64,000 bases of DNA from the NCBI RefSeq assembly GCF_030409755.1, contig NZ_JAUFQE010000001.1, forward strand, positions 1,888,742 to 1,952,741, given 5' to 3'. The first letter of the stretch is position 1. Every line of letters starts with the position of its first letter. Position numbers and translations under genes: made by a program. The notes beneath the pieces are model-generated. The model was given only the letters and a program-made list of their open reading frames with translations, made no database searches and had not been told where the DNA came from. The DNA is from Vibrio lentus (GTDB lineage Bacteria; Pseudomonadota; Gammaproteobacteria; Enterobacterales; Vibrionaceae). Positions 1-64,000 of this stretch are shown here, piece by piece.

Positions 1-89
1 GCGATATTCGTTACGTAGCGTTTGATGAAGAAGGTCTTAGAGCTTACCCATCTGAAAGCCTGCAAGTGATGAAAGACGAGGCGGCGTAA
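1..89 (+). CDS. C-terminal end of an ABC transporter ATPase (probable PhnT-type)
   Basis: Only the last 28 codons lie in the window, read from base 3 to the stop at 87-89. The tail is what remains of the C-terminal domain that follows the nucleotide-binding domain in ABC importer ATPases. No catalytic motif is visible, so the call rests on position: the stop is 5 bases before the start of a fused 2-aminoethylphosphonate permease, and PhnR follows. In Vibrio the order binding protein, ATPase, permease, PhnR is usual. Confidence 0.55.
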   Translation, partial: DIRYVAFDEEGLRAYPSESLQVMKDEAA

Positions 90-94
90 CAATC

Positions 95-1819
95 ATGGAA
101 TCGACTCAAATGATGCAATCTAAGCTGCTAATTCAACGACGAGTAACGCCTTTTCTTGCTCGGTTAAGTAAAGACAACGTAATCCTATTCGGGCTTCTGG
201 CTTTTTTGTCAGTGGTCATGACGCTATTCATTCTGATGCCTCTGTGGGCAATGTTGAAAAAGAGTGTTCAGAACGCAGACGGTGAATTTGTAGGATTACA
301 GAATTTCGCAACGTATTTTGCTTCGCAGAGCCTCTGGCAGTCGGTAGGTAACACGTTTACGCTTGGGCTGTTAGTAACGGTTGTCGTGGGTGTATTAGCG
401 TTTGGTTATGCCTATGCGTTGACTCGTTCATGTATGCCTTTCAAGGGGCTTTTTCAGGTGTTGGGTTCAGCGCCGATTCTAGCTCCATCGTTGCTTCCTG
501 CGATCAGTTTGATCTTCTTATTTGGCAACCAAGGTATCGCCAAAGAAGTGTTAGGGGGAAGTTCGGTATACGGTTTGATTGGTATATCACTCGGCTTAAT
601 ATTCTGGACTTTTCCACACGCCTTGATGATTCTTACCACCTCGTTAAGAACCTCTGATGCTCGTCTGTATGAGGCGGCACGTGCACTCAATACTTCATCT
701 TTAAAAACCTTTTTCATGGTGACGCTACCTGCGGCAAAGTATGGTTTGATCAGCACGCTGATCGTTGTATTTACGCTGGTGGTTTGTGACTTTGGTGTGC
801 CAAAGGTGATTGGTGGCAGTTATAACGTTCTATCGACAGACATCTTTAAACAAGTGGTAGGGCAACAGAATTTCTCTATGGGTGCAGTAACCAGTATTTT
901 ATTGCTATTGCCGGCACTGCTTGCGTTTACAGTGGATCGCTGGGTTCAAAAGAAACAGAAGAGCTTGTTTGATACTCGATCCGTCGCGTACCAACCTGAA
1001 CCAAACACTCTACGTGACGGCGTGTGTTTGCTCTATTGCTTCATCATCTCTGCTGCTGTTGTTATCGTGCTAGGCATGGCGATATACGGTTCTATGGTCA
1101 CGTTCTGGCCTTGGAACAAAGCACTCACCTTGAATAACTATAACTTCGCAGAAATGAGTACTTATGGTTGGACACCGTTCTTCAACTCTCTAACGCTGGG
1201 CGCATGGACTGCTATTATCGGTACCGTGTTGATTTTCCTTGGTGCATATTGCATTGAGAAAGGCAGAGCATTTGGTCCTGTTCGTCAAGCAATGCAAATG
1301 CTCAGCGTTGTGCCGATGGCGGTTCCGGGAATGGTGTTGGGTTTGGGGTACATCTTCTACTTCAATGACTTGAGCAACCCACTTAACTTTTTGTATGGCA
1401 CGATGGCGTTCTTGGTGATCAACACCGTGGTTCACTATTACACGGTAGGGCACATGACGGCATTAACCGCATTAAAACAGCTGCCTGAGGAGATAGAAGC
1501 GACGGCGGCCTCGGTTAACCTACCGCAATACAAGCTGTTCTTTAAGGTGACGGTGCCGGTTTGTTTGCCTGCGATTTTAGATATTGCGACATACCTGTTT
1601 ATTAATGCACTTACCACGACATCTGCGGTAGTATTCTTGTATTCTACCGATACGATACCTGCGTCAGTTTCAGTACTGAATATGGACGATGCGGGACAAA
1701 CCGGTGCAGCAGCAGCCATGGCCGTCATGATCATGATATCGGCGGCAAGTGCGAAGTTGATTCATATGTTAATCAACAAGTTATTTGAGAAGCGCACCCA
1801 AGCTTGGCGCAAACGCTAG
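95..1819 (+). CDS. 2-aminoethylphosphonate ABC transporter, fused permease (PhnU2-type)
   Basis: A 574-residue inner-membrane permease with two consecutive binding-protein-dependent transport domains (roughly residues 90-290 and 355-560), each with the EAA-type cytoplasmic loop (LYEAARALN in the first half, EEIEATAASVN in the second). It thus supplies both transmembrane halves of an importer, unlike separate PhnU and PhnV. Similar length and layout are known for the fused 2-aminoethylphosphonate permease family. It follows the ATPase tail by 5 bases and is followed by the phosphonate regulator, which supports the substrate. Related fused permeases carry iron or thiamine, so the substrate is inferred from context. 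Confidence 0.8.
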   Translation: MESTQMMQSKLLIQRRVTPFLARLSKDNVILFGLLAFLSVVMTLFILMPLWAMLKKSVQNADGEFVGLQNFATYFASQSLWQSVGNTFTLGLLVTVVVGVLAFGYAYALTRSCMPFKGLFQVLGSAPILAPSLLPAISLIFLFGNQGIAKEVLGGSSVYGLIGISLGLIFWTFPHALMILTTSLRTSDARLYEAARALNTSSLKTFFMVTLPAAKYGLISTLIVVFTLVVCDFGVPKVIGGSYNVLSTDIFKQVVGQQNFSMGAVTSILLLLPALLAFTVDRWVQKKQKSLFDTRSVAYQPEPNTLRDGVCLLYCFIISAAVVIVLGMAIYGSMVTFWPWNKALTLNNYNFAEMSTYGWTPFFNSLTLGAWTAIIGTVLIFLGAYCIEKGRAFGPVRQAMQMLSVVPMAVPGMVLGLGYIFYFNDLSNPLNFLYGTMAFLVINTVVHYYTVGHMTALTALKQLPEEIEATAASVNLPQYKLFFKVTVPVCLPAILDIATYLFINALTTTSAVVFLYSTDTIPASVSVLNMDDAGQTGAAAAMAVMIMISAASAKLIHMLINKLFEKRTQAWRKR

Positions 1820-1887
1820 CGAACCATTTTATATTGCAGTTGGCCAAGGAGTGGCTGACGACAAGAACAAGAATAAAAGGAAATGAA

Positions 1888-2592
1888 GTGCAGTACGTAA
1901 AAATCAAAGATGTCATCGTAGAGCAGATAGAGTCGGGCATGTTAACGCCACGACAGAAGCTGCCTGCGGAGCGCAAACTGGCTGAATCGTTTGATACAAC
2001 ACGAGTAACGTTGCGTGAAGCGCTGTCTTCACTTGAAGCGGAAGGGCGTATTTATCGAGAAGACCGCCGTGGTTGGTTTATCTCTCCAGCGCCACTACGC
2101 TACGACCCAACGCAAACGCTGAACTTCACTAATATGGCTTTGTCGCAGAATCGTAAGCCGAAAACAGAATTAGTGGCAGCGAAAGGCATGCTAGCAACCA
2201 AGGAGGCCACTAAGCTTCTTGAGCTACAACCTTTTTCGGATGTTTATCGAGTAGACAGAGTTCGTTACCTTGAAGATAGGCCAGTTGTGTATGTGACCAA
2301 CTATATTCGACCTGAACTGTTCCCTAACTTGCTTGACTACGACTTGTCTAAGTCGTTGACGGACATCTACCGAGAGCACTTTGGCGTGGTGTATCAGAAG
2401 ATACGTTATCGTGTGAGCACAACGTCTTTACTGGGTGAAACAGCGCAAGCACTGCGTGCGACTTCGGGTTCTCCGGCTATGGTGGTTGAGCGTGTTAACT
2501 ACAATCAGAACGGCGATTTGATTGACTGCGATATTGAGTATTGGCGTCATGATGCGATCAGTATTGAGTCGATAGCACAGCTCGAGCGTTAG
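1888..2592 (+). CDS. phnR: GntR/UTRA-family phosphonate utilisation regulator PhnR
   Basis: Transcription factor with an N-terminal GntR winged helix (residues 1-70, including PAERKLAESF and TRVTLREALSSLE) and a C-terminal UTRA ligand domain (about 85-225). I place the start at GTG 1888, which has AAAGGAA 5-6 bases upstream and gives 234 residues, close to the usual PhnR length. The longer reading from 1804 would overlap the permease and add 28 residues unlike the family. It probably senses 2-aminoethylphosphonate or a breakdown product and controls the upstream transport genes. A strong terminator follows at 2653. Confidence 0.82.
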   Translation: MQYVKIKDVIVEQIESGMLTPRQKLPAERKLAESFDTTRVTLREALSSLEAEGRIYREDRRGWFISPAPLRYDPTQTLNFTNMALSQNRKPKTELVAAKGMLATKEATKLLELQPFSDVYRVDRVRYLEDRPVVYVTNYIRPELFPNLLDYDLSKSLTDIYREHFGVVYQKIRYRVSTTSLLGETAQALRATSGSPAMVVERVNYNQNGDLIDCDIEYWRHDAISIESIAQLER

Positions 2593-2652
2593 TCATACAT
2601 TTAGAATGCTGGCATATCTGCAATTATGCAGGTTCGCCCAATTGAAACGATC

Positions 2653-2679
2653 AAAGGCCTCTTATTCGGAGGCCTTTTT
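2653..2679 (+). terminator. Rho-independent terminator after phnR
   Basis: Nine-base arms AAAGGCCTC and GAGGCCTTT with a 7-base loop, then a run of five T. It ends the phosphonate transport and phnR transcript before the downstream membrane gene. Confidence 0.85.
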
Positions 2680-2729
2680 ATCACCGGTTGTCAGCCGTTG
2701 TGCTAGTTCATCAATAATTTAGGAATGAA

Positions 2730-3632
2730 ATGGAATTCTCTGCCATTGTAATCGTGATTGTTTCGGCTTTGCTTCATGCGGGTTGGAACGTTTTAGGTAA
2801 GTCTAATCAAGGATCGGGTTCGTCTTTCTTCCTAGCCTCTGGCTTTGCCGCCGCAGCGATATTGACGCCATATTTGATTTGGTATGTTCACAGTGTAGGG
2901 CTATCAAATATCTCACTTCCATTCTGGCAACTGGTTTTCTTGAGTGGGATCTGTCAAATCATCTATTTGATTGGGTTAGGCGCGGCCTATAAACAGGCTG
3001 ATATCGGTGTTATTTACCCAATGGCACGAGCACTGCCTGTGTTGATGGTAGGTTTAGGCACGGTGTTGATCGGCTATGAATTGTCGTCGAATCAATGGAC
3101 TGGGTTCACTTTAATAACCTTAGGCTGCATGTTTGTACCACTAAAGCAGTTTTCAGATCTTAGGTTAAAAGCGTATCTCAACCTCGGCGTGTTGTGGGCG
3201 TTAATTGCCGCTATTGGTACCACGGGCTATTCCATCATTGATAAAGAGGCGCTTCTATTATTAGAGCCTCTAAGCACACCCACCGTTACTAACAAACACA
3301 CTGCGATTTTCTACCTAGGCATTCAGTTTTGGGCGATTGTGATTCCGCTGAGTGTTTGGTTATTCGTAACCAACCAAAGAATCGAGTTTACTAATGCGTG
3401 GATACTACGAAAGAAAGCCACAGTGGCCGGCATCATGATGGCTTCGACTTATGGTTTGGTGTTGTTTGCGATGACCATGACTGAGAACGTCAGCTTGGTT
3501 GTTGCTCTTAGGCAAGTAAGTATCATCTTCGGCGTAGTGATGGGGATCTACTTTTTAAAGGAAAAGTGGCACGTTACACGTGGTGTAGGCGTCGTTTTTA
3601 TCATTGCAGGTTTAGTTATCTCACTGACTTAA
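2730..3632 (+). CDS. DMT/EamA-type membrane protein associated with phosphonate use
   Basis: A 300-residue, very hydrophobic protein with about ten transmembrane helices in two EamA-like halves. It starts at ATG 2730 behind AGGA. A family of DMT-like proteins of this size is known to sit with phosphonate (phn) genes and has been given a phosphonate-associated membrane protein name; position directly after phnR fits. The transported compound is unknown and could be a phosphonate or its amino product. A terminator and 50 bases separate it from phnR, so it may have its own promoter. Confidence 0.7.
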   Translation: MEFSAIVIVIVSALLHAGWNVLGKSNQGSGSSFFLASGFAAAAILTPYLIWYVHSVGLSNISLPFWQLVFLSGICQIIYLIGLGAAYKQADIGVIYPMARALPVLMVGLGTVLIGYELSSNQWTGFTLITLGCMFVPLKQFSDLRLKAYLNLGVLWALIAAIGTTGYSIIDKEALLLLEPLSTPTVTNKHTAIFYLGIQFWAIVIPLSVWLFVTNQRIEFTNAWILRKKATVAGIMMASTYGLVLFAMTMTENVSLVVALRQVSIIFGVVMGIYFLKEKWHVTRGVGVVFIIAGLVISLT

Positions 3633-3751
3633 AAAGAAATTAAATCCTACCTCCAACCTATAATGTGACTTTTCAGTCGCATTTTTCTTATTGATAGCAA
3701 ACGTTTTACTAATGTTAAAGATGTGATCCTTCTCATAGACAAGGCTGTAAA

Positions 3752-3763
3752 GTTACCGGTAAC
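3752..3763. promoter_or_regulatory. GntR-type operator 1 upstream of the gluconate operon
   Basis: Perfect 12-base palindrome GTTACCGGTAAC, resembling the E. coli GntR operator core (TGTTACCCGTAACA-like). It lies 69 bases before the dctP start and 24 bases (centre to centre) from an identical copy. Confidence 0.85.
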
Positions 3764-3775
3764 ATCCACCCTAAC

Positions 3776-3787
3776 GTTACCGGTAAC
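3776..3787. promoter_or_regulatory. GntR-type operator 2 upstream of the gluconate operon
   Basis: Second identical palindrome GTTACCGGTAAC, 45 bases before the dctP start. The pair probably binds two dimers of the LacI-family repressor encoded at 9055. Confidence 0.85.
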
Positions 3788-3832
3788 ATATAATTACAAA
3801 CCGGACTCTGTGAAACTCATAAGGATACCCAA

Positions 3833-4849
3833 ATGAAAGCTCTGACTAAAACGCTGATTGCTGCCTCCCTCACTGGTCTATTTGCTACTTCAGCAATGGC
3901 TGCAGACTTTAAACTTAAAATTCAATCTTCAGATCCTTCTGGTGATTTGAACTTCAAGGTTCAGCAGAAGTGGGCTGAGCGCGTAGAGACGATGTCTAAC
4001 GGACGTATTGATATCGATCTTCTGCCTGTAGGCGCTGTGGTTAAGCACACAGAAACGCTAGGCGCGATCAAAATGGGCATCCTAGATGGTCACATCACAG
4101 CAACAGGTTACTTCTCTGGTAAAGATCCAGCATTTGGTCTTATCGGTAACATGGTTGGCGCATGGTCAGACACAACACAACTGCTTCAGTACATGAACTA
4201 CGGTGGTGGTAATGAGCTAATGACCGAACTGTACAAGCCTTACGGTGTTCAGTTTGTTGGTGCTTCTACGACGGGTGTTGAATCTTTCATTTCTAAAAAG
4301 CCAATCGATGGTGTTGCGGATCTTAAAGGCCTGAAATTACGTGCGCCTGAAGGCCTAGTTCAACAAGTATTTGCAGCCGCGGGTGCTACTCCAGTAAACC
4401 TGCCGGGTTCTGAAGTATTTACTGGCCTAAGCAAAGGCGTTATTGATGCTGCGGACTACACGGTATTCTCTACCAACCAAAAAGCGGGCATGAACGATAT
4501 CGCTACTCACCCAGTTCAACCGGGCTTCCACTCACTGCCTCTTATCGATATCTCTGTATCTCAGAAGAAGTGGGACAAGATGCCAGCTGATCTACAAACG
4601 ATTCTGCAAACATCAGTTCGTGACTTCTCTTACGACATGACGACTCAGCTGAAAATGGCTGACCAGGCTGCGCTTAAAGAAGCTCAAGCGAACCCAGAAA
4701 TCACTATCCACGACTGGTCTCAAGAAGAGCGTAAGAAGTTCCGTGAAATCGCGAAAGGCCAATGGAAGGTATTTGCAGAGCGTTCTGATAACGCAGGAAA
4801 AGTTTACACCTCAGTGACTGTGTTCCTAGAAGAAAACGGCTTACTGTAA
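3833..4849 (+). CDS. TRAP transporter solute-binding protein, probable gluconate
   Basis: A 338-residue periplasmic binding protein of the DctP family. Signal peptide residues 1-23 end in SAMA. The conserved arginine that binds the substrate carboxylate lies in LKLRAPEG (about residue 167), followed by the family region GATPVNLPGSEVFTGL. It delivers a sugar acid to the DctQ/DctM membrane pair downstream. Gluconate is inferred from the co-located gluconokinase and 6-phosphogluconate dehydrogenase and from GntR-like operators. Related sugar acids such as 2-keto-gluconate remain possible. Confidence 0.88.
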   Translation: MKALTKTLIAASLTGLFATSAMAADFKLKIQSSDPSGDLNFKVQQKWAERVETMSNGRIDIDLLPVGAVVKHTETLGAIKMGILDGHITATGYFSGKDPAFGLIGNMVGAWSDTTQLLQYMNYGGGNELMTELYKPYGVQFVGASTTGVESFISKKPIDGVADLKGLKLRAPEGLVQQVFAAAGATPVNLPGSEVFTGLSKGVIDAADYTVFSTNQKAGMNDIATHPVQPGFHSLPLIDISVSQKKWDKMPADLQTILQTSVRDFSYDMTTQLKMADQAALKEAQANPEITIHDWSQEERKKFREIAKGQWKVFAERSDNAGKVYTSVTVFLEENGLL

Positions 4850-4867
4850 TTTAAACTTAGTTTACTG

Positions 4868-4892
4868 ACGGGGGAGGGCACTGCTCTCCCGT
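4868..4892 (+). other. Stem-loop between binding-protein and membrane-subunit genes
   Basis: GC-rich inverted repeat (ACGGGGGAG against CTCTCCCGT with small bulges) without a T-run. Such intercistronic hairpins often protect the upstream mRNA and give more binding protein than membrane subunits. That role is inference. Confidence 0.5.
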
Positions 4893-4914
4893 ATTCTCCC
4901 AGGAAATTTGGCTC

Positions 4915-5472
4915 ATGACCGATAAAATCCCCCACGCACCAGCTGAAAACGACGAGCAACCAAGAAATGCGCTTGATCGTTTTGTTATAAAGTTCAGTAA
5001 TCTCGTTAGCTGGTTGTTTATTTTTACTGTATTGATTTCATTTTATGAAGTTGTGATGCGTTACGCATTCGATGCCCCGACCACATGGGTACATGAAACA
5101 GCTTCTTTCATCGGTGGTTCTTTATTCATTATTGGTGGTATCTACGCGTTTGCTGCGAATAAGCATGTACGTGTGGTTCTTATCTACGATTCAGTGTCTA
5201 ACCAAGCACGCAAATATCTTAATCTTGTTCACCACATTGTTGGTTTGGCCTTTGCTGGCATGCTCGCTTACGCCGCTTACTTCACTGCGGAAGAAGCGTG
5301 GTTTGCACCATGGGGTGAATTCCGCCTTGAGACATCTGGCTCAGTGTTAAACGCGCCTTATCCTGCGCTGCTGAAAGGCCTGATTTTTGTCGTTTTGTGT
5401 GTTCTTGTTGTCCAGTTTGTATTGCACCTAATCCAAGAGTTGATGGGTCTAAGGAAGAATGACGATGTTTGA
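4915..5472 (+). CDS. TRAP transporter small permease subunit (DctQ family)
   Basis: A 185-residue inner-membrane protein with four predicted helices, typical of DctQ. The family motif region YEVVMRYAFDAPTTWVHE is present (about residues 44-61). It partners the large DctM subunit, whose start at 5459 overlaps its end by 14 bases, indicating translational coupling. AGGAAA lies upstream of its ATG. Confidence 0.9.
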   Translation: MTDKIPHAPAENDEQPRNALDRFVIKFSNLVSWLFIFTVLISFYEVVMRYAFDAPTTWVHETASFIGGSLFIIGGIYAFAANKHVRVVLIYDSVSNQARKYLNLVHHIVGLAFAGMLAYAAYFTAEEAWFAPWGEFRLETSGSVLNAPYPALLKGLIFVVLCVLVVQFVLHLIQELMGLRKNDDV

Positions 5473-6787
5473 TTTATCTTCTATTGGTATCGCATGGGGC
5501 AGTTTGCTCATGCTGGTTATGATGATTGGCTTGCTACTGACCGGTATGCAGCTAGCGTTCGTAACAGGCTTTGTCGCGATTTTCTTCACTCTTTGTTGGT
5601 TTGGCCCTGATGCCTTACCTTTGATTGCGAGCCGCACTTACAGTTTTGCTTCTGGTTATGTTTTCCTTGCCGTTCCGATGTTCGTATTGATGGCGGCTTT
5701 ATTAGACCGTTCGGGTATCGCGCGTGATCTGTTTGATGCAATGAAATCTGTTGGCCGTAAGGTTCGTGGTGGTGTTGCAGTTCAAACGCTATTAGTTGCG
5801 GTTCTATTGGCTTCGATGTCAGGCGTTATCGGTGGTGAAACGGTACTACTGGGTATTCTTGCTCTGCCACAAATGCTTCGCTTGGGTTATGACCGTAAGC
5901 TTGCTATCGGTACAACCTGTGCGGGTGGCGCACTTGGTACCATGCTTCCACCAAGTATCGTACTGATCATCTACGGTATGACAGCCAGCGTATCGATTGG
6001 CGACCTATTTAAAGCGTCATTCTTACCAGCGTTTATTCTTGCTGGCTGTTATATCGGTTATGTATTGATTCGCTGTAAGCTAAACCCTTCTCTTGCGCCT
6101 ATTCCAAGTGATGATGAGACAGAAGACGATATCGCCAATCAGCCAAGCTACTTCAAAGCTCTGTTCTTCCCATTGCTTTCTGTCGCAACGGTTTTGGGCA
6201 GTATCTACACAGGTATCGCATCAGTAACAGAAGCGTCTGCTTTGGGTGTAGTTGGCATCATGATCAGTGCGCTAATCCGTGGTGAACTGAACTTCAGCAT
6301 GTTGAAAGAGAGTGCCATCGCAACCATGCGTACCTGCGGCATGATCATGTGGATTGGTATCGGTGCAAGCGCATTGGTTGGTATCTACAACCTGATGGGC
6401 GGCATTGATTTTGTTGAAGAAACCATCCTTGCGCTCAGTGGCGGTAACGCGACAGTAACGCTATTAATCATGATGGCTATTTTGTTGGTACTAGGCATGT
6501 TCCTTGACTGGGTAGGTGTAGCACTTCTAACAATGCCAATCTTCGTTCCAATCATCACTGGCCTTGGTTTTGACCCAGTATGGTTCGGCGTTGTGTTCTG
6601 CCTAAACATGCAGGTGTCGTTCTTGTCACCGCCGTTTGGTCCTGCGGCATTCTACTTGAAATCAGTAGCACCAAAAGACATCAGCTTAGGTGAGATTTTC
6701 TCTTCACTGCTGCCGTTCATTGCACTTCAAGTATTGGTTCTGGCACTGGTTATTATCTTCCCTCAGCTCGCGCTTTGGTGGCAATAA
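5459..6787 (+). CDS. TRAP transporter large permease subunit (DctM family)
   Basis: A 442-residue protein with about twelve transmembrane segments, the catalytic ion-coupled subunit of a TRAP transporter. Family signatures include GGALGTMLPPSIVLIIYG and FLSPPFGPAAFYLK. It overlaps dctQ by 14 bases. An alternative ATG lies two codons downstream (5465) with better spacing from AAGGA. With dctP and dctQ it forms a sodium-driven high-affinity importer, probably for gluconate. Confidence 0.92.
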   Translation: MTMFDLSSIGIAWGSLLMLVMMIGLLLTGMQLAFVTGFVAIFFTLCWFGPDALPLIASRTYSFASGYVFLAVPMFVLMAALLDRSGIARDLFDAMKSVGRKVRGGVAVQTLLVAVLLASMSGVIGGETVLLGILALPQMLRLGYDRKLAIGTTCAGGALGTMLPPSIVLIIYGMTASVSIGDLFKASFLPAFILAGCYIGYVLIRCKLNPSLAPIPSDDETEDDIANQPSYFKALFFPLLSVATVLGSIYTGIASVTEASALGVVGIMISALIRGELNFSMLKESAIATMRTCGMIMWIGIGASALVGIYNLMGGIDFVEETILALSGGNATVTLLIMMAILLVLGMFLDWVGVALLTMPIFVPIITGLGFDPVWFGVVFCLNMQVSFLSPPFGPAAFYLKSVAPKDISLGEIFSSLLPFIALQVLVLALVIIFPQLALWWQ

Positions 6788-6793
6788 CAGCGA

Positions 6794-6826
6794 AGGTTCC
6801 TGAGTGAGTTTAACGTTCAGGAACCT
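6794..6826 (+). other. Intercistronic stem-loop between dctM and gntK
   Basis: Ten-base arms AGGTTCCTGA and TCAGGAACCT around a 13-base loop, with no T-run after it. A second small hairpin (AGCCCC 6867-6872, GGGGCT 6883-6888) follows. They probably set mRNA stability or partial readthrough within the operon. Confidence 0.55.
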
Positions 6827-6905
6827 ACCAACAGCAACACAAGTTTAACTATTAGATTCGATTGTCAGCCCCTGTTTTGGTTGGGGCTTAGGGAAGGCTT
6901 GCCTT

Positions 6906-7403
6906 ATGAAAAGCAAAAAAATACTCGTGATGGGCGTATCTGGATGCGGAAAAAGCCTGATTGGCAGCCGTATCGCGCAGGCTTTAGAACTTCAATTCTT
7001 TGATGGCGATGACTTCCATCCGCAAAGCAACGTTGAAAAAATGCGTCAAGGTATCCCGCTGACTGACGAAGATCGTCAAGGATGGCTAGAAACACTGAAT
7101 AAGCAATATATCGAACAACCGAGTGCTGTGATTGCATGCTCTGCATTGAAACCTCAATACCGCGAGATTCTGCGAGAGAACAATGAAGACTTAGTGATTG
7201 TTTACCTTCAGGGCAGTTTCGATACGATTTGGAATCGCCATAAAGCTCGCGAAAACCATTACTTTAATGGTCAAGAAATGTTGAAAAGCCAATTCGCAAC
7301 CTTAGTTGAACCTGAGCTAGATGAAGCGTTATTTGTCGATATATCGCAAGATGTTGAGCAAGTCATAGAAAGTGCACTCAAACAAATTAAGCAGATAGGC
7401 TAA
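6906..7403 (+). CDS. gntK: Gluconokinase
   Basis: A 165-residue kinase that converts D-gluconate and ATP to 6-phosphogluconate in the cytoplasm. Walker A is GVSGCGKS (residues 10-17), followed by the family signature FFDGDDFHPQSNVEKM. Length is normal for GntK. It sits between the TRAP transporter and 6-phosphogluconate dehydrogenase, with 3 bases to the next gene, so the products pass imported gluconate straight on to the dehydrogenase. Confidence 0.94.
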   Translation: MKSKKILVMGVSGCGKSLIGSRIAQALELQFFDGDDFHPQSNVEKMRQGIPLTDEDRQGWLETLNKQYIEQPSAVIACSALKPQYREILRENNEDLVIVYLQGSFDTIWNRHKARENHYFNGQEMLKSQFATLVEPELDEALFVDISQDVEQVIESALKQIKQIG

Positions 7404-7406
7404 ACC

Positions 7407-8915
7407 ATGACTCAGATAAAAAATGACATCGCGATGATTGGTTTAGGAGTGATGGGAAAAAGCCTTGCACTCAACCTACTGGATAACGGTTTTAACGTTG
7501 CTGGCTTTGACTTGAATACAGACAATATTGATCGCGCCAGTTCAGAAGCAAAGCTGCTTAATGAATCGTTTACTGGTAAAGGTCAGTTCACACAAGGGAC
7601 TAGCCTTGAGCATGTGCTGCAAGGGCTCGCGAGGCCGCGTGTCATCGCTTTGTCGGTTCCTGCTGGAAAACCTGTCGATATCGTCGTAAATAGCTTGCTT
7701 GATGCTGGCTTAGAAAATGACGACATTGTTATCGATACAGGCAACAGCCTTTGGACAGATACCGAGGCGCGTGAAGTGAGCTACAAAGGCAAACTGCGCT
7801 TCTTTAGCACCGCCGTTTCTGGTGGTGAAGAAGGCGCTCGTGTTGGCCCTGCGCTCATGGCGAGTGGCGACCAATCAGCTTGGCAATATGTGAAACCGAT
7901 GTGGGAAGCGATTGCTGCAAAAGTGGATGCTAATGGACTACCTGTTGGTCAGTTTGAAGCGGGTGAAGCATGCGCTGCGTATGTTGGTCCTTCTGGTACA
8001 GGGCACTATGTGAAAATGGTACACAATGGTATTGAATATGCCGACATGCAGCTTATTTGCGAAGTGTACCATTTCATGCGTGATGTGCTTGAAATGCCAG
8101 CTCAAGAGATTGGACAAGTCTTTGATCAATGGAACAACGGTGTACTTAATAGTTACCTGATGGAAATCAGTGCCGATATTCTTCAACAAGAAGATGTTGT
8201 AACGGGTAAGCCGTTCGTTGAGGTTGTGCTTGATAAAGCAGGGCAGAAAGGTACGGGTTTGTGGACGGCAGTTAACAGCCTTCAAGAAGGTTGCCCAACG
8301 CCAACCATTGCACAGGCGGTTTATGCACGTGCGATGAGCGGTCAAAAATCACAACGTATTCAAGGTAGTCAGCTTCTAAAGGGCAATATTGCTGATGCCA
8401 GTCAGTTGGATAAAACAGAGGTTATTTCTGAGCTTCACGATGCTCTATATTGCGCCAAGTTGTCTGTTTACGCTCAAGGCTTTGATTTGCTTAAAACTGC
8501 GTCAGACAAAGAGGGTTGGAATCTCGATTTCACTCAAATTGCTAAGATTTGGCGAGCGGGTTGTATTATTCGTGCCGCTTTCTTGCAAAGTATCACATCG
8601 GCTTACCAACAAAATAGTGAGCTGGCGAACCTGTTATTCGATGAGGCTTTCATCAAACAAGTGGAAGATCGCGAGCTTGCTTGGCGCATCGCGGTAGCGA
8701 ACTCAGCTTTGTATGGTGTGCCGATGCCGGGAATTAGTTCAGCATTAAGCTACTTTGATTCTCTGCGCATTGAAGTGCTACCAGCGAATCTATTGCAAGC
8801 GCAACGTGACTATTTTGGTTCTCATACTTATTCGCGAGTCGATAGAGATGAAGCTGAAAAGTTTCACGTGACTTGGAGTCAGTCTCCAAGAACTGAAGTA
8901 AAAGTGAACGCTTAA
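7407..8915 (+). CDS. gnd: 6-phosphogluconate dehydrogenase, decarboxylating
   Basis: A 502-residue NADP-type enzyme turning 6-phosphogluconate into ribulose 5-phosphate and CO2. The N-terminal dinucleotide fold has GLGVMG (12-17). The catalytic segment is KMVHNGIEY, followed by KGTGLWTAV and the C-terminal substrate region LPANLLQAQRDYFG. It is somewhat longer than the E. coli enzyme. No Entner-Doudoroff genes (edd, eda) are in this cluster, so this operon sends gluconate to the pentose phosphate pathway. Confidence 0.93.
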   Translation: MTQIKNDIAMIGLGVMGKSLALNLLDNGFNVAGFDLNTDNIDRASSEAKLLNESFTGKGQFTQGTSLEHVLQGLARPRVIALSVPAGKPVDIVVNSLLDAGLENDDIVIDTGNSLWTDTEAREVSYKGKLRFFSTAVSGGEEGARVGPALMASGDQSAWQYVKPMWEAIAAKVDANGLPVGQFEAGEACAAYVGPSGTGHYVKMVHNGIEYADMQLICEVYHFMRDVLEMPAQEIGQVFDQWNNGVLNSYLMEISADILQQEDVVTGKPFVEVVLDKAGQKGTGLWTAVNSLQEGCPTPTIAQAVYARAMSGQKSQRIQGSQLLKGNIADASQLDKTEVISELHDALYCAKLSVYAQGFDLLKTASDKEGWNLDFTQIAKIWRAGCIIRAAFLQSITSAYQQNSELANLLFDEAFIKQVEDRELAWRIAVANSALYGVPMPGISSALSYFDSLRIEVLPANLLQAQRDYFGSHTYSRVDRDEAEKFHVTWSQSPRTEVKVNA

Positions 8916-8924
8916 ACAATCAAT

Positions 8925-8948
8925 AACGCCCTCAACAAGAGGGCGTTT
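8925..8948 (+). terminator. Terminator after gnd
   Basis: Arms AACGCCCTC and GAGGGCGTT with a 5-base loop, followed by a short T-containing tail. It closes the gluconate operon. Confidence 0.75.
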
Positions 8949-9015
8949 GTAATTATGACGCTGTATCAACATTTTACTAAATTAGGCTTCAAATTCCACG
9001 TCAGTCGGATACACT

Positions 9016-9027
9016 GTTACCAGTAAC
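9016..9027. promoter_or_regulatory. GntR-type operator upstream of the repressor gene
   Basis: Near-perfect palindrome GTTACCAGTAAC, one base different from the two operators at 3752 and 3776. It is 28 bases before the repressor start, which indicates autoregulation. Confidence 0.78.
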
Positions 9028-9054
9028 ATAACTCAAAAATAATAATTACTAATT

Positions 9055-10056
9055 ATGTCGAATAAGAAAAAACGTCCCACATTACAAGATGTTGCCAACC
9101 TCGTTGGTGTCACTAAAATGACCGTCAGTCGCTGCCTGCGAGACTCTTCTCAAGTGTCAGAAGCTCTGCGCGATAAGATCAGCGCTGCAGTAGACGAGCT
9201 AGGTTATATCCCTAATCGCGCACCAGACATTCTTTCCAACGCAAAAAGCAATGCGATTGGTGTTTTAGTTCCCTCGTTAACCAACCAAGTTTTTGCTGAA
9301 GTTATCCGTGGCATTGAACAAGTCACAGCGCCCGCAGGCTACCAAACCATGATTGCCCACTATGGCTATAGCGCTGAACTGGAAGAGCAGAGCATCGCTT
9401 CACTGCTTTCTTACAACGTTGATGCGATTATCCTTTCAGAAAACGTGCACACCGATAGAGCGCGTAAGATGTTGCAGACTGTTTCTATCCCTGTGATTGA
9501 GATTATGGATTCAGTGTCGCCAAGAATTGAACAAGCGGTTGGCTTTGATAACTTCGAAGCGGCTAGAGCGATGACCAAAACCATGCTCGAGAGAGGGCGC
9601 ACCAATATCGCTTACTTAGCAGCACGTATGGATGAGCGTACTCGCTTGAAAATGGCGGGCTACGAGCATGCAATGCAAGAAGCCGATAAAACGCCTGTGA
9701 CACTGCAAACGGAAGACGCTTCCTCGTTTACTCTTGGTGCAAAACTGATTGGTGAGCTACTTGAGAAACACCCACAAGTGAATGGCATTTTCTGTACTAA
9801 CGATGATTTGGCCATTGGTGCTTTTTACGAATGTGTACGACGTGGTATTCAAGTCCCCGAGCAGATGGCGATTGCAGGTTTCCACGGACACGACATCACA
9901 GTGGCGATGACGCCGCGTTTAGCGACTGTCGTAACACCTAGGGAGCAGATCGGTAAAGTCGCTGCAGAGCAAGTTGTAGCGCGTTTACAAGGCAACAATG
10001 AATGGGTGGCGAAGCTGGATCTCGGTTATGAGATTGAAGTGGGTGAGAGTATTTAA
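9055..10056 (+). CDS. gntR: LacI-family gluconate repressor GntR
   Basis: A 333-residue regulator with a LacI helix-turn-helix at the N-terminus (LQDVANLVGVTKMTVSRCLRD, residues 10-30; hinge to about 60) and a periplasmic-binding-like effector domain. Domain order, length and sequence resemble GntR of enteric bacteria. It probably binds the three GTTACC-GGTAAC type palindromes in the window and releases them when gluconate is present. The ATG has a weak ribosome site, which suits a low-abundance repressor. Confidence 0.88.
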   Translation: MSNKKKRPTLQDVANLVGVTKMTVSRCLRDSSQVSEALRDKISAAVDELGYIPNRAPDILSNAKSNAIGVLVPSLTNQVFAEVIRGIEQVTAPAGYQTMIAHYGYSAELEEQSIASLLSYNVDAIILSENVHTDRARKMLQTVSIPVIEIMDSVSPRIEQAVGFDNFEAARAMTKTMLERGRTNIAYLAARMDERTRLKMAGYEHAMQEADKTPVTLQTEDASSFTLGAKLIGELLEKHPQVNGIFCTNDDLAIGAFYECVRRGIQVPEQMAIAGFHGHDITVAMTPRLATVVTPREQIGKVAAEQVVARLQGNNEWVAKLDLGYEIEVGESI

Positions 10057-10096
10057 TTTTACATTTCAGCTTTGCTCTTCATCGGATTCAAACTAA

Positions 10097-10142
10097 AACG
10101 CCCTTAACGAGATGAACTTCGCTAAGGGCGTTGTCTATTTAT
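10097..10142. terminator. Bidirectional hairpin between gntR and the siderophore reductase
   Basis: Ten-base arms AACGCCCTTA and TAAGGGCGTT around a 26-base loop, with short T-rich flanks. It lies between two convergent genes and probably ends both transcripts. Confidence 0.65.
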
Positions 10143-10170
10143 CTAGCAAAAGACGCATGCAGTAACAGAC

Positions 10171-10953
10171 TTAACCCGCTAAAGCTTGAGCATCTTGTTG
10201 CTTCAATACTTTATGGCCATCTTCAGTGACGCCACGCTTCCAATAACTGCTGATGTAGATGTTCTCTTTGGCGACTTCTTTTTCGTTTCGGAAGTATTGT
10301 CTCAGCTCGCGCATGCTTTCAAATTCACACGCTGTCCAAATCGAAACCTGACCGTCTAACCATTCTGAATTGCGAACCGTTTGTGAAAGGGATTCTGAGG
10401 TTTCATCTTCAATTAACCAAGTAACTTTGATGCCTTGAGGCGCTGCAAGCGTTTGTTTATCTGCTGCTGAATTGATCTGAATAACAGCGTGACCTGTTGC
10501 ATGCTCTGGAAGTGATTTTACTTTTGCAGAAAGCGCAGGGAGTGAGGTCATGTCTGCGACTAAGAAGAACCAATCAGACTCCAGATTCAGCCCTTGAATC
10601 AAACCAGGTCCCGCCACTGAAATTGTGTCACCCACTTCTGCGTTCATTGCCCATCTTGCAGCGAAGCCACATTGCAAATCTGTGGTGATGTGGCGAACGA
10701 AATCAACCTCAATCCAGTTTTCTACAGGGTTGTACTGACGAATGGTGTAAGTGCGCATGGTTGGGCGCTCACCGTCATCCAGTTGGCTTAAATCGGTTGT
10801 ACCCAATGGCGAGAATAAAAGCTTGATGTAGCCGCCGGCACATTCAGTTGGGTATTTACTTAACCCCTCACCGCTCAGCGTTATACGTTGCATGTTTGGT
10901 GTGATAGTTGAGGTTTGAGTAACAGTTAATGTGATAGGGCTAGGCTTGCTCAT
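10171..10953 (-). CDS. Siderophore-interacting protein (NADPH-dependent ferric-siderophore reductase)
   Basis: A 260-residue cytoplasmic flavoprotein of the SIP/ViuB family that reduces ferric siderophores to release iron. The FAD-binding motif RTYT is at residues 67-70, followed by VDFVRH and the NAD(P)-domain start FFLVADMTSLPAL. C-terminal SSYWKRGVTEDGH is typical of the family. A Fur-like box about 60 bases upstream fits iron repression. No siderophore synthesis or receptor gene is adjacent, so the cognate siderophore is unknown. Confidence 0.88.
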   Translation of the reverse strand: MSKPSPITLTVTQTSTITPNMQRITLSGEGLSKYPTECAGGYIKLLFSPLGTTDLSQLDDGERPTMRTYTIRQYNPVENWIEVDFVRHITTDLQCGFAARWAMNAEVGDTISVAGPGLIQGLNLESDWFFLVADMTSLPALSAKVKSLPEHATGHAVIQINSAADKQTLAAPQGIKVTWLIEDETSESLSQTVRNSEWLDGQVSIWTACEFESMRELRQYFRNEKEVAKENIYISSYWKRGVTEDGHKVLKQQDAQALAG

Positions 10954-11012
10954 ATAAGGCTCTCTTAGATTTTAATTTCCACATCATAATCCTGAACAAG
11001 AAAACACTCAAT

Positions 11013-11031
11013 ACTAATAATTATCATTTAC
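11013..11031 (-). promoter_or_regulatory. Fur-like box upstream of the siderophore reductase
   Basis: Read on the minus strand the 19 bases match the classic Fur box at 14 of 19 positions by my count, including the central AATGATAAT. It lies 60 bases before the reductase start and overlaps the expected promoter region. Confidence 0.7.
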
Positions 11032-11092
11032 TTTTATTTACACAAGCGCAACGTAACTTGAACCCGCTATCAATAGAAACAAAAATATAGAC

Positions 11093-11121
11093 AAAAAAGC
11101 CCTTTAGAAAACTAAAGGGCT
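11093..11121 (-). terminator. Terminator of the POT transporter gene
   Basis: On the minus strand, ten-base arms AGCCCTTTAG and CTAAAGGGCT with a 4-base loop, then six T. It lies about 32 bases after the transporter stop. Confidence 0.88.
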
Positions 11122-11152
11122 GATGTATTCGAACTGTTTAACGTAAGCAGAA

Positions 11153-12631
11153 TTAGCTGTTTGCTTGCTCTAATTCGATAGTTTCTTCAGCGGCTTTCGC
11201 TGCTTCCAGCATCTTACGAATAATGAACGATGCAGCCATTGCGATACCCACCATTACTACCGCAAGAACAGTCAGCATTTGGAAGTAATCACCGTAAACC
11301 GTTTGTACGATCTCTTGCGTGATTTGTTGACCTTTCTCTAGTGCAATAGACGTTGAGAATACCGCACCAACAATACCTGACAGTGCGATTGCAACAGAGA
11401 ACAGGCTTACAGAGAAGTTCTCGATGTGCTTAGGCGCGACAGACAGGATGAAGGCTACAACCATTGAACCAACAATCACTTCACCAAACGCTAGGAAGAA
11501 GTGAATCGCTAGGAACACTTCAGGGCGAATTAGAACGTCGTCGCCAACTGTGGTTACGGCCATTGTAAGGATACCGAAAGCGATAGCCGTTAGAATGAAT
11601 GAGAAACCTACTTTCGTTGCAGTTGAGAAGTTAATGTTTTTCTTTTCTAGGTTAGAGAAGATACCTGCGATGATCGGGCCAGCAACCATACACCACAATG
11701 GGTTCATTGCCATTGAAGCTTCAGGTGCTACGGGGATAAAGCCGAATAGGTCGCCACGCATTGTGTTGATCGCTACCATTGTCATCGACGTCATCATTTG
11801 ACCGTAGTACACGAAGAAACATGTGGTCAGGAATGTGATGATTAAGATAGTGCCCATTTTCAGCATGTCTGATTTTTTCGACTTCAGCATCAAAGAAACA
11901 AAGTAGACGATCGCAGCACCACCAATTGCGTATACGATGTTTTGGCCAATATCCATGTTAGAAAACATGAAGAATACCAAGCCAATCATTGCTGCCGAAA
12001 GACCAAGGAAGGCTGCCCAGTTCTTAGTGCTTACCGGTTGTTGATCGATTTCAGCACTGGCTTCAACAAGGCCTTTGCGAACAAAGATCATCATTAGCAG
12101 CGCTGCGCCCGCTAGAACAGCTGAAAGAAGGAAACCACCGTGGAAACCAACAACAAGCACTAGCATTGGGAACAAGTATTGGCCTAGTAACGCACCAATG
12201 TTGTTTACTGAGTAGTTAATCGGGTAGCAGTTTTCAAAATCTTCTTGAGTTTTGAACGTGCGCTTGTAAAGACTTGGGTAAGAAGGGGACATCAAACCAC
12301 GTGCATAACTTGCTAAAGCGATACCACATAATGCCATCGGTACATTGGTTGCTGCTGCACCGAGTACCAGTAAAACATAACCACTAGCGAAGCCTAAAAA
12401 GGCAATAGTCAAAGATCGGTATGCGCCTAAAAATTTATCGGCGATGAAGCCACCTGCGATAGCAAACAGCGGTCCGATTGCAGAGAAAGCACCAACAACC
12501 ATCATGGTGTCGGCTTCATTGTAGTTCAGATCTTCAAGGAAGAAACGAGTCAAGATCACCATGACGCCATAGAACGAAAGTCCGAACATCATTTGGCAGA
12601 ACATCATTGATTTGTTTAATCTATTCCACAT
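11153..12631 (-). CDS. POT/PTR-family proton-coupled transporter (MFS fold)
   Basis: A 492-residue membrane protein with about 12-14 helices. The first half resembles proton-dependent oligopeptide transporters: GGFIADKFLGAYRSL is the MFS loop 2-3 motif, and NYSVNNIGALLGQYLFP matches the POT signature region. Substrates are probably di- or tripeptides or amino-acid conjugates, but this is family inference. The ribosome site GAGGAG (minus strand, 12643-12648) is kept, but an IS200 copy sits directly upstream and separates the gene from its original promoter region. Confidence 0.8.
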   Translation of the reverse strand: MWNRLNKSMMFCQMMFGLSFYGVMVILTRFFLEDLNYNEADTMMVVGAFSAIGPLFAIAGGFIADKFLGAYRSLTIAFLGFASGYVLLVLGAAATNVPMALCGIALASYARGLMSPSYPSLYKRTFKTQEDFENCYPINYSVNNIGALLGQYLFPMLVLVVGFHGGFLLSAVLAGAALLMMIFVRKGLVEASAEIDQQPVSTKNWAAFLGLSAAMIGLVFFMFSNMDIGQNIVYAIGGAAIVYFVSLMLKSKKSDMLKMGTILIITFLTTCFFVYYGQMMTSMTMVAINTMRGDLFGFIPVAPEASMAMNPLWCMVAGPIIAGIFSNLEKKNINFSTATKVGFSFILTAIAFGILTMAVTTVGDDVLIRPEVFLAIHFFLAFGEVIVGSMVVAFILSVAPKHIENFSVSLFSVAIALSGIVGAVFSTSIALEKGQQITQEIVQTVYGDYFQMLTVLAVVMVGIAMAASFIIRKMLEAAKAAEETIELEQANS

Positions 12632-12652
12632 TATTTTATTGGCTCCTCAAAA

Positions 12653-12671
12653 CCACCGCCTAGGGCGGTGG
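12653..12671. repeat. Left-end hairpin of the IS200 element
   Basis: Eight-base perfect arms with loop TAG. In IS200/IS605 elements such hairpins are recognised as single strands by the transposase. Confidence 0.8.
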
Positions 12672-12756
12672 TGATTGTTCCTCTAGGCTATAGCCTGAAG
12701 AAGTGCCCATGTTAGAAGTAACCTCTTATTCACCACAAGTAAGAGGAAACAACCAC

Positions 12757-13194
12757 ATGGGCGATTACAGAAGTTCATCACATGTCTATTGGCGTTGCAA
12801 ATACCATATAGTTTGGACTCCAAAGTATAGATATAAGATTTTGAAAGATAAGGTTGGAAAGGAGCTTTATCGTTCAATTTATATTTTGTGCAATATGAAA
12901 GACTGCGAGGTTTTAGAGTTAAATGTTCAACCAGATCATGTTCATCTTGTTGTCATTATTCCTCCCAAGTTGTCGATCTCGAGTTTGTTAGGAGTTTTAA
13001 AGGGCCGGACAGCAATTAGACTTTTCAATAAATTTCCACATATACGTAAGAAACTATGGGGAAATCACTTTTGGGCTAGAGGGTATTTTGTAGATACGGT
13101 CGGTGTGAATGAAGAAGTCATTCGACGATATGTCCGACACCAAGATAAACAGGACATAGAGTATGAACAACAACTGCAGTTATTGAAGAACTGA
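12757..13194 (+). CDS. tnpA: IS200-type Y1 transposase TnpA
   Basis: A 145-residue HUH single-strand transposase. The HUH motif is in QPDHVHLVV (H61, H63) and the catalytic tyrosine is in RRYVRHQ (Y125). I use ATG 12757, behind GAGGAA, giving MGDYRSSSHVYW, the normal family N-terminus; the open frame extends further upstream to 12703 but that part is unlike TnpA. The gene looks intact, so the element may be active. Confidence 0.93.
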   Translation: MGDYRSSSHVYWRCKYHIVWTPKYRYKILKDKVGKELYRSIYILCNMKDCEVLELNVQPDHVHLVVIIPPKLSISSLLGVLKGRTAIRLFNKFPHIRKKLWGNHFWARGYFVDTVGVNEEVIRRYVRHQDKQDIEYEQQLQLLKN

Positions 13195-13233
13195 TAGCGT
13201 GGACGCCCCCTTCTAGGGGGTTATAAAGCAAAA

Positions 13234-13252
13234 CCGCCTTCTAAGAAGGCGG
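13234..13252. repeat. Right-end hairpin of the IS200 element
   Basis: Perfect arms CCGCCTTC and GAAGGCGG with loop TAA, then a run of T that could also end tnpA transcription. A second small hairpin (CCCCC/GGGGG) lies at 13206-13220. Confidence 0.8.
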
Positions 13253-13265
13253 ATATTTTTTCTCA

Positions 13266-13567
13266 CATTTGTGTTGATATGTAGTGTAATTGCCCAATTA
13301 TACTATCATTAGTAGCAATACATAAAATGAAACATGTGTCCCAAACAGAACTTTACTCGATATACCTTTTCTTATGAGTACATTGATATTTCTCATGAAT
13401 GAAATCTGCAATATTAGATTTTGCTAGCGGATGCATGACTGTGTGAAATTCAACCATTTTTATTTGTGGCTAAGTAATGAACAAATAAAGGAAAAGTTAT
13501 CGACGCTCATCTTGTAAAGTTTTTCAAGTGAATACCATTTTCAATTGGCCGTTGGGTTTTAGCCATT
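13266..13567. other. Intergenic region, probably the displaced leader of the POT gene
   Basis: AT-rich, with no convincing reading frame. Before the IS landed this segment would have been directly upstream of the minus-strand POT gene, so it probably holds its original promoter. I see no clear operator in it. Confidence 0.5.
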
Positions 13568-13594
13568 AAAAAAGCCAGCTTGGCAGCTGGCTTT
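13568..13594 (-). terminator. Terminator of sdaA
   Basis: On the minus strand, arms AAAGCCAGCT and AGCTGGCTTT with a 4-base loop and a T-run. It is 74 bases past the sdaA stop. Confidence 0.88.
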
Positions 13595-13667
13595 GTTTTG
13601 ATATTGAAAACTAAGTTTACAAGAATGCCATCTCTATAGGGGCTTTCTTAACTCGTGTTCTTGTCTG

Positions 13668-15038
13668 TTACTCACAAGGTGGCGCCATGTGGATCACGGC
13701 CAAGCCACCTAAAGATGTTTCACGGTACTTCTTGTTCATGTCTTTACCCGTTTGGTACATGGTTTCGATAACCTTGTCTAACGAGATAAGGCACTTGCTT
13801 GTGCGTTTCAGCGCCATACGTGATGCATTGATTGCTTTCATCGCGCCCATAGCATTACGTTCAATACACGGTACTTGAACAAGCCCGCCGATTGGATCAC
13901 ATGTCATGCCAAGTGAGTGCTCCATTGCGATCTCAGCTGCAATACAGATTTGCTCGTTGCTGCCACCGCGTAGGGCGGTTAGGCCAGCCGCTGCCATTGA
14001 AGAAGATACGCCAACTTCGCCCTGACAACCCACTTCAGCACCAGAAATCGAAGCGTTGGTTTTGTACAAGATGCCAATAGCGCCAGATACTGCTAAAAAG
14101 TCTTTTAACTGCTTGGTGTCTAGCTCTTTGATGAAGCGATGGTAGTACATCAATACCGCAGGAATAACGCCAGCAGCACCGTTAGTTGGTGATGTCACAA
14201 CCTGACCACCCGCTGCGTTTTCTTCACTCACGGCGAAGGCAAACAGGTTAATCCAATCCATGATCTCCATTGGATCATTTTCAATCGAAGCATTCGCTTC
14301 CAGCTTTTTCAAAAGAGCTGGCGCTCGACGGGTGACTTCTAGTCCGCCATCAAGAATACCTTCAGTATCAAAACCACGCTGCATACACAGAGACATTACC
14401 TTCCAAATTTGGTCAGCTTTTTGGTCAATCACATCCATGTCTTGGAAAGACACTTCATTACGCAGGATTAAGCCACCAAGGCTAAGCCCTTGTTGTTCAG
14501 ACAATTCAAGCAATTGGTCGGCAGAAGTAAAAGGGAATTCAACTTGTGTTTCTGCTTCCTGCTTGCCATTTTGCAGTTCATCAGCGGTTGCAATGAAACC
14601 ACCACCGATAGAGTAGTATGTTTCCATGTCCAACCGTTCATCATTCGCGTTAAAGGCTGAGATAGTCATGCCATTTTCGTGAAGTGGTAGGTTGGTTTTA
14701 TGAAACAGTAAGTCGCTGTCTACGTCGAAGTGAATTTCATGGTTGCCGCTCACCAATAGCGACTTGTCTTCAATCGCTTTACGCATTGCTAAATTCGCAC
14801 TGGTGATTTTGATGGTGTCAGGGCGGTTACCAAGAAGACCTAATAGGGTTGCACGATCGGTGTGGTGGCCAATACCTGTTAGTGACAATGAGCCGTATAG
14901 GTCTATTTGAATGCGGGTAACTTGATCAAGTACCGATTCAATTCTTTGGGTAAAATTAAACCCAGCGATCATTGGTCCATTTGTATGGGAGCTGGAAGGC
15001 CCAACCCCGATTTTGTAAATGTCAAAAATAGACAGCAT
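13668..15038 (-). CDS. sdaA: L-serine dehydratase (L-serine ammonia-lyase), single-chain
   Basis: A 456-residue iron-sulfur enzyme that turns L-serine into pyruvate and ammonia. The N-terminal half is the beta domain (SIFDIYKIGVGPSSSHTNGP) and the C-terminal half the alpha domain, with cluster cysteines in GCQGEVG, MTCDPIGG and QVPCIERN. This matches the fused SdaA/SdaB type. No serine transporter is adjacent. A 354-base upstream region contains a five-unit 17-base repeat that may bear on regulation. Confidence 0.94.
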   Translation of the reverse strand: MLSIFDIYKIGVGPSSSHTNGPMIAGFNFTQRIESVLDQVTRIQIDLYGSLSLTGIGHHTDRATLLGLLGNRPDTIKITSANLAMRKAIEDKSLLVSGNHEIHFDVDSDLLFHKTNLPLHENGMTISAFNANDERLDMETYYSIGGGFIATADELQNGKQEAETQVEFPFTSADQLLELSEQQGLSLGGLILRNEVSFQDMDVIDQKADQIWKVMSLCMQRGFDTEGILDGGLEVTRRAPALLKKLEANASIENDPMEIMDWINLFAFAVSEENAAGGQVVTSPTNGAAGVIPAVLMYYHRFIKELDTKQLKDFLAVSGAIGILYKTNASISGAEVGCQGEVGVSSSMAAAGLTALRGGSNEQICIAAEIAMEHSLGMTCDPIGGLVQVPCIERNAMGAMKAINASRMALKRTSKCLISLDKVIETMYQTGKDMNKKYRETSLGGLAVIHMAPPCE

Positions 15039-15392
15039 AGTAACTTCCTGTGAAGACGGTTCGATGAACGAACTCTGTATAAAATTTATATTTTGTGCGT
15101 TTCACTTTTTAGTGAAAACAGACCTTGGTTGAAACAGTTTTTTGATTGAGCTTGCTCTTTGTTTGAAACGTCTCTTTTATTGAAACTTGTGTTAGCAAAC
15201 GTAGAGCAAAGAATGCATGAGCGTGTTATTTTTGCTTAAAAGCAGCACGTCTATTCTTGCATTACCTATGTGTCGCTATGAATAGTGAGCATTATTGCGA
15301 GCAACATATAAGAATTTCAAAATACTTTTGTTAACAACTATTGTATACATAATTCACTTCATCTAATCACTAAAACGAGACTTGAACATAAA
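15039..15392. other. Divergent intergenic region between sdaA and the YdcF-like gene
   Basis: Holds the TTTCACT-N4-AGTGAAA inverted repeat (15100-15117) and a five-unit 17-base imperfect repeat (15110-15194). The rest is AT-rich promoter-like sequence, with no coding evidence. Confidence 0.6.
15110..15194. repeat. Five imperfect 17-base tandem repeats with core TTGAAAC
   Basis: Units begin at 15110, 15127, 15144, 15161 and 15178. Three contain TTGAAAC exactly (15129, 15163, 15180), one has GTGAAAA and one TTGAGCT at the same phase. Several end in CTTT or TTTT. They lie 72-156 bases upstream of sdaA. Confidence 0.6.
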
Positions 15393-16259
15393 ATGAGCAT
15401 TAATCACCTCCTTATTGTGCTGGGTAAGCGACTTAATGAGAATAAATTGACTGATGAGGGAATCAGTCGTGTTGATGCTTTAGTTGAGTATTTAATGGTG
15501 GACGCGAATCAGCAAACTGCGGTCGCATTTTGTGGTGGGGTTACGCAAGGGCAAAACACCTCCGAAGCTGATGCAATGCACCAATATTTTCGTAAGCTTG
15601 AAAGTCAGCGCGAAGCTCCGTTTATGTTAGGTGCTATCTTACTTGAGCAGCTTTCGACAAACACGGTCGAGAACATCCAGAATTTGGCTTCAGAAATGAT
15701 TGCAAGCGGGCTGTTTACTCGTGGGCAGAGCGTCAAAGTAACTTTCGTTTCGAATGACTACCATTTACAACGTATTTTCGAGATTCAATCGCTGATGGAT
15801 GAGCAAGGTCTGCTTAAAGTGCTTGTTGACAGGTGTTCCGCGCTTGGTGTGGATTTGCAAATAGATCATCAGTTAGAGGATCATGTCGCGGTGCCATATC
15901 CTCATCAAGGCCCTCAAGGGCAATTGTTTTTGCTCATGGATGTACTGACCACTTATCGAGTTTATCTCGAAGGTGTCGTGGCAGGGTCTTTTGAGCGAGA
16001 TCTAGAATCCGTAAGGAAAGAACCAGAAAGGTTATCGATTGAAGCGTTAGTGAAAGCGAGAGGTTGGATAGAATCATCTCCCCGTTTTGATATTGTGGAT
16101 ACACTCATTCCGGTATTGGAGCGTTGTATTCTTCAAACTCCAGTTGGTTCAGATATAGAAAAAGCCAGGGAGTATCTAGCTTTACTAGACACAAACCTGA
16201 CTTTCTTAAATCGATATTTAGACCCAGAGCAAGATAAGACTCAACGCTGGTGGCGATAA
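15393..16259 (+). CDS. YdcF/DUF218-family protein
   Basis: A 288-residue protein whose first 190 residues have the DUF218 (SanA/ElyC/YdcF) fold: N-terminal strand LLIVLGKRL, then AFCGGVTQGQNTSEADAM, EQLSTNTVENIQNL and FVSNDYHLQR. E. coli YdcF binds S-adenosylmethionine, while ElyC and SanA affect the cell envelope. There is no signal peptide or membrane helix, so YdcF is the closer relative. The role is unknown. It converges on a membrane protein gene with 4 bases between stops. Confidence 0.78.
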   Translation: MSINHLLIVLGKRLNENKLTDEGISRVDALVEYLMVDANQQTAVAFCGGVTQGQNTSEADAMHQYFRKLESQREAPFMLGAILLEQLSTNTVENIQNLASEMIASGLFTRGQSVKVTFVSNDYHLQRIFEIQSLMDEQGLLKVLVDRCSALGVDLQIDHQLEDHVAVPYPHQGPQGQLFLLMDVLTTYRVYLEGVVAGSFERDLESVRKEPERLSIEALVKARGWIESSPRFDIVDTLIPVLERCILQTPVGSDIEKAREYLALLDTNLTFLNRYLDPEQDKTQRWWR

Positions 16260-16263
16260 ACGG

Positions 16264-16941
16264 TTATTTCTTTTTCGTGATGCCATGAACTGTCTTTAGA
16301 CTAGCGAAAGCAATTAAACAATAAGCTAAAAGCTCTGTGCCTTCTTCAGCGATGTTTTTAACCACGCGAACATAATCATCGCCCATAACATTGTGCCAAA
16401 AGCTGCCCATGCCGAACAGGCGAGAGAACACCAACAATAGCATCACGCCAGTAACCAGAAGGTTCATGTGTGGAGAGGCAAGAATAAGCGCAAGCTGATC
16501 AATAGTGCGTTTACCATTCTTGATTGCGTAAAAAATGGCACTGCCTGCAATCAATAGAGCAGGGACAACCCATGCTCCGTGCTCTATTTTGTCGAACCAA
16601 AAATCCATTTCACGAATAAACATCACCGCGAAGAATGCGCTGATGAGCAGAGCCGCATGTTTAACTTCACGCTTCTCTCTTGCTAGGTAAGCAAAAGATC
16701 CAGACGTTACGATAAGCAGAATCTGTTGAAGCATCTCGGTTACTGAGATCTCACCAACATTGCCATTTAGCAATACAAAATCAATTCGAAGTGCAAGGTT
16801 TGCGACGATGCTGATCGCCAATACGACTAACGCTGTCTGGCATCGTTTATAGATCACTTGAGAAGTTGATTGCGACAGCGTGAACTCTGGGAGCTCAAGT
16901 GACATATGAGTTTGTTCTTTGGTTTTAGATTGGCTTTTCAT
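16264..16941 (-). CDS. Predicted multi-pass membrane protein of unknown function
   Basis: A 225-residue protein with about six or seven hydrophobic helices. I do not recognise the family. A conserved-looking central segment has acidic and aromatic residues (REMDFWFDKIEHGAWV), and the C-terminal half has a loop with VMGDDYVRVVKNIAEEGTELLAY. An internal ATG at 16905 (MSLELPEF) is an alternative start. It is monocistronic and convergent with the YdcF-like gene. Confidence 0.65.
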   Translation of the reverse strand: MKSQSKTKEQTHMSLELPEFTLSQSTSQVIYKRCQTALVVLAISIVANLALRIDFVLLNGNVGEISVTEMLQQILLIVTSGSFAYLAREKREVKHAALLISAFFAVMFIREMDFWFDKIEHGAWVVPALLIAGSAIFYAIKNGKRTIDQLALILASPHMNLLVTGVMLLLVFSRLFGMGSFWHNVMGDDYVRVVKNIAEEGTELLAYCLIAFASLKTVHGITKKK

Positions 16942-17055
16942 ATCAATACGGCTTGTAATATTTTGTAACAGGCTGGCATTCTATCGTTTCGAGTGTCTCC
17001 ACAATGTCATGGAAATGTCAGAAATAAAACACTGTTCAATTGTTGTGTGTATACG

Positions 17056-17086
17056 GTAAACCGCTGCCTTGAGGCAGGCAGTTTAC
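17056..17086. repeat. Nested inverted repeat in the intergenic region
   Basis: GTAAAC and GTTTAC enclose CTGCCT and AGGCAG, giving a 31-base near-palindrome with two paired zones. There is no T-run, so it is not a simple terminator. It could be an operator or an mRNA end for the lipoprotein gene. Confidence 0.5.
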
Positions 17087-17153
17087 GTAACGTACTAGAA
17101 TTTTTGGGGCGGGGTCTTACAGCGGTGAGGTTAGAAACTCGCAGTCGAAGTGA

Positions 17154-17408
17154 TTACTTTTCAGCTTCTTGCTCGTGGTTATTGCGGTAGTACTCCCACT
17201 GTTCAATGCGCTCACCGTCATCGAATACACAGTAAGTGGTACGTTGATTGTTTTCAGTCACCGTATCTAATTCGCCATCTTGTTGAACACAATAAACCGC
17301 AGCTGGGTTAGCGACTGAAACACGTTGGCCTTCGCTATATTCTGCATAGTCGTTTGCACAACCGCCTAATACAACGGCAAATACAGCCATCAAACCAATT
17401 TTCTTCAT
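17154..17408 (-). CDS. Small DUF333 lipoprotein
   Basis: An 84-residue exported lipoprotein. The signal sequence has a lipobox LGGC with Cys at residue 17. The mature part fits the DUF333 pattern, NPAAVYCVQQDGEL then YCVFDDGERIEQWEYYR. Such proteins are sometimes called putative hemolysins, but no activity is established. The two mature cysteines could pair. Confidence 0.8.
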   Translation of the reverse strand: MKKIGLMAVFAVVLGGCANDYAEYSEGQRVSVANPAAVYCVQQDGELDTVTENNQRTTYCVFDDGERIEQWEYYRNNHEQEAEK

Positions 17409-17780
17409 GTTTATCTCCTACGTGATAACTCTATAATCGAATGCGTTAAGTTCTACAGAACCAAATGAGAAGCTCTATGAAATTAGTATATTTTAGATTT
17501 AAGAAAAGGTTGTCCTAATTTGGTCAAGATATTGAAATAGGTTGATATTTCTTCATGTTTAGCTGCTTTTTGGGTGTTAGATCAAGCTAAGAGAGGCCAT
17601 GGTATTACGAGATTAGTACACGGACAGCTGAGGATTTTGAAGCGGAACTGACTCTTTCAAGGCAATGCATAAACTGGGTTAAAGAGCGTGGTGTTTGATG
17701 TTGTGTCACTTGTTCTTAGCCTCGAATCTATTCTCTATTATGATATGATGCCGCCCAAATTCAGTTGAGCAGTCAGAATC
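17409..17780. other. Intergenic region with a possible coding remnant
   Basis: Contains the promoter side of the DUF333 lipoprotein gene, an AT-rich stretch, and a coding-like fragment at 17591-17698. The 80 bases before the Nudix gene carry its promoter (a TATGAT box near 17740). Confidence 0.45.
17591..17698 (+). pseudogene. Possible C-terminal remnant of a lost gene
   Basis: Thirty-five codons open between two stops without a start codon. The translation is protein-like in composition (ERPWYYEISTRTAEDF, later INWVKERGV) and ends naturally in TGA. No upstream continuation is visible in this frame. It may be the tail of a decayed gene, or chance. Confidence 0.3.
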
Positions 17781-18299
17781 ATGAGACATCTAAAAACCAC
17801 AATTCACCCTGATATCGATCACCTAGACAATAAAACCGTATACAAGCGTAACGCTGCCCGTGCAATTGTCTTAGATGGTGAAAACATTCTGATGCTGTAC
17901 ACCGAGCGCTATCACGATTACACCATTCCTGGTGGTGGTTTGGATGAAGGTGAAGATGTGATTGCTGGTATGGTTCGTGAACTCGAAGAAGAAACCGGTG
18001 CAAAGAACATTCATAGCATCAAGCCGTTCGGCATTTTTGAAGAGTTTCGTCCTTGGTATAAAGACGACGCAGATATGATGCACATGATCTCTTACTGCTA
18101 CTCATGCAAGATCGATCGTGAGCTTGGTGAAACGGCTTACGAAGATTATGAAGTGAAAAATGGGATGAAACCGGTTTGGATGAATATCCATGAAGCGATT
18201 GCCCATAATGAAAAGACCATGGCCGAGAGCCCGAAAAAGGGCATGAGTATTGAGCGTGAAACCTTCTTACTGCATTTGATTGCCAAAGAGATGCTTTAG
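17781..18299 (+). CDS. Nudix hydrolase
   Basis: A 172-residue hydrolase. The full Nudix box G-x5-E-x7-RE-x2-EE-x-G is present as GGLDEGEDVIAGMVRELEEE followed by TG (about residues 53-74), with metal-binding glutamates. The substrate, a nucleoside diphosphate linked to another group, cannot be told from sequence. It is a single-gene unit ending at a terminator at 18397. Confidence 0.9.
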   Translation: MRHLKTTIHPDIDHLDNKTVYKRNAARAIVLDGENILMLYTERYHDYTIPGGGLDEGEDVIAGMVRELEEETGAKNIHSIKPFGIFEEFRPWYKDDADMMHMISYCYSCKIDRELGETAYEDYEVKNGMKPVWMNIHEAIAHNEKTMAESPKKGMSIERETFLLHLIAKEML

Positions 18300-18340
18300 A
18301 CGCAGAGACTTTCGATTTTTTAAGCATCTCTACCTCAAAC

Positions 18341-18385
18341 TTATCTAGTTAATCTAGTTAATCTAGTTAATCTAGTTAATCTAGT
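18341..18385. repeat. Five tandem copies of a 9-base repeat (TAATCTAGT)
   Basis: Units at 18341, 18350, 18359, 18368 and 18377; four are identical and the first differs at one base. They sit between the Nudix stop and its terminator. A variable-number repeat is likely. Confidence 0.9.
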
Positions 18386-18396
18386 TGATATCTAAC

Positions 18397-18429
18397 CGCC
18401 TAAAAGCTGTGTGCTTTTAGGCGTTTTTT
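18397..18429 (+). terminator. Terminator after the Nudix gene
   Basis: Eleven-base perfect arms CGCCTAAAAGC and GCTTTTAGGCG, 5-base loop, then six T. Confidence 0.93.
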
Positions 18430-18876
18430 ATGTGCTTAATTTATTCCTAGGTGCCCATCAGCTCTCTATACATCTAATTGAATGTTGCTGTTTCGAACCC
18501 AGTTTAGTTCGTGTTTCGTGTGATTTATGTTGGCATAAAGAATAGATCAAACCATTGGCTTTTAAATTGACTAAACATTTGAGCAAATTGATTCCTATTT
18601 TGAACATATGACTCATCAGCCTCAGTTTAAAAAGTTAGAAACACAAATTAACCTTTATTTTCATATCCTTATCATTACCTTTCACTTACTCGAAAACTTG
18701 GCTTCCCTTTTGCTTTATTGAATATGCAGCTTGTTTACTCGGCATCAACACTAATAGACCAGCACTTGATTCGTTCCACCATTTACTTGTTTGAATCACG
18801 TTTATTTAATCTGCCGTTTTGAGTTCAAGTACTTTTCAAGGAATTCGCCTTAGCGAAGATAAAGTAGAGGTTTATT
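18430..18876. other. Long AT-rich leader upstream of the LruC gene
   Basis: About 450 bases with no convincing frame or RNA motif that I can name. The length suggests a regulated promoter. GTAGAGG before the ATG at 18877 may be the ribosome site. Confidence 0.5.
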
Positions 18877-20985
18877 ATGAAATACAGACAGGTTATTTCC
18901 CTTATCACAGCGGCAGTCAGTGCCCCTCTCTATGCAACGTCCGTTGATCTAGATTTTTCTAACCATATTGAATCAACAAATTTGAGCACTTGGGCGGGCC
19001 CTTCTTACGATGGAACGGTCATTCATTTTTTGAATGTGGGCACACACAATGGAAAAACGATAGATGCGAAAGTGAGCAGTGAAGTTTTTGGTGATGCTAC
19101 GTTTTTATTCCACACTCCCGATTATAAAGAAGGCCCGGATCAGCCAGACGGAGACATTGGTTTCCTTTATCAAACGAATTCTGCTGGCGCAGCGGGTCTT
19201 ATCTATACGTTCGAATTTTATGATGGAACCGACGGGTTATCTGGCACGTTTTCAGAACCTTATACCGTTCCAGAGTTCGATATGATTGGTTATGACATTG
19301 ATGGCGAACCCGTTCAATCAGAGCAAGTTCGTGTGTTTAAAAGTGAAGGTTTTTACAGCTATCAAACAGGTTCTGCAGGCGCGAGTTTAACCGCTGAGGA
19401 AAGCGAAGATGGAGATTCGGTTTTGTTCAGTGGGCCAGGTACCAATTACTCTGAAACCGATACTTCAGGGGCGGTCAAATTTACGTTCAAAAATACCTCG
19501 ATTGTCACCCTACAATTTGAAACGGTGACGACAAGCGGTAGTAGTTTCCCAAATCCCATCTTTTCCGCGTTCGATGGTAACTGGGATCTCTCCGGATTCA
19601 CCACTCCAATTGAAAGCTCCGATGAATCTGATTTCGGAGACGCTCCTGATAGTTACGGCACATTGCAGGCAAGTAATGGTGCTGAGCACGCGGTCTCTTC
19701 AACACTATATCTAGGCGCGAGTATTGATGCAGATACCGATGGACAACCCGGTGCGTCATCAAATGGCGATGATTTGGATATTGGCGGGAATGATGACGAC
19801 GGCATTACTTTGTTATCTAACCTAGAGATAGGACTGGATAGCCTAATCAACGTAAATGTAGTGGGGAGTGGTTATCTTCAAGCGTGGGCTGATTGGGACA
19901 TGGATGGGGCATTCGCTGACGACGAGCAAATACTGACAAATCATGCAGTAGTGGATGGTAGTCAAGTTGTTCCGATTCGTGTTGGTGATGATGCAGCTGT
20001 TGGTGTCGTTCAAACTCGCTTCCGCTTAGCAAGTAGCCCGAACATTCCAAGTGATGGTTATGTAGGCGATGGCGAAGTAGAGGATTATGTTTTTAATGTA
20101 ACTGACCCAGGAACCACTATCCAACATTCAAATTACTACACAGCGGCGTTCGAAGATAATTGGCCAGAAGTGGGTGACTTTGATCTAAATGATGTTGTGG
20201 TCTATTACCGCACGACCATTCTAAGTAAAGACGATGTGGTTCTTCGAATGGACATTACAGGAACGATAATGGCTTATGGTGCCTCTTACGGCAACGGTTT
20301 AGGCTGGAAACTTAATGGCTTTGACGAATCAGATATTGATCTTCAAACCGCTCGAGTACAAAGAAACGGTGTAACTCGCGCTGATATCTCGCCGTTTACT
20401 GGGGAAGACAAAGAAGTCGCATCGCCAGGAGGAGACCTAGTCGTCGTTGCTTCTTTAAATCTAAAAAATGATCTACCTATCAATGCCGAGTGTATGTTCC
20501 ACCGCACCAACCCTTCTTGTAGCCCGTCGTTGGAGTCTGAACAAATGACGTTCAGCATTTCTCTACCATTTGCTTCTGGAAGTGAGCCAACAGTGAGTTC
20601 ACTGGTGCCGTTAAGTGGCTTTGACCCGTTCATCTTTGGGCCGGGTGAAGGTCAGTATCATGGTGATAGCTTCACTAGCTCTCCGGGTAAAGACTTAGAG
20701 ATTCATACTGCCGATTTCCCACCGACAACTCGCGGTACGTTAGTTAGTGATTTCTACGGAATTGCGCAGGATGACTCTGACCCGTCGAGCAATAAATATT
20801 ATCGAACTACGCAAAATATGCCTTGGGGAATATTAATTTCATCTCCTTGGAATCACCCGGCAGAGTACATTGATATCAGTGAGGCGTATCCTGATTTTGC
20901 CGAATGGGCGACCTCAGGGGGCTCAGCGAAGCCAACTTGGTACCAAAACCCGACTTCAGATAAAACTTGGTCAACAGAAGACTAA
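18877..20985 (+). CDS. Secreted LruC/GEVED-domain protein
   Basis: A 702-residue exported protein. A signal peptide covers residues 1-20 (cleavage near LYATS). Residues about 250-410 form a GEVED domain: it opens with FGDAPDSYGTL, has a calcium-like DADTDGQPG and NDDDG acidic loop, and ends GDGEVEDYVFNV. The C-terminal region from FEDNWPEVGDFDLNDVVVYY onward is the LruC domain. LruC proteins occur in Bacteroidetes and Vibrio, with unproven surface or matrix roles. It is 13 bases from a lipoprotein gene that is probably co-transcribed. Confidence 0.85.
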   Translation: MKYRQVISLITAAVSAPLYATSVDLDFSNHIESTNLSTWAGPSYDGTVIHFLNVGTHNGKTIDAKVSSEVFGDATFLFHTPDYKEGPDQPDGDIGFLYQTNSAGAAGLIYTFEFYDGTDGLSGTFSEPYTVPEFDMIGYDIDGEPVQSEQVRVFKSEGFYSYQTGSAGASLTAEESEDGDSVLFSGPGTNYSETDTSGAVKFTFKNTSIVTLQFETVTTSGSSFPNPIFSAFDGNWDLSGFTTPIESSDESDFGDAPDSYGTLQASNGAEHAVSSTLYLGASIDADTDGQPGASSNGDDLDIGGNDDDGITLLSNLEIGLDSLINVNVVGSGYLQAWADWDMDGAFADDEQILTNHAVVDGSQVVPIRVGDDAAVGVVQTRFRLASSPNIPSDGYVGDGEVEDYVFNVTDPGTTIQHSNYYTAAFEDNWPEVGDFDLNDVVVYYRTTILSKDDVVLRMDITGTIMAYGASYGNGLGWKLNGFDESDIDLQTARVQRNGVTRADISPFTGEDKEVASPGGDLVVVASLNLKNDLPINAECMFHRTNPSCSPSLESEQMTFSISLPFASGSEPTVSSLVPLSGFDPFIFGPGEGQYHGDSFTSSPGKDLEIHTADFPPTTRGTLVSDFYGIAQDDSDPSSNKYYRTTQNMPWGILISSPWNHPAEYIDISEAYPDFAEWATSGGSAKPTWYQNPTSDKTWSTED

Positions 20986-20998
20986 TCAAGGAGGATTT

Positions 20999-21541
20999 AT
21001 GAAAACAATCAAACTAATACTGAGTAGCGTGTCTCTTGTCTTCCTTTCAGCTTGTGGTGGCGGGGGAGGTGGTGGTAGCAGTAGCGCTTCAGCTCCAAGC
21101 TCTGTGACTCCACCAAGTAATGCACCAGCTGGAGGAAGCAGCTCTGTGACTCCACCAAGTAATGCACCAGCTGGAGGAAGCAGCTCGGTTACCTCTAGCG
21201 TTGCACCTGCACAACAGTCTTTGAGTTCGGTAGAGCTCTCTATCCCGGAAGGCTTCGATTTTTCGACTGAAAGGGAAGTTACCGTGAGCGTTGATGTGGC
21301 AAGTTCACAGAGCTCCCGAGGCTTTATGAGCATCTACACTGATTTTAATGGAGAGGTTGTCGATTACACCTCACAAGTGTTGAGAACGCCGATCAATGAG
21401 GATATTGATTTTTCAACGACACTGCTTCTTCCAAATCATGTTGATAAGGTTTGGGTAGAAGTATGGTATCCATCCGCAATGGGAAGTGAAGTGAAGCGTT
21501 TAGTGGACATCAACAACGGGCAGGTAGACGTCGTCCTTTAA
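20999..21541 (+). CDS. Glycine-rich lipoprotein with an internal repeat
   Basis: A 180-residue lipoprotein starting at ATG 20999 behind AAGGAGG. The lipobox is LSAC (Cys 19), followed by seven glycines and a Ser/Pro/Ala-rich spacer containing two exact copies of a 14-residue repeat (SSVTPPSNAPAGGS). The C-terminal half (about 75-180) is a beta-rich domain of unknown type. With the secreted LruC protein just upstream it may anchor or assemble a surface structure. An open frame from 20870 overlaps the LruC gene and is unlikely to be used. Confidence 0.8.
   Translation: MKTIKLILSSVSLVFLSACGGGGGGGSSSASAPSSVTPPSNAPAGGSSSVTPPSNAPAGGSSSVTSSVAPAQQSLSSVELSIPEGFDFSTEREVTVSVDVASSQSSRGFMSIYTDFNGEVVDYTSQVLRTPINEDIDFSTTLLLPNHVDKVWVEVWYPSAMGSEVKRLVDINNGQVDVVL
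21098..21181 (+). repeat. Two exact 42-base tandem copies inside the lipoprotein gene
   Basis: Units 21098-21139 and 21140-21181 are identical and in frame. Copy number could vary between strains and change spacer length. Confidence 0.92.
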
Positions 21542-21568
21542 ATCTCATCATTTAACAAACCTAAAATA

Positions 21569-21601
21569 TTTGCCGCCATTTTGGCGGCAAATTTTCTTTT
21601 T
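21569..21601 (+). terminator. Terminator after the lipoprotein gene
   Basis: Arms TTTGCCGCC and GGCGGCAAA with a 5-base loop, then a T-rich tail. Confidence 0.9.
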
Positions 21602-21752
21602 GTAGCCTTGAAAAACAACGGAACGATTAAATATAAATTTGGTTGATATTGTCAACTATGTCTTTTTGGTGTACCTTTAAACCTGAGAATGTACCAAGCT
21701 CCCAGACGAATCCATGGTACAGCCGCGAACCCGTCCTCAAAGAAAGAATTCC

Positions 21753-23516
21753 ATGAATAAAAGACAGTTTATTGCCCACTATTTGCGTATGAATCGCACT
21801 TCTTATTTGTTGGCGATAGTTTTCATTTTTCTCGTAAATTGGCTTCAAGTTGAAATACCACGCTATATCCAATTGGCGATAGATCTGATTGATGATGCTT
21901 CCTCAAGTGGCCATCAGCAGCTTCAAACCTATGTTTGGATTGTGGTTGGCATGTCGGTCGCCATGGTTGTGGTGCGTATATTGTCTCGTATCTATGCGCT
22001 TAACCCTGGGCGGATTACAGAGGCGGCTCTTAAGACGACACTTCTCCAAAAGTTAAACCGTTTACCTAACAGCTTTCACCAGAGGTTTGCGTCAGGAAGA
22101 CTGATCTCCATCATCAATAATGACCTCAGTGGCATTCGCTTGCTGTTTGGTGTGGGCTTTCTGCAGTTCTTTAATGCCCTGTTGGCACTGTCATTAACAC
22201 CGCTCTACATGTGGCGCATATCGCCAGAGCTTACGATGTACTCGATTATTCCTATCTCAATCGCTTTTGTGATTTTCCGTGTTGGTTTTAAACGGATGAA
22301 GGCGCTGCATTTAGAACATATGAAGCGTTTACAGAATCTGTCTGCTCAGTTGATGAGTTACCTATCGGGGATTGATTTGATCAAGAGTCAGCAGATGTCA
22401 CCTTGGGTGAAGGCCGAAACCGAAAAGCTCAATCAGCGACTGCTTGAATGTCGCCTTAAGATCACTCGTATTCAAGTCTTCTTCATGCCTGTTCTCGATT
22501 ATGCCAACGACTTAATGAAAATCATCATTCTGGGACTTGGTGGCTTTATGCTAATGAGGCAAGAGCTTACTTTAGGCGAAATAACCGCTTTCCTGACTTA
22601 TTCTGTTTTACTCGCTATGCCATTGATGCAGCTCGGCAGAATCGCGACCATTTATCAGCGTGGCATAGTGGGAATTCAAAGCGCACAAACTATTCTTAAT
22701 GCGCAAGTTCCAGAATTGGATGACGCGAAGTTGTCTGAATTAGACGTTGAATCTTTCAAGGGAAAGGCATTTTCTGTGCGCAACCTGAGCTTCCAATACG
22801 AAGGTGAGGAGCGACTCATTCTTGATAACATCAGTTTTGATATTCCAGCAGGTAAGAAAATCGGTGTATTAGGAGGAATTGGCTCAGGTAAAACGACGTT
22901 GGTTAACTGCTTGAATCACCATCTAGATGTGCCTAAAGGAACGGTTTTTCTCGGGGAAACAGACGTAACAAGCTTTTCACGCAGTGATTTACGCCGTTAT
23001 GTCAAAACGGTTACTCAGGATCCTTACTTGTTTTCAGCAACGGTTGAAGACAACATTCGTTTTGGCAGTTTGGATACTGAACTCGCAAAGAGTCAGGTTG
23101 ATGAAGTTCTTGAGTTGAGCCAACTAGCGAATGACGTCACTCGTTTTGAAAACGGCGACCAAACCTTAGTCGGTGAAAAAGGGATCATGTTATCGGGTGG
23201 CCAGAAGCAACGCCTAAGTATTGCGCGTGCTTTATTAGAGCCTACAGATTTAATCATCATGGATAACGTTCTGTCAGCAGTCGATTATGAAACGGAAAGA
23301 AAGATCTTAGAAGGCCTGTTCAATCGATTGAAAAATCAATCTGTGCTGGTGGTTTCGCATCGTGTTAATGCCCTTGAATATATGGACGAAATCATTGTTC
23401 TGAATGAAGGGAAAGTGATCGCGAAAGGTGACCATGACACCTTATTAAAAACTTGTGCTTACTATTACGACACTTGGCAATTACAACAGAATGAAACGGA
23501 GGCAGCGGCATGTTAA
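21753..23516 (+). CDS. ABC exporter half-transporter with degenerate ATP site (MdlA-like)
   Basis: A type IV ABC exporter half (587 residues from ATG 21753, behind AAGAAAG; a longer frame begins at 21714). Six membrane helices come first and the nucleotide-binding domain starts near residue 335. Walker A is GGIGSGKTT, the signature LSGGQ is canonical, but after the Walker B aspartate an asparagine (codon 23265-23267) replaces the catalytic glutamate (IIMDNVLS). The H-loop SHR is kept. It overlaps the next gene, which has the opposite defects, so the two form a heterodimer. The substrate is unknown; multidrug or lipid export is possible. Confidence 0.88.
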   Translation: MNKRQFIAHYLRMNRTSYLLAIVFIFLVNWLQVEIPRYIQLAIDLIDDASSSGHQQLQTYVWIVVGMSVAMVVVRILSRIYALNPGRITEAALKTTLLQKLNRLPNSFHQRFASGRLISIINNDLSGIRLLFGVGFLQFFNALLALSLTPLYMWRISPELTMYSIIPISIAFVIFRVGFKRMKALHLEHMKRLQNLSAQLMSYLSGIDLIKSQQMSPWVKAETEKLNQRLLECRLKITRIQVFFMPVLDYANDLMKIIILGLGGFMLMRQELTLGEITAFLTYSVLLAMPLMQLGRIATIYQRGIVGIQSAQTILNAQVPELDDAKLSELDVESFKGKAFSVRNLSFQYEGEERLILDNISFDIPAGKKIGVLGGIGSGKTTLVNCLNHHLDVPKGTVFLGETDVTSFSRSDLRRYVKTVTQDPYLFSATVEDNIRFGSLDTELAKSQVDEVLELSQLANDVTRFENGDQTLVGEKGIMLSGGQKQRLSIARALLEPTDLIIMDNVLSAVDYETERKILEGLFNRLKNQSVLVVSHRVNALEYMDEIIVLNEGKVIAKGDHDTLLKTCAYYYDTWQLQQNETEAAAC

Positions 23517-25294
23517 AGGGTGTTGATGTTAAGTATCTAAAGCACTTTTTTAAGTTTGCTAAGAAATACAAACGCTCAGCAATTCTGGGTGTTGCGATGC
23601 TTCCGTTGTCGGTGATCACAAGCCTGCTGTTCCCTTGGTTGATTATTCAAGTGATCGACGTGCATTTGAGCAAGGGTGATATGGACGGGTTACTTGAGTA
23701 TGTCTTCTATTTAGTTCTTGTCTTGATTGCCAGTTATGTGGTCGACACTACCTATTCGTATAATCTGCGAAAGACAGGCCAGTACACCATTACTGACATG
23801 CGCTCAGTACTGTTTGAGCGTGTGCTTAAACTGCCTCGTAGCTATTTCGATAACACACCGATTGGTGTGACTCTTTCGCGTCTGACCAGTGATCTAGAAA
23901 CGATAGGCGAGACGTTTATTCAATCTGTCGTTGGATTGGTTAAAGACAGTATCAACACCATTGCTCTGCTTATTATGATGCTCTTCATTGATTGGCAGTT
24001 AACTATGATTGTGCTGATTATCATGCCTCCCGTGATGTACTTGACGGTCTATGTGCGTAATCGTCTCCGCGCGATGTATAAGGTTACTCGCTCAACACTG
24101 GCGCGTGGTATTGGCTTCCTACAAGAAGTGCTATTTGGCATGAAAACCGTTCAGATGTATCGCGCTGAGGAGCAAGTCGAGCAACGATACCAAGGCTACA
24201 CGGATGAGTTTTTACGAGCTCAAAAGAAGATCAATAAGTACGATGCGATTTTGTTCTCGTTTATCTCGGGCATCACCTCAATCACTATCGCGATTATGAT
24301 CTGGTACGGCTCAGAGCAAGTCATTGAAGGTGCGTTAACATTGGGTGTGCTGATCGCATTCATCAACACGCTCGAAAAGGTGTTTGTTCCCATTCGTGAC
24401 TTTACTTCTCAGATTGCCTCTATTCAAAGCTCGTTTGCGGCTTTTGACCACATTGAAGAGCTTTTTGTCGAGCCGACAGAAGAGGAAGGGCGTAACTTAT
24501 TGCCATCTCATCAAGTCAAAAACCAGCTCGAAAAGTTTGTCAGTCTTGAGTTCAAAAATGTGAGTTTCCGCTACAAAGACGATTCTCCATATGTTCTAAA
24601 GAATGTCTCTTTTGTACTGGGGAAAGGGCATCAAATCGCACTTGTCGGTTCAACGGGTTCAGGTAAGTCGACGATTCTGCGTCTGATCTCTAAAACTTAT
24701 CAAGATTATGAAGGCAGCATTTTGTTGAATGGCATTGAGTTGTCACAAATTTCAAGCGAAGACTCTGCCCACTTGTTCTCAATGATGATGCAAGATGTGC
24801 ACTTATTCGAAGAGACGATTCAGTTCAATATTGCTTTGGGTAAGGAACATCTTACTAGAGCTGAGGTTGAACAAGCAGCGCGCTATGTGTACGCGGATAA
24901 GTTTATTGAGCAATTGCCACAAAGCTATGATTTCCATTTAGAAAAGAATGGCTCAAATTTATCTGTGGGGCAAACGCAGCTCATTTCGTTTGCACGAGCG
25001 GTCGCACAAGGTGGGCAGCTGATGATGCTTGATGAGGCAACTAGCTCAGTAGACTCAATTACCGAAGACCTTATTCAAAAAGCGATGCAGCGCCTTTTTA
25101 AAGAAAAAACCGTGATTGCGATAGCGCACCGACTGAGTACCGTCCGTCACTCTGACACTATTTTGGTGCTGGAAAAGGGTGAAATCGTTGAACAAGGCAA
25201 TCATCAACAATTGGTCGCACACAATGGTATTTATGCCGGTTTGTTGCAAGAATCGATTGTAGAAACGAGCGATTCTCAAGCTACGGTAGCCTAA
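23510..25294 (+). CDS. ABC exporter half-transporter, catalytic partner (MdlB-like)
   Basis: A 594-residue ABC exporter half with an N-terminal six-helix domain and a nucleotide-binding domain from about residue 345. Walker A GSTGSGKST and Walker B LMMLDEATSS carry the catalytic glutamate, but the signature reads LSVGQ instead of LSGGQ. Combined with the degenerate Walker B of the upstream partner, this gives one consensus and one degenerate ATP site, as in BmrCD- or TM287/288-type exporters. The start overlaps the upstream stop by 7 bases. Confidence 0.9.
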   Translation: MLKGVDVKYLKHFFKFAKKYKRSAILGVAMLPLSVITSLLFPWLIIQVIDVHLSKGDMDGLLEYVFYLVLVLIASYVVDTTYSYNLRKTGQYTITDMRSVLFERVLKLPRSYFDNTPIGVTLSRLTSDLETIGETFIQSVVGLVKDSINTIALLIMMLFIDWQLTMIVLIIMPPVMYLTVYVRNRLRAMYKVTRSTLARGIGFLQEVLFGMKTVQMYRAEEQVEQRYQGYTDEFLRAQKKINKYDAILFSFISGITSITIAIMIWYGSEQVIEGALTLGVLIAFINTLEKVFVPIRDFTSQIASIQSSFAAFDHIEELFVEPTEEEGRNLLPSHQVKNQLEKFVSLEFKNVSFRYKDDSPYVLKNVSFVLGKGHQIALVGSTGSGKSTILRLISKTYQDYEGSILLNGIELSQISSEDSAHLFSMMMQDVHLFEETIQFNIALGKEHLTRAEVEQAARYVYADKFIEQLPQSYDFHLEKNGSNLSVGQTQLISFARAVAQGGQLMMLDEATSSVDSITEDLIQKAMQRLFKEKTVIAIAHRLSTVRHSDTILVLEKGEIVEQGNHQQLVAHNGIYAGLLQESIVETSDSQATVA

Positions 25295-25516
25295 TTATCT
25301 CAAGTCAGACTTACCGTTTTCGATGAGATAAATTGCTGTTGATTATGCTTAATCAGTTTCTATTCTTTTCTGTTATCCCCAGTGGCTTAGGGAAAATAAA
25401 CATATTTTACGATTATTAATATGTTATGATCTCCTTACTACTAAAGGGGTGTCTTAGGGCATCGGAATGTATGCGAGCAAGACGAACTTGCTTGTGTCAG
25501 TCATTTTCTGGCGAAT

Positions 25517-25795
25517 ATGGAATCGAAGATGTTGTTGGAAGAAGTTGTAGAAATTATTGAATTAACCGACTCAGACCATTTATCTCAAGCAATGGAACTG
25601 TTTAACGAGCATGGTTTTGTTGATGCTGAATCTTTGCCTTTTATGAATGTAGTGTTTGAAACCGCGCCGGATCAGCTTGCGAACAAGTTGTCGCAAATTG
25701 GTTTTAAAGGTTTAGTGCAAGTCGAGAAGAATGAAGACGAATCGGGCTTCACCATTATTGATGCTGAACGCGTTCTGCTAAAAGATTCTGCTTAG
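25517..25795 (+). CDS. Small acidic protein of unknown function
   Basis: A 92-residue acidic protein that I cannot assign. It has two helix-strand units, ELFNEHGFVDAESLPFM and KLSQIGFKGLVQV, which loosely recall small RraB-like regulators, but I do not claim that family. ATG 25529 is an alternative start with GGAA upstream. The 3' end forms the first unit of an 18-base repeat array that continues past the stop. Confidence 0.6.
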   Translation: MESKMLLEEVVEIIELTDSDHLSQAMELFNEHGFVDAESLPFMNVVFETAPDQLANKLSQIGFKGLVQVEKNEDESGFTIIDAERVLLKDSA

Positions 25796-25877
25796 TTGCA
25801 AGACTCTGCTTAACGACAAGATTCTTCTTAATTACCAGAATAAGATTCAGCGTAATGATAAGACTCTATCCAGTTCA
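25782..25877. repeat. Degenerate 18-base repeats starting at a gene's 3' end
   Basis: Units start at 25782, 25800, 25818 (with 6 extra bases), 25842 and 25860, each opening with AAGAYTC. The first unit encodes the last residues KDSA and the stop. Confidence 0.7.
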
Positions 25878-25911
25878 GTAACACCCGTTATGATTATTTG
25901 AGGTTAACACA

Positions 25912-26346
25912 GTGACAACAGCAACCGCTTCATCAACAGAGCAACATATTTCCAATGAACATGCGCTTTTAGGCGCATCGTTATTAGCGTCTCAAAAAGT
26001 TGAGTTGGCTCTGTTCAATGTTATCTCTAAGTTAGCTAAAGCCTTACCAAAGGAAGCGCAACATCAACTAGGCTTGGACTTGGATACCTTTTTAAGAGAG
26101 AAACCAAGTGAGCAAGCCTCGACTCTGAGCCACTACGAAAATACGTTTGGTGAGCAACTTCCTATGAAGGCTAATGAACTCAGCGATTTTATTTATCATC
26201 GAAACTTGGTCACTCGTGGCTTTTGGCGTGTGACTGGCGCTGATGTAAAAGGCGGCGAGAAACTAGAGAATCCAGAGCTCTATTTAAAAGAGTTCTTAGC
26301 CAAATGTGAATATTGGCAAGTGATGCTAGATACTCAAAAAAACTGA
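25912..26346 (+). CDS. Hypothetical protein, 144 residues, GTG start
   Basis: A soluble, mostly helical protein starting at GTG 25912 with GAGGTT 7 bases upstream. I do not recognise a family. The segment ELSDFIYHRNLVTRGFWRVTG in the C-terminal half is basic and aromatic and likely conserved. It is followed at once by a terminator. No partner gene is evident. Confidence 0.65.
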   Translation: MTTATASSTEQHISNEHALLGASLLASQKVELALFNVISKLAKALPKEAQHQLGLDLDTFLREKPSEQASTLSHYENTFGEQLPMKANELSDFIYHRNLVTRGFWRVTGADVKGGEKLENPELYLKEFLAKCEYWQVMLDTQKN

Positions 26347-26365
26347 GCAATTAAATAGATTAAAT

Positions 26366-26396
26366 AAAGCCATAGCTTACACGCTGTGGCTTTTTT
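26366..26396 (+). terminator. Terminator after the 144-residue protein gene
   Basis: Eleven-base arms with one G-U pair (AAAGCCATAGC, GCTGTGGCTTT), then six T. Confidence 0.88.
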
Positions 26397-26426
26397 GTTT
26401 GTGCTCAAAAGTTCGAATTATTAAAC

Positions 26427-26942
26427 CTAGATCATCATCTTCAACACGTAATTCTTAGAGACGAAGTGATGTTTAAGCGCAGCACTAATATGCAATAAGA
26501 TTAAACAAGCAAGGGCAATACAACTGGTACGATGTAAATAGAAAAAGAAGCTGTTGATTGCAGGGTCGGTTATTAGGTTGTCGACGGTTGTTAGCCAAAA
26601 TAATGAATAGGGCTCTTTAAGCATTAAATAACCGGTGCTGAAAACCATGAACATAACGAGATACATGAGTGAGTGGGCGAGTTTGGCAATACATATTTGA
26701 CCGGCAGCCACAGAGGAAGGCATGGGTGGTGTGCTTCTAAAATGACTCCATATATATCGAATCGCCAACAAAGGAGTAGCGACAGTAGCCAACGACATGT
26801 TGAGCACTGACAGGAAAGAAAATAGCTCGGGCCTACTGGTGACAAAGTGCATCACATAGCCTGCGACGGTTGCATAGATGATCACAGAAGCCATCACCCA
26901 GTGCAGCACACGGCTTAGTAAATCGTATCGTGGATTATTCAA
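26427..26942 (-). CDS. Cytochrome b561-family protein
   Basis: A 171-residue inner-membrane cytochrome with four helices. Likely haem ligands are the histidine in SRVLHWVMAS (helix 1), the one in AKLAHSLMYL, and two in the last part (YLHRTSC and LLHISAALKHH). It resembles CybB-type di-haem quinol:superoxide oxidoreductases. It stands alone, between a convergent terminator and an AT-rich upstream region. Confidence 0.88.
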   Translation of the reverse strand: MNNPRYDLLSRVLHWVMASVIIYATVAGYVMHFVTSRPELFSFLSVLNMSLATVATPLLAIRYIWSHFRSTPPMPSSVAAGQICIAKLAHSLMYLVMFMVFSTGYLMLKEPYSLFWLTTVDNLITDPAINSFFFYLHRTSCIALACLILLHISAALKHHFVSKNYVLKMMI

Positions 26943-27218
26943 ATTAACCTCGTTCTGATCGTTATAACAATAATTTTCAAATAGATGCCCAAAACTAGTT
27001 ATTAGTATATTTGCATCGCGAATTAATTATATCGAACAGTAATACTCCGTATTCTCCTTAATTATAAATTAATGATGTTGCTTCAGGTGTTTTATAATTA
27101 TCAATGATGTTTTAGAGTGTTAATTCCAATACAGACAGGGCAAACTTGCCGACTTCCTAGCTTGTATGCCTATAACGAGATACAGTTAGTTTAAAGCTAA
27201 ATATATAAGGAATGTATA

Positions 27219-28058
27219 ATGCTTCGAATCTTATTGATTTCAGTTATCTCAATGTTCACAACCATGAGTTTTGCAAACGAAGAGGTTAAGTACTCAGATC
27301 AAGAGTATTTAGATAGACCATTGATGGAACGTTATATCTTGGATGAGTTGAAGCAATTGCGTATGGAGCAGCAAGATCTCGAAAGACGTTTAACGATCCA
27401 AATGACTGATCGTGAACTCTCTGTTGCGGATAAATCATTGAACTACGCCAACGTGACGGTAACTTATTTCTTCTACATTATTGCGGGCGTTGCTTCACTT
27501 ATCGCATTGGTTGGGTGGCAATCACTGAAAGAACTCAAGCACACAACCAAAGAAATGGCTGACCAGCGATTAAATTCTATCGCTCAAGAGTACGAAAAGA
27601 AATTTAATGTACTTGAAAGGGATCTTAAAAGGAAAACTCGAATCATCTCTGAAAATAATCGAGAGATTGAGATCATCAATGAGATTCATAATTTATGGTT
27701 AAGAGCGCAAAACGCACAGACGGCTGAGCAAAAAATTGAGATTTACGATGAGATCTTAAAGGTTCGTCCGGGGGATTTAGAGGCGCTCACTTATAAAGCG
27801 GATGCGGCGATGGATATGCAAGAGTACCACTGGGCAATGAGCTTATGTAACCGTGTATTAGAAGTTGATGACCAAAATGCTCACGCTTTGTATCAACGTG
27901 CTTGTGCCTACGCAAGGTTAGGTGCAGAAGGTCAGGCGATAGACGACTTAGAGCGATCTATCGAAGCCAGTGGTTCAATGAGAGAACTTCTGGCAGAAGA
28001 GCCTGATTTCGAGATGTTGAGAGGTTTAGACCGCTTTGAAGCTCTATGTGAAGAGTAA
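27219..28058 (+). CDS. Membrane-anchored TPR protein
   Basis: A 279-residue protein with an N-terminal signal sequence (ends FANEE), a transmembrane helix at about residues 85-105 (YFFYIIAGVASLIALVGW), a long coiled coil (about 110-165), and C-terminal TPR-like repeats (about 170-265: EIYDEILKVRPGDLEALTYK, then ALYQRACAYARLG). The coiled coil and repeats suggest a scaffold. Partners are unknown. The gene is monocistronic, with a terminator at 28070. Confidence 0.75.
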   Translation: MLRILLISVISMFTTMSFANEEVKYSDQEYLDRPLMERYILDELKQLRMEQQDLERRLTIQMTDRELSVADKSLNYANVTVTYFFYIIAGVASLIALVGWQSLKELKHTTKEMADQRLNSIAQEYEKKFNVLERDLKRKTRIISENNREIEIINEIHNLWLRAQNAQTAEQKIEIYDEILKVRPGDLEALTYKADAAMDMQEYHWAMSLCNRVLEVDDQNAHALYQRACAYARLGAEGQAIDDLERSIEASGSMRELLAEEPDFEMLRGLDRFEALCEE

Positions 28059-28069
28059 TTATTTAATGA

Positions 28070-28101
28070 CATGGTGAGCTTCGCACGCTCACCATGCTTT
28101 T
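28070..28101 (+). terminator. Terminator after the TPR gene
   Basis: Ten-base arms CATGGTGAGC and GCTCACCATG with a 7-base loop, then CTTTT. Confidence 0.78.
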
Positions 28102-28157
28102 AATCGTTTTTACGGAACGGTTTCTTACATTTCGCTTATTTTATTGAATCAATTGTT

Positions 28158-28169
28158 ATGTTATAACAT
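28158..28169. promoter_or_regulatory. Zur-like palindrome upstream of the M23 peptidase
   Basis: Perfect 12-base palindrome ATGTTATAACAT, the core of gammaproteobacterial Zur boxes, 36 bases before the peptidase start. Flanking TTGTT and CTTAA extend it imperfectly. The match implies repression when zinc is plentiful. Confidence 0.7.
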
Positions 28170-28205
28170 CTTAAAAGTTCATTGTAATAACCGTTAAGTA
28201 TTTTT

Positions 28206-29462
28206 ATGAAGTTCCTCCGCACTGGCCTGATAGTGACTGCTATCAGCGCATTTTTACTTGCTTTATATCTTTCTCTTTCGCCTGAACCACCAGAAGACAT
28301 CGCTATCAAAATTACACCTTATCAAGGTGCGGTTTCGGCTGATGAGAAGCCATCGAGTTCAGACGTTGAGTCAAGTTCTCTGGTAAGAGTTCATTATTTT
28401 GTCAAAGTTGGGGATACACTCAGCAATGTATTTACCTCTTGGAAACTCCCTTACGGAACGGCTCAAAAGATACTTGAGGCCGATCTAGAATCACTGAAAC
28501 TGGACACGATCAAACCTGGCGATCATCTAGAGTTGTTGTTGGATAGTGAATCTAAACAGCTAGTCGAATTGATTTACCATGAGAGCTTGGTTGAACAGGC
28601 GGTCTACACAGAAAATGATGACGGTAGTTTTAGTTATCAGTTCATAGAGACTCCAGGGGAATGGAAAGAAAAACTGTACTCAGGTGCGGTGCAGGGTAGT
28701 TTTTCCACGTCAGCTTACAAGGCCGGTTTAACCAGTGCCCAGATAGCCAATATCACTCGAACGCTGAAAGATAAAATCAACTTCTCCAAAGAGCTCAGAG
28801 TTGGTGACAGCTTTAATGTGTTGGTTAAAGAGCAATACACGGAAGATCACTTAACGGGTAAGACTGAAGTACAAGGGATCTCTATCAAGCTACGAAATAG
28901 GGAAGTGGCGGCTTTTCTTGCTGCGGATGGACGTTTCTATGACCGAGAAGGGAATAGCCTTGAGCAAGCTTTTAATCGATTCCCAATAGACAAACAGTTC
29001 CGAAGAATCACTTCACCATTTAATCCGTACCGCAAACATCCGGTGACAGGGCGTATATCACCACATAATGGCACTGATTTCGCAACACCTGTGGGTTCAC
29101 CCGTTTATTCAACCGGAGACGGTAGGGTTGTGGCGCTTCGTGACCACCCTTACGCAGGGAAGTATCTGGTGATAGAGCATAACAGCGTTTACAAAACACG
29201 TTATTTACACTTGAGCCGCTTTTTGGTGAAGAAAGGGCAACAGGTTAAGCGTGGTCAGGAAATTGCGTTGTCGGGTGCAACAGGCCGTTTGACAGGGCCT
29301 CACTTACATTTTGAAGTGTTGGTACGTGGAAGGGCGGTCGACGCGATGAAGGCAGACCTGCCTTTGGCAAGCTCTATATTACCGAAGGACAAGGGGGCGT
29401 TCCTTACTCGAATTGCCTCTTTTGATGACATCATCTCTGAGCAAGAAGGCAGAACGAGTTAA
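28206..29462 (+). CDS. M23 peptidoglycan endopeptidase, ShyB-like
   Basis: A 418-residue envelope enzyme: N-terminal membrane anchor (residues about 5-25), an OapA/LysM-like domain (VHYFVKVGDTLSNVF, about 60-105), a middle domain, and a C-terminal M23 peptidase with zinc ligands in HNGTD (about 287-291) and HLHFE (about 365). Such enzymes cut peptide cross-links in the cell wall. Vibrio have ShyA, ShyB and ShyC; ShyB of V. cholerae lies on chromosome II and is Zur-controlled. The Zur-like box here therefore favours ShyB, but ShyA/C-like identity is not excluded by sequence alone. Confidence 0.85.
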   Translation: MKFLRTGLIVTAISAFLLALYLSLSPEPPEDIAIKITPYQGAVSADEKPSSSDVESSSLVRVHYFVKVGDTLSNVFTSWKLPYGTAQKILEADLESLKLDTIKPGDHLELLLDSESKQLVELIYHESLVEQAVYTENDDGSFSYQFIETPGEWKEKLYSGAVQGSFSTSAYKAGLTSAQIANITRTLKDKINFSKELRVGDSFNVLVKEQYTEDHLTGKTEVQGISIKLRNREVAAFLAADGRFYDREGNSLEQAFNRFPIDKQFRRITSPFNPYRKHPVTGRISPHNGTDFATPVGSPVYSTGDGRVVALRDHPYAGKYLVIEHNSVYKTRYLHLSRFLVKKGQQVKRGQEIALSGATGRLTGPHLHFEVLVRGRAVDAMKADLPLASSILPKDKGAFLTRIASFDDIISEQEGRTS

Positions 29463-29485
29463 ATTCACTTCAGCCACGGCTTATC

Positions 29486-29531
29486 CTTATTCCAACCTTC
29501 TGGTGATAAACAAACCGAAGGTTGGAATAAG
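29486..29531. repeat. Long perfect stem between convergent genes
   Basis: Fifteen-base perfect arms (CTTATTCCAACCTTC and its complement) around a 16-base loop, without a clear T-run on either side. It may act as a transcript end for both convergent genes. Confidence 0.65.
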
Positions 29532-29562
29532 CATTTATTGAATCAAATGATTTCAGATTCGA

Positions 29563-29883
29563 TTAAGCGACGACAACCGCTGTGCCGCTGGCTGAAACCA
29601 TCAACATGCCATTACCTGTTCCTAAGACTTCATAATCGATATCGACACCAACCACTGCGTTTGCACCCGCTTCAATCGCTTTCTGCTCCAGCTCTTTGAA
29701 TGCGTAGTTACGTGCTTTCTCCAGCTCCTTTTCATAGGTACCAGAACGTCCACCGACGAAGTCTCGAATACCTGAAAACATATCCTTGAATACGTTAACC
29801 CCTAGAATGGCTTCTCCGGCAATAACCCCTTTGTAATCGACAATACGTTTGCCTTCGACAGATTGTGTGGTGGTAATAATCAT
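29563..29883 (-). CDS. YbjQ-family (UPF0145) protein
   Basis: A 106-residue protein of the YbjQ family, which forms pentamers in known structures. Family features include [17 protein letters not shown] at the N-terminus and [15 protein letters not shown]. Function is not settled. The length is typical. A 15-base tandem repeat array lies just upstream. Confidence 0.9.
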
Positions 29884-29901
29884 AGTGGCCTCTGTAAGTT
29901 A

Positions 29902-29976
29902 GATGGTTGGTTACTAGATGAGTTGTTACTAGTTGATTAGTTACTTGATGATTGGTTACTTGATGATTAGCTACTC
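29902..29976. repeat. Five 15-base tandem repeats upstream of ybjQ
   Basis: Units begin at 29902, 29917, 29932, 29947 and 29962, with consensus GATGATTGGTTACTT. The last unit covers the stop codon of the LysR-family gene. Confidence 0.88.
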
Positions 29977-30885
29977 GCTGAGTTTTGTCTCTGAGCGTGT
30001 GAATTCATGCCTCAACCATGTTCTCAGTTTTAGCACACTTTCTTGTTTTAACTTGTTTTTTGGACAAACGAAATAGAAATCTTGATGGGGGTTAGCCACT
30101 GGCTCACTAATTTCGACCAACATGCCATGGCTGATGTCATCTTTCACAAACAAGCGGTGAGTGACTAATACACCAAGCGAACGAATGGCAGCTTGCACGG
30201 CTTGAATCGAGACATCGAACGTCAAGTTACTGTGGAACGTCGGCATGGGTATTTGGTAATGATCGCACCACACTTGCCAGTCATACTGTCTTCTTGGGTT
30301 GAAGACACCAATGGTTGGGTTTTGTTTCACCAGTTGTTCAACGCTCAATCCCATTTGGTTTTTCAATAGTGCTGGGCTGCACACCAATACCAGATCATCG
30401 TCACCGAGCTTTTCGCTGTAATATCTGTCCCACTCGCTCGGTTTGCCGTGCACGAGCGCGATGTCGACACCTTCTTGTTCTATGTCGAAAGAGCCCGTTA
30501 GCGTGGATATACGAATATCAAGAGAGGGAGCAAAGCTTTGGAATTCCGAAACTCGCGGGATCCACCAGTGCATGGCGAGTGAGTTCACCATGTTGAGGGT
30601 GATGCGGTGGTCGTTAGGCGTTTTGGCGAGTTCTTCTGTGGCTTCTATTACTTGTTCCAATGCTGGTGCGACTTTTCGATAATATCGCTTACCTGCGGCA
30701 TTCAGCACAACACGGCGACCCACACGTTGGAACAGCGGCTTATTGACCAGTTGCTCCAATGATTTTATCGCTTGGCTTACCGCTGAATGACTGACGTACA
30801 ACACGCGAGCGGCTTCGGTCATGCTGCCTGTTTCGGCTACAGCAATGAAAGCATAAACGGATTTAAGTGGAACGAGTTTCTTCAT
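29971..30885 (-). CDS. LysR-family regulator, GcvA-like
   Basis: A 304-residue regulator with an N-terminal winged helix (residues 5-65; SMTEAARVLYVSHSAVSQAI) and a LysR effector domain. The sequence style (LALVHGKPSEWDRYYSEKL region) resembles the GcvA group. It is divergent from a DMT exporter gene 91 bases away, which it probably controls. The effector is unknown. Its stop lies in a tandem repeat array. Confidence 0.88.
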   Translation of the reverse strand: MKKLVPLKSVYAFIAVAETGSMTEAARVLYVSHSAVSQAIKSLEQLVNKPLFQRVGRRVVLNAAGKRYYRKVAPALEQVIEATEELAKTPNDHRITLNMVNSLAMHWWIPRVSEFQSFAPSLDIRISTLTGSFDIEQEGVDIALVHGKPSEWDRYYSEKLGDDDLVLVCSPALLKNQMGLSVEQLVKQNPTIGVFNPRRQYDWQVWCDHYQIPMPTFHSNLTFDVSIQAVQAAIRSLGVLVTHRLFVKDDISHGMLVEISEPVANPHQDFYFVCPKNKLKQESVLKLRTWLRHEFTRSETKLSE

Positions 30886-30976
30886 TGGTAAGTTTTCCTT
30901 ACAGTTGTGGTTAATATTACTCGCTATTTTTCATCACGTCACGCCTCTAAAATAACTGTCATAGGAGGTGATAATT

Positions 30977-32005
30977 ATGTCTGATATTACCAAGGCGACG
31001 GCTTTCATGTTGTTGTCGACGTTCAGTTTGTCTTTAAGTGGCTTAATGGCCAAGTATCTATCGGTATCAATGCCCGTTTCATTTTTGAGTTTCGTGCGAT
31101 TTTTGTTACCCAGCCTGTTTTTATTCTTATTTTTGATGTTTTACAAAATCACGAAACCTTCACTCGATATGTGGAAACCTTTAGTGATGCGTGCGATTTT
31201 TATGGTGGCATGCCAGTGGTGTTTTCTTACGTCTTTGCAAACCCTAACGCTGGTTGAAGGTGTGGTGTTGTTCAGCACTGGCCCTCTGTTCATTCCTTTG
31301 TTAGAAAAATTAATGTTTGGAACCAAGATTCATACAACCACAGTGATTTGTTTAGTTGTCACCTTTGTCGGTGTAGTGATGATGGCTGGGGACTGGTCGC
31401 AGTTTGAATTTGGCTCAGAGTTCTTTAGGCCAGCGTTGTTGCTAGGGTTATTGGCGGGTGTATTTAATTCGGGTTCACAAGTGAGTTTGTATCGAGCGTC
31501 CAAGACTAGCCTGACACCCGCAGAGCTAAACGCGTGGACGTTCTTGGTCGCGGCAATCATTGTGATACCAATGGTTGTGTTTACTTCAGTATCTGCGACT
31601 CCAGATGTGCTTGAGAGTACTGCGGGCAATGGAACCTTTTCGGCTCTGTTATCTTTTGAAGGCTTACGCTGGATTGGGCTTGGCGCTTTTGGATTGGCTC
31701 TATTTACTATTAACACGCAAATCTTCCGCTCGAAAGCGTACAAGTTGGCAGACAGCGGATCTCAGTTGGCACCGCTAATTTTTACTAACATGCTGTTCAG
31801 TGCGTTATGGCAGAGCTTGTTCTTTGATGATGTGTTTTCAACTCAGCAGTTAATCGGCATCAATTTGATCGTCGTGGCGAGCATAACCAATACTCTACTA
31901 GCTAAAAGACACAGCAAAGCAAAAACCAAGCAAACACCGCGAACTGCTGTGGCTTTAGCGACTGCAGCAGATGCTGCGGTGTTGGACTCTGCTGTTAAAA
32001 GTTAA
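30977..32005 (+). CDS. EamA/DMT-family exporter
   Basis: A 342-residue membrane protein with about ten helices in two EamA halves. I use ATG 30977, because AGGAGGTG (30963-30970) sits 6 bases before it; the open frame from GTG 30968 would start inside that ribosome site. The C-terminal tail (about 310-342) is soluble, Lys/Ala/Thr-rich. The substrate may be an amino acid or metabolite, judged from the divergent LysR partner. Confidence 0.85.
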   Translation: MSDITKATAFMLLSTFSLSLSGLMAKYLSVSMPVSFLSFVRFLLPSLFLFLFLMFYKITKPSLDMWKPLVMRAIFMVACQWCFLTSLQTLTLVEGVVLFSTGPLFIPLLEKLMFGTKIHTTTVICLVVTFVGVVMMAGDWSQFEFGSEFFRPALLLGLLAGVFNSGSQVSLYRASKTSLTPAELNAWTFLVAAIIVIPMVVFTSVSATPDVLESTAGNGTFSALLSFEGLRWIGLGAFGLALFTINTQIFRSKAYKLADSGSQLAPLIFTNMLFSALWQSLFFDDVFSTQQLIGINLIVVASITNTLLAKRHSKAKTKQTPRTAVALATAADAAVLDSAVKS

Positions 32006-32042
32006 GCATTGAGCTTGTAGTCTAAAACGTAATACATAAAGC

Positions 32043-35000
32043 CTAGAACAGTGAACGAATGTATTCTTTTACTCGTTCGATATGCTTGTTTTGATCAATT
32101 TCGCATCGTTGGTTCGCTTCAAGGAATCGCTCAGCGTATTTGTCATAGATTTTGTTTTCTAAAAACAGTAAATACAGTTTTGGATCGATATGACCGCTGG
32201 TGGCCATGTCGGTCATGATATTGAGTGATTCGCTTAGGAGTTTACCTTTTTTATACGGGCGATCACTGGAGGTGAGCGCTTCGAACACATCGGCAATGGC
32301 CATCGCTCTAGACGGCAAAGGTAACTGGTCTTCGTTTAAGCCTCTCGGATAACCCTTACCATCGATACGTTCGTGGTGTCCGCTGGCAATGTCAGGAATG
32401 TTCTTGAGATAAGATGGGTAAGGGAGCTTGTTGAGCATGGTGAAGGTTTGAATGATATGGTCGTTTATCATGAAGCGTTCTTCGTCGTTTAAGGTACCGC
32501 GACGTACTTTCAAATTGTGCAATTCACCTTGGTTGTACTTCACTTCACCTGGTTTGAGTACAAACGCTTCTTGCCACACATCGGCTGGGTTAAAGCCATT
32601 ATCCCAAGGTATTTTATGTTCGGGTTTATCAGCAAGTAGTGGCTCCATCACTGGCAGCGTTTGGTCTTTGATTGTTGGATCAGCTTCACTCTTCTCAGAG
32701 GTATCTTGCTGCGTGTTAAATCTTTCTTTTTCAGACCAAGATAAACCTAGCTGATCGTCGAGTGTTCGTTTCCACTGGCGTTTGGCTATTTGGTCTAAGC
32801 GTTCTAGTTGCTCATCTGTCATCGACTCTCCACCGAGGTTACACTCGGCTATGAAGGCAAACTCTTCATCCAATTCCGACAAACTTTGCTCGAGAACTTT
32901 CAGTTGTTCTTCTTGAAGCGCTCCGTTCGCTATGGCTTTCCAGTAATCGGTTTCAGCCTGTTGTTTTAACAGTTCGAAACGCATTCGCACTTCATGGATT
33001 CGGTCGTAAATGGTTTCAAGTTTTGTAGCTTTGTCTACGACATATTCTGGCGTCGTCACTTTGCCACAATCGTGTAACCAAGCAGCCAGCATGAGTTCTT
33101 CCCATTGTTTATTATCAAGCGAGAACTGTGGGTAGTAACGGTCGTCGTCTATGGTGGCTTGGGTTAACCATTTGGTCAGTTCAGGAACTCGTTGGCAATG
33201 CCCGCCCGTGTATGGCGACTTGGTATCAATCGCTGAAGCAATCAATTCGATAAAGGCATTGAGCATGTCTTTCTGTTGCTGCATTTGGTCAATGTTGTCT
33301 TTGGCGATTTCAGCAAAGCTCAGTAGCTCCCTCAAAAATGCATGTTTGTCTGCCTGCATCTTAGTGATTGGTCTTTCATAGCCAATTGCAACAATGCCCA
33401 CCAACAACTTTTCACGGTTCAATAGTGGGAAAAGGTACAGGTCAGAATTGAATATCGAATCTTGGTAATAGTTAAGAACATTGTCTTGTCGGTTAAGGTG
33501 GATGGTCTCGCCTGATTTAAGCTGACACAACAACCAAGGGGTATGCTTGATGAAGTCATTGATGTCGGCCTTGAAAGGAAGAATGGCGAGGTTCGCTGCC
33601 GTATCAAACACATCCTTTTCTTCAGATTGAGTAAACAGCACGATGGTTTCAGCTTTGGTAATTAGGTAGCTTTGATGGGCAATGTTCTTGGCTAATATCG
33701 AAAACTCCTGATTACCCGCGGTGTCCCGAAGTAAATTAATCAGATCATGAAGCGTGTGCTCCATCAGCTCAATGGAATGGGCGAGGTTAGCGACTTCTTT
33801 TATCATGCTCTTAGGGTAATGGGTTCTTCTGAAATCGAATCGAGCGATGTTGTCAGTAAGCTGCATGAGTGTATTGAGAGGTTGGGATAAGCGGTTGGCG
33901 ACTAACCACACGATACCAAAACAGATAAACAACATACCAATCGCGACGGCAACTTGCTTATCACGCATCGAGATAAGATCAGAAAGCAGATCATTGTGTG
34001 GCGTTGCTTCGGCCAGATAAAGGGTGACGTCTTGAGTCAGCTCAACGGGCGTTAATGTTAATGCCCAAGTATTTAGGTTGTACTCAATGTTCTTTAGGTT
34101 GAGGTTAAATTTCTCTTCATCAGAAATAAGAGGGGCTAGAACAGACGACTTTAAGGCCGCCATTTGATCACGTTTAGGGATGTTGAATAGTTGTTGGCTT
34201 TGCTCGCTACCGGATCCTTTATTGTCGCCTACGTTACTGTTGGTGCGGTTGTTTTCACCTATGGGGCTTAAGTTGGGTATTGCTAAGTCCAGCTGATGTT
34301 GACCGAGCAGGTTAAAATGTTGGTCAAACAAAGCCAAGCGACTCTGTGGCGAATAAGCGAGCTGGCTTATCTGAGAGGATAAAGAGTCTAAAGTGAAATC
34401 AGCGCCAACCACATGATTACCTTCATAAGTTCGCCTTGATAGGGTAATGCCGTTCTTTTTAAGAAAGTAAAACAGGTACGGCTCAGAGAGTTTGATTGTT
34501 CCATCGGGTTTAGCGTTACGGAACCAAGGTCGGGTTGTAGGATTAAACTCACTCTCCTGTTGCACAATGCTCAATACCTTATGTGCGCCATCAAGGTAAG
34601 AGATAAGGTTCTCGCCCTTGAGGTTGATCGTGCTGACCATCATCGTGGCCTTGGCTGGTGCGTTGTTTTCAAGTCTTTGCTTGTTGGTGCTCAGTGGGCG
34701 GAAAATCCTAAACTCTCCATCATCAGACCCGTAAAACAGCGCAACTAAATTGGTATTTTGTTTGAATATGATGTCTATCGAGGCAATCCAAGACTCCTGC
34801 TCAGTAGACGAAGTTTGATGAGAAACAAACGGGCTCACAGCCATCACATTCAAGGTTGTGATAACGGGTGCGATGGCTTGCTTAAATACCGATTCCAGCT
34901 TATCGCGATGTTCATTACTGATTTCGCTCACCGTCCCTAACAACAACTCTTGTGAATGGCGATAGCTTATTGAGATAAGTACGGCACCAACAAGTGTTGT

Positions 35001-35057
35001 CAAAATTAGGAAAAGGCTAGTGATGTGGATACTCAGCGGATATCGTCTTCGTCTCAT
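32043..35057 (-). CDS. Cache-HAMP-GAF-HD-GYP phosphohydrolase with an insertion in the catalytic domain
   Basis: About 1004 residues from ATG 35057 (GGAG upstream; a longer frame starts at 35126). Order: membrane helix (about 10-30), large periplasmic Cache-like domain, second helix (about 365-385), HAMP, GAF-like region, HD-GYP. The metal motif LHDCGK is near residue 661 and HHERIDGKGYP near 899, so catalysis of c-di-GMP breakdown is plausible. The spacing of about 235 residues is far longer than in standard HD-GYP domains, owing to an acidic, coiled-coil-like insertion. It faces the diguanylate cyclase gene across 355 bases. Confidence 0.86.
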   Translation of the reverse strand: MRRRRYPLSIHITSLFLILTTLVGAVLISISYRHSQELLLGTVSEISNEHRDKLESVFKQAIAPVITTLNVMAVSPFVSHQTSSTEQESWIASIDIIFKQNTNLVALFYGSDDGEFRIFRPLSTNKQRLENNAPAKATMMVSTINLKGENLISYLDGAHKVLSIVQQESEFNPTTRPWFRNAKPDGTIKLSEPYLFYFLKKNGITLSRRTYEGNHVVGADFTLDSLSSQISQLAYSPQSRLALFDQHFNLLGQHQLDLAIPNLSPIGENNRTNSNVGDNKGSGSEQSQQLFNIPKRDQMAALKSSVLAPLISDEEKFNLNLKNIEYNLNTWALTLTPVELTQDVTLYLAEATPHNDLLSDLISMRDKQVAVAIGMLFICFGIVWLVANRLSQPLNTLMQLTDNIARFDFRRTHYPKSMIKEVANLAHSIELMEHTLHDLINLLRDTAGNQEFSILAKNIAHQSYLITKAETIVLFTQSEEKDVFDTAANLAILPFKADINDFIKHTPWLLCQLKSGETIHLNRQDNVLNYYQDSIFNSDLYLFPLLNREKLLVGIVAIGYERPITKMQADKHAFLRELLSFAEIAKDNIDQMQQQKDMLNAFIELIASAIDTKSPYTGGHCQRVPELTKWLTQATIDDDRYYPQFSLDNKQWEELMLAAWLHDCGKVTTPEYVVDKATKLETIYDRIHEVRMRFELLKQQAETDYWKAIANGALQEEQLKVLEQSLSELDEEFAFIAECNLGGESMTDEQLERLDQIAKRQWKRTLDDQLGLSWSEKERFNTQQDTSEKSEADPTIKDQTLPVMEPLLADKPEHKIPWDNGFNPADVWQEAFVLKPGEVKYNQGELHNLKVRRGTLNDEERFMINDHIIQTFTMLNKLPYPSYLKNIPDIASGHHERIDGKGYPRGLNEDQLPLPSRAMAIADVFEALTSSDRPYKKGKLLSESLNIMTDMATSGHIDPKLYLLFLENKIYDKYAERFLEANQRCEIDQNKHIERVKEYIRSLF

Positions 35058-35412
35058 CAAACACTCCAGCTTGTTAACTGGTATAAGTATTGACGAACTT
35101 GGGTAGGTTGCAAAAAATTGGTGCAATTAAGGCGGCGCTGCGACTAAGTCGTGCTTACGATAGCTAAGTGAAATGAGAATAAAGCGTTATATTTAAGTGC
35201 TAATGGTCACTTGTGGTTGGTGGGGTTGCTCCGAGATGCTGGACAGGCTCGATGTGGGCAATACATATCTAGCGTTACTAATATTCCTGATTAGAAAAAC
35301 AAGCATTCTGAGTGTTTTATTAATTAAAGATTATTATGTTAATATTGTCAGTTATTTTGCACATCTATAAAACATCTAGGTGCTGTATGTGTTGAGCCTA
35401 GAAGGAACAGTA
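35058..35412. other. Divergent intergenic region between HD-GYP and GGDEF genes
   Basis: About 355 bases carrying both promoters. I see no strong operator. AT-rich sequence around 35290-35370 is promoter-like for the cyclase gene. Confidence 0.5.
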
Positions 35413-36735
35413 ATGACGTTAGAAGCTTATATTCTCAATGTAGGAATATACTCAATTTTCCCATTGTATTTTGCTACGTTAAAAAACCGTGTGCGTACAG
35501 CTGCATTTTATAACTATCTTAGTATCGTACTTTTAGTGGGAGGGCTTGCTGGTGCCGTTTATTCCTTTCCTTTATCCGAAGCTTTAAGTATTTCAGGCGG
35601 AAATATTGCTTATGGTGCCTTCATGATGAGCACCATAATGCTCATTATTATTGAGCGAGATTTTAGCACTTTTAAACACATGTTTCGGTTAGTAGTGGTT
35701 GTGGATTTAATTGCCTTTGTTGGCTTTAACTTTATGGCTTGGTTGCTGGAATCGGAATATGTGTTGAACCCTTTTGCTATCCCTTTCAGTATCTTTGACG
35801 TGTCGTTGAAAGTTCTTGTTCTTGGAGGGGTTTTGATTCTCCTCGAAATATTGTTATTGATGTTTATTTTTACACAGGTGAGTAAGTTCCTTTCCAACCT
35901 ACCAGCGTTGGCATTCATCTATACGCTAGCATTTGTTTTTATCCTTTGTTTGGATGGAGCACTGTTTCCTCTTTTAGCTTTTGGCCTAAGCCCGCAGATC
36001 GTTCCTATCATATTCGGAAATATAATGGGTAAGTTGTTGATTGCGGCCTGCTATAGCGTCCCAATGCTGATCTTCTACTTTTTGTTTAGGGGGGATTTTG
36101 CCAAGTTTGTTAGTTCGCCACTATCCATAAAGGATTTGACTAAAGCTCCTAGAAAAGAGTTGCTGGCAACATTGTATCAATATGAGTTGCGTGATGAGCA
36201 GTTGCAGAGAGAAAAACAAGATCTTACAAAGATTGCACTTTTTGATGAGCTAACCTCACTTCCCAATAGACGTAAATTTAATCAAACGTTTGAGTCTGAA
36301 TGGGCTAGATGTGAACGCGAAGGGCAAGCTTTAACCTTAGTGATCGGTGATATTGATTTTTTCAAGCAATATAATGATGCATATGGCCACCATCAAGGAG
36401 ATGTTTGCCTTAAACAAGTCGCAAAGTTATGGAAGCAAATATTTAATCGTCCGTCAGACCTTGCTGCTCGCATAGGAGGCGAGGAGTTTGCCATTATATT
36501 GCCAAGCACATCTACAGAGCAAAGCATCGCTCGCCTTAATTCATTCTTAACGGTTTTGCACAGTCAACCGATTCCCCATCGTTCCTCACCCATTGCTTCT
36601 CATGTAACGATGAGCCTAGGGGTAGCGGAATGCGTTCCGACGAAAAGCACATCGCCAAATGATCTGTTTATGCTTGCTGATAAGCGCCTTTACAAAGCAA
36701 AGAATAGCGGGAGAAATCAGGTTATTGTCGATTGA
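35413..36735 (+). CDS. Membrane-bound diguanylate cyclase (GGDEF)
   Basis: About 440 residues from ATG 35413 behind GAAGGA (the frame is open from GTG 35380). Roughly the first 240 residues hold seven or more hydrophobic helices. The GGDEF domain follows: DIDFFKQYNDAYGH, active-site GGEEF at 355-359, and inhibitory I-site RPSD at 346-349, five residues upstream as required for product control. It makes c-di-GMP from GTP at the inner membrane. The divergent HD-GYP gene encodes a likely opposite activity. Confidence 0.92.
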   Translation: MTLEAYILNVGIYSIFPLYFATLKNRVRTAAFYNYLSIVLLVGGLAGAVYSFPLSEALSISGGNIAYGAFMMSTIMLIIIERDFSTFKHMFRLVVVVDLIAFVGFNFMAWLLESEYVLNPFAIPFSIFDVSLKVLVLGGVLILLEILLLMFIFTQVSKFLSNLPALAFIYTLAFVFILCLDGALFPLLAFGLSPQIVPIIFGNIMGKLLIAACYSVPMLIFYFLFRGDFAKFVSSPLSIKDLTKAPRKELLATLYQYELRDEQLQREKQDLTKIALFDELTSLPNRRKFNQTFESEWARCEREGQALTLVIGDIDFFKQYNDAYGHHQGDVCLKQVAKLWKQIFNRPSDLAARIGGEEFAIILPSTSTEQSIARLNSFLTVLHSQPIPHRSSPIASHVTMSLGVAECVPTKSTSPNDLFMLADKRLYKAKNSGRNQVIVD

Positions 36736-36891
36736 TTTAATGTTAACAATACTGAATGATGAACAGTATATAATTTCAAATCACTCAGCATCACATTAAG
36801 CAGGTGTCTGTTGGGCATTTTTGAAGAAGCTGTATTAGACCAACCCAACTTGAAATTGATTGACTAGACCACACGGTTAAGGCCTTGATTT

Positions 36892-37638
36892 ATGGAACTA
36901 AAAGTAGATACCCACACCCACACATACGCAAGTGGTCATGCTTACAGCACGTTGATCGAGAATGCAAAATCGGCAAAACAAAACGGTTTAGCTATGTTTT
37001 GTACGACCGACCATTCCGAGTCTATGCCGGGCGCGCCACACTATTGGTTTTTCAGTAACCAGCGTGTGCTCCCTCGTTTTATTGAAGATGTCGCTATTAT
37101 TCGAGGTGTCGAGTCAAACATCATGAACACACAGGGTGAAATCGACATTCATCCGAGTGTGGATAAGAACTTGGATTGGGTGATCGCGAGTTTTCATGAG
37201 CCAGTATTTCGCCCATCGGATGTTGCTACCCATACAGAAGCACTCCTGAATGTGATTAAAGACGGCCGAATTGATGCACTTGGTCATTTAGGAAACCCAA
37301 ATTTTGATTTCGATTTTGAAGCTGTGATTCAATGTGCGGCGGAACATAACGTTGCGATCGAAATTAATAACACCACGCTTAAAGGCAATAGCCGCGTTGG
37401 CAGTGTTGATCGTTGTTACGAGATCGCAAGAATTGCTAAAGCGAAAGGTGCGTTTATTACGACAGGTAGCGATGCGCATTTCTGCTTAGATGTGGGCGGG
37501 TTGGATCTCGTGTCTTCACTACTTGATGAGGTGGGCGTGGATTCGAGCAAGGTTATTACCCATTCACCACAGCAATTCTTAGCCTTTTTGGCATTGCGTG
37601 GTCGTCAATCGATTACCGAGTTTTCGGTATTTGAGTGA
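36892..37638 (+). CDS. ycdX: PHP-family phosphatase YcdX
   Basis: A 248-residue metallophosphatase of the PHP superfamily, with metal motifs [15 protein letters not shown] (N-terminus), [24 protein letters not shown] and TGSDAHFC. It binds three metal ions in the E. coli homologue, where it is linked to swarming. Length and motif spacing are as in YcdX. Single-gene unit. Confidence 0.92.
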
Positions 37639-37804
37639 TGGTTTGCCCGGTACTTGTCAGTAATTAGCTAGCCAGTTTGCATTTCGACACAATCAATTTT
37701 TGTACCCGACGGATTTTTGTATACACTAGCCGAAAATAATAAAGTCGAAGTGCCACAATAATGATGGCGCTATCTTCAAAGACATCGCTTCACCTGGAGA
37801 AACA

Positions 37805-38200
37805 ATGAAAACTCGCTCAATCCTTTTATCTGGCTTAATCGCTGCTTCGCTATTGTCTGGCAACGCTTTTGCTAATGTTGATCTTAAGAAAAACATGCAA
37901 GAAATGAAGCTTGCATTCAAACAAGCGGCAGAAGCTCAAAACATTGAAGAGATGCAAAAGCCTATCGTACGTATCGACACGCTAGTTGCTGAGCTCAAAA
38001 CGGGTGTTTACCCAATTGAGAAAGAAGAACACTTCATGGAAGGTTTCAAAAAGATCAGTGCATCGATTGATAGCATTGAGAAGAAGCTAGACCAAGGTGA
38101 ATTTGAATCTGCACAGCAAGAGCTTCGTACTATCGATGGCCTTCGTGAAGAGTATCACGAGAAGCGTAATCCAAGCATTTGGAGCAAGATCTTCGGTTAA
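37805..38200 (+). CDS. cybC: Cytochrome b562, periplasmic
   Basis: A 131-residue precursor with a 23-residue signal peptide (ends NAFA) and a four-helix bundle. The axial ligands appear conserved: Met in DLKKNMQEM near the mature N-terminus and His in the C-terminal LREEYHEKR. It carries electrons or binds haem in the periplasm; its physiological partner is unknown. A tail NPSIWSKIFG extends beyond the usual end. A terminator follows. Confidence 0.88.
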   Translation: MKTRSILLSGLIAASLLSGNAFANVDLKKNMQEMKLAFKQAAEAQNIEEMQKPIVRIDTLVAELKTGVYPIEKEEHFMEGFKKISASIDSIEKKLDQGEFESAQQELRTIDGLREEYHEKRNPSIWSKIFG

Positions 38201-38267
38201 TTTGCTAATCAATTGAGTTTGCTAGATACGTAACAAAGAGCAAAGCCTCAAGATTCGATTTCTAAAG

Positions 38268-38318
38268 CGCTGTCTTACATTACTCTCATTAGAGGAAGAT
38301 GTAAGGCGGCGTTTTTTT
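38268..38318 (+). terminator. Terminator after cybC
   Basis: Thirteen-base arms (CGCTGTCTTACAT and ATGTAAGGCGGCG, two G-U pairs) with an 18-base loop, then seven T. The remaining sequence to 38526 is AT-rich and holds the promoter of the next gene. Confidence 0.85.
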
Positions 38319-38526
38319 ATTGTCTTTTTTCTAAACAGTTTACTGCTATTTTCTAGAAATTTTACTGCTAATAGATCCGTAACATTCTTTTGGCTCTTTG
38401 GTTGTAACCAGTTTTTAACTAAAAAGAGTGTGCGTTAGCTTCAATTTTTTAACCTGATGTTAATCTTTACGTTTACCTATATAACAAGTGCCTCATAATA
38501 AGGGAAATTTATAAAGATTAGGAATA

Positions 38527-38877
38527 ATGCGCCGAACTTCGTTCAATTTCTCTATGTTACTTGCTACAGCATTAAGCTGGGTACTAGTGACATTAATGCC
38601 TGTTATCAATGCTCATGGTAATAGTGCGGGAGTATGGGCGTCGTTATGTACGGTCAACGGCTTTGAGCTGGTTCAAATTGAGGAAGGCGAGCCCAATACT
38701 CACAAAGGAAAGCCGTGTCCCTTTAGCCATTTTTCCACGTTTCACCAAGACGAACTTCCAACTACACTACTGACAACTCGACTGAGTTCTATTGTCTCAG
38801 ACAGCTACGCTTTTTTGGCTCTAAGCGAACGCTACACGAGACAAGCCCCGCGCGGCCCTCCCTTTGATATTGCTTAA
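38527..38877 (+). CDS. DUF2946-like small exported protein
   Basis: A 116-residue protein with an N-terminal hydrophobic segment (about 9-30) and a Cys/His region: SLCTVNGFELV, then GKPCPFSHFS, ending RQAPRGPPF. This matches the pattern of DUF2946-type proteins, which often lie beside TonB receptors or PepSY proteins for metal uptake. The Cys and His residues could bind a metal such as copper. It precedes the PepSY gene by 110 bases. Confidence 0.7.
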   Translation: MRRTSFNFSMLLATALSWVLVTLMPVINAHGNSAGVWASLCTVNGFELVQIEEGEPNTHKGKPCPFSHFSTFHQDELPTTLLTTRLSSIVSDSYAFLALSERYTRQAPRGPPFDIA

Positions 38878-38987
38878 ACCTAACCCACTAAAATAATTAA
38901 AAATAAAGTATTAAGTAAAGTTAAACATGCCCAGATTACTTTCTGATTTTTCAGAAGGTATGTTTGCGTGTGTCAAAGGAAATAATA

Positions 38988-40523
38988 ATGTTGAGAAATG
39001 AATCTCAAAGCTCTGCGAAAGCACAAGCGACTTCGCAGTCTACAAGCAGTGCAACAACTGGTTCGGAAACCAATATAAAAAGAAAAGACCGCAATAAAAC
39101 TCTCTACTTCCTCACTTGGCGCTGGCACTTCTATGCAGGGCTATTCGTTATCCCATTTATGTTGATGTTGAGTATTACTGGTTTGGTGATGCTGTTTGAC
39201 GATGAAATCGAACTTGCTTTCCATCAAGACGCGATTGAAATTGCGGCATCGGGCGAACCGATCAGGGTGTCACAACAATTAGCTGCCGTACAAAATCAAT
39301 ACCCACAAGGTACGGTGACACAGTTTGTACCTAGCAAAGTCCCTGATCTTGCGAACCGATTTTCTGTATCACTTGAAGATGGCACTTCCGTTTTCGCCAC
39401 GGTGAATCAATACACTGGCGAAGTGGTAGGAGAAATCCCGCGCAGCGACAGTCTGTATCAACTGGCGAATGACATTCACGGCACCTTGCTGATTGGTGAT
39501 TGGGGTGATTACCTAATTGAAGTCGCAATAAGCTTGTCTATTCTGTTGCTCATCAGTGGTATTTACTTATGGTTACCGAGAGATAACGCGAGCCGCGCTG
39601 GTTTTCTTAAGCTTCGATATGGTTCAGGAACGCGTGTTTTAATACGTGATCTGCATGCGAACATCGGTGGAACACTATCATTCATTCTTCTGTTATTTAT
39701 TCTATCGGGATTATCATGGACAGGTTTTTGGGGCGGTAAGTTAGTGCAAGCATGGAGTACTTTTCCTGCTCAAATGTGGGATGACATTCCTCTGTCTAAC
39801 GAAACGCATGCTTCTTTAAATCACGGGTCTGAGGAGGAAATGCCTTGGAACCTAGAGCAAACTCCGCTGCCTTTGTCTCAAGATAAGCCAGCAGAACACG
39901 TCCACCAAGTAGAAGAAGCATCTGAAGCTCATGATCATTCTAAGATGGGCGAGGATCATTCTCAGCATGTTTTATCTGCGAGTAATTTCTCGATTGATGA
40001 TGTGATAGCAAAAGCTCAATCTCTTGGTTTTACGCAATATAAAGTCAATTTCCCGCGATCAGAAACGGGCGTTTACACCGTGGCTGCCAATACCATGGGC
40101 GGTGACATTATCGACCCAACCCAAGATCGCACGACTCACCTCGACCAATATTCAGGGCGCATTCTAGGAGAGGTGACGTGGCAAGATTACAATTTATTCG
40201 CCAAAACCTTAGCTGTCGGTATTTCTCTGCACCAAGGTGACATCAGCATCATCAACAAGCTTCTAAATGCGTTGTTCTGTTTGGCATTCGTTTTGGTATC
40301 AGTGACTGGTGGAGTAATGTGGTGGATGCGCAGACCTTCAGGCCAAAAAAAGTTGGGAACGCCACCTAAGTTTGGTGATGCAGGCTTATGGAAAGCGGGT
40401 TTGGTGACTGTGGTTATTATTTCGATATTGTTTCCACTCGCGGGTGCAACGATTGTGATTGCAATGCTATTGGACTGGTTACTGTTTTCACGCGTTGAGA
40501 AATTCAAGACGGCATTGAGTTAA
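38988..40523 (+). CDS. PepSY-domain membrane protein with a His-rich loop
   Basis: About 511 residues from ATG 38988, behind AAAGGA (the frame is open from 38964). Four or five membrane helices alternate with PepSY domains; TWRWHFYAGLFVIPFMLML and YLIEVAISLSILLLISGIY are typical of PepSY-TM proteins (FecR/PiuB-like reductase group). Between residues about 275 and 330 it has an unusual His/Glu-rich stretch (AEHVHQVEE, HDHSKMGEDHSQH) that may bind metal. It probably reduces or helps import a metal complex together with the DUF2946-like neighbour. Confidence 0.82.
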   Translation: MLRNESQSSAKAQATSQSTSSATTGSETNIKRKDRNKTLYFLTWRWHFYAGLFVIPFMLMLSITGLVMLFDDEIELAFHQDAIEIAASGEPIRVSQQLAAVQNQYPQGTVTQFVPSKVPDLANRFSVSLEDGTSVFATVNQYTGEVVGEIPRSDSLYQLANDIHGTLLIGDWGDYLIEVAISLSILLLISGIYLWLPRDNASRAGFLKLRYGSGTRVLIRDLHANIGGTLSFILLLFILSGLSWTGFWGGKLVQAWSTFPAQMWDDIPLSNETHASLNHGSEEEMPWNLEQTPLPLSQDKPAEHVHQVEEASEAHDHSKMGEDHSQHVLSASNFSIDDVIAKAQSLGFTQYKVNFPRSETGVYTVAANTMGGDIIDPTQDRTTHLDQYSGRILGEVTWQDYNLFAKTLAVGISLHQGDISIINKLLNALFCLAFVLVSVTGGVMWWMRRPSGQKKLGTPPKFGDAGLWKAGLVTVVIISILFPLAGATIVIAMLLDWLLFSRVEKFKTALS

Positions 40524-40532
40524 TTGACATGT

Positions 40533-40568
40533 AAACGGACTTTCTCGACTTGAGAAGGTCCGTTTTAT
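40533..40568 (+). terminator. Terminator after the PepSY gene
   Basis: Arms AAACGGAC and GTCCGTTT, with inner TTCTC/GAGAA pairing, then TTTTATT. It also lies 35 bases past the convergent VOC gene. Confidence 0.83.
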
Positions 40569-40602
40569 TAATCAGGCGAGCGCTTATTCTGTGAGGAAGG
40601 CT

Positions 40603-40986
40603 TTAGATTTGATAAAGCTCTAACGGCAGGCCGTCTGGGTCTGCGAAAAACGTAAATGATTTCCCCGTAAACTCATCAACTCGAATTGGTTCAACTTCAA
40701 TGCCTTGTTCTTCCAAATAGCTTTTGGCATGTTGAACGTCATCAACACAAAAAGCCAAATGTCTCAGCCCTTGAGCTTCTGGAAAGCTTGGTCTTTCAGG
40801 TGCGTCAGGGAAGCTGAATAATTCTATTTGAGCGCCATTAGGCAGTGCTAAGTCGAGCTTATACGACTGACGTGCTTCACGATAATTCTCCGCAATCACT
40901 TCAAGCTTTAAAACTTCCGTATAAAAGCGTTTAGAGACTTCGTAGTCTGAGCAAATAATGGCGGCGTGGTGTATTCCTTTCAGCAT
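40603..40986 (-). CDS. VOC-family (glyoxalase-like) protein, YaeR-like
   Basis: A 127-residue single VOC domain protein. Metal-binding positions are likely His 6 or 7 (KGIHHAAIICSDYE), His in GLRHLAFCV and Glu in GLPLELYQI. It resembles E. coli YaeR, for which no reaction is established. Its ATG overlaps the stop of the LysR gene upstream by one base, so the two form an operon. Confidence 0.85.
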   Translation of the reverse strand: MLKGIHHAAIICSDYEVSKRFYTEVLKLEVIAENYREARQSYKLDLALPNGAQIELFSFPDAPERPSFPEAQGLRHLAFCVDDVQHAKSYLEEQGIEVEPIRVDEFTGKSFTFFADPDGLPLELYQI

Positions 40987-41918
40987 CAGTTTATTTCTCC
41001 TGCCAGTTTGTCACCCAAGTGTTCCATCGCGTAATCAATGAATACACGCAATCGGGCAGGCATGTACTTGGTTTGAGCAAACTGCATCGCGATAGCGCCA
41101 TGGTAATTACTCTTGATGGTCCAATCTTCCAGTACTTGCACTACAGAACCTTCAGCCAATGCATCTTGAATTACGAAGTCATGGAAAATACCTACGCCAA
41201 GCCCTTCTTTAACACCTTTCAATCGCATCTGAGAGTGGTTCACAGCGTAACGTCCACTGACGGGGACTGTGTAAAACTCATCATCTTTAAGGAAGTCCCA
41301 AATGTGGTCTTTATCTGTTTCTGCAAGGTATAAGCAGTCGTGCTCAGAAAGCTCGGTAGGGTGGTGAGGGATTCCTTTGGCATCTAAATAGTCGGGGCTC
41401 GCACATAACACGAGGTTTGTTTTTCCGAGTTCTTTCAATACCAAACTCTCGTCAGGTTTGTCGGTAAGGCGAAACGCAATATCGATGCCTTGGCGCAATA
41501 TGTCGATGTCACCATCGGCGGCTCTTAACTTGAGTTGAATCTCAGGGTACTGATTCAAGAATGGAACAACGAAAGGCTGTAGCACGGAGTTCAAGAAGGC
41601 TTCTGGCGCTGCTACCGTTATAGAGCCTGCAGGTTCAGTATGGTCAGAGGTAGACAGTTCAACCGCTTGTTGCGCCGCATTAATCATGACCACGCTTTGG
41701 TCGTAAACCAACTGGCCTGCTTGCGTGATGATCAATGTACGAGTGGTTCGCTCGAACAGCTTTACTGACAGCGCTTTTTCTAAACGTGTGATCAATTTAC
41801 TCAACGCTGAAGGTGTAACGCCTAGCTGCTTTGCTGCAGCGGTAAAGCTACCTTCATTCACAACTAAGATAAACGAGGCGAGATCGGGAAGTAGGGCGAT
41901 GAGTTTTGGGTTAATCAT
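40986..41918 (-). CDS. LysR-family regulator
   Basis: A 310-residue regulator with a winged helix (GSFTAAAKQLGVTPSALSKL) and an effector domain (about 92-300). It belongs to the large LTTR group that includes DsdC-unrelated, CrgA-like regulators; no effector can be named. It is first in an operon with the VOC gene. Confidence 0.88.
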   Translation of the reverse strand: MINPKLIALLPDLASFILVVNEGSFTAAAKQLGVTPSALSKLITRLEKALSVKLFERTTRTLIITQAGQLVYDQSVVMINAAQQAVELSTSDHTEPAGSITVAAPEAFLNSVLQPFVVPFLNQYPEIQLKLRAADGDIDILRQGIDIAFRLTDKPDESLVLKELGKTNLVLCASPDYLDAKGIPHHPTELSEHDCLYLAETDKDHIWDFLKDDEFYTVPVSGRYAVNHSQMRLKGVKEGLGVGIFHDFVIQDALAEGSVVQVLEDWTIKSNYHGAIAMQFAQTKYMPARLRVFIDYAMEHLGDKLAGEIN

Positions 41919-42291
41919 AAGTATCCAGTTAGACTAATTTCAACAGTGACCATAACCTTAATTGTGATTGATCTCTTCTGATTTGTGAATCAATTTCATT
42001 AATTGATACGCGCAATAGTAGCCGTGATGGAAGCCGTTCTTTTGTTGTTCCTATTTCATATTACCCAGTTATTCAAATCTCAAGTCAATATGGCGATTCC
42101 GTTGCTTCCAATTGGTTGTTAGATGCTTTTGTTATATGAATGTAAATACTTGTGGTTACTTGTTAAATTTAATTTAAACGGTGTTAGTATCCTCCCAACT
42201 TGTGCTGAATCGAATCAGCCATATTTCATCGTTCGAAGAGAACTTTTAACTTCGAGTTCGGAAGAGCAAAACATAGTCAGAGGTAAGTATT
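41919..42291. other. Divergent intergenic region between LysR and cysteine dioxygenase genes
   Basis: AT-rich region with promoters for both genes. Small frames here look random. I see no clear operator. Confidence 0.5.
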
Positions 42292-42885
42292 TTGCAACGT
42301 ACTGATATCACTCCAACGCAATCTCCCGCGTTAGCCGCGTTAATTAATAACGATTATGAGCTTAATTTCCAAGAGTTTATGGACCAAATACAGCTGGCGA
42401 ATAAACCTATGTCTCTGGCTTCCATTCGGTTCATATTGGATAACATCGAGCTGAGTAAAGAAGAGATCAAGTCGTTGGCGAGTTTTGATAAAGAAACATA
42501 CTGCCGACAACGACTTTTCAAGAATGACCACTGTGAAGTTTTAATTTTGAGTTGGCTAAATGGGCAAAGAAGTAAAATACACGATCACTTGAATACGTCT
42601 TGTGGCGTGAAGGTTCTACATGGACAAGCAACGGAAACCTTGTTTGAAACGGCGGCTAATGGTCATATTTTTGCTTCTCAGTCGACTCATTTCCAAGAGG
42701 GAAGTGTGACCGTCAGTAAAGATAATGATATCCATCAGATATCGAATCTACAGGCCGGAGATGAACCGCTCATTACGTTACATGTGTATTCGCCCCCTTT
42801 AAGCCAATTTCATCTCTATCAGCTAGAGAGCGGTAAGTCGGAGCTGCTCGACATACAACAAGAGTGCTGGGCCTACGAGATTTAA
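42292..42885 (+). CDS. Cysteine dioxygenase
   Basis: A 197-residue cupin enzyme that oxidises L-cysteine to cysteine sulfinate with iron and oxygen. Iron ligands appear to be H97, H99 (KIHDHL) and H148 (DIHQISN). C104 in NTSCGVKVL and Y166 in HVYSPP match the Cys-Tyr cofactor pair. The start is TTG 42292, behind GAGGTAAG; I found no better ATG. It is a stand-alone gene. Related thiol dioxygenases such as 3-mercaptopropionate dioxygenase are the alternative. Confidence 0.85.
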   Translation: MQRTDITPTQSPALAALINNDYELNFQEFMDQIQLANKPMSLASIRFILDNIELSKEEIKSLASFDKETYCRQRLFKNDHCEVLILSWLNGQRSKIHDHLNTSCGVKVLHGQATETLFETAANGHIFASQSTHFQEGSVTVSKDNDIHQISNLQAGDEPLITLHVYSPPLSQFHLYQLESGKSELLDIQQECWAYEI

Positions 42886-43070
42886 AGTGCGTTAAACGGA
42901 GACAACTTTCTACTTAAATGGTCATGATAAGGCTAAAAGGAGGCGTAGAAAGTCTGTCGTTTAATTTTGCTTTAACGCTATGCATTATAAAATTTTATAC
43001 TATTTATGAACTTCGCATATCCACGGTAGTCATAGGGCTCACAAATATAAAATAATGAGCTGGATAAATT

Positions 43071-44204
43071 ATGACTAAACGTGGGTTAGTGTCTGTGGCA
43101 TGTGCCACGCTGCTAGGTGGAGGTGCGTATTTCTATTTTCAAACTTCAACGCCTCCTGAAGCCTTTCCAACCCTAACGGTCTCCACAGGGACGATCGAAA
43201 AGCAGGCGGTTGCGGTGGGGTATATCGTTCCCGCTCACTCTGTGTCTATCAAATCTCAAATCGACGGGATCGTAGGTGAAATCTATGCCGGTGTTGGTGA
43301 GTACGTAACGCAAGGTCAGCCGCTTATTAAGGTTCGTCCTAACCCTACCCCGAAAGCGTTGACCGATGCCTCGACCGAATTGATGCGAAGTGAGGCGAAC
43401 ATTGAGTCAGCAAAACAACAACTCGCTAATCTGCAGAGTTTGGTCGAACAAGAAATCATTCCTAAGAACTACGACGAATATGTGACTGCACGTTCCAATG
43501 TGAAATCAGCACAGGCTGACGTTATGCAAAAACGTCAGAACCTCGAATTGATTCAAAGCGGGGAGTCGACAATTGGTAACTCTCGCCTAACCTCAACCAT
43601 TTACGCTCCGATAGACGGTACGGTGTTGAATCGAAAAGTCGAGGTAGGAGAACCGATTATTTCTACTGAATCGAGTCAAGCGGCAACAGAAATGATGTCA
43701 TTGGCCGATATGAACAGCCTGATTTTTAAGGGCAGTGTTAGTGAGCATGATGCAGCCCAACTTACTCCGGGGATGCCAGTAACACTGACCGTTGCACCTT
43801 ACCCAAGTATCGAAATAGAAGGGGTACTGACTAAGATTGCGATTCAGTCTGAAAGTCTTAACGCAACAGCTGATAGTAGTTCGGGCAAAAGTTTTGATAA
43901 CGGTTTTGAAGTCGAAGTTGGCGAGCTCAAAATACCTCAAGACGTCCGATTACGTTCAGGGTTCTCATCATCTGCTCAGATAATTCTAGTTAAATCAGAA
44001 AATGTACTCACTCTACCAGAGCGCGCACTGCAATTTGAAGGCGATAGCCCTAACGTATTAATCCCAGACAGCTCAGAACAAGGCTTCCACAAACAAGCGG
44101 TAAAACTGGGCCTATCTGATGGCATCAATGTCGAAGTCATCGAAGGTGTGGAGTTAGACGAAGCCGTCATCGATAACAGTATGATGGGGGCAGCACATGG
44201 TTAA
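43071..44204 (+). CDS. HlyD/MacA-type periplasmic adaptor of an ABC efflux pump
   Basis: A 377-residue membrane-fusion protein: N-terminal anchor (about 5-22), lipoyl-like halves (VSIKSQIDGIVGEIYAGVGE and STIYAPIDGTVLNRKVEVGE), a coiled-coil hairpin between them, then beta-barrel and membrane-proximal domains. It links the inner-membrane permeases to the outer-membrane channel. It is the first gene of a five-gene operon and overlaps the TolC-like gene by 8 bases. Confidence 0.9.
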   Translation: MTKRGLVSVACATLLGGGAYFYFQTSTPPEAFPTLTVSTGTIEKQAVAVGYIVPAHSVSIKSQIDGIVGEIYAGVGEYVTQGQPLIKVRPNPTPKALTDASTELMRSEANIESAKQQLANLQSLVEQEIIPKNYDEYVTARSNVKSAQADVMQKRQNLELIQSGESTIGNSRLTSTIYAPIDGTVLNRKVEVGEPIISTESSQAATEMMSLADMNSLIFKGSVSEHDAAQLTPGMPVTLTVAPYPSIEIEGVLTKIAIQSESLNATADSSSGKSFDNGFEVEVGELKIPQDVRLRSGFSSSAQIILVKSENVLTLPERALQFEGDSPNVLIPDSSEQGFHKQAVKLGLSDGINVEVIEGVELDEAVIDNSMMGAAHG

Positions 44205-45525
44205 GCCAGCGCTGTTTAGTTGTTCACAGCGATCAGATAAACCTCTGTTACCTCGTAAATCGCTCCTGTTGAGTGTAGGCAGCTTGCTATTAGCAACTGT
44301 GCTTAGCTGCCCTTCATATGCCATTTCTATTGAACAAGCATGGCAGCAAGCCAAACAGACGGATCCTGATTACGAGAAAGCCCGAATTGGTGTTCAACTC
44401 GGCGAGAGTTCGGTGGATCTAAGTCGCAGCTCTTTATTACCCGCTTTAAGCGCGAGCGCTTCAGCAGACTGGAGCGAAGACCGCAGTAGTTCAAATCGGT
44501 ATGGTGCAGAGCTGTCTCAGGTTATTTGGGACAGTAGCCTTTGGTCTGAATTAGATAAAGCACAATCAGATTATCTGAAATCCCAACTGGAACTGGCTCA
44601 AGCACATAATGATTTGGCGGCTAAGTTACTTCTGGTTTATCTCGATATAGGCAGCGCTCAAGGTAACTTACAGCTCACCAACAGTAAGTTAGAGGAAGGC
44701 AGCAAACTGCTAAAAATCTTCGAAAAACGCTATCTAGCAGGCAAAGTGAAATCGATTGATGTGGAAGAGATGCGTGCTAATCAGTTGTCTGACAAAGCCA
44801 ATATTCTGCGAGCAAAGGCAGAGTTAGAAAGTAAAAAGTCAGAGCTGGAAGCGCTGATAAACCAAGCTCCTGATTCGGTAGATCAAATTCGTACCGAGAA
44901 CTTGGTTGAGCCTCCAATGCTGGTGGCTTCTCAGCAGCAGTGGCTTGAGCTAGCGAGAAATAATAGCCCTGAATTACTGGTTGCCATAAAAGGCGTTGAA
45001 GCGCGCGAGCTAGACAAAAAGTCTGCCCAAGGAGGTTATTACCCGACAGTTAAAGGGCAAGTGGGCTATAACGACAATGATCGGTTGGACAACGGTGAGT
45101 TTAACGCGGGTTTAACTCTTAGTGTTCCTATTGATTTAAATGGTTCAACACGCGCCAAAGTGGATCAAACTTCGCTTAACTTGTTGACGGCTAAGCAGGA
45201 TTTACGAAAGGTTGAAATAGACATCAAGAAGCGAATTGATCAGAACTTTACTCAAGTGAAACTCAACTGGGAACGAGTGTTAATGGCGCATGATGTTGTA
45301 GCGTCTCGCGCAGAGGTGTTGAGTAGCAAAGAAAAGTTATACGACGCGGGTTTCCTAGAAGCCTCGGATGTTATTAATGCACATAACAGCTTATTTGATT
45401 CAAGGTTCCTTCTACAGACCAACTTATATGATTATTGGCGTCAGAGAATAGGCCTGCTTCAGACAACCGGTAAATTAGATGATGAAGCGATGGCGCTGAT
45501 CTCTCAGGCGCTGCACCATGGTTAA
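44197..45525 (+). CDS. TolC-family outer-membrane channel
   Basis: A 442-residue outer-membrane efflux protein with a signal sequence (ends near SYAISIEQAW) and two OEP repeats rich in coiled coil. It forms the outer-membrane duct for the adaptor and permeases of this operon. A dedicated channel within the operon means the pump need not rely on the main TolC. It overlaps both neighbours by 8 bases, showing tight coupling. Confidence 0.88.
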   Translation: MVKPALFSCSQRSDKPLLPRKSLLLSVGSLLLATVLSCPSYAISIEQAWQQAKQTDPDYEKARIGVQLGESSVDLSRSSLLPALSASASADWSEDRSSSNRYGAELSQVIWDSSLWSELDKAQSDYLKSQLELAQAHNDLAAKLLLVYLDIGSAQGNLQLTNSKLEEGSKLLKIFEKRYLAGKVKSIDVEEMRANQLSDKANILRAKAELESKKSELEALINQAPDSVDQIRTENLVEPPMLVASQQQWLELARNNSPELLVAIKGVEARELDKKSAQGGYYPTVKGQVGYNDNDRLDNGEFNAGLTLSVPIDLNGSTRAKVDQTSLNLLTAKQDLRKVEIDIKKRIDQNFTQVKLNWERVLMAHDVVASRAEVLSSKEKLYDAGFLEASDVINAHNSLFDSRFLLQTNLYDYWRQRIGLLQTTGKLDDEAMALISQALHHG

Positions 45526-46732
45526 TCTTTTCCTTCAGACTTGGCAAACGTTATTGGCGCATCGGATGAAAAGTGCCTTGGCTATTATCGCAATTTCATG
45601 GGGCGTGCTGTCTGTTGTTGTTTTAATGGCGTTAGGAGAAGGCTTCTATCGTTATCAAACGAAGTCTTTCTCATTTTTGGTCAATGACACTCAGGTTGTG
45701 TTTCCCTCTAGTACGAGTAAACCTTGGCAGGGCTTGCCCTCAAGGCGCGAAATAAACCTTGAACAAGATAAAATTGAGCTGATTCAGCAGGCTGGTTTTG
45801 TTAAAGAGGCGTCTGCTGTTTACCTTAAAAGGGATGCCAGCGTGACGAACACTCAAGGGCATAATATTGGCAGTATGGTGAGTGGTGTTGCTCCCTCTTA
45901 TTTTCCTATCTCACAAAATAAGTTGCAGCCTGGTTCACGAAATATTTCGGTGACGGATATGGAAAACCACACACGGGTGGTTGTATTGGGTGATCGAATT
46001 GCTCAAATGGGCGGAGTCGACATTGGCGATCATATTAAGATCAACGGTATTCCATTCTACGTAATAGGTGTGATGGTCGATAATGAAGGAGGGATCTCTT
46101 TCGGTGAGAGTCGACGAGTTTTTGTGCCCCAAACTACTTATCTTGATCTCTGGAACGATAAGCCATGGCAACTGCTATTAAAGCCTGTAGAAGCCATGGA
46201 TTCCGCATCGTTTAGACGTAACATTGTTAATTTTTTTGCTAAACAGATGCACTTTGACCCTACTGATAAAGATGCGGTCTATCTGCCCGACTTTAGTGAG
46301 GGTGGAGACGTCATTACCGGTATCTTTCGTGGTATTCAAATATTCCTGACGGCCAGTGGCGCTATGACTATGGCGGTTGGTGCTTTGGGTGTGGCTAATA
46401 TCATGTTTCTCTCTGTTACGGAAAGAACTCGAGAAATTGGCGTTCGGCTGGCGATTGGTGCAACACAGGGTTCCATCATGTCTCAGTTTATTCTTGAGGG
46501 GCTTATCTTAGTTACCTTAGGATCCATCGTGGGATTAATGGCGTCCTTTGGTACGGTTTATTTGCTTGGCTCGATGGCGTTACCAGAATGGATTGGATCA
46601 CCTGTTATCACGTTAAGCTCGATTGGAATGGCGTTAACGGTGACACTGATTCTGGCGTTCTTAGCCTCTTACTTTCCTGCAAAACGGGCGTCTCGTCTAA
46701 CTCCTGTTGACGCACTCAGTGCGAGGGCTTAA
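45518..46732 (+). CDS. MacB/FtsX-type ABC permease 1
   Basis: A 404-residue permease: one N-terminal helix (about 20-42), a large periplasmic MacB-type core domain (about 45-250) and three C-terminal helices ending in ASRLTPVDALSAR. The motif TERTREIGVRLAIGAT marks the FtsX cytoplasmic loop. It lacks an ATPase domain, which is supplied by the last gene. It probably pairs with permease 2 as a heterodimer. Confidence 0.9.
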   Translation: MVNLFLQTWQTLLAHRMKSALAIIAISWGVLSVVVLMALGEGFYRYQTKSFSFLVNDTQVVFPSSTSKPWQGLPSRREINLEQDKIELIQQAGFVKEASAVYLKRDASVTNTQGHNIGSMVSGVAPSYFPISQNKLQPGSRNISVTDMENHTRVVVLGDRIAQMGGVDIGDHIKINGIPFYVIGVMVDNEGGISFGESRRVFVPQTTYLDLWNDKPWQLLLKPVEAMDSASFRRNIVNFFAKQMHFDPTDKDAVYLPDFSEGGDVITGIFRGIQIFLTASGAMTMAVGALGVANIMFLSVTERTREIGVRLAIGATQGSIMSQFILEGLILVTLGSIVGLMASFGTVYLLGSMALPEWIGSPVITLSSIGMALTVTLILAFLASYFPAKRASRLTPVDALSARA

Positions 46733-46734
46733 TC

Positions 46735-48018
46735 ATGCTATTACCGATGAGACAAATCTTTCAGGAAATGTCTGCAGAAAAGCTACGACTTGGGCTCACG
46801 ATTCTGGCTGTTGCGTGGGCAACCTTGTGTATTTCAGCGATGCTATCGGTGGGAGAAGGCATTAGGCAAGGCGTGCTTAAAACGGCACAAAATGGCAATG
46901 GTAATTTAATTTATCTATCAGGGGGGATGGCTACGGTTGATTATGGATCTTTTCATCAGGGCAAGCCGCTGACTCTAACAGTAGAAGATACGAAAGTTGT
47001 AGAGGCTCTGCCTAACATCAAAGCAGCGGTGCCGACAGTTGTGTGGGATGAATCACTTACTGTTGGGGAGCGAGGGTCTTGGAAAAAAGCGTTAGCCGTA
47101 ACGACTGAATTTCAGTCGGTGACGAATCTCAAGACACGTCCAGGAGGGCGTTGGTTTAATCCTCTAGACCAAAAGCAACAACGCAAAGTCATCGTGTTAG
47201 GTTACCTTTTAGCGGCCGATTTGTTTAACCCTAATAAAAGCTTTAGCTGGTTTGCTACTGTCAAATTAGAGGTTAATCCCGTGGGGAAAACAGTGAAAAT
47301 TGGCAGCCAAGAGTTTACGGTGATTGGTGTACTAGAGAAAAACAGTGCCAAGGTCGAACAGGGAGATAGCATCAATTATTCGAGCTTTGTTCCTTTCTCT
47401 ACATGGCAGCGTTTTAATATCAACGGAGATATCAGTGGTATCAACGTTCAACCTCAGCATGGTGTCGACAGAGTCAAACTTGCAGATACGATTCGTCAGG
47501 TTATTGCGCGCAAACATGGTGCCAGTGTCAGTGATGAGCAGGTCGTTCAGGTTGAGGATATGTTCCTCAAACAAAAAACGATGCAACAATTCTTAGTTGG
47601 TCTTCAGGGGTTCCTTGGTGTGATTGGTTTTATCACTTTGGCAGTGGCGGGCATAGGTATTGCTAACGTGATGTATGCAACGGTGAAACGCTCCACACGA
47701 GATATTGGCGTGAGAATGGCGGTCGGTGCTACTCCAGGGATGATTCGCATGCATTATCTGGTTCAGTCATTGATGACTATGATGATGGGCGGTTTATTGG
47801 GCTTAGTAATCACTTATACACTGATTGCTGTAATTCGCTCTTTAGAGCTTGAAGGCAACATGTTTTATGAGCGTCTTGGTAAACCTGTGCCTGAGCTTTC
47901 ATGGTTGGTTGTCACCATTGTTGTTTTGACGTTGGTGGTTATTGGTGTCGCTGCGGCTTGGCTTCCGGCTAATCGTGCGGCGAAAGTGACTCCGATGGAG
48001 GCATTACAAAGTGAATGA
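46735..48018 (+). CDS. MacB/FtsX-type ABC permease 2
   Basis: A 427-residue MacB-type permease with the same layout as the previous gene: N-terminal helix, periplasmic domain, and three C-terminal helices with VKRSTRDIGVRMAVGATPGM and an end AAKVTPMEALQSE. Two bases separate it from permease 1 and it overlaps the ATPase gene by 8 bases. Sequence divergence between the two permeases suggests an asymmetric transporter. Confidence 0.9.
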   Translation: MLLPMRQIFQEMSAEKLRLGLTILAVAWATLCISAMLSVGEGIRQGVLKTAQNGNGNLIYLSGGMATVDYGSFHQGKPLTLTVEDTKVVEALPNIKAAVPTVVWDESLTVGERGSWKKALAVTTEFQSVTNLKTRPGGRWFNPLDQKQQRKVIVLGYLLAADLFNPNKSFSWFATVKLEVNPVGKTVKIGSQEFTVIGVLEKNSAKVEQGDSINYSSFVPFSTWQRFNINGDISGINVQPQHGVDRVKLADTIRQVIARKHGASVSDEQVVQVEDMFLKQKTMQQFLVGLQGFLGVIGFITLAVAGIGIANVMYATVKRSTRDIGVRMAVGATPGMIRMHYLVQSLMTMMMGGLLGLVITYTLIAVIRSLELEGNMFYERLGKPVPELSWLVVTIVVLTLVVIGVAAAWLPANRAAKVTPMEALQSE

Positions 48019-48748
48019 TGAGATCAAAGACAGCGGAGAAACCATGTCTAACAAATTCTTAGTGGAACTCTCAAATATCGGTAAACACTACTCAAACGGT
48101 GATACTGAAATACGTGCATTAGACGGTGTCGATCTCTCGATTGAGAAGGGAGAGTTTTTGTCTATTTTAGGCCCGTCAGGATCCGGTAAATCAACGCTGA
48201 TGAATATGCTTGGTTGCCTTGATAAGCCGACGGAAGGGGAGTATCAGTTAGATGGAAAAAATGTTGCTGCGTTGAGTGCTAATGCTCTTGCTGGTATTCG
48301 GAATCAAAAAATTGGTTTTGTATTCCAGAGTTTTAATTTGCTTGAGTATGCATCTGCATTGGACAATGTTGCTCTGCCTCTCGTGTACTCAGGGATCAAA
48401 GCCAAAGAGCGTCGTAAGCGTGCGGCGGTATTACTTGAACAAGTAGGGTTGGGCGATCGACTTGACCATAAACCGAATCAGCTGTCTGGTGGTCAGAAAC
48501 AGCGTGTCGCTATTGCTAGAGCTTTGGTTAATGATCCTCAGATTATATTAGCTGATGAGCCAACAGGGGCTCTGGATTCCAAGTCTGGCGCTGAGATAGA
48601 GGCTTTGTTTAATCAGCTTCATGCTGAGGGTCGAACATTGATTATCGTGACGCACGATAATTCGCTGGCTGAACGAACTAAGCGCATAGTGACGATCAAA
48701 GACGGTAAAGTATTGTCTGATCGCCAAGGGCAACATTGCTCAACCTAG
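48011..48748 (+). CDS. MacB/LolD-type ABC ATPase
   Basis: A 245-residue cytoplasmic ATPase driving the two permeases. Walker A GPSGSGKST, signature LSGGQKQR, Walker B ILADEPTGALD and H-loop VTHD are all canonical. Family ATPases include MacB and LolD. An internal ATG (48044) with GGAGAAA upstream may be the true start. The operon could export a peptide, toxin, macrolide or lipid; there is no gene for a peptide substrate nearby. Confidence 0.92.
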   Translation: MNDEIKDSGETMSNKFLVELSNIGKHYSNGDTEIRALDGVDLSIEKGEFLSILGPSGSGKSTLMNMLGCLDKPTEGEYQLDGKNVAALSANALAGIRNQKIGFVFQSFNLLEYASALDNVALPLVYSGIKAKERRKRAAVLLEQVGLGDRLDHKPNQLSGGQKQRVAIARALVNDPQIILADEPTGALDSKSGAEIEALFNQLHAEGRTLIIVTHDNSLAERTKRIVTIKDGKVLSDRQGQHCST

Positions 48749-48776
48749 AACCTAGAAAAAAGCAACTTTCGCTTAG

Positions 48777-48806
48777 AGCCACTTCCTCACGAAGTGGCTT
48801 TTTTCT
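48777..48806 (+). terminator. Terminator of the efflux operon
   Basis: Nine-base arms AGCCACTTC and GAAGTGGCT with a 5-base loop, then T-rich TTTTTTCTT. Confidence 0.92.
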
Positions 48807-48880
48807 TAAGTGTTTAACACTGATCTTGTACGGACGATATTGAGTGAACTACACTGATAAAAAAGCTAGGTAAGTAACAG

Positions 48881-49702
48881 ATGAATAAAGAAAATTTCCC
48901 TATAGAGTTAAAACGACTTCGTGAATCAATCTCTATTTCACAGGAAGAGTTTGCAGAGTTGCTTTCCAATTCTCATAGAGCGTTTTTTGGTGTCAATCAG
49001 GTGATGGTCAGCCAGTGGGAAAGGGCAAAGACGTTGCCTAGTTTTGTTCGTCGTCTTGGTATCGCGAGTTTCTTTCAGGTCGATTACGATTTTTCCGTTG
49101 AAGAAATGGTACAGGTGAAAGCGGCAACCAAGAACGTGGAACGCCCATTCAGTATTGATATTGGTTATGACTATGAGGTGACGAGTGTTGAGTCATATAA
49201 CATGGGAGCACTTCCAGCGAAAAGGCTTAAGTCGATTCAAGGAATGCATCTAAAAACCTATGGCAAAGATTTTATCGAGGTTTCTCAGCATCTGGGTGTG
49301 AAAAAAGAAGATATGCAGGTGCTTTGTTTTCTTTTCGAGGGAGTCATTATTGGTCATGTGGTGTATGACGGCTTAAGTAAGATGCTTTGCAGTGTTGGCG
49401 CGGTTAGCATTGTGATTCGTCGTAAGATCTTCGATTACATGGCGGATAATTTGTCTGATACTGAGTTTCGCTTTCCGACCCTTGACCCTGCTATGTGCCA
49501 GTTCTTGTATGACCTGTATTTAGAACCTTATATGAGCAAGCTCGGCATGCCGTTTTTCAAGGCAGATATCAAGAAAGTGGTGAAAAATCCTTTTTCTCAG
49601 AACATCCAAAATAAACACGATATCTACTTTAAGTACATCCGTTACCACGACCTTAAGCAGAAGAAGAAAAGTGTCGAGTTTGTTTTAAGCTCTAGTCTGT
49701 AA
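48881..49702 (+). CDS. XRE-type regulator with an unassigned C-terminal domain
   Basis: A 273-residue protein with an N-terminal helix-turn-helix (about residues 7-62: LRESISISQEEFAELL, then VNQVMVSQWERAKTLPS) and a C-terminal domain of about 190 residues whose layout (EVSQHLGV, FLFEGVIIGHVVYDG, SVGAVSIVIRRKIFDYMA) suggests a sensor fold, perhaps acyltransferase-like. I do not recognise it. It is monocistronic and converges on the EAL gene with 7 bases between. Confidence 0.7.
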   Translation: MNKENFPIELKRLRESISISQEEFAELLSNSHRAFFGVNQVMVSQWERAKTLPSFVRRLGIASFFQVDYDFSVEEMVQVKAATKNVERPFSIDIGYDYEVTSVESYNMGALPAKRLKSIQGMHLKTYGKDFIEVSQHLGVKKEDMQVLCFLFEGVIIGHVVYDGLSKMLCSVGAVSIVIRRKIFDYMADNLSDTEFRFPTLDPAMCQFLYDLYLEPYMSKLGMPFFKADIKKVVKNPFSQNIQNKHDIYFKYIRYHDLKQKKKSVEFVLSSSL

Positions 49703-49709
49703 AGGCGCT

Positions 49710-50456
49710 CTACATGACCAATTTTAGGTCGGTTAAAGGCAGAGGTTTTGAGTACAAGAAGCCTTGATAGCGATCAAACCCTAGCTGGTGGATCATTTGA
49801 CGTGTATCTGCGTCTTCAACGCCTTCCGCAACGGTTTCAATACCAGACTCTTTGCAGTATGCCAAAGTACGCTTAACTAAATCGGAGCTTGCGGGCTCAA
49901 TACTATTCACAATCGATTTATCGAACTTTACTTCATCGACATTAAGGCTAATCACCTTATTCATGTCTGAATAACCGATACCAAAATCGTCGATAGAGAT
50001 TCTGACGCCCAGAGACTTAAAGCGCTTTATCTGCTCACAAAGCTGCTCATCTAACTGATCATTTTCACTTAGCTCAAAGGTAAGCTGTTCTGCTTTGAAA
50101 GATGCATTCCAAAGTAATTCACGAACCTTTTCGACATTATCAGGGTTTGCTAGCACTTTCTTGCTGATGTTTACCGCCAAGCTTAGATGAACGGAAAGCG
50201 ATTTGACCTCCGTTAGAGATTGCTCAAGCACACTAAAAAAGATTTCTTCTTCATAACCCAATGCAAACGCGCGATCAATAAACACGCCCGGAGAGAAAAT
50301 CCCTTCTTCTGGAATATCTAAACGAAACAGCGCTTCAACTCCAGTCACCTTCTCGACACTAGGCTGCACCTTTGGCTGATAAAAGCAGGTGTACCAGTCG
50401 TTTTCGAAGGCTTCTTGTATGGTGTGGTCGGATAGGGTCATGTACTTGTTTCTCAT
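49710..50456 (-). CDS. EAL-domain c-di-GMP phosphodiesterase, stand-alone
   Basis: A 248-residue single-domain EAL protein. Catalytic elements are kept: EALFRL, Asn in AVNISKKV, Glu in FELSEND, DDFGIGYS, Lys in VKFDKSIV and AEGVED. So hydrolysis of c-di-GMP is likely. An internal ATG at 50441 is an alternative start. There is no sensor domain or membrane segment. It lies divergent from kbl. Confidence 0.9.
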   Translation of the reverse strand: MRNKYMTLSDHTIQEAFENDWYTCFYQPKVQPSVEKVTGVEALFRLDIPEEGIFSPGVFIDRAFALGYEEEIFFSVLEQSLTEVKSLSVHLSLAVNISKKVLANPDNVEKVRELLWNASFKAEQLTFELSENDQLDEQLCEQIKRFKSLGVRISIDDFGIGYSDMNKVISLNVDEVKFDKSIVNSIEPASSDLVKRTLAYCKESGIETVAEGVEDADTRQMIHQLGFDRYQGFLYSKPLPLTDLKLVM

Positions 50457-50824
50457 CTTGTCTCATTTGCATAGCGGCGTAACGGTCGCACATTCTGAGA
50501 GAAGCGGAGAATCATCACTATATCGTTCTGAGATGAAAAATTGATATTCGATATGAAAGCGAAATTAGACACGAACGGAAGGGGATTTGACGTTAAAAAG
50601 AGCAGGTAAGACGCGTTTATGTGCCCTGTGTCACTGGGATGAACTATTATTCGTGCCTGTGATTCATTAATGTTTTTCCAACTAAAGGGATAATCGAGAA
50701 GGGGATGTTCAACTAGAATAGGGGTATAAGTTTTACAGTGTAAATGATCGAATTGAAATCGTTTACATCCCCTACATAATGCGGCGCGCGATGCTGCTGA
50801 ATAATAATTAGGAAGGAATAGACA
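50457..50824. other. Divergent intergenic region between the EAL gene and kbl
   Basis: About 370 bases carrying the kbl promoter and an inverted repeat at 50739-50767. Long reverse-strand frames here run into kbl and look like shadows. Confidence 0.5.
50739..50767. promoter_or_regulatory. Inverted repeat upstream of kbl
   Basis: Arms TGTAAATGAT and ATCGTTTACA (9 of 10 complementary) separated by 9 bases, 58 bases before kbl. Likely a regulator site or part of the promoter. The regulator is unknown. Confidence 0.5.
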
Positions 50825-52018
50825 ATGTCTTCTGCATTTTACCAACAGATTCAAACTCAAATCGAAGAAGTTAAAGAAGAAGGTCTTTACAAGTCTGAGC
50901 GCATTATCACTTCTGCTCAAAAAGCAGCGGTTTCTATCTCGACTGGTGAAGAAGTACTAAACTTCTGTGCAAACAACTACTTAGGCCTTGCAAACCACCC
51001 TGACCTTATCGAAGCTGCTAAAGACGGTATGGATCAACACGGTTTTGGTATGGCTTCTGTTCGTTTCATCTGTGGTACTCAAGACTCTCACAAAGAACTA
51101 GAGCAAAAGCTATCTACGTTCCTTGGTAAAGAAGACACTATCCTTTACACATCTTGTTTTGATGCAAACGCTGGCCTATTCGAAACAATCCTAGGCAAAG
51201 AAGACGCAATCATTTCTGATGCTCTAAACCACGCATCTATCATTGATGGTGTTCGTCTATGTAACGCAATGCGCTTCCGTTACTCGAACAACAACATGGA
51301 AGAGCTAGAGCAACAACTTATCGCAGCTAAAGAAGCGGGCGCTCGTCACACGCTTATCGTAACTGACGGTGTGTTCTCAATGGACGGCGTAGTCGCTAAC
51401 CTTCCTGCTATCTGTGACCTTGCTGACAAGTACGGCGCACTAGTGATGGTTGATGACTCTCACGCAGTTGGCTTCATGGGCGAAAACGGCGCAGGTACTC
51501 ACGAGTTCCATAACGTTGTTGACCGTATCGACATCATCACAGGTACGCTTGGTAAAGCAATGGGTGGCGCTTCAGGCGGTTACACTTCTGGTAAGAAAGA
51601 AGTGATCGACTGGTTACGTCAGCGTTCTCGTCCATACCTATTTTCTAACTCTGTTGCACCAGCAATCGTATCTGCGTCTATTCGCGTTCTAGATCTTCTA
51701 GCGGAATCTGGCGACTTACGTACTCAACTATGGGAAAACTCTGCCCACTTCCGTACTCGCATGGAAGCAGCTGGTTTCACTATGGGCGGAGCTGATCACG
51801 CAATCATCCCAATCATGCTGGGTGATGCAAAAGTAGCAGCTGAATTCGCAGAGCGCGCACTAGAGAAAGGCATCTACGTTGTAGGCTTCTCTTTCCCTGT
51901 AGTACCAAAAGGCCAAGCTCGTATCCGTACGCAAATGTCTGCAGCACACTCTCGTGAGCAACTGGATCGCGCAATTGATGCGTTCATCCAAGTTGGTAAA
52001 GACATGGCTATCATCTAA
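50825..52018 (+). CDS. kbl: 2-amino-3-ketobutyrate CoA ligase (glycine C-acetyltransferase)
   Basis: A 397-residue PLP enzyme of the alpha-oxoamine synthase family. It splits 2-amino-3-ketobutyrate with CoA to glycine and acetyl-CoA. The PLP lysine lies in [15 protein letters not shown], and [13 protein letters not shown] carries the PLP-contacting Asp/His. Codon use is strongly biased to favoured codons, indicating high expression. AAGGAA precedes the ATG. It forms an operon with tdh. Confidence 0.96.
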
Positions 52019-52128
52019 TTTTAAACGGGTGCCTTTTGCATCCTTTGATTAGATAGAACAACACCCAATAGAACATATAGATTTTTGATTCTCGCCTTAC
52101 AGTTAGGCGAGATGAACTGGATAACATT

Positions 52129-53160
52129 ATGAAAATTAAAGCACTTTCTAAGCTTAAGCCTGAAGAAGGCATCTGGATGACCGAGGTTGAAAAACCTGAA
52201 ATGGGTCATAATGATCTTCTTATCCGTATTAAGAAAACCGCAATTTGTGGTACTGACGTACATATCTACAACTGGGATGAGTGGTCACAAAACACAATTC
52301 CAGTACCTATGGTAGTAGGTCACGAATACGTGGGTGAAGTTGTTGGCATCGGCCAAGAGGTTCGTGGTTTTGAAATCGGCGACCGTGTATCTGGCGAAGG
52401 TCACATCACATGTGGTCACTGTCGTAACTGTCGTGGCGGCCGTACTCACCTTTGTCGTAACACAACTGGTGTTGGTGTAAACCGCACTGGTGCGTTCTCT
52501 GAGTTCCTTGTGATCCCTGCGTTCAACGCATTTAAGATCCCTGCAGAAATCTCTGACGATCTTGCATCAATCTTTGACCCGTTTGGTAACGCAGTACATA
52601 CAGCGCTTTCTTTCGACCTAGTAGGCGAAGACGTGCTAATCACTGGTGCTGGTCCAATCGGTATCATGGCTGCTGCTGTTGCTAAGCACGTTGGTGCTCG
52701 TCACGTTGTAATCACTGATGTAAACGAATACCGCCTAGACCTTGCTCGTCAAATGGGTGTAACTCGCGCAGTAAACGTAATGGAAGAGAAGCTTGAAGAC
52801 GTAATGGCTGATCTTGGCATGACTGAGGGCTTCGATGTAGGTCTAGAAATGTCTGGTAACCCATCTGCGTTCAACAGCATGCTGACTAACATGAACCACG
52901 GCGGTAAGATCTCTCTACTAGGCATTCCACCATCAGACATGGCAGTAGACTGGAACCAAGTAATCTTTAAAGGCTTGGTGATCAAAGGTATCTACGGTCG
53001 TGAGATGTTCGAAACTTGGTACAAGATGGCTTCTTTGATTCAATCAGGCCTAGATCTAACACCAATTATCACTCACCACTTTAAGGTTGATGACTTCCAA
53101 AAAGGCTTTGACGCTATGCGTAGCGGGCTTTCAGGCAAGGTAATCCTTGATTGGGAATAG
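52129..53160 (+). CDS. tdh: L-threonine 3-dehydrogenase
   Basis: A 343-residue zinc-dependent dehydrogenase that oxidises L-threonine to 2-amino-3-ketobutyrate, the substrate of Kbl. The catalytic zinc site is [10 protein letters not shown] and GHEYVGEV, the structural zinc site is [15 protein letters not shown], and the NAD fold has [10 protein letters not shown]. Codon use matches kbl. A 110-base gap lies between them, and a terminator directly follows, next to which the mobile element is inserted. Confidence 0.97.
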
Positions 53161-53182
53161 TCTAAATTAGGCTCTGATTTGC

Positions 53183-53214
53183 AAAAGGCGACAGTGTAAA
53201 TTGTCGCCTTTTTT
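53183..53214 (+). terminator. Terminator after tdh
   Basis: Ten-base perfect arms AAAAGGCGAC and GTCGCCTTTT, 10-base loop and T-run. The integrated element begins shortly after, so its attachment site may lie in or beside it. Confidence 0.92.
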
Positions 53215-53271
53215 ACGTCTAAAACCGCTAAATAACGCTCTTTTACAGTGGCTGCCGCCATTTTGTCGCCA

Positions 53272-54309
53272 CTAATTATCTAAAGGATTGAGGTGAACAG
53301 CCTGCATCAAATGTTCTGGGGCAAAATGAGAATACGCCATTGTCTGCTCGATTTTTGTGTGACCAAGAATACGCTGCAGCACTAAGATATCCCCTTTATT
53401 CATCATAAAATGCGAAGCAAAAGTATGCCGTAGAACATGGGTCGCTTGCCCATTCGGAACGTGCTCAGGCAAGGCTCTTTTTATGTAACGCCAAGCATCT
53501 TTGTAACTGGTGTTAAATATGTCATGGTCGCTCACCGCTATATCTAATATCTCTTGATACAAAGATGGTGAGATAGGCACACTGCGATTCCTTTTCCCTT
53601 TTGTCTCTGTGTAAGTCAATTTGAACTCGGTTATTTGAGTGCGAGTTAGAGTGAGTGCCTCACTGATTCGTGCACCAGTGGCCAAACAAATTTTCGCGAT
53701 GACAATGATTTGCGGGATTGATACCTTGATAACTCGCTTGCAGTTCTGCAGTTCATCAAAGAACTCGTCGATTTGTGGCTTGGTTAGATAGGCAAGGTGC
53801 TTCTCACTGGTTTTGATCGGCTCGATTGCTTCAAGCGGGTTGGGATATTTCCACTGATTGTACTTAATCAGCTTCTTGAACATGCCCTTTAGATAAATCA
53901 GTTCATGGTTGTGTGTGGTTGGGGATATCTCGATGGATTTATTCTTGCCCCTATAGGGGACTCGACCTGCTCGATACGCCAGGTAGTCTCGTTCTTTAAA
54001 CTGGCAGGCAATTGGGTTACCTAACTCTTCAATTGTTTTGGATATGAGATCTTTGGCTTGCTTGCCTGACTTTAGAGTATGGCCATGGATGGTCCACCAA
54101 TTTTCCAAAAGCTCACTCATTCTTCGGTTATCCGGTTTAATACCCATCCAGGGCTTATCGTCAATCTCCTTCATCGTGTGAAGCTCAAAGGCTTTAGCTT
54201 CGCCTTTCGTAGCAAACTTCTTACGAACGCGTTTTCCTGCTCGTCCGTTTGGGTAGCATTCGCAGATCCAAGGTTTGATAGAACCATCTTTTAAATTGCG
54301 GATAGACAT
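53272..54309 (-). CDS. int: Phage-type tyrosine integrase
   Basis: About 345 residues from the minus-strand ATG at 54309 (the frame is open to 54393). N-terminal arm-binding part: SIRNLKDGSIKPWICECYP and KFATKGEAKAFE. Catalytic tetrad: Arg in TGARISEAL (about 213), HVLRH (about 290), His in LGHTK (about 316) and Tyr in TMAYSHF (about 325). It resembles integrases of P2-like Vibrio phages. The stop is 112 bases from tdh, so the attachment site lies in that gap. A LexA-like box is 18 bases upstream of the start. Confidence 0.93.
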   Translation of the reverse strand: MSIRNLKDGSIKPWICECYPNGRAGKRVRKKFATKGEAKAFELHTMKEIDDKPWMGIKPDNRRMSELLENWWTIHGHTLKSGKQAKDLISKTIEELGNPIACQFKERDYLAYRAGRVPYRGKNKSIEISPTTHNHELIYLKGMFKKLIKYNQWKYPNPLEAIEPIKTSEKHLAYLTKPQIDEFFDELQNCKRVIKVSIPQIIVIAKICLATGARISEALTLTRTQITEFKLTYTETKGKRNRSVPISPSLYQEILDIAVSDHDIFNTSYKDAWRYIKRALPEHVPNGQATHVLRHTFASHFMMNKGDILVLQRILGHTKIEQTMAYSHFAPEHLMQAVHLNPLDN

Positions 54310-54326
54310 AATAAAGCCTAAAATAA

Positions 54327-54342
54327 CTGTATATAAAAACAG
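54327..54342 (-). promoter_or_regulatory. LexA (SOS)-like box upstream of int
   Basis: CTGTATATAAAAACAG matches the LexA consensus CTG-N10-CAG with TA-rich centre at 14 of 16 positions. It lies 18 bases upstream of the int start, where LexA would block transcription. Confidence 0.7.
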
Positions 54343-54442
54343 TATAAGTCGAGCTAAAACGTAGAACAATGTTTTATATCGGACAAAAAGCACAGGTTAG
54401 ACACCTTTCTCAAAGTGCTAAGAAAGTTAATAGGTCTTTGCT

Positions 54443-54823
54443 ATGTATCATTCGATTCATGTGACTGCTGGTTACAGTCATTTCAAAATCAACAGTGATG
54501 GTCCAATTGGGGTTAGTAAGAAGAACCAAGGAGTGATTGATGCGCTTTTGAAGCTTGGTAACCGTTTTACGGCTCCATTTGGTGGGTTTATAGAAGCCGA
54601 AAACGAGATCGGCTTGAAGTGGGTGAAACTGGTCGATATTAAGTATCTGTGCACCGATGAGGAAGCCGAAACCATCGAGTACGTGATACAAAAAAACCAT
54701 TATGTAGTGGGAACGTATCAAGATCGGAAGTTGTACATTTTATTGTTTGGTGGAGAGCCAAAACACCATCAGATAAAAGGCCTTGAACAAGATGGGAAAA
54801 ACAATGTGTTTGGGTTGTTTTAG
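54443..54823 (+). CDS. Hypothetical protein, 126 residues
   Basis: A soluble protein I do not recognise. It begins VTAGYSHFKIN and has a KKNQGVIDALLKLGNRF helix, then a beta-rich half (WVKLVDIKYLC, KLYILLFGG). There is no signal peptide or helix-turn-helix. It lies between int and the methyltransferase, on the same strand as the defence-like operon but 171 bases away, so it may be separate. Ribosome site weak. Confidence 0.6.
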   Translation: MYHSIHVTAGYSHFKINSDGPIGVSKKNQGVIDALLKLGNRFTAPFGGFIEAENEIGLKWVKLVDIKYLCTDEEAETIEYVIQKNHYVVGTYQDRKLYILLFGGEPKHHQIKGLEQDGKNNVFGLF

Positions 54824-54994
54824 TTTTGCGGAAAAGTGGTGACGTTTAGCTCAATGTTTTATTCCATAAACTTGGAACAACGGCTAAACCTCCAACCTAT
54901 AGTAGAATCAAGTGTTAGCAGCTCTTGTGATGATGTATTATGACAAGCTCGCTAGCTATTACCGATAGAATTAACAATTAAGAAAGGCTTCAAT

Positions 54995-56035
54995 TTGTCA
55001 CCTCAAAAACAACCAATCATATTTTCATTCTTCTCTGGTAGTGGATTTTTAGACTTAGGCTTTGAACGTTCAGGGTTTGATGTTCGTTTCGTCAATGAAT
55101 TTCATAAACCATTTTTAGATGCTTATGAGCACTCTAGAGGTGTAATGGAATTACCAAAACCTAAGTATGGTCATTTCCTTGGAAGCATTGAAGACTTTGT
55201 CACTGGCGATAAAGCTGAAGAGCTAAGAGAGTATGTGGAAGATGCAAAAGCTGATTCATTGGTCGGGTTTATTGGTGGACCACCGTGCCCTGATTTCTCG
55301 GTAGCAGGGAAAAACAAAGGTTCTGAAGGCGAAAACGGTAAGCTAAGCCGCGTTTATATTGATGCGATTATCCAGAATAAGCCTGATTTCTTTTTGTTCG
55401 AGAACGTAAAAGGGCTTTGGAGAACCATAAAACACCGCGCGTTTTACGATGAAATGAAAGAACGATTAGAACAGGAAGGTTATATTCTTACTGACCGTTT
55501 AACCAACTGTATTGAATATGGAGTCCCTCAAGATAGGGATCGTATTTTACTTTTTGGTATTCATGAATCCCGTGCCGGTGGTATCGCAAGCAAAGAGCTA
55601 GAAACGCAGTTTAACTGGGAAGCCAAAGTTAAGTTCGATAGAACTGTCGTGCTTAATAAAGGTATGTGGCCTGGGCATGAAGAATATGAGCAAGACTCTA
55701 AGAAAGAGCTTCCTGAGTCGCTTTCTGAGTTTTACGAGTTGGCTGTTGAACACTGGTTTAAGAAGAATGACGTATACAACCACCCGAATTCGACGCATCA
55801 CTTCAAGCCCAAGTCAATGCATCGATTTCAAACAATATTAGAAGGTGATGACAGTAAAAAGTCATTTAAACGTCTTCATAGGTGGCGTTATTCTCCTACA
55901 GCAGCATATGGAAACAATGAGGTTCACCTTCACCCGTATAAAGATAGGCGCCTAAGTGCTGCCGAATCGTTAGCTATTCAGTCGTTGCCAAAAGAGTTTT
56001 GTTTCCCATCGACAATGACTCTGTCCATGAGTTAG
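54995..56035 (+). CDS. C5-cytosine DNA methyltransferase lacking motif X
   Basis: A 346-residue Dcm-type enzyme from TTG 54995 (AGAAAGG upstream). Motif I is FFSGSGFLDLGF (12-23), motif IV GGPPCPDFS with catalytic Cys 98, motif VI FLFENVKG (Glu 136) and motif VIII QDRDR (179-183). The target recognition region follows, then motif IX (RRLSAAESLAIQSLP). The frame stops at MTLSMS, where relatives usually continue to motif X (IGNxVP). Either the enzyme is truncated or its C-terminus is supplied differently. It heads a four-gene operon and overlaps the next gene. Confidence 0.85.
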   Translation: MSPQKQPIIFSFFSGSGFLDLGFERSGFDVRFVNEFHKPFLDAYEHSRGVMELPKPKYGHFLGSIEDFVTGDKAEELREYVEDAKADSLVGFIGGPPCPDFSVAGKNKGSEGENGKLSRVYIDAIIQNKPDFFLFENVKGLWRTIKHRAFYDEMKERLEQEGYILTDRLTNCIEYGVPQDRDRILLFGIHESRAGGIASKELETQFNWEAKVKFDRTVVLNKGMWPGHEEYEQDSKKELPESLSEFYELAVEHWFKKNDVYNHPNSTHHFKPKSMHRFQTILEGDDSKKSFKRLHRWRYSPTAAYGNNEVHLHPYKDRRLSAAESLAIQSLPKEFCFPSTMTLSMS

Positions 56036-57594
56036 GGACTTTGTCGGAACTTCAATCAGCAGAACTTCGCGCAGTTCGTAAGAAAATAGATAACTATACA
56101 GCTTTATCTAATCAGATTATTGCGGATTCCCAAGCCTCAATCGTTCAGACGCTAAAGGCTGCCTTCGATGCTGTTACGAAAAAATATCCTGGAGATGTGA
56201 TTGTTGAAGATGCTACTAAGGCTTTAAGTGAGTTAAGTAGTCTTAACCAACAAGTCACCGACGCAGTTGTGACTCTGGATGGAGCTATATATTCCAGCAA
56301 AAATGATGATACTTACGAGCAACCTGAACCTGATAAGTCGATAGATGAGTTAATTGATGATGAGTCATTAACGGGTATTGAAAACGACAACGACAAGGAA
56401 GCAAATGGTCCAATTCTTCAAGGAAAAACTAAGATTCGTCAGTTAACACCAGTTGTTTCATTGATTTATGACCGTTTAAGTTTTGGTGAAATTGAATTGC
56501 AGCCAGACTTTCAACGTAAAGATAGAGTTTGGCCTGAACCTAGGAAATCAAAGTTAATTGAGTCTATCCTAATGGGCTTGCCCTTACCTGTATTCTATTT
56601 TGCTGAAAAGCCTAATGGTGACTGGATAATTGTCGATGGTTTACAGCGAATTACCACTATATACGATTTTATGCGTGGTGAGTTTAAGCTTAATGGATTG
56701 GAAGTATTAGATGAACTCAATGGTACTAGTTTTAGTGAATTAGAACGAGCAGAGCAAAGGAAAATTCGTGAATATCCTTTGACAGCTCACCTGATTGATA
56801 TGGCGACAGACAAAGACAATATTATTGTTGAACTTTTTCACCGAATTAACACTTATGGTGTGAAGTTGAGTGAGCAAGAAATTCGTTCTGCCCTTAATCA
56901 AGGTTCAAGTGTTAAGTTTTTAAGGTTCCTAGCTGCAACACCTGAGTTTAAATCAGCGACACATGGGAAAATCAAGTCTGATCGACAAAAAGACATGGAA
57001 CTTTGTCTATCTGCGCTGTCGTTTATGCTGCGCGGTTATATGAGCTTCGATAATCAGTACAATAAGTATTTATCCGAAGCGATGGAAGGTATGAATGTGC
57101 ATTCTTTGACATTAGCGAACGAAGAACTATTAGATGATGGAAGTGCTGAGCTACCTCTAGATAAAAATCCAGTTTACAGTTTGATTGCTAATAAGTTTAA
57201 GAATGGTTTGCAAATCTCAGAGCAAGTATTTGGCGATTATGCATTTAAAAAAGTGCCAGATAGCGCGAGGAAAATACCTTTAAGTAAGCCTCTATTTGAA
57301 TTAATTGTGACTTATTTTTCTGAATTAAGTGAAGAGCAGGCGCAACAAGTTATGGCGCATGGCGATGAGTTGATCGATATGTTGTATGAAGCAATAGATC
57401 GAGACTCTTCGGATTACGCTGTCTGGGAATCGAAAAAATATGAAAAAGAAGGTCGAGGCTTCTTGTATTCAATTAGTCAATCAACTGGTAAGAATGTAAC
57501 GGTTCGATTCCGTTTTGATTCATTTAGAGAGATCCTAAAACAGAGCACCGGTGTTGATGTAGAGCTATGTCCCATTTTATTAGGAGCTAACTAA
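55999..57594 (+). CDS. DUF262 (ParB/GmrSD-like) protein
   Basis: A 531-residue protein as read from TTG 55999; the start is unsure because there is no in-frame ATG for 190 codons, and TTG 56041 is an alternative. Residues about 1-145 are helical and acidic. The DUF262 domain follows, with QPDFQRKDRVW (168-178), VDGLQRI (212-218) and FHRINTYG. DUF262 occurs in GmrSD, SspE and similar restriction factors, where it binds or hydrolyses nucleotides and senses DNA modification. There is no visible C-terminal HNH (DUF1524) nuclease domain. It overlaps the methyltransferase gene by 37 bases. Confidence 0.8.
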   Translation: MFPIDNDSVHELGTLSELQSAELRAVRKKIDNYTALSNQIIADSQASIVQTLKAAFDAVTKKYPGDVIVEDATKALSELSSLNQQVTDAVVTLDGAIYSSKNDDTYEQPEPDKSIDELIDDESLTGIENDNDKEANGPILQGKTKIRQLTPVVSLIYDRLSFGEIELQPDFQRKDRVWPEPRKSKLIESILMGLPLPVFYFAEKPNGDWIIVDGLQRITTIYDFMRGEFKLNGLEVLDELNGTSFSELERAEQRKIREYPLTAHLIDMATDKDNIIVELFHRINTYGVKLSEQEIRSALNQGSSVKFLRFLAATPEFKSATHGKIKSDRQKDMELCLSALSFMLRGYMSFDNQYNKYLSEAMEGMNVHSLTLANEELLDDGSAELPLDKNPVYSLIANKFKNGLQISEQVFGDYAFKKVPDSARKIPLSKPLFELIVTYFSELSEEQAQQVMAHGDELIDMLYEAIDRDSSDYAVWESKKYEKEGRGFLYSISQSTGKNVTVRFRFDSFREILKQSTGVDVELCPILLGAN

Positions 57595-57596
57595 TC

Positions 57597-58751
57597 ATGA
57601 TTAAGTCTGTCGCTCTAGAAAATTTTAAGTGTTACAAAAATCGTGAATTTGATTTTTCTGCGCTAACCGTTTTTTGTGGAACTAATTCAGTGGGTAAAAG
57701 TACAGCTATTCAAGCACTTTCAATACCTCTGCAATCTCGATTTGAAAAAGTAGCCAAGTTGAATGGGTCATTGGTATCAGTAGGTTTTGGAAATGATGTT
57801 CACCATAAAGATAATACTGGGCAAGTTGGGCAAGATCTAAGTCTGTCTGTAAAAATTAACCTTGATGGACACATCCTCAATTGGGGATATCATGAATTAG
57901 ATGATTCAAGCGATGAATTACATTTATTGAGCGGTTATACAGGTGAGTTACCTGAAAACTTCGAAAATCTAGTTTCAAACTTTCAATATTTACAGGCCGA
58001 GAGGTTAGGTCCGCAAAGTAGTTTTGACCTTATAGAAGGTAGCCGTTTTCATGAATATTGGTTAGGGGCAAAAGGAGAATTTACTTCAGAGGTACTTGCT
58101 AGGTCTCAAAAATATAAACGTCTTTATATAGGTGGTTCTAGTACTCCAGTAAAAAACAATCCAGATCCACGAATGCATGAATCAGAAGCTAGAGATGGAT
58201 TACTTCGTCAAATTAATGCTTGGCTAAATGAAATTAGTCCCGGAATAGAATTAAATCCTGACTTAATCGAGGCGGCAGTAGCTTCAATTAATATCTTTGG
58301 ACAGAACTATCGCAATTCAATAAAGCCTCAGAATGTAGGTTTTGGTATCAGTTATGTATTGGGCATAGTAACTGCGCTTCTCAGCACCCCAAAAGGTGGG
58401 TTGGTTATTATTGAGAATCCTGAAGCGCACCTGCACCCGAGAGGTCAAAGCTTTCTAGGGCGTCTGATTGCCTTGACAGCTCAAGCCGATGTTCAAGTGG
58501 TAGTTGAAACACACAGTGATCACTTACTCAATGGTATACGTGTGATCACTAGGCTTAAAGAAGACTTTGATCCAAAATTGTTTACGCCTTACTACATATC
58601 ACAAGGCGAAGAGCAGAGTAATGTAGAGAAAATTACTATCACTAAAGATGGTAAATTGTCTAACTGGCCAGATGGCTTTTTTGATCAACAAGCTCAAGAT
58701 ATGTTCATGATCATGACAGGGCAAGAACAGTTTCCGCCTAAAAGGGATTGA
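57597..58751 (+). CDS. AAA ATPase of DUF3696 type (OLD/SMC-like)
   Basis: A 384-residue ATPase of the RecF/SMC group. Walker A GTNSVGKST is at 28-36. Walker B is GLVIIENPEAHLHPRG (about 270), and a switch segment VVETHSDHLLNGIR (about 305) follows. C-terminal DUF3696-like part: GKLSNWPDGFFDQ. Such ATPases often drive a nuclease or sensor in defence systems. AGGAG sits 10 bases before the ATG. No TOPRIM nuclease domain is present, so the effector must be another subunit. Confidence 0.82.
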   Translation: MIKSVALENFKCYKNREFDFSALTVFCGTNSVGKSTAIQALSIPLQSRFEKVAKLNGSLVSVGFGNDVHHKDNTGQVGQDLSLSVKINLDGHILNWGYHELDDSSDELHLLSGYTGELPENFENLVSNFQYLQAERLGPQSSFDLIEGSRFHEYWLGAKGEFTSEVLARSQKYKRLYIGGSSTPVKNNPDPRMHESEARDGLLRQINAWLNEISPGIELNPDLIEAAVASINIFGQNYRNSIKPQNVGFGISYVLGIVTALLSTPKGGLVIIENPEAHLHPRGQSFLGRLIALTAQADVQVVVETHSDHLLNGIRVITRLKEDFDPKLFTPYYISQGEEQSNVEKITITKDGKLSNWPDGFFDQQAQDMFMIMTGQEQFPPKRD

Positions 58752-58753
58752 AC

Positions 58754-59668
58754 ATGAAAGCTAACATTTGTTTTGTACCTCAAAGTTTTGATTTCTCGAA
58801 AGAGCAAGATGCTGTAGCTCTTTCGATTAAGGCGTCCTCAGATATAATTGAAAAATATTTTGAAGATGAAGGCTTTATTTCATTTGCCAAATCAAGTGAT
58901 TTTGATGTTAATGCCGCCACTGAACTATTCAAGCAACCTGCACATTTAGATGCAGGTACTATTATGAGCCTACTCTATGATGCCAATATGGGAAGGGCTA
59001 GCACCATAAACGAGTTAGATTCTATACAGATAGTTCGCTTGGTTGATACCGATAGGCCTGAGCATGAAGGGGCATGGTTGTCTCTATATTCATCGGTTCC
59101 AAGTATTAGCTTAACTACACAACCGTTGCGTAATGTTGTCGATGAAGAGACTTTAGTTAAGTTTGGTTCTGATGTATTAGTACAGAATCCAAGGACTCAT
59201 AAACAATATGCTGAAAGTTTTGTTCATCTATATAAGAATTTAATTTTTTTAGACTATCCTGAGCATGCAGTGAACAAGAGTTTCGACAGTATTCGAAAAA
59301 TCGAGGGAGGCTACCAATCTTTTATTGATGGCATCACTGGTTGCCTCATGTTTATGGATCAGTACGAAATTACTCCTCATGACTCACAAAAGAACATTGA
59401 CAATCTTAATGCAGAGTTGGATTTCCCTGTTACCCCTGAAGGTAAAGGTAAAAATAAAAGAAAAATAGCAGCTCTAAAGCGAGATTTTTTTATTGAACAG
59501 ATCGAGTACAAAAATGTTAACTGTGAGTACCATTACAAGCTAGAACGAGTAGATGGTGCTAATGGAAACGGAACGTATCATTTCAATCGTATATATTTTG
59601 GCTTTTTTAATCGAATCGATCCTGATAAACCAAAAATTGCCATAGCGCATATAGGTGATAATTTATAA
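58754..59668 (+). CDS. Unrecognised protein, fourth gene of the defence-like operon
   Basis: A 304-residue soluble protein from ATG 58754 (AAAGGGA upstream; the frame also reads from TTG 58748). I do not recognise the family. It starts with a strand-rich part (ICFVPQSFDF), has a helical middle, and near 160-170 shows FLDYPEHAVNKSFDSI, then a Lys-rich tract (GKGKNKRKIAALKRDF) and a C-terminal beta region. The start lies 2 bases after the ATPase stop, so it is surely part of the system. It could be a nuclease, target binder or toxin, but I see no known catalytic motif. Confidence 0.7.
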   Translation: MKANICFVPQSFDFSKEQDAVALSIKASSDIIEKYFEDEGFISFAKSSDFDVNAATELFKQPAHLDAGTIMSLLYDANMGRASTINELDSIQIVRLVDTDRPEHEGAWLSLYSSVPSISLTTQPLRNVVDEETLVKFGSDVLVQNPRTHKQYAESFVHLYKNLIFLDYPEHAVNKSFDSIRKIEGGYQSFIDGITGCLMFMDQYEITPHDSQKNIDNLNAELDFPVTPEGKGKNKRKIAALKRDFFIEQIEYKNVNCEYHYKLERVDGANGNGTYHFNRIYFGFFNRIDPDKPKIAIAHIGDNL

Positions 59669-59673
59669 AAAAG

Positions 59674-59696
59674 AGCGGCATATCGCCGCTTTTTTA
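59674..59696. terminator. Bidirectional terminator between the defence-like operon and the repressor unit
   Basis: Arms AGCGGC and GCCGCT with a 5-base loop, preceded by A-run and followed by T-run, so it can serve both strands. Confidence 0.88.
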
Positions 59697-59708
59697 TGCG
59701 AACTCACA

Positions 59709-60281
59709 CTAATCACTAAACTTTTTCCATTTGCCTGACGCACATTCTTTTAGTATCAATCCAACATAAATAATAGTAAATGTAATCAGGACAATACCTT
59801 TTGTTTGAGAACTCACTGAAACGTGGCCGAAAAACATTGTACTGAGGTGGTTTAGTATTAAGCCAACCCAAATAAGGGTTGTGAAATCACTAAGGGCAAT
59901 GGCAGTCCGGCTTACGGAGAACTTTCGTGAATTTAACCAATGTGACTTATGTTGTTGTGTATCTTCAGCGCGAAATAAGTCAATATTTCCTAGTTCTGAT
60001 TCTAGTTTGGTTACCATTGTTTCCCAGTGCTCTTGCCAATATTTGCTACCGCGATTAACTAAGCTCCAGCACAAGGAGCAGATGAAGCCAAAACAAGCTG
60101 TCGCTAAAGCAAAATTATGTTTCGATTCAACGGTAAGAGAGCCATAACTGATGAATGCTGTCGCAATGAATCCCCAAAAGAATAAAGAGCGTTTCCAATA
60201 AAGGTCAATTTCAAAATTACGAGTCTCAATTGCGATTTTATAGGCCGCAAGTGTTGTTAGCTTTTCTTCCATTCCACTCAC
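59709..60281 (-). CDS. RipA-like membrane protein, coupled to the repressor
   Basis: A 190-residue protein, starting at GTG 60281, whose first base overlaps the repressor stop (GTGA); ATG 60272 is an alternative. N-terminal helix and NFEIDLYWKRSLFFWGFIA, then four hydrophobic segments in two pairs with a soluble loop (about 75-125) between. Layout and N-terminus resemble the RipA family of octameric membrane proteins. Genes in this position in P2-like prophages are often lysogenic conversion or exclusion factors. Function is inferred. Confidence 0.65.
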   Translation of the reverse strand: MSGMEEKLTTLAAYKIAIETRNFEIDLYWKRSLFFWGFIATAFISYGSLTVESKHNFALATACFGFICSLCWSLVNRGSKYWQEHWETMVTKLESELGNIDLFRAEDTQQHKSHWLNSRKFSVSRTAIALSDFTTLIWVGLILNHLSTMFFGHVSVSSQTKGIVLITFTIIYVGLILKECASGKWKKFSD

Positions 60282-60898
60282 TTCTTCTCCATCACTAACG
60301 CAACTCTACCCACAACCCTCACTTCATCTTCTTCGACTGTTAGAGTCGAGCCGTTAAAGCTGATCGCTAGCTTCTTGCCTGGCAAACGCTGAATGTCGTT
60401 TAGCGATAGTAGGCCGTCCATATCTACTAAGTATGTGCCGCTTACTGCTTGGTGAATTTCTTTATCGATAATGAATGTAGTCCCATCGTGCTCGATGCCC
60501 ATTACATTCAGAACCCCAAGTTTGTCTAAGTAGCTTTTATCAAAAGCTAGCGTTTCATTGCCAACAAGCTTGCCGTTTGAAAGTGAAAAGAGATCAACAT
60601 CGAAGAGTCTTTTTACTTCGTTTTTCTTGGATGTATGGGTTTTCTTGTCATCAAACGGTTCACCTTCTCCCAAGGCTAGATATTTGATAGAAGCTCCAGT
60701 CCTCAAATGAAGTCTCACAATCACTTCGTAAGGGGTCAATCCTCTCTGGTGCCAAGTCGATATCGTGCCTTTTGACACACCTAAGCACTCACCAAGCGAC
60801 TTAAAGTCACTTGTTTTTGTGACGATCTTCATCCTTTCTGTTACATCTCTACCGCCAATGTACTCAAAAGAGGGTGTTTGTTCTTGGTATTCACTCAT
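60278..60898 (-). CDS. CI-type phage repressor
   Basis: A 206-residue regulator. Residues about 20-80 form a helix-turn-helix (SLGECLGVSKGTISTWHQRG) of the phage CI type seen in 186/P2-like phages. The C-terminal half (about 115-205) has the peptidase-like fold of oligomerising repressors, but I find no Ser/Lys pair in the expected places (GIEHDGTTFIIDK, PGKKLAISF), so RecA-driven self-cleavage looks unlikely. It is divergent from the Cox-like gene across 90 bases, and co-transcribed with the RipA-like gene. Confidence 0.85.
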   Translation of the reverse strand: MSEYQEQTPSFEYIGGRDVTERMKIVTKTSDFKSLGECLGVSKGTISTWHQRGLTPYEVIVRLHLRTGASIKYLALGEGEPFDDKKTHTSKKNEVKRLFDVDLFSLSNGKLVGNETLAFDKSYLDKLGVLNVMGIEHDGTTFIIDKEIHQAVSGTYLVDMDGLLSLNDIQRLPGKKLAISFNGSTLTVEEDEVRVVGRVALVMEKK

Positions 60899-60922
60899 AA
60901 AAAGTCTACATTTTCACTCAAC

Positions 60923-60947
60923 GGTTAACCGCGAGGTGCAACTCGCT
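60923..60947. promoter_or_regulatory. Candidate operators in the CI-Cox switch region
   Basis: Perfect palindrome CGGTTAACCG (60923-60932) adjoining GCGAG-N6-CTCGC (60932-60947), halfway between two divergent regulator genes. They probably bind the repressor and/or Cox-like protein. Confidence 0.6.
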
Positions 60948-60988
60948 AGTCCGGTACAACACATTCAATAACATAATAGGATATCACT

Positions 60989-61201
60989 ATGCTCTCATAT
61001 CAAGTAGTCCTAAATACGCCTTTCATGACGTACGACCAATACTCTCAGTTCTCTGGAATGCCTAAGCGCACCATCATGGATTGGGTAGCCGATGGCCGCT
61101 TACCTATTAAAAAGAAAGACAAACCTAAAGATACCCCGCTAATCAATATGGTCATGTTGCTAGAAATGGCAACTCGTGAAACGATGGAGAGAATGGGTTA
61201 G
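60989..61201 (+). CDS. Cox/Apl-like regulator and excision factor
   Basis: A 70-residue small DNA-binding protein. PFMTYDQYSQFSGMPKRTIMDWVADGRLP is a winged-helix MerR/Cox-type motif. In P2-like phages, Cox represses the lysogenic promoter and directs excision by integrase. Its place opposite CI and before the CII-like gene fits that role. Confidence 0.8.
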   Translation: MLSYQVVLNTPFMTYDQYSQFSGMPKRTIMDWVADGRLPIKKKDKPKDTPLINMVMLLEMATRETMERMG

Positions 61202-61316
61202 TCGCTCATGCGTTTATCTTCCCCTATTTCGACCAAAGAGTTTTGTCCGTTTGGGGGTAAACATTCTTGGTTTGAGTTTCGTTGTCGTCTCGTTTGTCTT
61301 CAAGTGAGTATTGGTT

Positions 61317-61865
61317 ATGAACGAAATTGACTCAATAGGCGAATTCTCTCGCACAAAACAAGGGGCCTTTAATGAAGCGTGTTGCGTGTTCGCTAGGTCA
61401 GAGAATATGGCTAGGCTAGCAGAGGCCATAGGGATGAGTCCGACCATGCTGCGGAATAAACTTAACCCTGAGCAGCCTCATGTCCTGAGTTGTGTTGAAG
61501 CCATCACTCTCGCCAAAGTGAGTGGCAATCATACCATCGTAAACAGCTTGCTTCTTGGGTTGGGGGTGGTCACCGCTCATATAGCATCTGATAGCACGGA
61601 AGACACCTTTGTTCAAAGCGCATTAGAGAACTCGATCTATTCGGGTGAATTGTCTCGAATGGCGTTGGAGTATGCAGGAAATCATCGCCTAACTCGCACT
61701 CAAAAACATAAGATTATTCATACCGCACACACCAGTATCAGCATTCAGGTAAAAATCATCAGGAGCCTGGAAAAACTGAATCAAGGTGGTTGTCTGCTTA
61801 AAGCCATAGAGGAGGCGGCAGACGCTAATGGTTTATTTTCTTCAAACATCAATTCGGAGCAATGA
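61317..61865 (+). CDS. CII-like phage regulatory protein (P2-like group)
   Basis: A 182-residue protein from ATG 61317 (frame open from TTG 61311). It matches the phage regulatory CII family of P2/186-like phages: FARSENMARLAEAIGMSPTMLRNKLNPEQPHVLSCVEAITLAKVSGN. In phage 186 CII activates the lysogenic promoter. Its stop overlaps the next start (ATGA). Confidence 0.85.
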   Translation: MNEIDSIGEFSRTKQGAFNEACCVFARSENMARLAEAIGMSPTMLRNKLNPEQPHVLSCVEAITLAKVSGNHTIVNSLLLGLGVVTAHIASDSTEDTFVQSALENSIYSGELSRMALEYAGNHRLTRTQKHKIIHTAHTSISIQVKIIRSLEKLNQGGCLLKAIEEAADANGLFSSNINSEQ

Positions 61866-62128
61866 TGTCTGTTACTCCGTGCGATAAGTCATGTCCTGAA
61901 ACGTCTGGTTATGGATTGACGGAGGAAGATAAGCGTAGAGGCCTTAGGTATATCAGGCGTATTCGACGCGAGTTATGCGCTCGTCAACTTTCTTCATTAT
62001 GGGTTGAGCAGGCGAGGTTAATGACCCAATTAAGGCGTTCGAACCATGTGTTTGAACAAGTACGACTGCGAATTCGTTTATTCGGCCTTGAGAAGCGAAT
62101 ACAAAGGATCAGACAACGTTGGCTTTGA
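61862..62128 (+). CDS. Small basic protein, phage accessory
   Basis: An 88-residue, Arg-rich protein with a possible coiled coil (RRIRRELCARQLSSLWVEQARLM). I do not recognise a family. It is translationally coupled to the CII-like gene by the ATGA overlap; a second ATG lies at 61865. It may be a DNA-binding or early-gene product. Confidence 0.6.
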   Translation: MMSVTPCDKSCPETSGYGLTEEDKRRGLRYIRRIRRELCARQLSSLWVEQARLMTQLRRSNHVFEQVRLRIRLFGLEKRIQRIRQRWL

Positions 62129-62200
62129 CGCATTTTAATTTTCCAGAGTTGCGTTATTGGTTTCTCAGAAGGTGAGCGTTATTTAGCCGAGGTCAGCTTT

Positions 62201-62518
62201 ATGAATCATCATGTGTTTGCGGTCGTACAGGGTAAAGTTATTCAAACCAGTATTGAAGCAGTCTCCAATTTAGTCTTAAAAGGTAAAGAAGAGTGGCGTG
62301 ATGCAGTCACTTGTCCTTCGAAAAGGTGTTCGATAAAAATTGACACCCGTGGCGGCTACGAAAGCTCGAAAGGCATGGCTTTGACCGGCTCTCGAATCTT
62401 GTCAGAGAGAGTCAATAGTACTGATTCAGTAACGGCGCTCAACGCTCAAGACAATCTCTCTTACTTTGTTTTTTCTAAAGGTGAGTATGGGCAAGGTGCA
62501 CCGAGGGTGATGAGATGA
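62201..62518 (+). CDS. Hypothetical phage early protein
   Basis: A 105-residue protein with an N-terminal beta segment (HHVFAVVQGKVIQTS), two cysteines (TCPSKRCSIKI) and no known motif. It overlaps the replicase gene start by 4 bases, so they are co-translated. Function unknown. Confidence 0.6.
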   Translation: MNHHVFAVVQGKVIQTSIEAVSNLVLKGKEEWRDAVTCPSKRCSIKIDTRGGYESSKGMALTGSRILSERVNSTDSVTALNAQDNLSYFVFSKGEYGQGAPRVMR

Positions 62519-63681
62519 CGGCTCATTCTGAATACGCTGCGTCTTCATCCATTTCGTGTTTGAGTCGGCTACTTGAGGAAGCGCCTTATTTGTCGAGGTG
62601 CAGTGACAATAAAACCGCGATGCTCATCAGACCTCGAAACTATGCGGTCAGATGGCCGTATATGCAGGTTAATCGTAAAGAGATGCAGGCGTGGATGGTG
62701 TTTGACATCGATCATGACCATCGCTCTGTCCCCAACCCCTATATTTGGCAAGATGAAGGCTTGCCACCCCCTAATCTAATCGTTCGAAACCGCACCAGTA
62801 ATAAAGCCCACCTTTTTTACGCTATTGTGCCGGTTTGCACCAGCGATCAAGCCCGATCCAAACCCATTCAGTACCTCAAAGCCATTTATCGCGCATTAGC
62901 CTTACGACTTGAGGCGGACTTAAGTTATTCAGGACCTGTTGCCAAAACGCCCTTTCATCCTTGGTGGCAGACAACTGAACTCCACCGCAGTGTCTATGAA
63001 CTCAATGAGTTAGCGGATTCTCTTGAGCTGGAGACAACGCGGCCATGGCTTCGTCAAGATATTGATGTCTCTTATTCTCGAAACTGTACTTTATTCGAAC
63101 ACACTCGTCGATACGCGTATGACATCGTCGACGAAGAAAGAGAAAAGGGCAGTTATACGAACTTTAAACGCCGTGTCGAGAGTTTCGCTCATTACAAAAA
63201 TACCGAGACTGCGGATAAGCCGCCTTTGAAGTGCAGTGAGGTGTTGGCGGTGGTGAAAAGTGTTTCTCGTTGGACCTGGGATAAATATTGTGCACGGTCA
63301 GACTGCCAGCGAGGTGTGATGAGATTGGATAGTGGATTAAGTTTACAGGAAAGGCAGCGTAGAGCGGCCAGAAGAACCCATAATCTTCGTCGGACGAAGA
63401 CCACTCGCCGAATTATCCGCGCTTGTCAGTTTCTGTTACGCAAAAATCAGGAGCTCACGATTGGTTCGGTGGCACGTAATACGGACCTGTGTCGTCAGAC
63501 CGTCAGTCGTTACGTCTATTTGTTTGAATGGGTCAAGTCTGCCTTATCCGAAAGTAGGCAAAATGGGCCAGAGCATCGTGGTAATTATGCTGTTCATCAG
63601 ATATCTGCCCCTATAACGTTATACTGGGCGGAGTATGAAGTAGGGAAAAAGAAGGCGGTACTTGAGTCAGCTTTTCCTTGA
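62515..63681 (+). CDS. Replication protein: replicase/primase (RepA of the ColE2-like plasmid group) with PriCT-like domain
   Basis: A 388-residue protein whose first half matches the plasmid Replicase family: AWMVFDIDHDHRS (metal-binding Asp residues of an AEP-type primase), NLIVRNRTSNKAHLFYAI and a Leu-rich helix. A PriCT-like region follows (about 205-255). The C-terminal third is Arg-rich with a helix-turn-helix-like SVARNTDLCRQTVSRYVYLF. Such proteins make primers at the element's own origin. P2 itself uses a different (HUH) protein A, so this replication module is unlike the rest of the frame. Confidence 0.82.
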   Translation: MTAHSEYAASSSISCLSRLLEEAPYLSRCSDNKTAMLIRPRNYAVRWPYMQVNRKEMQAWMVFDIDHDHRSVPNPYIWQDEGLPPPNLIVRNRTSNKAHLFYAIVPVCTSDQARSKPIQYLKAIYRALALRLEADLSYSGPVAKTPFHPWWQTTELHRSVYELNELADSLELETTRPWLRQDIDVSYSRNCTLFEHTRRYAYDIVDEEREKGSYTNFKRRVESFAHYKNTETADKPPLKCSEVLAVVKSVSRWTWDKYCARSDCQRGVMRLDSGLSLQERQRRAARRTHNLRRTKTTRRIIRACQFLLRKNQELTIGSVARNTDLCRQTVSRYVYLFEWVKSALSESRQNGPEHRGNYAVHQISAPITLYWAEYEVGKKKAVLESAFP

Positions 63682-63819
63682 TTTGAATAATAATGAGTAA
63701 CTATCGAGTCAAAATACGCTCTCTCGGTAAATTCAATAATGAGTTTGAGTCGACATAACCCCATTTAATGCGATTAATGTCTCAATTCGTGCAAATATGG
63801 ATTTACACACCTCATATTG

Positions 63820-63835
63820 CTGTATATTTATACAG
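63820..63835 (+). promoter_or_regulatory. LexA (SOS) box upstream of the last gene
   Basis: CTGTATATTTATACAG matches the LexA consensus at all but one central position. It lies 21-36 bases before the next start codon. Confidence 0.85.
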
Positions 63836-63855
63836 TAATGTGAGAGGGGGGAGTT

Positions 63856-64000
63856 ATGTCTTTTAAAGATACAGAGACACTGTCAACAGGAATTGAATTC
63901 ATTGTTGAAGCCGTGGCGGTGAAGACAAATGGTCAAGATCATTCAGCGTTAGGTTTATACCTGATCAGCTTACTGCTCGAAGATCAAAAGATTTCCCTTG
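63856..64000 (+). CDS. SOS-controlled protein, cut by the window end
   Basis: Begins at ATG 63856 behind a GGGGGAG ribosome site; only 48 residues are visible (MSFKDTETLSTGIEFIVEAV at the start). Not recognised. The LexA box just upstream and the location suggest an SOS-induced function. In phage 186 the equivalent is Tum, an antirepressor that inactivates CI. This is inference, because the C-terminus is missing. Confidence 0.6.
   Translation, partial: MSFKDTETLSTGIEFIVEAVAVKTNGQDHSALGLYLISLLLEDQKISL

Follow-up and report, generated by a model that had tools for sequence, protein, structure and literature searches.

A methylase-carrying variant of the Menshen phage-defence system and its probable damaged copy in Vibrio lentus

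Do four closely spaced genes in an integrated element of Vibrio lentus encode an undescribed defence system? The genes lie in a stretch of 64,000 nucleotides (contig NZ_JAUFQE010000001.1, positions 1,888,742 to 1,952,741 of the forward strand), which we call the window and whose coordinates we use throughout. A preliminary description, made from the sequence, had read them as a single operon for a C5-cytosine methylase, a DUF262 protein, a DUF3696-type ATPase and a protein that it could not assign. It had proposed that the four genes form a new system that distinguishes self from non-self by DNA modification.

Results

The four same-strand frames are present at 54995 to 56035, 55999 to 57594, 57597 to 58751 and 58754 to 59668 (+ strand), and Pfam bore out the first three assignments (DNA_methylase, 4.2e-42; GmrSD_N; AAA_15/AAA_21 with DUF3696). 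A PADLOC run, which the preliminary description had suggested, placed three of the four genes in Menshen and the methylase in a Type II model (MTase_II PDLC03355, 9.2e-159). The second gene matches NsnA (PDLC03877, 7.5e-120) over residues 117 to 517 of its product. The third and fourth are full length, matching NsnB (PDLC03878, 9.1e-103) at model positions 1 to 343 of 345 and NsnC (PDLC03915, 1.5e-88) at positions 1 to 301 of 301. The protein once considered unassignable, which has no Pfam match, is therefore NsnC by its PADLOC match; we place its start at ATG 58754, within a program-listed frame that begins at TTG 58748. All three components are adjacent and in the Menshen order A-B-C, with gaps of 2 bases each, and a search with the NsnC model found a single place in the whole genome. 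Judged by these matches, the core genes nsnA-nsnB-nsnC are Menshen, a named phage-defence system. Menshen (NsnA-NsnB-NsnC) was reportedly described by Millman et al. in 2022. The methylase matches PADLOC Type II restriction-modification (R-M) and Druantia models (the latter second best, 2.6e-125) and no Menshen model.

The locus lies between a tyrosine integrase gene (53272 to 54393, - strand; Pfam Phage_integrase 9.8e-18, Int_N 1.1e-33) and a CI-type repressor gene (60278 to 60898, - strand; Phage_CI_repr 8.7e-20) of the carrying element. Its description as cargo between these two genes was confirmed in the window and in 9 of 15 relatives, that is, 10 of 16 loci with integrase and repressor of the same families. 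The window integrase is 53% identical to that of L004, an IMG/VR contig. Two annotated Vibrio phage records carry the cassette, one of them from the Peduoviridae. PQ189377, a phage record in GenBank that shares this arrangement, notes Menshen NsnA/NsnB/NsnC and a Type II MTase. The Menshen core is thus already known and the arrangement already labelled, and the claim of an undescribed system is not supported. Between nsnC and an opposing 8xMP membrane protein gene (59709 to 60281, - strand; Pfam 8xMP 3.9e-32), a neighbour outside the system as counted here, lies a terminator-like hairpin with a T run (59674 to 59690). The scan lists it on the - strand only, and a T run is visible on the + side too. 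The shared terminator proposed earlier holds to the extent that this hairpin follows nsnC, but the same scan gave 4 terminator-like sites overall against 3.9 expected from shuffles. An Rfam search of 53 to 64 kb returned no family.

Comparison with L004 revealed that the window copy is incomplete. The two are 98 to 99% identical over all four proteins (nsnB 99%, nsnC 98%), and blastn showed that the window lacks 560 bp lying in L004 between two copies of a 13-base repeat. The L004 copies are alike at 12 of 13 bases, and one copy remains in the window at the deletion junction (56014 to 56026). In L004, a 373-amino-acid (aa) methylase ending in motif X is followed by a hairpin, a 124-bp leader and an NsnA of 637 aa. 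Lost with the 560 bp were motif X, the hairpin, the nsnA leader and start, and the first ~110 residues of NsnA. The window methylase, truncated at its 3' end, stops at 346 aa, of which residues 1 to 344 are homologous to the L004 protein. Of the motifs of an active C5 methylase, it retains the catalytic PPC (Cys 98) and ENV and lacks motif X, found in nine of nine aligned relatives. The nsnA remnant begins inside the methylase gene and is homologous to its relatives from about residue 6 onward; its DUF262 and C-terminal parts stay open. The absence of the 560 bp rules out a frameshift as the origin of this structure, and the comparison likewise rules out four genes in one intact operon. The tight spacing noted earlier stands for the 2-base gaps, but the 37-base overlap of methylase and nsnA is a scar of the deletion rather than an intact junction. 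Because codon differences from L004 in the four genes are few, with at least two thirds synonymous, we consider the loss recent. Inactivation of the methylase and loss of the native nsnA start are its likely consequences, and any methylation-guided function would probably be lost in the window copy.

Relatives of the locus encode methylases of 372 to 403 aa and NsnA proteins of 625 to 683 aa (split in L031). A leader of 70 to 309 bp separates methylase and nsnA in 13 of the 15 (121 to 126 bp in eight); in L025 the two genes abut, and in L003 the methylase lies downstream on the opposite strand. Ten of the 13 leaders open with a terminator-like hairpin that is reproduced by no more than 6 of 200 shuffles. 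Since leader and hairpin separate methylase from nsnA, most intact relatives probably have two transcription units rather than the one four-gene operon first proposed. An RCCGGY site, sought in the 13 leaders as a sign of autoregulation, was found in none.

We then asked how the methylase is distributed among Menshen loci. Queries with NsnC, NsnA, NsnB and the domain supplied the loci, drawn from genomes, IMG/VR and phage records, and the loci were scored against profiles made for this analysis. The methylase is present (524 to 729 bits) in all 15 loci whose NsnA carries the ~110-residue N-terminal domain, so that the co-occurrence in other genomes raised by the preliminary description is borne out. 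It is present in none of 25 Menshen loci that lack the domain, 24 of which have an NsnA of 362 to 432 aa. In the 25th (L143), NsnA is a 576-aa frame overlapping a 981-aa gene that lies upstream and contains a methylase-like motif; we rejected it as an extended form, as it gave no domain match. A PADLOC-NsnB survey of 398 genomes, the part of the sample least seeded by the window, yielded 26 places at E 8.5e-87 or better: 3 of the methylase group (G000, G141 and G664), 21 without methylase, and 2 that were dropped (L158 and L161). The gene after nsnB matches a PADLOC NsnC model in 20 of 20 tested among the 25, most weakly in L159 (3.2e-11). L159 also has a weak C5-methylase match (47 bits) on the other strand, ~4 kb from its NsnA gene, and was counted as lacking the methylase. 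Further members of the 25 are L026 to L028, originally found via their NsnC, and L038 and L149, whose sequence ends after NsnB.

L031, with NsnA split into two frames, was counted as domain-bearing. Left out of both counts were the window (domain deleted; 16 bits remain), L014 (NsnA cut by the contig end), L037 and L039 (sequence ends before NsnB), L158 (no NsnA in the available stretch), L161 (NsnA and NsnB broken), L162 (no NsnA match), L029 (neither NsnA nor NsnB match), L040 (a different methylase and a different extension), L042 to L062 (DUF262 proteins without an NsnB or NsnC match), and L030 and L064 (duplicates of L004 and L035). A co-evolution test of methylase and domain gave a weak signal (r 0.41).

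The methylase family also has partners outside Menshen. An alignment scan yielded 33 methylase loci, five of them sorted by contig identity with known loci. Seven are Menshen, two have a Cfr10I-type enzyme, nine have a ~360-aa enzyme of one type, and one is McrB-type (L090, the contig of L075). Four have gene sizes like those of L074 and L078: two are those same contigs, and L103 and L106 were grouped by gene size only. Three have a DUF262 gene and no domain match (L095, L100 and L102), two have no clear partner, one is cut short, and four are distant methylases. Two of the ~360-aa enzymes, when tested, matched PADLOC REase_II PDLC03534 at 8e-123 or better. Relatives at 58% and 55% identity adjoin Cfr10I-type enzymes; among three plasmid relatives of the methylase, the two with annotation have such an enzyme as neighbour (the third record is unannotated). 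Cfr10I and Bse634I cut R/CCGGY, according to PMC4652773. Regardless of partner, the 17 methylases compared are almost the same around motif IX. The locus shares its methylase family with Type II R-M of the Cfr10I/Bse634I type, but profiles of Cfr10I-type and PDLC03534-type enzymes, made from 2 and 9 sequences, detected neither kind at E 1e-3 in the window and its 15 relatives.

An IMG/VR scan with the alignment of the NsnA N-terminal domain returned 11 loci: 7 Menshen contigs already collected and 4 others. In L075, a methylase of the same family (55%) precedes the domain fused to an McrB-like ATPase (NCBIfam McrB 1.7e-17, far below the model cut-off; Pfam AAA_5 4.5e-8), and a LlaJI-type protein follows (Pfam 3.9e-40). 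There, the McrB-like AAA protein and LlaJI stand in place of the DUF262 protein and DUF3696 ATPase. In both L074 and L078, the domain is a protein of its own, encoded together with a methylase (39 to 40% identity), a large ATPase that on inspection by eye is GHKL/MORC-like, and another large protein; MORC and HARE-HTH are candidate names. In L074, the ATPase has a weak MzaB ATPase match (3.4e-5) and the second protein is a helicase with restriction-type matches. In L077, the domain follows a helicase-like fragment (by eye) at the contig start, and the available stretch of the contig holds no methylase.

The domain profile also weakly matches the N-terminal part of eight of the nine ~360-aa enzymes (whole-protein E values of 6.6e-9 to 4.9e-5, from single-locus searches). 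The PDLC03534 systems share the methylase family with Menshen, with a single restriction-enzyme-type protein in place of NsnA, NsnB and NsnC. In the reverse direction, the domain proteins of L078 (6.4e-7) and L075 (1.3e-3) match PDLC03534, and the L074 domain protein and L004 NsnA do not. We made structure models of NsnA and its N-terminal domain; the weak matches of the domain model are mostly winged-helix proteins. Sequence searches of solved structures gave no meaningful match to the domain and none to the L101 enzyme. Domain searches found two phage records and nothing in plasmids; for the window NsnC, neither plasmids nor phage records gave a match at E 1e-5.

Discussion

The locus is a Menshen core accompanied by a C5 methylase, and its 15 relatives add the ~110-residue domain to NsnA. 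The DUF262 domain is common to NsnA, GmrSD, BrxU and SspE, from which the present locus differs in having a separate ATPase and NsnC. Pfam detected GmrSD_N only, and no DUF1524 nuclease domain of GmrSD-type Type IV enzymes, in NsnA of the window or L004. Menshen is named in the available text of PMC10952713, where its recognition of infection is unsettled and confirmation of the role of the DUF262 part is named as future work. The literature searched, including the accessible parts of PMC12704722, PMC12839542 and PMC13249269, with Li et al. 2025 (NAR gkaf357) outside its scope, held no description of a methylase-linked Menshen branch; the novelty of the link is uncertain.

The presence of a methylase together with an extra, DNA-binding-like domain in intact relatives suggests a Menshen variant that discriminates self from foreign DNA by means of its own methylase. 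The earlier proposal of self/non-self discrimination survives as an inference for these relatives, but not for the window, where both genes concerned are truncated. We consider it fairly probable, as a single joint explanation, that these loci are an R-M-like Menshen variant in which the extra domain of NsnA senses unmethylated sites, and that the window holds a recently damaged copy. In intact copies, host DNA would be marked by the methylase at a CCGG-type site (probably RCCGGY), and incoming DNA that lacks this methylation would be bound at the same site by the N-terminal domain, which is predicted to be winged-helix-like. The DUF262 domain may act as a nucleotide switch, NsnB as an ATP-driven transducer, and NsnC as an effector or second sensor; among the pairs compared, NsnC is the part exchanged most readily. 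Removal of marker and reader together by the deletion would prevent self-attack. If one Menshen branch does respond to unmethylated sites, its trigger becomes directly testable with ordinary methylated and unmethylated DNA, and Menshen, McrB-like and nuclease systems would be connected by one common recognition part, the reader domain.

Alternatively, Menshen could work without methylation, with the methylase a hitchhiking orphan or R-M remnant and the NsnA domain serving otherwise. The downstream, opposite-strand methylase of L003, the hairpins in 10 of 13 leaders, and the absence of the methylase family from all 25 loci without the domain would fit. A hitchhiker, however, requires neither the 15-of-15 pairing nor a domain that accompanies this methylase family where the effectors differ, and we regard this explanation as rather unlikely. 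The window allele might also still function as a short-NsnA Menshen, loss of methylase and reader having given rise to the common methylase-free form. In its favour, neither NsnB nor NsnC is shortened and both are almost identical to their L004 counterparts, the remainder of nsnA is open, and a short NsnA is usual in loci without the domain. Yet with the native start and leader gone, translation would have to begin at a fortuitous codon, for example TTG 55999 or GTG 56197, which makes this unlikely.

We find it quite improbable that NsnA detects modified cytosine, in the manner of GmrSD, BrxU or Dazbog, with the methylase in a regulatory role. The DUF262 of Dazbog is said to be modification dependent, and the DUF262 model resembles BrxU, which acts on modified cytosines; a resident methylase would, however, turn host DNA into a target, and relatives of the methylase pair with ordinary Cfr10I-type R-M enzymes. 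An assembly artefact concealing an intact genomic copy is very improbable: the assembly is a draft, the window reaches the contig end and repeats flank the missing part, but reads are much longer than a 13-base repeat, there is no other break in the region, and the genome has one NsnC place. That the locus is an undescribed system with its own mechanism is scarcely credible, for although the methylase matches Type II R-M and Druantia models and no Menshen model, all three Menshen components match strongly and in order, and PQ189377 already bears their labels.

Beyond the R-M-like variant itself, we tentatively propose, as a plausible if not quite probable reading, that a portable self/non-self cassette, composed of a C5 methylase and a small site-reading domain, has been joined to at least four unrelated effectors. 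These would be Menshen NsnA, the McrB-like ATPase, the GHKL-ATPase/helicase systems and, in more diverged form, the nuclease-type restriction enzyme. On this reading, Menshen would serve as a general effector chassis, and the addition of one domain and one methylase could re-set its trigger to "unmethylated RCCGGY." The window would illustrate the reverse, a single deletion having removed both marker and reader.

One further locus, L040, is Menshen by PADLOC (NsnA 2.7e-120, NsnC 2e-109) and carries a different C5 methylase. Its NsnA has a ~200-residue extension with no match to any PADLOC or Pfam family or to the NsnA domain profile. L040 may represent, as one case only, a second and independent pairing of a methylase with Menshen.

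Boundaries and gene content of the carrying element

The element that carries the Menshen genes, with its tyrosine integrase at positions 53272 to 54393 (minus strand), adjoins a tdh-like gene in the window. The neighboring gene is a GMP reductase gene in three of the compared loci, as judged by eye in L001 and L004, the latter an IMG/VR contig whose four proteins are 98 to 99% identical to those studied here, and as annotated in L063. The contig stops exactly where the window does, at position 64000, and so does not include the element's right end.

Between the integrase and the methylase is a gene for a 126-amino-acid protein (54443 to 54823; phrog_15882). This protein is 97% identical to its counterparts in L004 and in another compared locus, L005, whereas the integrases of these two loci are only 53 to 59% identical to that of the window. 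The window has a Replicase/PriCT-type replication gene (62515 to 63681), unlike L004, in which the replication region contains an 885-amino-acid gene.

On the other side of the Menshen genes, a gene encoding an 8xMP-family membrane protein (59709 to 60281, minus strand) is located between nsnC and the repressor gene. Counterparts are present in L004 (97%) and L031 (59%), and this gene is possibly a further cargo gene of the element.

Related genes in other settings

In L040 (4989 to 10091), Menshen is located among prophage late genes, and both its C5 methylase and the N-terminal extension of its NsnA are of a different kind. Another copy of nsnA, in L031 (3662 to 5583), is broken into two frames directly after the N-terminal domain. 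Two more proteins with sequence similar to this domain, identified by eye, are encoded in L078 (8477 to 10240). The methylase family of the window occurs in L100, L102, and L163, followed by a 387-amino-acid DUF262 protein and a 178-amino-acid protein; L163 is Akkermansia phage Chambord, and its gene order and sizes match those of L100 and L102.
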